Assembly (NCBI GenBank): GCA_001412365.1 | Contig: LKUE01000025.1 | Location: forward strand, 1-31,057 | Length of the DNA stretch: 31,057 nt | From: Desulfuromonas sp. SDB | Lineage (GTDB): Bacteria > SDB-A | Direction: 5' to 3' | Shown: in pieces, positions 1 through 31,057 of the stretch | Layout of the letters: each line of letters opens with the position of its first letter | Numbering within the stretch: position 1 is the first letter of the stretch | Notes under the pieces: generated by a model | Told to the model about the DNA's origin: nothing | Databases searched by the model: none | What the model saw: the letters and a program-made list of their open reading frames with translations, nothing else | Program-made: the position numbers and the translations under genes

Positions 1-513
1 ATAAGTTAATTTTTTATCCAGTGAATTGAAATCAGTCCCTTGACTACAAATTCCCAGCACAATTAGAGGAGTGGTTTTTTCATTTTCCTGAACATTTCTG
101 ATATGGGGAATAGCCAGTCCATTTGCCAAGCCGGTGGACAACATTTCTTCCCTGGCTAAAAGCTTTTTTAAATAGTTCTGGGGATGTTTAACTATTCCCG
201 CCTTGGATAAAGAATTGATCAGCTGTTGGAGTATTTCAGGTTTTGTCCCGGGAATGATCCGGGAGATGGTAAATTCCGGCTTGATTAACCTGGACAGGGG
301 ATAATCAGTGGTGGCAAAGAAATTTTGAGGAGGTTTTTCAATCTTTGCCACCAGCCAAGTGTCAATATATGATTTAATAAAGCGCCATTGGTTGGCAATT
401 TTCACTGAAGGTATTTCATTTTGGTGAACCATTTTCAAAACAGTTCTTTCTCCTATCTGGAGGTAGCTTGCCACTTCAGGCAAAGTCAGTATTTTGTCAT
501 TATTTGTCAACAT
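1..513 (-). CDS. HTH (excisionase-type) / PTS EIIA-2 fusion regulator, C-terminus cut by window edge
   Basis: I translated this open frame by hand: 171 codons from an ATG at 513-511 run without a stop to the window edge, so the C-terminus is missing. Residues ~8-55 look like a MerR/excisionase-type helix-turn-helix (LPEVASYLQIGERTV, then VKIANQWRF). Residues ~80-171 match a PtsN/EIIA-Fru type domain; the phosphoacceptor is His137 in the motif TGLANGLAIPHIRN. Such fusions are expected to be PTS-linked regulators in which EIIA phosphorylation could modulate DNA binding or partner binding; that role is inferred from the domains. No Shine-Dalgarno precedes the ATG. Instead a phased hexamer array (515-559) abuts the start, so a leaderless or self-repressed transcript is possible. 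It is divergent from the acetyltransferase at 695. Confidence 0.8.
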   Translation of the reverse strand, partial: MLTNNDKILTLPEVASYLQIGERTVLKMVHQNEIPSVKIANQWRFIKSYIDTWLVAKIEKPPQNFFATTDYPLSRLIKPEFTISRIIPGTKPEILQQLINSLSKAGIVKHPQNYLKKLLAREEMLSTGLANGLAIPHIRNVQENEKTTPLIVLGICSQGTDFNSLDKKLTY

Positions 514-514
514 A

Positions 515-559
515 ATACATTAATTTACATCATATTACATAAAATTACTTAATTTACTA
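515..559. repeat. Five phased TTACAT-like hexamers, operator-like
   Basis: On the plus strand ATACAT (515-520), TTACAT (525-530), TTACAT (535-540) and TTACTT (545-550) recur at exactly 10-base steps, followed by TTACTA (554-559) after 9. One-turn phasing puts all copies on the same face of the helix, as in operator or iteron arrays. The array directly adjoins the start codon of the HTH/EIIA gene at 513, so it may be its operator. The region is very AT-rich, so chance is not excluded. Confidence 0.4.
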
Positions 560-694
560 TTATTGATATTTTTTTATAAAAAGCAAGTCATTTTTTATTT
601 CAGTAAATTTAATTTTGTAATTTTTAAAAATAGAGGATTGAGTTAATATTGATTGAATAATGATGAAAAAATATTTAAAGGCAAAAGTTAAATT

Positions 695-1246
695 ATGAAG
701 TATCAACCCCGGTCTTTTAAAATTAAAAACGGTAGTAAAATTGAAGTAAGGCAAACCAGCACAGATGACAGCAGACAACTTTTGTCAGTGGTGAAAGAAT
801 ACATAAGCACAACTTCTTATATTCCCCTGTATGAACAAGAATTTAAGCTGACTGATGAGCAGGAAAAAAATTGGATCAGAAGATATTTGGAAGATAACAA
901 CAGCTTGCTGTTGGTTGCAGTTTATAATGGTGCCATTATCGGAAATATTGATTTAACTGAAAATTCACGTCGAATGCTGAATCATACCGGAGTAATTGGC
1001 ATGGGAATTTTAAAAGAGTGGAGAAATATGGGAGTGGGAACTATTTTACTGGAGCAGACTATCTACTGGGCTAAAAAATTCAGCAGTTTAGAAATTATCT
1101 GGTTGCAGGTTTTTGCCAACAATTTACCTGCAATTTCTCTGTACAAGAAGTTGGGATTTTCTGAAGATGGAAGGCAGATGGGTTTTATTAAAGATAAGTT
1201 TGGTCAGTATCAGGACAATGTTCTGATGTCTTTGAGGATTAGATAA
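695..1246 (+). CDS. GNAT family N-acetyltransferase (RimI/PhnO-like)
   Basis: This 183-residue protein is a single GNAT domain that transfers an acetyl group from acetyl-CoA to an amine; the substrate cannot be told from sequence. Acetyl-CoA binding motif A is seen at about residues 105-123 (GILKEWRNMGVGTILLE). The C-terminal motif B is WLQVFANNLPAISLYKKLGF at about 145-164, usual for the family. Length is typical of a complete one-domain enzyme with a short N-terminal extension. The ribosome binding site is weak (AAAGG about 14 bases upstream). It heads a likely three-gene unit with the membrane protein at 1261 and the second GNAT at 1661, which carries the same QVFANN-PA signature. No soluble partner suggests a target. 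Confidence 0.88.
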   Translation: MKYQPRSFKIKNGSKIEVRQTSTDDSRQLLSVVKEYISTTSYIPLYEQEFKLTDEQEKNWIRRYLEDNNSLLLVAVYNGAIIGNIDLTENSRRMLNHTGVIGMGILKEWRNMGVGTILLEQTIYWAKKFSSLEIIWLQVFANNLPAISLYKKLGFSEDGRQMGFIKDKFGQYQDNVLMSLRIR

Positions 1247-1260
1247 ATAAGGGGGAAAAG

Positions 1261-1656
1261 ATGAACCAGCAGATTATAGGCAGATTTAAATGGATCCCCA
1301 GAATTCTAGCAATTCTATATATTTGCTTTATCAGCTTATTTGCCCTGGATGCCTTTTCCGGGGAAGAGAGCTTTTTAGAGCAGATTGCCGGTTTTATTAT
1401 TCATCTCATTCCATCCCTGGTTTTAATATTAGTTTTGTTAATTGCCTGGAAAAAGGAAAGAATGGGAGGGCTTCTGTTTATATTATTATCTTTGGCTTTC
1501 ACTCTATTTTTTAACACTTACCGGAACTGGGTTGCCTTTCTATTTATTTCCGTTCCTGTCTTGGCAGTGGGAGTACTATTTACAGTTTCTCCTGGCGGGA
1601 AAGTGACCCCTGAAAAAGCAGGGGAAGAAGTCATTAATAAGGATTTGTCCGGTTAA
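1261..1656 (+). CDS. Small integral membrane protein of unknown function
   Basis: The protein has 131 residues with four predicted transmembrane segments (about 12-30, 42-62, 68-85 and 89-108) and a polar C-terminal tail. The sequence, including the pattern FISLFALDAF and LIAWKKERMGGLLFILL, resembles a widespread family of small four-helix membrane proteins annotated only as DUF or hypothetical (I recall a DUF7670-like pattern, which should be checked). An AGGGGGAAAAG Shine-Dalgarno directly precedes the ATG. It lies 14 bases after one acetyltransferase and 4 bases before another, so the three are probably co-transcribed. I cannot assign a function. Confidence 0.75.
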   Translation: MNQQIIGRFKWIPRILAILYICFISLFALDAFSGEESFLEQIAGFIIHLIPSLVLILVLLIAWKKERMGGLLFILLSLAFTLFFNTYRNWVAFLFISVPVLAVGVLFTVSPGGKVTPEKAGEEVINKDLSG

Positions 1657-1660
1657 AGAT

Positions 1661-2419
1661 ATGATAAATCTAAATAATCCTGCTGGACTTATAAGGTCAG
1701 TAGAACAGCTTTCTTTCAACGCCCAGCCCTGTTTTCTCACTATTCATTATGACGGATGGATTCTGAGAATTGCGGATGGTTACACCCGCCGGGCAAATTC
1801 AATAAATCCGATATACTATTCTAGTTTACCCCTTGCGCAAAAAATCGAATGGTGTGAAAAAATTTTCAGCCAGTTAAAACAAAAAACTTCTTTTAAAATT
1901 ACTAACCATGTTTGCCCTCCCCATCTGGATCAGTTTCTGGAAGAAAGAGAATATTCAACCGACGCTTTAACTTCGGTGCAATTATGCGATCTTGACAAAA
2001 TTAAACTTCAGTTCTTCAAAGATATAAAGTGGAAAGAAAAATCTGATGATGATTTTCTGGTTAGTTATGCCCAGTTAAACCATATTTCCACTGAAAAACT
2101 GGCGGCAGTGGCAAGAATGCATAGACTTATTTCTTTTCCCAAGATTTACGCTTATAAATTGGTAAAAGAAGAAGTTATCGCCTGCGGCTTGGGGGTTGGG
2201 GAAAGAGATTATTTAGGTATTTTTGGAGTGGCAGTTAAACCGGAATTTCAGGGCAACGGCTGGGGTTGGAAAATTATGAATTCGTTGTTATCCTGGGGCA
2301 AATCAAACAGTTGCAAATACAGCTACCTCCAGGTTTTTGCAAACAATCATCCTGCATTGAGATTGTATCAGAAGCTAAATTACCATGAACAGTACAAATA
2401 TTGGTACCGCTGCAAGTGA
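1661..2419 (+). CDS. GNAT family N-acetyltransferase, long form with N-terminal extension
   Basis: This 252-residue protein has an N-terminal segment with WILRIADGYTRRANSINPIY (about 33-52), a signature I recognise from a family of two-part GNAT proteins. A conventional GNAT domain fills the C-terminal half. Motif A is GVAVKPEFQGNGWGWKIMNSL (about 188-208) and motif B is YLQVFANNHPALRLYQKLNY (about 224-243). The N-terminal half is probably a degenerate GNAT fold. The start lies 4 bases after the upstream stop with no clear ribosome binding site, so translation is probably coupled. The gene converges on the C25 peptidase gene with a 50-base gap. The acceptor substrate is unknown. Confidence 0.85.
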   Translation: MINLNNPAGLIRSVEQLSFNAQPCFLTIHYDGWILRIADGYTRRANSINPIYYSSLPLAQKIEWCEKIFSQLKQKTSFKITNHVCPPHLDQFLEEREYSTDALTSVQLCDLDKIKLQFFKDIKWKEKSDDDFLVSYAQLNHISTEKLAAVARMHRLISFPKIYAYKLVKEEVIACGLGVGERDYLGIFGVAVKPEFQGNGWGWKIMNSLLSWGKSNSCKYSYLQVFANNHPALRLYQKLNYHEQYKYWYRCK

Positions 2420-2469
2420 TGGGGTAAAACTGTTTAAATTGTTGTTTTTCCTTTATCCGTAAATAAAGA

Positions 2470-4605
2470 TCAATTTATCACTACAAATTTCTGCAGTTGA
2501 GAAATATTGCCGGTTTTAATATTAATAAAATAAATTCCGCTATCCAAACTAACTTTGAACCTGGGATTATTGGTATAAATCGGTCCATTGAATATTTCAT
2601 CAATCATTCTTCCGGATAAATCGTAAATTGTTAATTCCAATAATTCTCCAGAATGGACTTGTAAGTCAATGGTAAACATTCCTGAATTTATGCCGGGGAC
2701 AACCGAAAGCAGATATGGAGCCGGTGAAAGATCACCACTCTCTTCAACTGCGGTGGTTACACCAAAATGTTTAGTTGCGGGGTCACCGTATAATACCATT
2801 ATATAGGTGTTCATCCAGAAGCTGGTATAGTTCATGAAATCTATTTTGGCTTGATCATGGGCAGGACCAATATAGCCATGGGTAATTGATGTATCTTTTA
2901 ACAAGTCTCTTAAGTAAAAATAGGCTATGCCCGAATCAGGTGGAACCCAAACAATTCTGGTCCCGCAAACTACTGATGATGATCCCCGGTAAAGCAAGCG
3001 TGAACCCAATCCGGATACTTCCGGCTTGCCGCAGAGACAGGAAAGAAGGTAAGTGGTGGCAGGATAATCCTGATCAATGTAGTTTATGTAATCAGTGGAA
3101 AAGCAGGGAGGCCAATTCATCTCCGGAGATTCGGGCACACTGTCTCCATCATCCCATGCCCAGTATTTTCTTGCATAACCTTGAGGGTATCCATGATTGT
3201 ATTCGAACACTATTCCCCGGTAATCCCAATTATCAATCATGCTGTTCTGAGATAAACTGTCAGTGCAGGGATAGGGGCTTGGATCAATACCCGCCTTTTC
3301 ATATAAGTAGGATGAGTAGTACCGGTCAACAATGGAATCATTGAAGAAGTTCTCGATCATAGTAGATCCGTCATAACGGGGATAACCGGAGAAATCTTCA
3401 TTAGGATAGTAGATCATACCTCCTGCCAGCAATGCAGTGTTTTTGTAAATAAAATCAGTGTTGGAATCGAAATCAATAATTTTTTCACAAATGCGGTCAA
3501 TAGTATCCGGATTGCTGAAGGGTATTCTGCCTAAATGGATATCTGCATGGAAATCCGGATTATCCTCTCCCTGAAGGTTCATATTTTCATCATACACTTC
3601 TCCCCAGTATTGATCACCATCGCTGTTCCAGGAAACACTATCCGGGTCAGACAGGTCGGAGTAGTAGAGATCGGTGGGTACTGGGGACACATCAGGATTA
3701 TTATAAGGACTGTAGTAGCTATTGTTAAAAGGAACTACATATCTCATGGGAATATCATGAATAGTGCCTACTAGTAACACATAAGATAAATCACCGATAT
3801 TCTCCCTAAGGTAATTTCTTATTTTTTGAGGTAGGTCTATTCCCTGACCATTTACATCAATAGATTCTACCGGGACTAAATCAACGTTATAACCTTGATT
3901 TTGCCGGTAAGCCACTAATTGGCTGACGCTGCTCTGAATAGAAGAGGGTATTATTATCAGGTAGTTATTATTATTACTGTACGGGGAATCAGTTTGGTAC
4001 CATATTTTTGCCTGATCCCAGTTGAAAAATAAAGACCGGGCGCCGGAATCAAAGCTGATGTCCCCAAGTAAATTTTGATTAAATAACCATTTTTCCGATC
4101 CTGAATCAGGAATTGAATAAATTATTTCCACATCAATATATGGAGTGTAGTATAAGATTCCGGAAAGTGGTTTAAAACTGAAGTGATGAAGATTTACTGA
4201 GAGCAGAGAATATTTTTTCAGTCCCCCTCTGCATAAAATTTCTCCGTAGCTGGCAGGATAAAAGCGGTCGGAGTTATAGGTAAGTTGATAATTCTGTTGA
4301 TAGATGTTTTCAGAATAATCGGGGATATCTCCGCTGGCGCTGATCCATGGAGGATTTGGCTTAATATTGACTTTACCCAATTCAGTTGCTGATCCGTAAA
4401 AATTAACCATGTCCACCACCGCTCCCGGAGGAAGGGCAAAAGTCACTGTTTTTACAGGAAGGTCAGGCATTCCGGGAATCATTGTCCTGGAAGCGGAGGA
4501 AGCAATTAATTTCTGCTGGTCAAAACTGAAATCTGGCGCAGGTACCTGATAGTAAAGTACATTTCCCGAGGATTGAGTTAAAAATAACAATAATAACAGA
4601 AACAT
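2470..4605 (-). CDS. Gingipain-like C25 cysteine peptidase with T9SS sorting domain
   Basis: From the ATG at 4605 the product has 711 residues. The frame stays open to 4650, but AAAGGGG lies just upstream of 4605 and the protein then begins with a hydrophobic signal segment (MFLLLLLFLTQSSG), so I chose that start. A gingipain-like propeptide/beta region comes first. The C25 catalytic core follows: His471 in EYNHGYPQG and Cys523 in TTYLLSCLCGKPE (Cys525 is the alternative), then GSSSVVCGTR, all as expected for C25. Residues ~628-711 form a T9SS type A sorting domain (LTIYDLSGRMIDE, then LDSGIYFINIKTG). It should be exported by Sec, moved across the outer membrane by T9SS, and displayed or released as a protease. 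The signal lacks a basic n-region. It is divergent from the gene at 4681. Confidence 0.88.
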   Translation of the reverse strand: MFLLLLLFLTQSSGNVLYYQVPAPDFSFDQQKLIASSASRTMIPGMPDLPVKTVTFALPPGAVVDMVNFYGSATELGKVNIKPNPPWISASGDIPDYSENIYQQNYQLTYNSDRFYPASYGEILCRGGLKKYSLLSVNLHHFSFKPLSGILYYTPYIDVEIIYSIPDSGSEKWLFNQNLLGDISFDSGARSLFFNWDQAKIWYQTDSPYSNNNNYLIIIPSSIQSSVSQLVAYRQNQGYNVDLVPVESIDVNGQGIDLPQKIRNYLRENIGDLSYVLLVGTIHDIPMRYVVPFNNSYYSPYNNPDVSPVPTDLYYSDLSDPDSVSWNSDGDQYWGEVYDENMNLQGEDNPDFHADIHLGRIPFSNPDTIDRICEKIIDFDSNTDFIYKNTALLAGGMIYYPNEDFSGYPRYDGSTMIENFFNDSIVDRYYSSYLYEKAGIDPSPYPCTDSLSQNSMIDNWDYRGIVFEYNHGYPQGYARKYWAWDDGDSVPESPEMNWPPCFSTDYINYIDQDYPATTYLLSCLCGKPEVSGLGSRLLYRGSSSVVCGTRIVWVPPDSGIAYFYLRDLLKDTSITHGYIGPAHDQAKIDFMNYTSFWMNTYIMVLYGDPATKHFGVTTAVEESGDLSPAPYLLSVVPGINSGMFTIDLQVHSGELLELTIYDLSGRMIDEIFNGPIYTNNPRFKVSLDSGIYFINIKTGNISQLQKFVVIN

Positions 4606-4616
4606 CTTACACCCCT

Positions 4617-4645
4617 TTGTTAAGATTGTTTTGTGGAAATATAAT
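4617..4645 (+). promoter_or_regulatory. Sigma70-type promoter for the alkyltransferase-like gene
   Basis: TTGTTA (4617-4622), a 17-base spacer and a perfect TATAAT (4640-4645) lie 35 bases before the ATG at 4681. The element overlaps the leader of the divergent C25 peptidase gene, so the two promoters may compete. It is called from consensus match only. Confidence 0.5.
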
Positions 4646-4680
4646 AACATCAGATGTATAAATTTAAAAACAATTAAAAT

Positions 4681-5013
4681 ATGGCTATGAAAGAATTTAC
4701 ATTAGCAGTTATTGAGGTGATAAGAAGCATCCCCCGGGGAAAAGTATTAACTTATGGACAGGTTGCTGAACTGGCGGGGAATCCAAGAGCAGCCCGGCAG
4801 GTTTCCCGGATTTTACATTCTTGTTCGGCGAAATATAATTTGCCCTGGCACCGGGTTATTAATTCCTCGGGAAAAATATCTTTTGTGGAAAAATACTCCC
4901 ATAATCAGCAAAAGCTTTTACTGGAAAAAGAAGGAGTTAAATTCAATAAAAAAGGAGTAATTGATTTAGATCTGTATTCGGGGATTGATGAATTGCTTTT
5001 TGTTGACAGGTAA
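4681..5013 (+). CDS. Alkyltransferase-like protein (MGMT homologue without the acceptor cysteine)
   Basis: This 110-residue protein matches the DNA-binding C-terminal domain of O6-alkylguanine-DNA alkyltransferase: IPRGKVLTYGQVAELAGNPRAARQVSRIL, then LPWHRVINSSG. The alkyl-acceptor PCHRV motif reads PWHRV, with Trp56 at the cysteine position. That change defines the ATL (Atl1/YbaZ) group, which binds O6-alkylguanine and hands it to nucleotide excision repair instead of removing the alkyl group itself. The arginine finger region (ARQVSR) is intact. Start is the ATG at 4681; the ATG at 4687 is equally possible, and neither has a clear ribosome binding site. The gene stands alone between C25 and Sel1/C39 genes. 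Confidence 0.88.
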   Translation: MAMKEFTLAVIEVIRSIPRGKVLTYGQVAELAGNPRAARQVSRILHSCSAKYNLPWHRVINSSGKISFVEKYSHNQQKLLLEKEGVKFNKKGVIDLDLYSGIDELLFVDR

Positions 5014-5031
5014 CTTATAGTATACTATATT
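5003..5031 (+). promoter_or_regulatory. Near-consensus sigma70 promoter with an overlapping 14-bp palindrome
   Basis: TTGACA (5003-5008), a 17-base spacer and TATATT (5026-5031) match the consensus at 11 of 12 positions. The -35 box lies inside the end of the upstream gene. The perfect palindrome TATAGTATACTATA (5016-5029) covers the spacer and -10, a good place for a repressor. Expected transcription starts about 40 bases before the ATG at 5079. Confidence 0.6.
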
Positions 5032-5078
5032 ATATCACCAGTATATATATTGTTAAAATTTGAAAAGTGGAGGAATTA

Positions 5079-6335
5079 ATGTCGGTTTTCGGGAATTTTA
5101 TAGGCATATTAATTACTTTATCAATTGTTTCAGCCAGTTTACTGCCTGCCCAGCAATTAAATAATATTGATTACATAATTGAGAAAGCTGAAGGTGGAGA
5201 TGCTTATTTTCAAGGGGTGCTGGGAGAAAAACTAAGATTAGGAGAAGGAGTGGAAGTAGATCTGGAGAAAGCCTATTACTGGATCGAGAAATCAGCTGAA
5301 CAAAATAATCCCATTGGACTGTACAATCTTGGGATCATGACTTTACAGGGAGTAGTGGTGGATCAAGATGCAGTTAAGGCTATGGAAATTTTATCCCAGG
5401 CTTTCCCCGGATTAGTTGAATTGGCACAACAGGGAGATATACGAGCTCAAGCAGCATTGTACCCTCTATATTTTTACGGGATGGGGGTGGAACAGGATTT
5501 TGAACAAGCCAGGAAATGGTTGGAGATGTCCGCAGAGCAAGGTTTTAACCGTTCCATGCTTAATATGGCCAGGTCCTATTTTTATGGACAAGGGGTAGAA
5601 GTTGATTATGTGGAGTCTCTTAAATGGTATCAGAAGTTAGCTGAACAGGGAGACAGCAATTCCATATTTCAAATTGGAACTTTCTATTCTCAAGGTTTGG
5701 GAGTAGATGAAGATTATCCCCGGGGAGTGGAAATATTCAGATCTGTGCAAAGACCTTATTATGAATTGGAAAATTCAGAAATGTCTGATCAGCATATTAT
5801 TTTAAATCTTTTACCCCCAAGATACCAGTTAGCCATAGAAGAGGGAAGCTGCGGGGAAGCATGTCTTTGGTCAATATTGCATGCTTTAGGTAATGAAGTA
5901 ACTCAGATAGAAATTAATCATGCGGGAGGTTTTCCTGGACGGGGATTACATACTGATGAATTGTTCTTGGCATTGGATAATTATCAAGCAGCTTACCGCG
6001 ATCTTTCCAAATCTGTACTGAGTTCAGATTCAATTGACAACTTGAACCGGTACCGGGAATTTTTATACCGGGATATAATTGACCGGGTCAGTAAGGGTAT
6101 TCCTGTATTGTTGGGAGTTAAAATTTATCCGACTCAGTTTGAACAATGGCCTCTAGATCATTTTATTCTTTTAGTGGGGTACGATCAGGACAATCAGCAA
6201 TTGATCTACAATGATTTCAATAATCGGAATCGTATTAATCCTGAAAAGTTATTGAATAGAGAACAGGGGTATTCACTGGTAAATGATTTTCACTGGGTAT
6301 TTGCAATTGAGTTTACTGACTGGACAACTCCCTAG
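5079..6335 (+). CDS. Exported Sel1-repeat protein with C39-like cysteine peptidase domain
   Basis: The frame opens at GTG 5067, but GGAGG at 5069-5073 sits 5 bases before the ATG at 5079, giving 418 residues. Residues 1-26 look like a signal peptide ending near LLPA-QQ. About residues 35-225 hold Sel1-like (SLR/TPR-type) repeats with patterns such as GVEVDLEKAYYWIEKSAEQ and GVEQDFEQARKWLEMSAEQG. About 240-418 resemble a C39_2-type papain-fold domain: Cys258 or Cys262 in SCGEACLWSIL, His361 in DHFILLVGYD and the acidic/amide YNDFN shortly after. A periplasmic or surface enzyme that uses its Sel1 repeats to bind partners is the likely role; the substrate is unknown. It has its own strong promoter, so it is probably monocistronic. 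Confidence 0.8.
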   Translation: MSVFGNFIGILITLSIVSASLLPAQQLNNIDYIIEKAEGGDAYFQGVLGEKLRLGEGVEVDLEKAYYWIEKSAEQNNPIGLYNLGIMTLQGVVVDQDAVKAMEILSQAFPGLVELAQQGDIRAQAALYPLYFYGMGVEQDFEQARKWLEMSAEQGFNRSMLNMARSYFYGQGVEVDYVESLKWYQKLAEQGDSNSIFQIGTFYSQGLGVDEDYPRGVEIFRSVQRPYYELENSEMSDQHIILNLLPPRYQLAIEEGSCGEACLWSILHALGNEVTQIEINHAGGFPGRGLHTDELFLALDNYQAAYRDLSKSVLSSDSIDNLNRYREFLYRDIIDRVSKGIPVLLGVKIYPTQFEQWPLDHFILLVGYDQDNQQLIYNDFNNRNRINPEKLLNREQGYSLVNDFHWVFAIEFTDWTTP

Positions 6336-6491
6336 GACCTATAGATAAAATCTTGATGCTAAATTACACTGTAAGAGGTTAAGTCCTGTTTTAATCTGCT
6401 TCTATGGCTCAGGTTGATAGAGATTTTCCGGTAGTGAATTTGTTATTAAAGTAAATTTGAACAGATTTTTAAGTTAACCTGATATTATAAC

Positions 6492-6545
6492 TTGCCACAT
6501 TAATAACTGTCCAATACACTAGTTATCATAAATAGTTATATTAAA
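6492..6545 (+). promoter_or_regulatory. Putative crt promoter with 13-base tandem repeat
   Basis: TTGCCA (6492-6497), 17 bases, then TACACT (6515-6520) form a moderate promoter 44 bases before crtI. Just downstream are two tandem 13-base copies, TAGTTATCATAAA (6520-6532) and TAGTTATATTAAA (6533-6545). An inverted partial copy, TTAATAACT (6500-6508), lies in the spacer. This looks like an operator around the promoter. The rest of the 6336-6564 gap shows no gene and no clear terminator. Confidence 0.35.
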
Positions 6546-6564
6546 ATAACGTGATATCAGGGTT

Positions 6565-8049
6565 ATGAAGAAAATTGTCATAATTGGATCTGGTTTTGGT
6601 GGTTTGGCTAGTGCAGCTTTGCTTGCTAAAACAGGTTTTAAAGTAGCCGTATACGAAAAAAACTCTCTTCCCGGTGGAAGAGCTATGTACTTCCAGGAGG
6701 GAGATTATAAATTTGATATGGGGCCTTCATGGTATATGATGCCCGAAGTATTTGAAAAATATTTTAGCCAGTTTGACCGAAAACCGTCAGATTTTTATCA
6801 GCTGTCCCGATTAAATCCAACTTACCGCGCTTTTCACAGTGATGGCTATCATGATATTAGCGCAGATTATGATAAGCTAAGTCATTTATTTGATCAATTG
6901 CAGCCAAATTCTTCCCGTAATTTAAACAAGCTGATAAAACTTGCTGAATTACTGTATAAACAGTCCATGCATAGATTTATTTACAAGGATTTCACCTCTA
7001 TTTGGGATTTTATGGATTTGAAATTTGGTTTTGAATTCATCACCAAAAGATTATTTGTAAGTTATGATAAATTGATAAAAAGTAATATTCACCATCCCCT
7101 TCTCCAAAAGCTTCTACTGTGGCATACTGTATTTCTAGGGGGCACTCCTAAAAATGTTCCTGCTCTGTATGTATTAATGATTTATGTTGATATTATTTTA
7201 GGAACCTACTATCCCCGGGGGGGGATGTTTGAAGTAGTAAAAGCTTTTAAAAAATTAGGTGAGGAATGGGGAGTTGAATATAATTTCAATTCAGAAGTTG
7301 ATGAAATTAGCATACAAAATGGTAAAGCGGTTGGAGTAGTGGTAGATGGTCAATTTCATCAAGCGGATATTATTCTGGCAAATGCTGATTATCACCATGT
7401 TGAAAAAAACTTAATTCCTCAGGATTACCGATCATATTCTGACCAGTACTGGTCGAAGAGGCAAATGTCTCCGGCTACTTATCTTTTATTTTTAGGTTTA
7501 AATTGTAAGTTAAATAAACTACTCCACCATAATTATTATTTTTCTGACCAATGGGATAAGCATTTCAGCTGTATTATTGACAAACCTTCCTGGCCTCCAG
7601 ATTATTCTTTTTACATTTCCTGCCGGTCTAAGTCCGATCCGTCAGTTGCCCCGGAGGGAGGAGAAAACCTTATGATCTTGATTCCGGTTGCTCCAGGATT
7701 AGAAGATAGTGAACAGATAAGAGAAAAATACAGAAAGCAATTAATAGTGAAATTGGAAAAATTAACCGGCACTAATATTTCTGATTGTATTGAAGTGATG
7801 AAAATCTCTACCCATCGCGATCAGATAGCACAGCACCATGCCTTCCAGGGTAATTCTTTTGGTTTAGCCAATACCCTTTGGCAAACCGGCAGTTTCCGGC
7901 CTGGAAATCAGAGTAACAAGGTAGAAAATTTATTTTTTGTAGGAACTAATACTATACCCGGAATAGGAATGCCTTTGTCCGTAATATCTGCTCAGGTGAT
8001 TTCTGACAAAATTAAAAAAATATATGGAAGTGAAATTACAGGAAATTAA
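6565..8049 (+). CDS. crtI: Phytoene desaturase (CrtI-type)
   Basis: The protein has 494 residues, normal for bacterial CrtI. An N-terminal dinucleotide (FAD) fold is clear: IIGSGFGGLASAALL with Gly8, Gly10 and Gly13, then YEKNSLPGGRA and FDMGPSWYMMP. The C-terminal flavoprotein signature is NLFFVGTNTIPGIGMPLSV at about 457-475. CrtI desaturates phytoene stepwise to lycopene (or neurosporene) at the membrane, passing electrons from FAD to an acceptor. The number of desaturation steps cannot be read from sequence. Only a weak ribosome binding site (CAGGG) precedes the ATG. It is first of three overlapping or abutting crt genes; crtB begins 26 bases before its end. A 4,4'-diapophytoene desaturase is less likely because the next genes are CrtB-like and a lycopene cyclase. 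Confidence 0.9.
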   Translation: MKKIVIIGSGFGGLASAALLAKTGFKVAVYEKNSLPGGRAMYFQEGDYKFDMGPSWYMMPEVFEKYFSQFDRKPSDFYQLSRLNPTYRAFHSDGYHDISADYDKLSHLFDQLQPNSSRNLNKLIKLAELLYKQSMHRFIYKDFTSIWDFMDLKFGFEFITKRLFVSYDKLIKSNIHHPLLQKLLLWHTVFLGGTPKNVPALYVLMIYVDIILGTYYPRGGMFEVVKAFKKLGEEWGVEYNFNSEVDEISIQNGKAVGVVVDGQFHQADIILANADYHHVEKNLIPQDYRSYSDQYWSKRQMSPATYLLFLGLNCKLNKLLHHNYYFSDQWDKHFSCIIDKPSWPPDYSFYISCRSKSDPSVAPEGGENLMILIPVAPGLEDSEQIREKYRKQLIVKLEKLTGTNISDCIEVMKISTHRDQIAQHHAFQGNSFGLANTLWQTGSFRPGNQSNKVENLFFVGTNTIPGIGMPLSVISAQVISDKIKKIYGSEITGN

Positions 8050-8863
8050 TCAGCTTTCTTTGATTTTTAAATCAGGCAGCAGAACTTTTTACAACTCCAG
8101 TAAATTTTTTCCTAAACCTTATCGAAAGCAGGTGATTGTACTTTATGCTTTTGTAAGATCAGTGGACGATTTTGTAGATTCCATACCCCAAATGACTGAA
8201 GATTATTATAAATTTAAACAAGATTATAATTTATGCTTAAAAAATCAAAAAGCGGATAACCTGGTAATAAAATCTTTTGTTAAGCTTAAACAGGAGTTGA
8301 AACTGCCGGACAGCTGGATTGAAGCTTTCTTTTCTTCCATGGAAATGGATTTGAATAAAAAAGTATATTATTCTATTGATGAAGTAAAACAGTACATGTA
8401 CGGTTCTGCTGAAATTATCGGTTTAATTATGTGCAAAATTATGAAATTACCTGAAAAGTCTTATCCCTATGCATGTCTGGTGGGCAGGGCTTTTCAATAC
8501 ATTAATTTTATCCGGGATATCCAGGAAGACATTCATTTAAACCGTAATTACTTTCCCCGGCAGGATTATCAGAAATTTAATATTGTTTCTAAAAGTTTAG
8601 ATGAATCCCAAAATAATTCTGAACAGATGATCAATTTTATCCGTTATCAAATTAACCGGTCCAGACAGTGGTTAGATCAGGGGGAATACGGCTTTCGCTA
8701 CATTCCTCACCGTTTCCTGGTTCCCATTAGAACTGCCTCTTCCATGTACAGATGGACTTTAGATAAGATAGATGTGAATCCTTTGATTGTATACAATGAG
8801 AAAATTAAACCCAATAAGTTAAAAATACTGCAATATGGATTAAAAAACCTTATATATTTTTAA
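8024..8863 (+). CDS. crtB: Phytoene synthase (squalene/phytoene synthase family)
   Basis: The 279-residue protein joins two geranylgeranyl diphosphates head to head into phytoene. Both aspartate-rich Mg-diphosphate motifs are intact: DDFVD at 48-52 (SVDDFVDS) and RDIQED around Asp165-Asp169 (YINFIRDIQEDIHLNRNYF). The family motif YMYGSAEIIGLIMCKIM is at about 124-140. The start overlaps the crtI end by 26 bases and has no strong ribosome binding site, so translation is probably coupled. GTG at 8030 is an alternative start. Its stop touches the start of the cyclase gene. Neighbours make phytoene the likely product rather than squalene. Confidence 0.9.
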   Translation: MEVKLQEINQLSLIFKSGSRTFYNSSKFFPKPYRKQVIVLYAFVRSVDDFVDSIPQMTEDYYKFKQDYNLCLKNQKADNLVIKSFVKLKQELKLPDSWIEAFFSSMEMDLNKKVYYSIDEVKQYMYGSAEIIGLIMCKIMKLPEKSYPYACLVGRAFQYINFIRDIQEDIHLNRNYFPRQDYQKFNIVSKSLDESQNNSEQMINFIRYQINRSRQWLDQGEYGFRYIPHRFLVPIRTASSMYRWTLDKIDVNPLIVYNEKIKPNKLKILQYGLKNLIYF

Positions 8864-9580
8864 ATGTATACCTATCTTTTAGTTAATGTCCTATCTCTGT
8901 TGATTCCTCTTTTATTTTCCTTTGAACATCGAATTGCCTTTTACCGGAAATTTCTGGCTCTGTTACCAGCTATAACAATTATGGCGGCAGTAATGCTGGT
9001 TTGGGATGAAATATTTACTTATCTGGGGATCTGGGGTTTTAATCATGTTTATCTTGTGAAAATTTACATCATGTCTTTACCTTTAGAAGAAGTGATGTTT
9101 TTTTTACTTATTCCTTATTCCTGTATGTTCATCTATGAAGCAGTTAATTACGGTTTGAAAAAATTTGTATTCAATCAGTTAGCCTGGAAAATTTCCTGGA
9201 TATTGGGGATTATTCTTTTAACCGTGGGTATTTTATCAATCTACTTCAAATTAATTTATACTTCAACAGTTTGTCTGCTAACCGGTGGATTGATGATGTT
9301 CAATGGCTTGATACTCAAACCGAAATATCTGGGCAATTTTTTCATTTGTTTTTTAATATCCTTAATTCCTTTCTTGGTGGTAAACGGTATTTTAACCAAT
9401 GGAATCCCCCTGATCAGTGATCAACCGGTAGTGTGGTATAATAATTTTGAAAATTTAAAGATCCGAATTATTGGTATACCCATAGAAGATAGTATTTACA
9501 TGTTGTTTATGTTGACTTTAACTGTCAACATCTATGAATATTTCAAGAAAAAATTCAATCTCTCCCCTGAAAATCGTTAA
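8864..9580 (+). CDS. Lycopene cyclase, fused CrtYc-CrtYd membrane type
   Basis: The 238-residue protein has about six or seven transmembrane helices and two copies of the lycopene cyclase domain. The first holds WDEIFTYLGIWGFN and LPLEEVMFFLLIPYSCMFIYE (about 73-93). The second holds VWYNNFENLKIRIIGIPIEDSIYMLF with NIYEYF near the end. The PLEE and PIED motifs are the conserved acidic pairs of this cyclase class, which cyclises lycopene ends to beta-ionone rings. In actinobacteria and myxobacteria the halves are separate subunits; here they are joined as in archaea and many Bacteroidota. The ATG follows the crtB stop directly (TAAATG). The end product is probably beta- or gamma-carotene. Confidence 0.87.
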   Translation: MYTYLLVNVLSLLIPLLFSFEHRIAFYRKFLALLPAITIMAAVMLVWDEIFTYLGIWGFNHVYLVKIYIMSLPLEEVMFFLLIPYSCMFIYEAVNYGLKKFVFNQLAWKISWILGIILLTVGILSIYFKLIYTSTVCLLTGGLMMFNGLILKPKYLGNFFICFLISLIPFLVVNGILTNGIPLISDQPVVWYNNFENLKIRIIGIPIEDSIYMLFMLTLTVNIYEYFKKKFNLSPENR

Positions 9581-9729
9581 ATTCACGGGGGAACTGTAGT
9601 TACTGAATCTTTAATCCATATTTTGTAGTTAGTATTTTTTCAGTAAATGTTATTAAAAGTTATCTAATTTAATTGTTGCAAATTTACCTTAAAATTAGTA
9701 AAAAAAAATAAATTAAAAATGAGGTGAGT

Positions 9730-10767
9730 ATGAACAAGCAGGAATACTTGAATAATGTTTTAGAACATGTAGATATAAAAAATTTTAATTCAGTACCCGT
9801 CTTGGAACAATATGGCAAGATGGCTTTTCAAGCTAAAAATTTGAGCAATGCTGCCTATATTTATGATGCAATGATTGCTGATCCTGACTGCACCATAATA
9901 CTTTGCCTGGCTGGTTCATTGTTCAGCGCTGGTTTAAAAAGAGTGGTCTATGATTTGGTGGAAAACAACATGGTGGATGCTATTGTTTCCACCGGAGCAA
10001 TCATTGTTGATCAGGACTTTTTTGAGGCATTGGGATTCAAGCATTATCAAGGTTCACCTCAAGCAGATGACCATGTGTTGATGGAGCATTCCATTGACCG
10101 AATCTACGATACCTACATTGATGAAGATCAATTGAGGATTTGTGATAACACCATCAAGGAAATTGCCGATTCCATGATCCCCGGACCTTATTCATCAAGG
10201 GAATTTATTGAAATTATGGGTCAGTACCTTCAATCCCGTAAAAAAACCGAACAATCAGTAATTGGCATTTGCTATGAAAAAGAAGTTCCCATATTCGTTC
10301 CCGCTTTTTCAGATTGCAGTGCTGGTTTCGGGTTGATCCATCATCAGTGGGAAAAGAAATCAAATCCTATGGTTACCATTGATTCGGCAAAAGATTTTCT
10401 GGAACTTACCCAGATAAAAATCAACTCAGCTCAAACCGGATTGCTTATGATTGGAGGAGGAGTCCCCAAAAATTTTGCTCAGGATATAACTGTAGCTGCA
10501 GATATAATTGGTACTGAAACGGATATGCATAAATATGCAGTGCAGATTACAGTTGCGGATGAGAGAGATGGAGCTTTATCCGGGTCAACCTTAAAAGAAG
10601 CTCATTCCTGGGGAAAGGTAGATATGGACTATGAACAAATGGTGTACTCCGAAGCAACCATTGCTTTTCCCCTCCTAGCCAGCTATGCCTACCATAAACA
10701 GAGCTGGAAAAACCGGAAGCCCAGGCAGTGTAGTTTAATTTTTAAAGATAGGAAGAGAGGCAACTGA
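9730..10767 (+). CDS. Deoxyhypusine-synthase-like enzyme, probable polyamine (homospermidine-type) synthase
   Basis: The frame opens at GTG 9724, but GAGGTG at 9721-9726 serves the ATG at 9730, giving 345 residues. It aligns by eye with the DHS family: NAD-site sequences [11 protein letters not shown] and IVSTGAII, then IGGGVPKN and the catalytic segment [17 protein letters not shown], with Lys296 as the imine-forming lysine. The GLSG-type motif is typical of bacterial DHS-like proteins. Bacteria lack eIF5A, the eukaryotic substrate, so a small-molecule amine acceptor is expected; some bacterial homologues are reported to make homospermidine from putrescine (called SpeY). The two downstream genes make agmatine and putrescine, which fits. 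The exact product (homospermidine, spermidine or an agmatine conjugate) is inference. Confidence 0.85.
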
Positions 10768-10768
10768 A

Positions 10769-11335
10769 ATGAATAATATGGTTCCCAAAAAAGTATTTTT
10801 GACTAAAGGGGTGGGCAAGCACAAAGATCAGTTGGCATCATTTGAGCTGTCATTGAGGAATGCTGGAATTGAAAAATGTAATATTGTATATGTGTCCAGC
10901 ATTTTTCCCCCGGAGTGTAAAATCATCCCTGCTTCCAAAGGTTTGGATCTTCTTCAACCCGGTCAAATAACTTATTGTGTTGTGGCAAAAAATCAAACCA
11001 AGGAACCCAACCGCCTAATTGCCGCTTCAATTGGCTTAGCTACCCCAAAATATCAGGACCATCATGGTTATCTTTCTGAACATCATGCCTTCGGGCAAAC
11101 TGCAAAAGTTGCCGGTGAGTATGCTGAGGATTTAGCCGCCACCATGCTGGCTACCACCTTGGGAGTTCCCTTTAACCCTAATCTGGCTTGGGATGAGAGA
11201 AAACAGGTTTATAAAGCCTCCGGTCACATTTTTGTAACTAGAAATGTAGTTCAATCAGCTACTGGAGACAAAGATGGCTTGTGGACTACGGTTATTGCCG
11301 CGGCAGTATTTGTTATGGATGATGATGGATCATAA
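10769..11335 (+). CDS. pdaD: Pyruvoyl-dependent arginine decarboxylase
   Basis: This 188-residue protein converts arginine to agmatine and CO2 with a covalently bound pyruvoyl group. The self-cleavage site is visible in [13 protein letters not shown]: cleavage between Ser43 and Ser44 would create the pyruvoyl on the new alpha subunit. The catalytic acid is Glu104 in [12 protein letters not shown]. Length matches the archaeal (PdaD) and bacterial enzymes. The ATG lies 1 base after the DHS-like stop with GAGAGG upstream; ATG 10778 is a less likely alternative. Its last 11 bases overlap the agmatinase start, so the three genes form a tight operon. Confidence 0.93.
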
Positions 11336-12200
11336 TATTCCTGATAATTTTGGAGGATTGGAATCTGAATACAGCAGCTATTCCCGTTCTGAAATATGCA
11401 TCCTGCCGGTACCTTTTGATTTAACCAGTTCATGGAGGAAAGGTTCTGATAAGGGTCCTCAAGCTATTATTAATTCTTCTCATTATGTTGAATTATACGA
11501 TATTGAAACTGATTTTGAAGTTTATCAGCACGGGATTCACACTTTAGAGTCTATTCAAGCCCGGAATTCCAGGCAGATGATTGATAAAGTGAAACAAAAA
11601 ATTCAATCCCTACTCCGGGATAACAAGTTTGTGGTTACCCTGGGAGGAGAGCATACTGTTTCATTAGGCGTAATTGAAGCTCATCTAAAGCACTATTCTC
11701 AATTATCCATTCTCCATTTAGATGCTCATACTGACCTCAGAAACAGCTATGAAGGAAATGGTTACAGCCATGCTTGTGTAATGGCTAGAGTTAGGGAATA
11801 TACCGATAAAGTGATTTCTGTAGGCATAAGGTCTATGGACAAATCGGAGATGAGCAAGATAATCCCTGAAAATCTGTTCAGTGCCCACTACATCAGTGAA
11901 CATCCCAACTGGCATGATCAGGTTATCACTAGATTAGATGAAAATGTCTATCTCAGTTTGGATATAGATGTATTTGATCCTTCGGTAATCCCTTCAACCG
12001 GAACTCCCGAACCAGGAGGATTAGATTGGTTTCAGATAGTTAAGCTGTTGAAAAAGGTGGTCGAGAAAAAAAATCTGGTTGGTTTTGATGTGGTTGAATT
12101 GTGCCCTCATCCTGAACATCCTGCTTCAGATTTTACTGCAGCTAAATTAATTTATAAATTACTGTCCTATATATTTTCTAAACAACGATATAGCCAATAA
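11325..12200 (+). CDS. speB: Agmatinase (ureohydrolase family)
   Basis: From ATG 11325 the product has 291 residues. The frame extends to 11274, but that part only shadows the end of the upstream gene; ATG 11319 and 11322 are near-equal alternatives. The binuclear manganese ligands of the arginase/agmatinase family are all visible: His110 (GGEHTVSLG), Asp133, His135 and Asp137 (HLDAHTDLR), Asp213 and Asp215 (SLDIDVFDP). The late motif GFDVVELCP is also present. Agmatinase hydrolyses agmatine to putrescine and urea, directly after arginine decarboxylase in the same operon. Arginase or formimidoglutamase is less likely given the decarboxylase neighbour. Confidence 0.93.
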
Positions 12201-12326
12201 TATAAAAAATTATACTTCAGATACAACGGGAAAAAGTGCATTCACAACTCCTCTTATTGACAATAACCGGTTAAATTATTTTTTTTCCTGTGATAAAATT
12301 TATAAACAAATATCGAGGAGGGAAAA

Positions 12327-12530
12327 ATGAAATATCTAAAACTAATAATTGCTCTAGTGTTATTAGTCTTAATCTTCATAATATTTGCCCAAAATACTGA
12401 AGCATGCCAATTTAGAATACTATTGTGGACAGTGGTGATGTCCCGGATAGTGCTCATGGTTCTTTCTCTGTTAGTTGGTTTGATTCTGGGATTTATCCTG
12501 GGCAATTTGAAGTTAACTCAAAAGAAATAA
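12327..12530 (+). CDS. LapA-domain small membrane protein
   Basis: This 67-residue protein has two transmembrane helices (about 4-22 and 40-60) joined by a short loop and a basic tail. The pattern ALVLLVLIFIIFAQNTE, then VVMSRIVLMVLSLLVGLILGFILG matches the LapA (DUF1049) fold, whose E. coli member works with LapB in control of lipopolysaccharide assembly; most homologues have no proven role. GGAGGG lies 5 bases before the ATG. It is flanked by 126- and 106-base gaps, so it may be transcribed alone. No lapB neighbour is seen. Confidence 0.75.
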   Translation: MKYLKLIIALVLLVLIFIIFAQNTEACQFRILLWTVVMSRIVLMVLSLLVGLILGFILGNLKLTQKK

Positions 12531-12636
12531 TAATTTTTAGTTTTTCATTTATTTATTAGCATAAAAAAATTAGTTAAGGTGATAGATAAAGTGAAAAATA
12601 TAGGTTAATATGAATGAATTATATGGGGAGGATAAT

Positions 12637-13431
12637 ATGAAGAAAATAAATGTAATTTTTGGAGTATTGTTAATCTTTTTTTCTTTTTCCTGTCAGGACA
12701 GAGATGTACAAAACGATTACCAATCGGATTTATCTGATTCTGATCAAAATTCTCCTCAGGTTAAACGCACCTTTGTGGAAATTAGTGCCCGGCAAGCTGA
12801 TGATTTAATCGCGGGAAGTCCGGATGTAATAGTTATTGATATTTCAGATAAATTTGAACAAGCTCATATCTGGAACGCTAAAAGTTATCCGTTATCCGGT
12901 AATTATTTCATCTCTTCCCTGAGTGAGCTTGACAAAACCAAACCATATATTATCTACGGTCATGATGATGACAGCTCATCAGTAATTGCCGCTCAAATAA
13001 TGGTGGACAGCGGATTTAATGAGGTTTACCGGATATCCGGAGATTTGAACCAGTGGATCGTAACCGGATTGAAAATTGCCGGAGGTTCTGATCAGGAACA
13101 GATTATCTACTATGATCTTGAACCTCGACAAGTATTGGAGTTACAAGAACATGTGATAAATTTAAGCATTCTTGATTTTTCCGACCAGTATGGTCTGGGT
13201 CATCTTCTCGGGGCAATTAACTATCCTTTAAGCGACAGTAATGTTATTTACAGACTGGATGAGCTTAACAAAAGTAACCATTATTTAATTTATGCCGATC
13301 ATGACAGTGTGTCCCTGCCGGCGGCATCTCTGATGGTGGAAGTGGGATTTACCCAGGTTTACCGGTTAAAAGGCAATTTATCTGCCTGGATTGAAGATGG
13401 TCTGGAAATTGTAAATGAGGTAGAACCTTAG
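12637..13431 (+). CDS. Lipoprotein with two degenerate rhodanese domains
   Basis: The frame opens at 12610, but GGGGAGG just upstream of the ATG at 12637 and the signal sequence that follows fix the start there (264 residues). The signal ends in FSFSC with Cys19 as the probable lipidated residue; the lipobox is loose, as in many FCB lipoproteins. Two rhodanese-like domains follow, about 45-150 and 157-258. Both keep the fold signatures (VIVIDISDKFEQAHIWNA and LSILDFSDQYGLGHLLGAINYP; GDLNQWIVTGL and GNLSAWIEDGL). In both the active cysteine is lost: Gly108 in IIYGHDDDSS and Ala220 in LIYADHDSVS. Sulfur transfer is therefore unlikely; a periplasmic binding or structural role is inferred. It probably starts a five-gene operon ending in pncA. 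Confidence 0.8.
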   Translation: MKKINVIFGVLLIFFSFSCQDRDVQNDYQSDLSDSDQNSPQVKRTFVEISARQADDLIAGSPDVIVIDISDKFEQAHIWNAKSYPLSGNYFISSLSELDKTKPYIIYGHDDDSSSVIAAQIMVDSGFNEVYRISGDLNQWIVTGLKIAGGSDQEQIIYYDLEPRQVLELQEHVINLSILDFSDQYGLGHLLGAINYPLSDSNVIYRLDELNKSNHYLIYADHDSVSLPAASLMVEVGFTQVYRLKGNLSAWIEDGLEIVNEVEP

Positions 13432-13456
13432 AGGTATAATAATAGCAGGAGGAAAG

Positions 13457-13927
13457 ATGGAAGATGATAAAAAGTTAGATGAAATTAATTGTCATAAAAA
13501 ATTTGCGGTGGATTTATTTAATTTAACCTGGGATTATCTGGACAATAAGAATCGAAACCGAGATCAAATTGATGAAATGATTCATGCCGCGCATGCTTCC
13601 AGGTTTCACTGGAGCAGGGTGGGACAGCCTATTCATTGGGAAAGAGGGGAATGGCAGATTTCCCGGGTTTACTCCGAGCTCAATATGTCTGAATCCGCTC
13701 TTTATCATGCCCAGAGATGTGTGGATATTTGTCTGGATAATGGGATTGGGGATTTTGATATTGCCTTTGCCTATGAAGCGATGGCCAGGGCTCATGCCTT
13801 GGATAAAAACAAAATTCAAATGAATAAGTACCTGGAATTAGCTAAAAAAGCTGGTGAGAGTATAGATAAAAAAGAAGACCGGGATTACTTTTTCAGTGAA
13901 CTTAATTCCATAAACATTAAAAGTTAA
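13457..13927 (+). CDS. Conserved helical (TPR-like) protein of unknown function
   Basis: This 156-residue soluble protein carries conserved stretches AAHASRFHWSRVGQPIHWERGEWQISRVY (about 44-72) and CVDICLDNGIGDFDIAFAYEAMARAHA (about 88-114). I recognise them from a common bacterial family of hypothetical proteins with tetratricopeptide-like helical pairs. No catalytic motif can be named. AGGAGG lies 4 bases before the ATG. It abuts the MTH1187-type gene with a 1-base gap, so it is translated from the same operon. The family's function is unknown to me. Confidence 0.75.
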   Translation: MEDDKKLDEINCHKKFAVDLFNLTWDYLDNKNRNRDQIDEMIHAAHASRFHWSRVGQPIHWERGEWQISRVYSELNMSESALYHAQRCVDICLDNGIGDFDIAFAYEAMARAHALDKNKIQMNKYLELAKKAGESIDKKEDRDYFFSELNSINIKS

Positions 13928-13928
13928 A

Positions 13929-14216
13929 ATGGTAATTGCCCAATTGACCATGTTCCCCACTGATCAGGGAATCAGTGTGGGAAGTTATGTTAAAAAAGCA
14001 GTGGACCGAATCAGAGAATCCGGGGTTAAAGTGATCCCCGGAGCAATGTCCACAACTTTTGAAACTGAAACATTAGAAGAAGTTTTCAGTATTGTTCAAG
14101 CGGCAAGAGATGAGTTAAGTAAATCCGGCTGTAAAAGAATTTACCTTAGTTTAACTGTGGATGAAAGAGTTGATAAGCCAGCGAGTATGGAAACCAAAAT
14201 TAACCGAATAAGCTGA
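13929..14216 (+). CDS. MTH1187 family thiamine-binding protein
   Basis: The 95-residue protein matches the MTH1187/YkoF-like small ferredoxin-fold family (formerly DUF77): N-terminal VIAQLTMFPTDQGISVGSYV, GVKVIPGAMSTTFE in the middle and the conserved KRIYLSLTVDERVDK near the end. Structures of relatives bind thiamine or a related cofactor between subunits. The physiological job, storage or salvage, is not settled. It begins 1 base after the previous stop without a ribosome binding site, so translation is coupled. The pncB gene starts 9 bases later. Confidence 0.88.
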   Translation: MVIAQLTMFPTDQGISVGSYVKKAVDRIRESGVKVIPGAMSTTFETETLEEVFSIVQAARDELSKSGCKRIYLSLTVDERVDKPASMETKINRIS

Positions 14217-14225
14217 ACCAACTAG

Positions 14226-15650
14226 ATGAATAGGTACAACTCAGGATTATACACAGATTTCTACGAACTTACCATGGCTCAGGGATATTTTTTATCGGGG
14301 ATGAAGGATAAATCAGCGGTATTTGATCTTTTCTACCGTAGTAATCCCTTCCAGGGAGGATATGCAATTTTTGCCGGTCTGGAAGATGCAGTTAAGGCAC
14401 TTTTTGATTTTTCCTATTCTTCCCAGGATATTGAATTTTTAAAATCTTATGGATTTGATGAAAAATTTTTAGATTATTTGAAAAATTTTAAATTTAGCGG
14501 TGACCTGTGGAGTTTTAGGGAAGGAGACGTAGTTTTCCCCAACCAGACTTTGTTGAGAGTTGATTCCAACATCATAGAAGCACAGCTATTGGAATCCATA
14601 TTGCTGAATATAATTAATTTTCAAACTTTAATTGCCACTAAAACAAACAGAATTGTATGGGCTGCCCAGGGAAGACCGGTAGTGGATTTTGGATTGCGGA
14701 GGGCACAGGATAAGGCTTCTATTGCCGGAGCTAAAGCAGCTTTTATTGGAGGAATCGCGGGAACCTCCAACACCTATGCCGCTAAAAAGTTCAATATCCC
14801 TGCTATGGGAACTCATGCTCACAGTTGGGTGCAGTGTTTTAGTAATGAATTAGAAGCTTTTACCAAGTACAGTGATATATATCCGGATAACTCCACTTTA
14901 TTGGTGGATACCTATGATACCTTGGACAGCGGAGTTCCTAATGCTATTGAAGTTGCTAAACAGATGGAGAAAAATGGGCACAAATTAAAAGCAATCCGCT
15001 TGGACTCAGGAGATCTGGCTTATTTCAGCAAAAAAGCCAGAAAAATGCTGAATGATGCCGGATTGGATTATGTTAAAATTACCGCTTCCAACCAACTTGA
15101 TGAATATTTGATTAAAAGCTTACTAGAACAGGATTCTCCTATTGATTTTTTCGGAGTGGGAACCAAGCTGATCTGCTCCTATGATCAGCCGGCATTGGAT
15201 GGTGTCTACAAGATGGCTGAATTTGACCAGCAGCCCAGCCTGAAATTCTCTGAGAATGAAGAAAAAATAAATAATCCCGGGAAAAAGCAGGTGGTTAGAT
15301 ATAAAGATGAACAGGGATATTTCTTTATGGATGGGATAATTTTAGATGAACAGGTTGAGGATCAAATTGATAATCTGAGGCATCCTTCTATAAGCCACAA
15401 GCACACTAAAATTGATTTAAACAAGATGAAAACGGAAAAGCTTATGACTAAAATTATAGATAAAGGTAAAATGATGTACAGTTTTCCCAACCTGGAGGAA
15501 ATCAGGGATTTTTCTAAAAAAAGATTTTCCCTGCTTCCGGATGAGCATAAGAGGTTTGTCAATCCCCATTTATACAGGGTGGGATTAAGTGATGAATTAT
15601 TTAATTTAAGAAAAAGATTAATCGAAAGAAGGGAGGACAACTATCACTGA
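14226..15650 (+). CDS. pncB: Nicotinate phosphoribosyltransferase
   Basis: This 474-residue enzyme joins nicotinate and PRPP to nicotinate mononucleotide with ATP use, in the Preiss-Handler NAD salvage route. Recognisable parts are YTDFYELTMAQGYF (about 9-22), DFGLRRAQDKASIAGAKAAFIGG (about 154-176), the catalytic-histidine region AMGTHAHSWVQCF, and the phosphate-binding IRLDSGDLAYFSKKAR and FFGVGTKL. All fit a full-length bacterial PncB. There is no clear ribosome binding site; it follows the MTH1187-type gene by 9 bases. Its 3' end carries the GGGAGG that serves pncA, and the two genes overlap by 8 bases. Confidence 0.93.
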   Translation: MNRYNSGLYTDFYELTMAQGYFLSGMKDKSAVFDLFYRSNPFQGGYAIFAGLEDAVKALFDFSYSSQDIEFLKSYGFDEKFLDYLKNFKFSGDLWSFREGDVVFPNQTLLRVDSNIIEAQLLESILLNIINFQTLIATKTNRIVWAAQGRPVVDFGLRRAQDKASIAGAKAAFIGGIAGTSNTYAAKKFNIPAMGTHAHSWVQCFSNELEAFTKYSDIYPDNSTLLVDTYDTLDSGVPNAIEVAKQMEKNGHKLKAIRLDSGDLAYFSKKARKMLNDAGLDYVKITASNQLDEYLIKSLLEQDSPIDFFGVGTKLICSYDQPALDGVYKMAEFDQQPSLKFSENEEKINNPGKKQVVRYKDEQGYFFMDGIILDEQVEDQIDNLRHPSISHKHTKIDLNKMKTEKLMTKIIDKGKMMYSFPNLEEIRDFSKKRFSLLPDEHKRFVNPHLYRVGLSDELFNLRKRLIERREDNYH

Positions 15651-16191
15651 ACAAGCATTATTAGTTGTAGATCTGCAAAACGACTTCTGTTCCGGGGGAG
15701 CACTGGAAGTTCAACAAGCAGATCAAATAGTTCCCCGGATAAATAAAGTGATGAATAAATTTAAACTGGTAGTTGCTTCCCAGGATTATCATCCTTCCGA
15801 AACCATTCATTTCAATCAATGGCCGGTCCATTGTGTTAAAGGGACTGCCGGTGCTGAATTTCATCCGGACTTCCTCCGGAATCAAGTAGCTTTAGTGGTG
15901 AGGACTGGCACTACCCCTGAAGATCATGGCTACAGCGCTTTTGAATCCACTGAAGTTGATTTGAGTAATTATTTAAAAAGCCAAGGAGTGAAAAAACTGT
16001 ATGTTTGCGGTTTGGCTACTGACTATTGCGTAAAAGAATCAGTGCTGGCTGCCCTGGAAAATGGTTTTGAAACTTTTGTATTAACTGACTGTATTAAAGC
16101 GGTAAATGTAAATCCCCATGACGGGGAAAAAGCCCTGGAGGAGATGAAAGGCAAAAGAGCATTATTAATAACTTCAGATGATTTAAATTAG
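15643..16191 (+). CDS. pncA: Nicotinamidase with ATC start and Lys-to-Thr change in the catalytic triad
   Basis: The protein converts nicotinamide to nicotinate for the PncB step. The reading frame is open from 15622, but no ATG, GTG or TTG occurs before GTG 15748, which would delete the catalytic Asp. GGGAGG at 15631-15636 sits 6 bases before an in-frame ATC at 15643. Starting there gives 182 residues beginning MTEQALLVVDLQNDFC, exactly the family N-terminus, with Asp10 as the catalytic acid. Metal ligands are Asp48, His50 and His56 or nearby, and the nucleophile is Cys129 (LATDYCVKESV). The catalytic Lys normally found before Gly (RKGT) is Thr88 (VVRTGTTP). The frame is otherwise clean. It may be a low-activity enzyme, an early pseudogene, or carry a consensus error. 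Confidence 0.8.
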   Translation: MTEQALLVVDLQNDFCSGGALEVQQADQIVPRINKVMNKFKLVVASQDYHPSETIHFNQWPVHCVKGTAGAEFHPDFLRNQVALVVRTGTTPEDHGYSAFESTEVDLSNYLKSQGVKKLYVCGLATDYCVKESVLAALENGFETFVLTDCIKAVNVNPHDGEKALEEMKGKRALLITSDDLN

Positions 16192-16214
16192 TAATAGCTT
16201 GATGATTAAACTTA

Positions 16215-16240
16215 ACTGCCTGGGTTTGTACCCAGGCAGT
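16215..16240. terminator. Bidirectional-looking intrinsic terminator
   Basis: A perfect 10-bp stem (ACTGCCTGGG / CCCAGGCAGT, 16215-16224 and 16231-16240) with a 6-base loop is followed by a T-rich run on the plus strand. It lies between the convergent pncA and T9SS cargo genes, so it can end both transcripts; the minus-strand T-tract is poorer. Confidence 0.8.
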
Positions 16241-16255
16241 AATCATTTTGTTTTA

Positions 16256-17263
16256 TTATTTCAGGAAATAGATCTTATCGGTGAAATTAAATTCCCGGTT
16301 GTTCACTGAAATAAAGTAAATACCGGATTGAGTTATATTAATGGGAGTGATTCCTGAACCGGTAATAGTCTTGGTATAGATATTTCTTCCGGAGAGATCG
16401 TAGATATTCAGCCGGGAACGGGGGATATTCTGATAATTGAGGAAGTAAATTCCGTGCTGTTTGTAGATTTCAATGTTATCGGATATCTGGTGAAGGGGAT
16501 TTTCCTCCACTGAAGTGGTGAAGTTGAGGAATATGCTTAGATATTCGGCATTGGTTATATTGGGATTTGTGTCTGATTCGTTTTCTATGCACACCAAATC
16601 TGGATGATTTTCAGCTAGCCAGTTATATCCAATGGTATAGGAAGTGTCATAAAAAGTGTCCACCACCGCATAAGCAGTTATTATGGTGTAGGAACGTGTC
16701 TTGAGCCTTAACGCAGGAAAAGTTCCTGCGGCTATTGTCATATTACCATATCCATCTACTACAAAATCCATATAGGAATTAAATATCCACATAGCCGGGG
16801 GGAAATAAAATGTATCCAGAGTGGAAATTCTCACTGAATCCCCATAAGTAAAAGGAAGGGGTATTTGACCGTTATCAATTTCCATTATGAAATGTTCACC
16901 ATTTGAAAAATACTCATTGCCTAAAAACTGCCAGTAATTCTGAGTTAATCTATAATAGGTTATAGATGTGTCATTGTCGCCAAAGTCCTGGTGAACCAGA
17001 TTAGCGGTGGGGAAGGTGTCGTGGGCAGGAGCAGTATTTGGATTGATGATTACAGTGTAGTCGGTGTCAGGAAATGAAGTAAACGAAGAAAAATCCCAGT
17101 TCTGTGGTCCTCCCGCAGTTCCAATATTTACCGTAACGTTTTCCACCTCACCGTATTCCCAGCAAGTGCCAACAGTTGTTAAGATATCTGCTGAATCCAT
17201 AACAACCTGGGCATTTAAGAAAACAAAAAACACCATTAAAACACCGATCAATAAATACTTCAT
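16256..17263 (-). CDS. Secreted T9SS cargo protein, paralogue A, function unknown
   Basis: GGGAGGTG lies just before the ATG at 17263, which I prefer to GTG 17269; this gives 335 residues. Residues 1-18 are a signal peptide ending at NAQ. The body begins VMDSADILTTVGTCW and is beta-rich, with GGPQNWDFSSF, then VDGYGNMTIAAGTFPALRLK. The C-terminus is a T9SS type A sorting domain (LNIYDLSGRNIYTKTI, then QSGIYFISVNNREF). There is no catalytic motif. It is closely similar in design to the upstream gene (17280-18314, 16 bases apart, same operon), so the pair arose by duplication. A surface or extracellular structural or binding role is inferred. Confidence 0.8.
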   Translation of the reverse strand: MKYLLIGVLMVFFVFLNAQVVMDSADILTTVGTCWEYGEVENVTVNIGTAGGPQNWDFSSFTSFPDTDYTVIINPNTAPAHDTFPTANLVHQDFGDNDTSITYYRLTQNYWQFLGNEYFSNGEHFIMEIDNGQIPLPFTYGDSVRISTLDTFYFPPAMWIFNSYMDFVVDGYGNMTIAAGTFPALRLKTRSYTIITAYAVVDTFYDTSYTIGYNWLAENHPDLVCIENESDTNPNITNAEYLSIFLNFTTSVEENPLHQISDNIEIYKQHGIYFLNYQNIPRSRLNIYDLSGRNIYTKTITGSGITPINITQSGIYFISVNNREFNFTDKIYFLK

Positions 17264-17279
17264 AGACACCTCCCTAAAG

Positions 17280-18314
17280 TTATTTTAAAAAGTTTATTTT
17301 TTCTATTATGTTCATATTATAGTTTTCAATTGAAACAAAGTAAATACCTGATTGATCCAACTCTAAGTAAATTCTACCGGTTCCCTCTATGGAATTTTGG
17401 TCAATTTCCCTTCCGGTTAAGTCGTATATTTTTAAAATACTGGGAGAAAGATTGTATAAATCTAGGAAATATAAATTGTCTTCTTGAACAATATTGATTT
17501 GTTCAGAAGTCAGTTCAATTGGAAATTCATTAATCTCAGATGAATATTCCTGGAACATCTCCACCTTTCCCGCTACGGTGAAATTGGGATTAGTTTCATT
17601 TTCCAATGAAGTAATGGTTATCAGATCAGGCTGACTTTCAGTTATCCAGTTGTATTCATATTCGGAAAAGGTGATATTTATCGGAATGGGGACTACCACT
17701 ACAATGTACCCGCTCAAATGAATAGTGCTATGGGAGAAAACCCTTAAACAGGGATAACTTCCCTGAGAAATTATAACATTTCCGTAACCGTCAACCAGCA
17801 TATCTCGGGTCATCTCTACGGTAATAAAAGTATCCGGATTGTCAATTATGGTGTCAAAGGTATATATGCTGGAAGAATGACCATAACTGAAAGGGAAATA
17901 TATGGTAGAACTGTCTATCCTTACCATTCCCATCAAAGCATTGCTGTTTTGCTGAATACCTAGCAACCTGTAAAAGGTACTGGTTATGTTTATGTATTCA
18001 AATACGGAGTCTGAAATATTTTGATTGGTTCGAAATCTTACTAAGTTAGCATCAGGAAAGGAATCGTATAGAGGGGAGGTTAGTGGATCAATTAGATTAT
18101 AAAAAGAGGTGTCATTTAATTGAGAGGCTAAACTGGTAAAATCCCAGGTGTGCGGTCCTCCGCTGTCTCCTAAAGATACATTTATGGAGTCATTATAGCT
18201 TAGGGTTATCCAGGAGGTGCCGATATCAGTCAAAATATCTGCTGAATCTATTTGAATCTGTGCGGATAATTGAACTGTAGTTAAAATCAATGCCAAAATT
18301 GTTATTGATTTCAT
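17280..18314 (-). CDS. Secreted T9SS cargo protein, paralogue B, function unknown
   Basis: The frame is open from 18347, but AGGAGG followed by ATG at 18314 and a signal peptide (MKSITILALILTTVQLSAQ) set the start there, giving 344 residues. It shares with its neighbour the mature start DSADILTDIGTSW, GGPHTWDFTSL, VDGYGNVIISQGSYPCLRV and a C-terminal T9SS sorting domain (LKIYDLTGREIDQ, then QSGIYFVSIENYN). It is the first gene of a two-gene operon and is divergent from the M16 gene at 18446. No enzyme motif is seen. Confidence 0.8.
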   Translation of the reverse strand: MKSITILALILTTVQLSAQIQIDSADILTDIGTSWITLSYNDSINVSLGDSGGPHTWDFTSLASQLNDTSFYNLIDPLTSPLYDSFPDANLVRFRTNQNISDSVFEYINITSTFYRLLGIQQNSNALMGMVRIDSSTIYFPFSYGHSSSIYTFDTIIDNPDTFITVEMTRDMLVDGYGNVIISQGSYPCLRVFSHSTIHLSGYIVVVVPIPINITFSEYEYNWITESQPDLITITSLENETNPNFTVAGKVEMFQEYSSEINEFPIELTSEQINIVQEDNLYFLDLYNLSPSILKIYDLTGREIDQNSIEGTGRIYLELDQSGIYFVSIENYNMNIIEKINFLK

Positions 18315-18373
18315 GTAATCCTCCTCATAAAAACACTGAAATATCAATCACCTTTAAGAAAAATAAACGATGT

Positions 18374-18402
18374 TTGATAATTGTCATTGCCCCTCTTATA
18401 TA
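18374..18402 (+). promoter_or_regulatory. Sigma70-type promoter for the first M16 peptidase gene
   Basis: TTGATA (18374-18379), 17 bases, then TATATA (18397-18402) match the consensus in 9 of 12 positions. The expected leader then contains a 9-bp all-A/T inverted repeat (18407-18415 / 18421-18429) just before the AGGAGG ribosome binding site at 18435-18440. It is called by pattern only. Confidence 0.4.
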
Positions 18403-18445
18403 AATTATATATATTTTAATAATATATATTTTTCAGGAGGATGTC

Positions 18446-20998
18446 ATGCTTAATATAATCTTAGCAATTATTTCTATTTACCAGATCACTTTGCCCAATG
18501 GGCTGAGGGTTGCCCTGGAAGAAAATCACGCTTCCCCGGTAACTGCGGTATACATTTTTGTGGACGTGGGGGGGGCTTATGAGGGGGAATACACCGGTAG
18601 AGGATTAAGTCATTTTTGCGAACATGTGGTAGCAGGGGGAACCACCCAGTATCATTCTGAAGATGAATACAACCAGATGACTCAGATGTATGGGATTTAT
18701 TCCAATGCCTATACTGCCCATGAGAGAACCTGTTATCATAAAACCGGTCCCTCCGAGTACACTGAGCAGATGATCAGCATGGATATGGAGCAGGTTTTCA
18801 GTTGTGTATTTGACTCTTTTGAAGTAAACCGGGAGCACGGGGTTATCAGCCACGAAATTCTTACTTCGGAAACTCCAGAGAGTAAATCCTGGAGAGAAAT
18901 GCTGAATTTCATTGCCGGCAATCATCCCTTAAGTGTTCCCATTCTGGGTTACAAGGATGCCATGGCAGGGATAACCAGGGATATTGTGTACACTTTTTAC
19001 CGTCAGCATTATACTCCTGCCAATGCAGTTATGGTGGTAGTGGGAGATTTCAATACTGAACAGATTTTAGAATATATTACAAAAGAAGCGGAAAAATTTC
19101 CCGCCCAGCCCTATTCACCCGCAACCATGGATCCCCTGCCCAGTTATCTTTACTCCCGGGCGGACAGTTTTATCGGTGACATTGCTGAACCGGAAATAAA
19201 TTTGATATGGATTGCCGCTCAGGGCAATACTGAAGATGATTGTGCTTTGAACTTGCTTTCCGATTATCTTTCCCTGGGACATTCCTCTATACTGGAAAGA
19301 GTACTGGTCAGAGAGAAGGAATTAGCAGTTAGTGTATGGTGCTGGAATTGGGGTTTGAGGAGATCGCCGGGAATATTCACCATGGGAGCCACTGCTGATG
19401 ATCCGGCTAAACTTAATCAAGCCAAGCAGGAATTGCTAGCCCAGCTGGAATTAGTACTGCAGGGTAAAATTGATGAGCAGAGATTACAGCGGGTTAAACG
19501 CTTGATCAGATATGAGATGATTAAAGACCGGACTGTAGATCATCAGGCGGAGTATATTGGAAGCGGACTGCTTTATGCCAATGATCCTTATTATTACCCC
19601 GACCGCTACTTGGAACAGATAAATGAGGTGACCCCGCAGGAGATGATTGAAGTTGCCCGGAAATACCTGGATCCGGAAAAGGTGCAGGTTTTTTACAATA
19701 TCCCTGAAATTATGATTGAGGATCAACTGTCCCTAACCGAAGTTAATCCTGGCCTTATTCCGTTTGAAAAATATCAAAAGCCTGGTTATCCCGCAATTAT
19801 CTGTCAGAAAATTCCGGAATCCCAGTATGTGAATATTACCTTGGCCATAGGAGGTGGAGATAAACTTGATGCCTCCCGGTTGGAAGGTTTATCCCGGATG
19901 TTTTTGGAGCATATTATGAGAAAAACCACCCTGATGTCGGAAGATCAAATTTCCGAGTTAAAGGATGACTATGGAATTGAAACCAGGATTTCTTCAACTC
20001 CGGATATTTTATACTTCAACATTGGAGTTCCTTTAGAAAATTTTCACCAAGCTTTGAAATTATTGGGTAACTCTCTACAGAAAATTGAATTTTCTGAATA
20101 CACTGTGGAAGATATCCGAAGAGAATTAACTGAAGAAGTTAGTTCTCGTGACAAAAATCCCAATTACATACATATAAAATTCATTTATTCTAAATTTTTT
20201 CCAGAAAATACTTATGGAGACTTTATGAGTAACCAAACTCTGGATAATATTCAACCGGAAGACTTAAACGATCTTTACCGTATAGTAATGAATAATAGTA
20301 ATATAGTTATAGCAGTCTCAGGTGATATTGATCCTGATGAAATTCAGCTTATTTTGGAAAATGAATTTCCTAAATTTCCCGATGGGGAGAATTTATCCCG
20401 GTCTTCTTCATTGTTTTCAGATTACTTGAACTACAATCCGGTCACTGACAGTCAAATTTATGATTATCCCCAGACTTATGTGTCGGTTATGTTTCCTACT
20501 GGTAAAGAATACGGAGATGACGGTATTGCCTCACTTTATATTATTGATCAGCTTTTATCCGGCAGCGCATTTAGGCTTCATCAGGCTCTCCGGGGCAGAG
20601 AAGATCTGGTTTATTGGGGATGGGGATATCAAATGGCTTATGGAGCTACCGGAGTTTTTATTTTTAACTCCCAAACCAGTTTGAAAAACGAAGATAGAAT
20701 TAAACAGATTTATCAGGAAGAAATTGATAAACTGGTAACTGAGCTTATGACCGAAGAAGAATTAGCTAATGCGAAAACTTCAATATTATCTGGTTTTTCC
20801 ATGCATTTACAGCAACCTTCAGCAAGAGTGAGACAGGCGGCAAAGATGTATCTTTACAATTTGCCCTTGGATTATTTGGAAGGGCAGCTGAGTGAACAGA
20901 TAAATGCTTTAACTGCTCAAGATATTCAAAATGCTGCGGTGGAATTATTCGATCAGGGATCCTGGCTTATTTCTCGTCCGGAAACCAGTGATTTTTAA
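18446..20998 (+). CDS. M16 family zinc metallopeptidase, two-module, paralogue 1
   Basis: This 850-residue protein has a short hydrophobic N-terminus (MLNIILAIISIYQ) that may be an export signal, though without a basic n-region. The N-terminal M16 module starts at once (ITLPNGLRVALEE). The inverted zinc motif HxxEH is complete: His56, Glu59 and His60 in LSHFCEHVV, with the third ligand Glu137 in HGVISHEIL, 77 residues later as in pitrilysin. The second half is a degenerate M16 module (IGGGDKLDAS, YPQTYVSVMFP) without a metal motif, which normally closes the chamber. It probably degrades peptides in the periplasm. AGGAGG precedes the ATG by 5 bases. A strong terminator follows. A close paralogue lies at 24962. 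Confidence 0.9.
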   Translation: MLNIILAIISIYQITLPNGLRVALEENHASPVTAVYIFVDVGGAYEGEYTGRGLSHFCEHVVAGGTTQYHSEDEYNQMTQMYGIYSNAYTAHERTCYHKTGPSEYTEQMISMDMEQVFSCVFDSFEVNREHGVISHEILTSETPESKSWREMLNFIAGNHPLSVPILGYKDAMAGITRDIVYTFYRQHYTPANAVMVVVGDFNTEQILEYITKEAEKFPAQPYSPATMDPLPSYLYSRADSFIGDIAEPEINLIWIAAQGNTEDDCALNLLSDYLSLGHSSILERVLVREKELAVSVWCWNWGLRRSPGIFTMGATADDPAKLNQAKQELLAQLELVLQGKIDEQRLQRVKRLIRYEMIKDRTVDHQAEYIGSGLLYANDPYYYPDRYLEQINEVTPQEMIEVARKYLDPEKVQVFYNIPEIMIEDQLSLTEVNPGLIPFEKYQKPGYPAIICQKIPESQYVNITLAIGGGDKLDASRLEGLSRMFLEHIMRKTTLMSEDQISELKDDYGIETRISSTPDILYFNIGVPLENFHQALKLLGNSLQKIEFSEYTVEDIRRELTEEVSSRDKNPNYIHIKFIYSKFFPENTYGDFMSNQTLDNIQPEDLNDLYRIVMNNSNIVIAVSGDIDPDEIQLILENEFPKFPDGENLSRSSSLFSDYLNYNPVTDSQIYDYPQTYVSVMFPTGKEYGDDGIASLYIIDQLLSGSAFRLHQALRGREDLVYWGWGYQMAYGATGVFIFNSQTSLKNEDRIKQIYQEEIDKLVTELMTEEELANAKTSILSGFSMHLQQPSARVRQAAKMYLYNLPLDYLEGQLSEQINALTAQDIQNAAVELFDQGSWLISRPETSDF

Positions 20999-21022
20999 AT
21001 AATATTATCTACCCCCCTCAAT

Positions 21023-21066
21023 AGGCATTTGTCTTTTGTATTAAAAGACAAATGCCTGTTTTTTTT
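21023..21066 (+). terminator. Strong intrinsic terminator after the first M16 gene
   Basis: A perfect 15-bp stem (21023-21037 / 21043-21057, AGGCATTTGTCTTTT and its complement) with a 5-base loop is followed after one G by eight T residues (21059-21066). It separates the first M16 gene from the cyclase gene, 36 bases before the TTG start at 21102. Confidence 0.9.
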
Positions 21067-21101
21067 ATATTAAATTTTGTAATATAAATATTGAGGTTAT
21101 T

Positions 21102-24100
21102 TTGAGAAATTTAATTCCGAATTTCATCAAGCAGAAATACTCTCTGCAACAGCATTCAGGTTCATCAAAAGCGTTTACTTTAATTTTAGACGTTTCTGGT
21201 TTTACCAAGATGACCAACAAACTCATTGAAAATGAAGTAGAGGGAGTTGAAATTCTATCCGGTTTAATTAACCAGATATTTTCTAAAGCTATTGAAACTG
21301 TGTATGCCCAGGGAGGATTTATTTCTGATTTTTCTGGTGATGGATTTAACGCAATTTTTCCCTTGGAGAAAGTTGAAATTAGTAATATTTTATACGCTGC
21401 TGCCTTGATTATGAATGATTTCTTAAATTTTCAAAAAATCGAAACAAAATTTGGAAAATTTACAATCAAAGCAAAAATTGGCATTTCATTTGGCAGTATA
21501 AGCTGGGAAATATTTACCAATAGATTTCAAAATGTTTATCTTTTTAAAGGAGAAGCAATGGTCAGAGCAAATTACTTTCAGAATATTGCCGATCCTGGAG
21601 AAATTGTAGTTGATTTCAGCTTGATTAACAATTTTCAAGAAGTTTCGTCTTTTATGGTAAAGATGGATAATAAATATTTGTTGAAAATTCCTGAAATTTT
21701 AAAAGAACTTAAACCCCAATCAAAAGAAATTCAAGACTTTTCCATACCAGACCAAGGATGGGTGGATTCAGCTGTTCAGGAGAAAAAGACCCCGGGGGAA
21801 TTTAGAGTCATTGTTTCCTGTTTTATTGTGTTTCAGGAAAGTTTTATAAATTCAGAAAATTTAAATAAATTTATTGAATTGGTTTATCAGTATGGAGGTT
21901 ATCTAAATAAATTAAGTTTTAGCAGTCAAGGGGGGATGGTCCTGGTAATTTTTGGAGCTCCTCTGCAGTCGGAGAAGTTTATTTATCGGGCTGTTGATTT
22001 TTCCTTGGCATTGCGGACTGCCTTTTCTTCACAGTTAAAAATTGCTCTGTCCTACGGTAAAACTTTTTGTGGTTTTATGGGTAATGCAATAAGGTCTGAA
22101 TATACTGCCATCGGACAAGTAGTTAATATATCTTCCCGATTAATTGGTGAGTCTGATTGGAATGAGATACTGGTTGATGAACAGGTATATATCAATATTA
22201 AAATGGATTACAATGTATTATTTCAAGATGAAATTGTATTCAGAGGATTCAGTAAACCTCAGAAAATTTATCTTCTTAAAAAAAGAATTTCTGAATTAGC
22301 AGAAGAACCTAAGCATGAAAAAATCAGCTTGATTGATCGCCACAGAGAATTTACTAAGCTTGAGCAAATAGTAAATGAATTCATAAATTCCAAGCAGCAA
22401 AAAGTAGTCATGATTAAGGGGGATGCCGGTGCAGGTAAATCTTTTTTAATCCGGAAACTGAAAAATAAAACTAATAATAAGAATTTAATTTGGGCACATC
22501 TGATCTGTGATCAAATACTGGCTAAACCTTATAATTCAGTAATTTACTTCTTGAAAAATTATTTCCAGCAGTCGCCTGAAAAGTCTGAACATCTCAATAA
22601 AGTTAAATTTGAAGAAATTCTTCACTCCCTTCAGGAGGACATCTCAGCTATTGATCAAGACTTTTCAGTTCAGTTGTATGATACCCGGAGTTTTTTGGGT
22701 TCATTGATTAATATTAATTGGGAAAATTCAACCTTCAATAATTTAGAGCCCCGGGATAAACAGCAGGCAAAAGTTAATGCACTTAATTTACTTTTCACCG
22801 CTATTTCCAGAATCAAGCCGCTGTTGATCTATATAGAAGATTTCAACTGGATTGACCACAGTACCCTGACTTATTTTGAACAGTTATTAATGAATTATCA
22901 GGATTTACCGTTGTTATTCCTTTTAGAAATGAGAACTGATAAAAATTTTAGAAATGACAAAATATTTCCCCATCAGCAGAAAATTGAATTATTTATGAAA
23001 AATCTGACCCCTGAGTACAGTGAACAGATGATCGAAAGTATATTAAATCATCACTACGGTAAAAGAATTCGGGTAGGTGATTACAGCAGGTTAAAGAAAC
23101 TGATACTGAACAAATCAGAGGGAAATCCATTTTTTATTTTTCAGCTGATGGAATATTTATCAGAAAGGAAAGAGCTGGAAGTAGAATCCCCTGATTCAGT
23201 TAATTTAGTTCCTGACAGCATATTGAGTTTGATTCAGATAAGAATTGATCTATTGCCCTGGTCATTAAGAGAGATTGCTGAAATCGCCTCAATTATGGGC
23301 AGAGAATTTGATATGGAAATTTTAGAGCAGGCTGCGGTAAGACTTGGCTTAAATTACAATTTTAAAAGTGAAATTGAACGGGGAGTTGAAAATAATATTT
23401 GGAAAAAAATGACTAAATTGAGATATAGCTTCAGTCATTCTTTAATCAGAGATGCGGTATATCAGATGCAGCTTAAATCCAGAATCAGAAAAATTCACCA
23501 AATCATCGCTGAATTAATGGAACAATACTATTCACAGCAGGGTAATTATTTTATGGATATAGCTGATCATTTCAGCAAAGCAGAAAATGTTGAAAAAGAA
23601 AAGGATTATCTGTATAAAGCAGCAAAGTTTGCTAAAGATAATTATCAAAATGATGTTGCCATAGATCTTTACCAGAAATATCTTTGCATTACTGATCAGG
23701 ATAATCCTATGCAAATGGAAGTATTGCTTGATCTTTGTGATATTTACATATTAACTGGTTCCTGGTCCAAGGCAGAACACTTCTGCAGAAGAGTGAGGGA
23801 ATTAGCCCAACAGATAAATTCAGTTGAATATGATGTGAGAAGTTGCAATTTACTGGGTTCTTTGTACAGGTTGCAGGGAAAATATGAACAAGGATTAGAA
23901 TTGCTAAAGCACTCTGATAAATTGTTGGAGAATAACCACGATGATGTTCTTTCTGCTGAAACTGCAGTGGTTTCCGCTCATATCTTCTATAGAATGGGAA
24001 ATTACCGGTTAGCTGAAAAAAATTATCAAAAAGGTCTGAATTTATGTAAACAAGCAAATTTTCCCCGAAAGGTTTCCAATATACTGGTAAATCTTGCTCA

Positions 24101-24935
24101 TATTCACTCTGAGCAGGGTAATTATTCCGAGGCACTGGAAATCTATGAACAGAGTTTAAATATTTCCCGGGAAATTAATGATCAAAAAAATATTGCCAAT
24201 GTTATGATGGGTATCGGCATAATTCATCATCTTAATAATCAATACCGGGAAGCAGCTGAAAAGTACCAAAAGTCCAGAAGAATAAAAGAGGTGATTGGCG
24301 ATCAGCAGGGATTGTCTATAATCTTAACTAATATCGGATCAATACATCAGGATTTAGGTGATTTTGACCAGGCTTATAATTGTTATGATCAAAGTTTGAA
24401 GATTTCCCGTAAATTAAATGATCAGCGAAGTGAATCCATAAATTTAAGTAATATCGGAGCGGTTTATAAATGTAAGGAAGAGTTTAATACCTCTATGAAG
24501 TATTACAATCAAGCCATAGATATATGTAAAAGTTTGGGGGTTAAGTACAATTTATGCAATTTATACCTGGAAAAAGCTCAATTACTTTCATCAATGGGAA
24601 AATATTCAGATGCTTCTGAATATATTTCTAAATCAGCTGAAATTGCTGAAGAGGTTAACCGGGAATCGGTAATAAAAATGGCAATGATTGAAAGATTAAA
24701 AATAAATTATTTTACAGCTGATTCTAAACAGCAGAAGGAAATTGCAATTAAAAGTTTAATTGACTATTCAAATGAATTAGATGAATCGGAATATTTCGGG
24801 TTATTAAATTATGAAATTTTCAAAATATCCGGAGAAGATGTCTATCGTCAAAAAGCGTTGACTATTTATAATGATCTATTTAGTAAAGCTGAAAAATTTG
24901 AGTATCGGCAAATAATTGATCAGCTTAGCAAATAA
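21102..24935 (+). CDS. Soluble-adenylyl-cyclase-like protein: two class III cyclase domains, AAA NTPase and TPRs
   Basis: The product has 1277 residues from a TTG start with GAGG about 5 bases upstream. Domain 1 (about 25-180) keeps the metal-binding aspartates Asp30 (LILDVSGF) and Asp80 (SGDGF) but has lost the transition-state Asn/Arg. Domain 2 (about 232-365) lacks the aspartates but keeps Lys269, Thr334, Asn341 and Arg345 (EYTAIGQVVNISSRL). This is the C1/C2 split and K/T adenine pair of mammalian soluble adenylyl cyclase. Then comes a STAND-like NTPase with Walker A GDAGAGKS (439-446) and a Walker B-like LLIYIEDFNWID, followed by TPR repeats to the C-terminus (about 850-1200). One ATP-cyclising site at the domain interface is likely, with sensing by the NTPase and TPRs. 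There are no membrane segments. The second M16 gene follows after 26 bases. Confidence 0.87.
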   Translation: MRNLIPNFIKQKYSLQQHSGSSKAFTLILDVSGFTKMTNKLIENEVEGVEILSGLINQIFSKAIETVYAQGGFISDFSGDGFNAIFPLEKVEISNILYAAALIMNDFLNFQKIETKFGKFTIKAKIGISFGSISWEIFTNRFQNVYLFKGEAMVRANYFQNIADPGEIVVDFSLINNFQEVSSFMVKMDNKYLLKIPEILKELKPQSKEIQDFSIPDQGWVDSAVQEKKTPGEFRVIVSCFIVFQESFINSENLNKFIELVYQYGGYLNKLSFSSQGGMVLVIFGAPLQSEKFIYRAVDFSLALRTAFSSQLKIALSYGKTFCGFMGNAIRSEYTAIGQVVNISSRLIGESDWNEILVDEQVYINIKMDYNVLFQDEIVFRGFSKPQKIYLLKKRISELAEEPKHEKISLIDRHREFTKLEQIVNEFINSKQQKVVMIKGDAGAGKSFLIRKLKNKTNNKNLIWAHLICDQILAKPYNSVIYFLKNYFQQSPEKSEHLNKVKFEEILHSLQEDISAIDQDFSVQLYDTRSFLGSLININWENSTFNNLEPRDKQQAKVNALNLLFTAISRIKPLLIYIEDFNWIDHSTLTYFEQLLMNYQDLPLLFLLEMRTDKNFRNDKIFPHQQKIELFMKNLTPEYSEQMIESILNHHYGKRIRVGDYSRLKKLILNKSEGNPFFIFQLMEYLSERKELEVESPDSVNLVPDSILSLIQIRIDLLPWSLREIAEIASIMGREFDMEILEQAAVRLGLNYNFKSEIERGVENNIWKKMTKLRYSFSHSLIRDAVYQMQLKSRIRKIHQIIAELMEQYYSQQGNYFMDIADHFSKAENVEKEKDYLYKAAKFAKDNYQNDVAIDLYQKYLCITDQDNPMQMEVLLDLCDIYILTGSWSKAEHFCRRVRELAQQINSVEYDVRSCNLLGSLYRLQGKYEQGLELLKHSDKLLENNHDDVLSAETAVVSAHIFYRMGNYRLAEKNYQKGLNLCKQANFPRKVSNILVNLAHIHSEQGNYSEALEIYEQSLNISREINDQKNIANVMMGIGIIHHLNNQYREAAEKYQKSRRIKEVIGDQQGLSIILTNIGSIHQDLGDFDQAYNCYDQSLKISRKLNDQRSESINLSNIGAVYKCKEEFNTSMKYYNQAIDICKSLGVKYNLCNLYLEKAQLLSSMGKYSDASEYISKSAEIAEEVNRESVIKMAMIERLKINYFTADSKQQKEIAIKSLIDYSNELDESEYFGLLNYEIFKISGEDVYRQKALTIYNDLFSKAEKFEYRQIIDQLSK

Positions 24936-24961
24936 GCTGTTCTAAATAATCGGAGGATAAC

Positions 24962-27484
24962 GTGTTTAATATATTATTGTTAGTAGCTGGTTTTATCTAT
25001 ACCACTCTGCCCAACGGGCTGAGAGTGGTGTTAAATGAAGATCATTCCACCCAATTGGCTACAGTCAGAATCTTTGTTGATATAGGTTCCATTTATGAAG
25101 GTGAGTACACTGTCTGCGGATTGAGTCATTTCTGTGAACATGTGGTCAGCGGTGGCAGCACTGATTACCGAACTGAGCAGGAATACAGCCGGATAAAAAG
25201 AAATCTGGGATTATTAACCAATGCATCTACTTCCTGGGAGAGAACCCGCTATTATCAGACTGGTCCATCTCAGTTCACTGATTCCATGGTGCTAATGCTG
25301 ATGGAGCAGGTCTTTTCCTGTCGTTTTGACAGTTTTGAAGTACACCGTGAACATGGAGTAATATCTCATGAAATCTTAACCAAGAAAACACCGGAGAGAA
25401 TGGTATGGGAGGAGGCGATGAGATATGGTTGCGTACACCATCCTTTGGGTATTCCCATTTTAGGTATGCAAAATGCCATGGAAAGTATCACCCGGGATCA
25501 GTTGTACGATTTTTACCTCAATCATTATTCCACTGCAAATGCAGTATTAGTTGCAGTTGGTGATTTTAATGAAGATAGTTTGTTGGCGTTCATTGTTGAT
25601 CAAAATGAAAAATTTCCGGAAAGACCTTTTATTCCCTCAGAAGTTAAACCTTTGGTGAAATACTTTTATCCACGGAGGGATAGTATTTATGTCACCACAG
25701 CTCAGTCAAAAATTTATCTGTTTTTCAACGGAGTAAGTGTGCCTTCCTCTGAAGATGCAGTCATGGAAGTGTTGAAATATTATCTGGTGGGAGGCAATTC
25801 AGGTTTGCTGGAATCAATTTTAAAGGATCAGCAGAATCTGGCAATCTCAGTGTCCGCTGCAAATTATTCATTGTATAAAACAGAAGGAATTTTTCTAATT
25901 ACCTGTTCTGCTGAAAATCCTTCCACCCTCAGAACAATAGAACAGGTGGTGTTAGCTGAAATAGAAAATATTTTCCGGGGCAGAATTGATGAGGAAAGGT
26001 TGGAAAAAGCTAAACAATTAATTGACTATGAATGGAGAAATAATGTAACCATTGCTGAAAAAGCTGAAAATTTAGGCAGGTCGGTTTTAACTGTGAATGA
26101 TCCTAATTATTTTCCATCAGTATTTTTAAATTTAGTTAAATCAGTCCAGGCAGAAGATTTAATTGATTTGGTTGAAAATTCAATGGACTATGAAAATTAC
26201 CATATTTTATATGCTATACCTTCAGAATTCAAAATTTCAGATGTGCAGATTAATGCATCTAATCAACTAAGCCAATTTAAACTGCTTAAAAACGATAAAT
26301 ACATTCCTGTTATTTTTGAGCAAAATCTCGGAGATGAATTTATTACTTTTTGTATTGCCATGGGAGGAGGAAAAGGAATTGATCCTGAAGATAAAGAAGG
26401 ATTGGGAGAAGTTTTATTAAATCTTGTAACCACCAGAAGCTTTTATTTAAATGAAATTGATTTCAAAGATAGTTTGGACGCTCTTGGAATTTCTCATAAT
26501 ATACATAATAATGAGAATTTACAAATAATAACCTATAAATTTCCCCGGGAAAATTTTCGATCTGCAATGCAGTTGATCTTATCGGGATATAGAAATAGGG
26601 GGTTTTCAGATTCTTCAATATATGAGATTAAAAATTTAATTGTAAATGACATAAACAGGTCTTTTACGGATCCAAATTTTTTACATTATAAATTTTTAGC
26701 TGAGAAATATTTCCCTCCGGGGACTTACAGCCGTTTTTCAACTCCTGCTTCCGTAAATAACATTAAATCAATGGATGTGGAAAATTACTTAACTGAAGTT
26801 TTTAACTCAAATAATATAGTATTTTCCTTTTCCGGAGATCTTGATTCAGTTGAAATTATAGACATAATTGATCAATATGCATTTGAACTTGATACCGGTA
26901 ATAATTATTATTTAACTCAACCAGTGGAACTAACCAGTTCTTCTGATGACAGCCAGTATTACAGTTATCCCCAGACTTTGATTTCTCTGGTTTATTTAAC
27001 CTGTCCATTTGGTCATAGTGATTATGCGGCTCTTCAGATAATTTCCAGATTGATGGCTTCTTCTGGTTTTCAGCTGCATACTGCCCTGAGGGGAGTTGAT
27101 GACTTGGTTTATTGGGGGTATGGCAATCAACGTAGTTACAGTGGTTTAGGAATATTTATGTTTACGGCTCAAACCAGTTTGGAAAACAAGCAGAGAGTTA
27201 AAGAAATTTTCTTGGAAGAAGTGGAAAAACTTAAGAATAATTTTCTTGATCAAGAAGAGCTACAGGCGGCAAAAAATACCCTGCTTTCCCGTTGGGCTAG
27301 ATATGAACAGGATCCCGAGTACAGATTGAGGAGAGTTTCCGAGTTATACCTGGCGGGTATGCCCCTGGATTACTATCAGCAGGATTTAATTGAGCAGTTA
27401 AATAACTTAACCCCTGAAGATATAAGAGAAACCGCTCGAAAGTACTTCACCACCGGCACCTTCTTCACCTCCCAACCAAGATAA
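24962..27484 (+). CDS. M16 family zinc metallopeptidase, paralogue 2
   Basis: The 840-residue protein starts at GTG 24962, with GGAGG at 24952-24956, 5 bases upstream. It aligns with the 18446 product almost residue for residue through the catalytic region: His56, Glu59 and His60 (GLSHFCEHVVSGG) and Glu137 (HGVISHEIL). The second half is again a non-catalytic M16 module (AMGGGKGIDPEDK, YPQTLISLVYL). The N-terminus (MFNILLLVAGFIYT) is a short hydrophobic segment, perhaps an export signal. It probably shares a transcript with the cyclase gene. Its TAA stop (27482-27484) touches the left inverted repeat of the transposon. A similar C-terminal length in the paralogue argues against truncation by the insertion. 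Confidence 0.9.
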   Translation: MFNILLLVAGFIYTTLPNGLRVVLNEDHSTQLATVRIFVDIGSIYEGEYTVCGLSHFCEHVVSGGSTDYRTEQEYSRIKRNLGLLTNASTSWERTRYYQTGPSQFTDSMVLMLMEQVFSCRFDSFEVHREHGVISHEILTKKTPERMVWEEAMRYGCVHHPLGIPILGMQNAMESITRDQLYDFYLNHYSTANAVLVAVGDFNEDSLLAFIVDQNEKFPERPFIPSEVKPLVKYFYPRRDSIYVTTAQSKIYLFFNGVSVPSSEDAVMEVLKYYLVGGNSGLLESILKDQQNLAISVSAANYSLYKTEGIFLITCSAENPSTLRTIEQVVLAEIENIFRGRIDEERLEKAKQLIDYEWRNNVTIAEKAENLGRSVLTVNDPNYFPSVFLNLVKSVQAEDLIDLVENSMDYENYHILYAIPSEFKISDVQINASNQLSQFKLLKNDKYIPVIFEQNLGDEFITFCIAMGGGKGIDPEDKEGLGEVLLNLVTTRSFYLNEIDFKDSLDALGISHNIHNNENLQIITYKFPRENFRSAMQLILSGYRNRGFSDSSIYEIKNLIVNDINRSFTDPNFLHYKFLAEKYFPPGTYSRFSTPASVNNIKSMDVENYLTEVFNSNNIVFSFSGDLDSVEIIDIIDQYAFELDTGNNYYLTQPVELTSSSDDSQYYSYPQTLISLVYLTCPFGHSDYAALQIISRLMASSGFQLHTALRGVDDLVYWGYGNQRSYSGLGIFMFTAQTSLENKQRVKEIFLEEVEKLKNNFLDQEELQAAKNTLLSRWARYEQDPEYRLRRVSELYLAGMPLDYYQQDLIEQLNNLTPEDIRETARKYFTTGTFFTSQPR

Positions 27485-27524
27485 GAATTGGGGACGGTGC
27501 AATACTTTGTGACATTTTTTACTA
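27485..27524 (+). repeat. Left terminal inverted repeat, 40 bp
   Basis: It begins GAATTGGGGACGGTGC and ends in a T-run and ACTA. It is the exact reverse complement of 28501-28540; pairing stops immediately outside and inside. Confidence 0.95.
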
Positions 27525-27555
27525 TATGCCTATTAAGGCTATTTTAATTTCAATA

Positions 27556-28446
27556 CTATTTATTATTTTTGTGCCGTTTGTAGATAGTTGACAAAGAAGA
27601 CAACTTTAAATTTTTAAATATATTAAATTTTAGAATTTCACTATATTTCAAGCCACTTTGATCTTTCAATCTGACTAATAATTCATTTCTAAGTTTTTTT
27701 CCTATCCTAGAATGAGAACTCAATTCAGAAATTTTTATGTCGAATTCCTTTTCAAATTCTTCAATTACTTTATCAGGGGTTTTAAATGAATAATCAATCA
27801 GTCTTCTTCTTTTACTTTCAGAGTTATATTTTCTTCTTTCAAATAAAAGTTGATTTACCTCTTTATAACTGATATCTCCTATAAATTTACCCATTCTGGT
27901 GGAAATCTCGGGTAGATTTGTTCCGACCATGCTATATATATAATGTTGAAACATTTCTTTATTTTCAAACATATCTTCAATCAAACTATTATCTAATAAG
28001 TTTGAATCTTTATTGAAATAAAAGTTGATACTTGACCATCTATAGTCATAAGGATTCTTAACAATATTAGCTCTTACCGGATTTAACATAACATAAGCAA
28101 TTACGGTTTTAAGATAGGAATCATCTTGAATCAACAAGGATTTAAATCTACCTTGAAATAAGTATCCTTTACTTTTCTCGAAATGACGGAAATACTGAGC
28201 ATAATGTGAATTAAGTTGCTTCATAAAATCAGATAACTTACCAGAAGAGTTTTCCAATACTAAATGATAGTGATTGTTCATAAGACAGAATGCAAAAATA
28301 CGAATTTTTAATTTTGTAGATTTTTCTTCGAGTAGTTTTAAAAAAGTAAATTTGTACATATCATTAGGAAAAATGATTTTTCCATCGATTCCTCTGCTGA
28401 TTACATGGTGATATGCGCCGGTATAGGTAAATCTAGCTCTTCTCAT
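27556..28446 (-). CDS. REP-associated tyrosine transposase (Y1, IS200/IS605-like)
   Basis: This 296-residue HUH-family nuclease carries the His-hydrophobic-His motif as His59-Tyr60-His61 (LMNNHYHLVLE). The nucleophile is Tyr118 (AYVMLNPVRA). Other signs are the N-terminal YTGAYHHVISRGIDG and GYLFQGRFKSLL. These are typical of RAYT transposases, which cut and join single strands at hairpins beside REP-like repeats. The C-terminal ~70 residues (KKLRNELLVRLKDQSGLKYSEI) resemble the DnaA-like helix-turn-helix tail of one RAYT group. There is no ribosome binding site before the ATG, which is common for such elements. The gene is intact, so the element may be active. Confidence 0.93.
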   Translation of the reverse strand: MRRARFTYTGAYHHVISRGIDGKIIFPNDMYKFTFLKLLEEKSTKLKIRIFAFCLMNNHYHLVLENSSGKLSDFMKQLNSHYAQYFRHFEKSKGYLFQGRFKSLLIQDDSYLKTVIAYVMLNPVRANIVKNPYDYRWSSINFYFNKDSNLLDNSLIEDMFENKEMFQHYIYSMVGTNLPEISTRMGKFIGDISYKEVNQLLFERRKYNSESKRRRLIDYSFKTPDKVIEEFEKEFDIKISELSSHSRIGKKLRNELLVRLKDQSGLKYSEILKFNIFKNLKLSSLSTIYKRHKNNK

Positions 28447-28500
28447 GTAAATAATTTTATCATTAATTAAATAAAATGTATATAATATATAGTAATAATT

Positions 28501-28540
28501 TAGTAAAAAATGTCACAAAGTATTGCACCGTCCCCAATTC
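28501..28540 (-). repeat. Right terminal inverted repeat, 40 bp
   Basis: It is an exact reverse complement of the left repeat and ends CGTCCCCAATTC on the plus strand, directly against the stop codon of the minus-strand gene at 28541-28543. Confidence 0.95.
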
Positions 28541-31057
28541 CTAAAATATGGGGAGTTTGAGGGAGTAGGAAGGGGAGGTGATGTAGTAAATGCCGGAGGA
28601 AGGTACACTTAAGCTAACTGCACCGTATCCTTGTAGTTGAATTTTTTCAATTTCCTGACCTGATATATTGAAGATTCTTATTTCAGTGGGAGTGTGGATA
28701 TTATATTCCAGCTCAAAACATAAATTACCTGTCAATCTGGCTGAAAAGTTTACATCACCTAGAGATATACTGATAACAGGTTCTTCAATAGAAGAGGGCA
28801 AATTAGTACTTTCATAATAAATCTCCCAATTACCGCTTGCATCTGAACAATATGCAGAGTGAATTAATGAGCCATTAGATATTGACCGGGGCATGGCGGA
28901 ATTACCTTGATTACCAGCGACTAAAAATGGAGAGGACCAACTGGAATTGTAGTACATTGATCCTGCCACAATCCAATTTCCACTTTCCTTCCTCCTCCAA
29001 ATTACCACAGGATTAGGGTTACTGACTGCAGATGGCTCCAGATCGAGCATAGAGGAAGTTGAAGGTATAATTTGGGGAGATTGCCAGGAGCCTGCAGAAT
29101 TGAATATTGTCTTAATCCCCTGCTGGCAATGATATGAACAGAACAAATAGTCTTCAGAAGTTCCGGCGGAGAGATGATAATTAAAACCTTGATCTTCAAT
29201 AAGCACAGGAGAAGTCCAGTAAGAGCCATTATAAGCCATGGAATAAATATTATTATCGGTTATGAAAATAAGATAAACCAGACTGTCCGGACTTACTTGA
29301 ACTGTAAAATCGCTAATTGAACTGTCCGCCCAGGTTACCGCAGACGGAGAAGACCAAGTGCCGTAAAGAGGCTTGTTGACCTGGTAAATTCTTTCCTGTC
29401 CCCCCTCTACTCCCCGGAAGAAACACCACATTGTTCCCTGAGAATCCAGTACCGGTTTAGGATATACTTCGTAGGGCAGCAGAGAGGTTAAAGCAAGTGG
29501 GGAGGACCAGCTAATCCCGTTATTTGATGAGCTGACCATTCCAATGTCATAACCATTGCCCCAGCGATATCCCTGCCAGAAACAGTAGATCATGCCGTTT
29601 TGATCTTTAATTACCTGGGGATAAAGATCCCAATATTCATCTCCGGAACCGGATATTTCAGCAGGAGTTGACCAGGAGGATCCATTGTAATAACTGGCGA
29701 AAATATCATTGCGGATATCCTGACAGCGTGACCAAACAACCAGGGGATACCCGTTGGACATTAAAGTTATAAAAGGCATTCCATCAGTGAAGGCATAATT
29801 AGTTATTTTAGCTGAATCAACATAAACGGTAAGAACATTCACCGGATCTGGAGGAATTTGATTCGGGAGATTGTCTTTACTCATCCCTGGTTTAAGGGTT
29901 GGATCGCCCAAATAGGTTAATCCGTAAAACCAGGATGGACTCCATTCTGCGTTGATGACCATCCATTCCTTGAATGCCCCTCCGAAGGTGGAGTCATTCC
30001 CCAGGGGAGTGTAAAATTCGGAAAAGTAGAGCATGGCTCCAGTTTTAGCTGATCCCACCACCCCCAAGCCGTAATCAGATCGGAAAATGTAGGCATTGCC
30101 CAGATTGTCTCTTTCCACATATCTGGCTCCGGAACAGGAAAATAAATTTAAAAAGTGAACGGGAGCGGTTAGAAAATAAAGTTCAAAATTGTAAAATGTA
30201 CCCCCCACATTCATAGGTCTGAAGGTATGACTCCAGGGAGAGGAATGTGCCATGATATGAACATATTCATATCCGTTTTGAAGTTTACTGACGTACTGGG
30301 TTTCAGTGGTGGAAGTGGAATTTTCCACAACTTCCACATTGCTACCGTAGATGGCGTTCAAACCAGGGTCTCCGGTGTAACTCCAGTCATCATCATTAAA
30401 CGCCAGGGCTTGGAAGGGAACAGATAAATTGCCAATTCGGTATTGATGATTTTTATTTAAATAGTTTTGGACCAGACTCGCTTCATCCCCGTTGGTGCAG
30501 TAGGTAGCGGTTAACCGTCCCAACCAGATATCTGCTTCTTCATCACCGGATCCATCGGAATGAGAATCAAAAATATCATCATTATTGGCATCTCCCCAGT
30601 AACCGTCTAAATCCATATAGTAATAATCAATAGGAAAAACCTCGTCATCAAGGGCATACCAGGGAACAGGTAATTCCCCAATTATTATCACTCCCACCGC
30701 TCCCTGGCTGTTCCACCGGGTATAAAGCAAATTTCTAATGTCCACACAGGTTCCACCGGAAACAGTGTCCAGGTAAACACTGTAACCCATGGAGGTGATA
30801 TCTGAAATAAATGTATCTAAACTTAGATGAGGATAGAGAAATCTATTGACTAAAATTACCACTTCTCCGGAAAGTTCACCATTCCCCTCTGCTGTTTCTG
30901 CGGATTGGTGGATAAAAGACTGGGGTGAATGGAATTGATGAAATTGGCGGTGATCGGTTAAGCTGCGGTTGAGAGGATCATAAAATTGTAATTGCCGGGT
31001 GGTTAGGTGGTCGGATTTTTCACCAATGGCTAAAGCAGCACAAAGCAACAATGAAAA
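28541..31057 (-). CDS. C25-like secreted protein with beta-propeller-like region and T9SS sorting domain, N-terminus cut by window edge
   Basis: The frame runs open through the right edge (838 residues visible). The first visible residues (FSLLLCAALAIG) are a signal-peptide core, so the true start lies just outside; TTG 31051 is not a good start. Residues ~60-395 resemble a C25/gingipain fold: VVILVNRF, VGVIIIGELPVPW, possible catalytic His271 (HIMAHSSPWSH) and Cys308 (LNLFSCSGARYVE), then TYLGDPTLKPG. The usual HG is HS here, so activity is less certain. About 400-755 is a repetitive beta region with recurring Ser-Trp-Ser (W-S-x-P) motifs, like a BNR/sialidase-type propeller. The last ~80 residues are a T9SS sorting domain (IRIFNISGQEIEK, then PSSGIYYI). 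The TAG stop abuts the transposon. Confidence 0.82.
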   Translation of the reverse strand, partial: FSLLLCAALAIGEKSDHLTTRQLQFYDPLNRSLTDHRQFHQFHSPQSFIHQSAETAEGNGELSGEVVILVNRFLYPHLSLDTFISDITSMGYSVYLDTVSGGTCVDIRNLLYTRWNSQGAVGVIIIGELPVPWYALDDEVFPIDYYYMDLDGYWGDANNDDIFDSHSDGSGDEEADIWLGRLTATYCTNGDEASLVQNYLNKNHQYRIGNLSVPFQALAFNDDDWSYTGDPGLNAIYGSNVEVVENSTSTTETQYVSKLQNGYEYVHIMAHSSPWSHTFRPMNVGGTFYNFELYFLTAPVHFLNLFSCSGARYVERDNLGNAYIFRSDYGLGVVGSAKTGAMLYFSEFYTPLGNDSTFGGAFKEWMVINAEWSPSWFYGLTYLGDPTLKPGMSKDNLPNQIPPDPVNVLTVYVDSAKITNYAFTDGMPFITLMSNGYPLVVWSRCQDIRNDIFASYYNGSSWSTPAEISGSGDEYWDLYPQVIKDQNGMIYCFWQGYRWGNGYDIGMVSSSNNGISWSSPLALTSLLPYEVYPKPVLDSQGTMWCFFRGVEGGQERIYQVNKPLYGTWSSPSAVTWADSSISDFTVQVSPDSLVYLIFITDNNIYSMAYNGSYWTSPVLIEDQGFNYHLSAGTSEDYLFCSYHCQQGIKTIFNSAGSWQSPQIIPSTSSMLDLEPSAVSNPNPVVIWRRKESGNWIVAGSMYYNSSWSSPFLVAGNQGNSAMPRSISNGSLIHSAYCSDASGNWEIYYESTNLPSSIEEPVISISLGDVNFSARLTGNLCFELEYNIHTPTEIRIFNISGQEIEKIQLQGYGAVSLSVPSSGIYYITSPSYSLKLPIF

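Follow-up and report, generated by a model that had tools for sequence, protein, structure and literature searches.

A transposable element of 1,056 bp in Desulfuromonas sp. SDB fits without a gap between two convergent genes, touching the stop codon of each, and the ends of its repeat elsewhere in that genome gather at gene 3' ends far in excess of chance, suggesting that insertion probably takes place immediately 3' of a TAA-like target, the element's own sequence starting with G, and that selection filters the surviving insertions to gene ends. The window, by which we mean the whole stretch of 31,057 nucleotides that was analysed, makes up one of the 433 contigs of a metagenome-assembled genome. 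The element (27485-28540) was delimited by its pair of inverted repeats, by the transposase gene inside and by the recurrence of its ends in the genome. Its left terminal inverted repeat (TIR) is GAATTGGGGACGGTGCAATACTTTGTGACATTTTTTACTA (27485-27524, forward strand), and the outer 40 bases of the right TIR (28501-28540, reverse strand) are the same, so that the bases read inward from 27485 and from 28540 are identical for 40 positions and diverge at base 41-42; with the stop codon bases included, the inverted-repeat arms extend over 27482-27527 and 28498-28543 (46 nt, 96% complementary). The base preceding 27485 is the final A of the TAA stop (27482-27484, forward) of an M16 peptidase gene (ORF 24962-27484, 840 amino acids), and 28540 is followed directly by the first base, in complement, of the TAG stop (28541-28543, reverse) of a C25-peptidase-like gene (minus-strand ORF 28541-31051, 836 amino acids). 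Excision of 27485-28540 in silico joins TAA directly to CTA with zero spacing between the two stops. The junction bases and ORFs thus confirm what the initial annotation had described, namely perfect 40 bp repeats, an exact fit between two convergent stop codons and a stop-to-stop arrangement upon removal. Duplication of a TA target, as the simplest case at this locus, was rejected because removal of the element together with one TA would make the C25-like gene read across the end of the M16 gene.

The M16 gene (forward strand) was assigned from matches to Pfam M16 and M16_C and has homologues in three related genomes; a paralogue (18446-20998, 39% identity) also lies in the window, with a gene for a large cyclase/AAA/TPR protein between the two. 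The M16 product beside the element is 4 C-terminal residues shorter than this paralogue and two orthologues, which have a (D/E)xSx(Y/F) C-terminus in common, and judging from this comparison the shortfall would suit a stop supplied by the element better than a native one. The C25-like gene gives a weak, sub-threshold match to Pfam C25; homologues of it occur in the same genome and in three related ones, and its C-terminus falls within about 1 residue of theirs. The only relatives in our collection, at about 40% protein identity, are three genomes from a different genus of the same family, and neither for the window locus nor for any other copy in the genome was an element-free counterpart found among them; at the M16 orthologues in G001 and G002 no element-free junction could be recovered because the genes downstream of them differ.

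The gene inside the element encodes a Y1 (HUH) transposase of 296 amino acids (27556-28446, reverse strand; PF01797, E 1.8e-10, and alignment) and a genome search showed it to be the sole PF01797 gene of this genome. Its HYH motif (H59-Y60-H61) is intact and its Tyr118 lies within YVMLNPVRA, both being conserved in an alignment with relatives, of which 31 were collected, and we infer that transposition proceeds by single-strand chemistry. Against the NCBIfam model REP_Tyr_transpos (NF047646) it scored 65.1 bits, under the curated cut-off of 80. It carries a C-terminal extension of about 150 amino acids in which no Pfam HTH was matched at E up to 10, and no solved structure matched the transposase by sequence. 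The nearest relative (L064, from an Aminicenantes genome, 52% identity) belongs to an element with the same GGGGACGGTGC start and without abutment to stops.

About 13 ends of the repeat were found in the 3.1 Mb genome, as pairs at the window locus and in two MITE-sized copies (C66:2470-2583 and C383:4971-5077), and as single or contig-end copies on C153 (two), C119, C260, C375, C407 and C277; C277 holds the inner side only, leaving 12 ends with a known outer flank to be counted. The gap from stop codon to repeat (GAATT) is 0 nt at both window ends and C153:3908, 1 nt at C66 left and C375, 5 nt at C383 left and 18 nt at C407, while at C119, C153:8622, C383 right and C260 (here a short frame, perhaps not a real gene) an open frame enters the repeat and terminates within it or shortly past it, and C66 right has no gene pointing toward the repeat. 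The base preceding the repeat is A at 10 of the 12 ends, with a second A at 9/12, and the heads vary (TAA, TAG, AAA, ATA), a preceding TAA being missing at C153b, C407, C260 and C383 right. What these sites have in common is not a stop as such but an A-rich stretch, often TAA, that precedes the repeat. At C383 left, GATAA stands between the native stop and the repeat, an instance of TAA adjoining the repeat without serving as the gene's stop. The origin of the stops is mixed, some insertions keeping the native stop and others trimming the gene and supplying one, since the gene at C383 left is of full length, the M16 and C66 genes are shorter (the latter by 3-4 residues relative to its relatives) and in the C119 gene repeat-encoded residues have taken the place of the last 14-17. 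At C119:7940 the repeat codes for a tail of similar length on a 420 amino acid protein, and the opposite-strand neighbour there is a paralogue of the window's C25-like gene.

The single ends at C153:3908 and C153:8622 share about 113 bp at 90% identity, forming a longer non-autonomous unit with one recognisable end only. C260 (7389-7545) and C375 (1-157) both end inside the same repeat-led 157 bp stretch. Inward of the repeat this stretch contains the terminal part of an unrelated frame (EAEDFVVEKRGKNYRVKDFEKYLVEV, then a stop), pointing to another multi-copy element, unassembled, that shares these ends but carries a different gene. A search with the 67-nt end in 60 relatives, including the three family members, found no copies, and the pattern AATTGGGGACGGTNC gave only single, chance-like matches outside its own genome across 386 genomes.

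Positions exactly behind an in-frame stop make up 0.37% of intergenic positions (251 kb of genome) and those 0-2 nt behind one about 1%, so the repeat ends, with exact abutment at 3/12 (P ~1e-5) and a 0-2 nt gap at 5/12 (P ~6e-8), lie far above this background, the two window ends being included in both counts and not independent of each other. Random insertion followed by purifying selection alone, in a compact genome where exact abutment would be coincidental, might be read from the several copies lying 5-18 nt off or within gene ends, and from convergent spacing that is zero or negative in 3 of 22 gene pairs and hence not itself rare here; against the five ends at 0-2 nt, however, and the appearance of the same pattern in an unrelated genome, G386, we consider it unlikely. 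Three of the four ends preceded by TAA or TAG have a real stop there, compared to 5% of intergenic TAA/TAG sites, and a TAA target combined with avoidance of coding sequence may therefore fall short of a full explanation. The idea, raised from the window alone, of a specific target site at gene ends held in part: the copies are nonrandom, nearly all at gene 3' ends and several flush with stops, but there are also copies at a distance of 5 or 18 nt and some within the final codons, and a stop per se is not shared. The site is gene 3' ends and not strictly stop codons, because four ends lie in frames that run into the repeat.

The initial annotation had also offered that the element replaced a native terminator, its ends now terminating both transcripts. 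The MITE-sized C66 and C383 copies do fold into hairpins of 24-38 bp followed by T runs, but long hairpins were seen in those two copies only; the single ends of the window copy have no hairpin and fold no better than shuffles, its arms are 970 nt apart and no intrinsic terminator was found at 27300-28750. Since neither end folds, terminator replacement is unsupported at the window copy and, as an account of the pattern, very improbable.

A comparable arrangement was seen in the actinomycetote genome G386, where locus L094, drawn from the 31 transposase relatives, contains a shorter Y1 gene, distant from that of the window, flanked by TAAGAGGGTCSGACCCTC, and where both flanking genes (whose products we take to be ProRS-like and GH15-like proteins) terminate on the TAA of the repeat head. 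This Y1 element is an independent parallel to the window element. The outer heads of the RAYT repeat of G386 (GAGGGTCSGACCCTC) are mostly TAAG; it has 20 hairpin copies, with TAAG at 13 ends, 6 of which have their TAA as the exact stop of a gene (P 0.004 when tested on a more cautious 6/15). TAA also abuts the repeat without being a gene stop in G386 (TAGCTAAG, TGATAAG and TAGCTCTCATAAG) and, taken with C383 left, this points to sequence and not translation as the target. In the related genome G389 the ProRS and GH15-like genes adjoin without an element, their stops overlapping in TTAATC. The ProRS stop position is the same in G386 and at this element-free locus, while the GH15-like protein beside the element is 5 residues shorter than in G389 and has its stop at the element's TAA, with some 11-14 bases missing there; this side shows that the element can supply a stop as well. 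Beside another copy of the repeat the product of the adjacent gene, presumably Icd, has the same last residue as in G388, where no repeat lies at that place, and ends one residue earlier than in the other relative, and the end of GatB beside the repeat is within one residue of its relatives. As element-free relatives that keep the TAA have C or T next to it and element copies have G, the TAA at the G386 sites would most likely belong to the host and the G to the element.

These comparisons also bear on the main rival reading, that the repeat heads TAAG/TAGG themselves carry the stops, as the GTAG heads of REPs do, so that genes are slightly truncated with no targeting of stops. The repeats do extend outward as TARG, there is precedent in GTAG REPs (PMC3733652), and the shortened M16, C66 and GH15 products agree with it; the native C-termini of Icd, GatB and ProRS in G386 and of the C383-left gene do not, nor does the variability of the heads in the window's own genome, and we regard this reading as rather doubtful. 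Insertion 3' of a target is proposed by analogy with the IS200/IS605 elements, whose left end is flanked by a conserved tetranucleotide that they recognise as their target (PMC6006769). On our preferred reading, insertion behind a TAA-like target, the element is a TIRtron, with its gene for a Y1 (HUH) single-strand transposase between long TIRs and with non-autonomous copies and single ends dispersed in the genome. It would most likely land immediately 3' of a short target rich in A, as a rule TAA, its own sequence beginning at the next G (GAATTGGGG). Survivors would then accumulate at gene 3' ends, because TAA doubles as a stop codon and insertion behind a stop spares the protein, and would do so best where two genes converge and an insertion damages no promoter. 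Where the insertion, or a small accompanying deletion, fell a few codons short, the gene would end at an adjoining TAA or TAG or at stops internal to the repeat. That different branches of Y1 transposases independently settled on a TAA target, with stops as harmless landing sites, making this a stop-codon-seeking transposon, we put forward as a tentative possibility.

The gathering of REP- and TIR-type repeats at gene 3' ends is usually credited to selection or to some function in RNA processing. If insertion behind TAA is correct, a simple target rule would explain it, and for transposases of unknown target the rule would make a prediction open to test. The G386 comparison adds an element-free locus with small gene-end changes around a Y1 element. 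Literature searches on the repeat sequence and on stop-codon insertion returned nothing beyond the REP/TIR papers.

Among known systems, the IS200/IS605 elements (IS608, ISDra2) have the Y1 HUH fold and insert 3' of a short target, the model used here, but they have subterminal hairpins and are without long TIRs, whereas the window element has long TIRs and its ends fold like shuffled sequence. GTAG REPs and their RAYTs are alike in having a related transposase and in repeats that lie behind genes or between convergent genes (within 20 bp of their 3' ends) and whose heads often supply the stop (PMC3733652), but the window repeat is a long TIR in few copies and not a GTAG hairpin; a GTAG head on an imperfect palindrome is absent, the window ends reading TAAG/TAGG AATTGGGG without forming hairpins. 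The remark in the initial annotation that long perfect repeats are unusual for Y1 (RAYT) elements was too strong, because RAYT-like genes with long TIRs are known as TIRtrons or TIRYT, with a GGGGWSAS motif (Di Nocera 2013, PMC3733652), most of them assigned to TnpA-REP subclass 2.1 (Quentin 2018, PMC6006769). That subclass has a C-terminal HTH or DnaA_C-like domain; the window transposase has its C-terminal extension, in which Pfam detected no HTH. The GGGG-containing motif near the start of the window TIR, GGGGACGG, agrees with GGGGWSAS, which is present in most but not all TIRtrons, at 7/8 positions, and the relatives L065 and L068 carry GGGGTCAG. Apart from that one base and the lack of a Pfam HTH match, the difference from TIRtrons is the exact abutment of stops on both sides, which is undescribed for them in these papers (PMC3733652, PMC6006769). 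With a RAYT-type Y1 transposase that has an HUH motif, a catalytic Tyr and a C-terminal extension, with 40 bp TIRs that flank the gene and are unrelated to GTAG REPs, and with a moderate TIR family of single and paired ends, the window element fits the TIRtron/TIRYT class.
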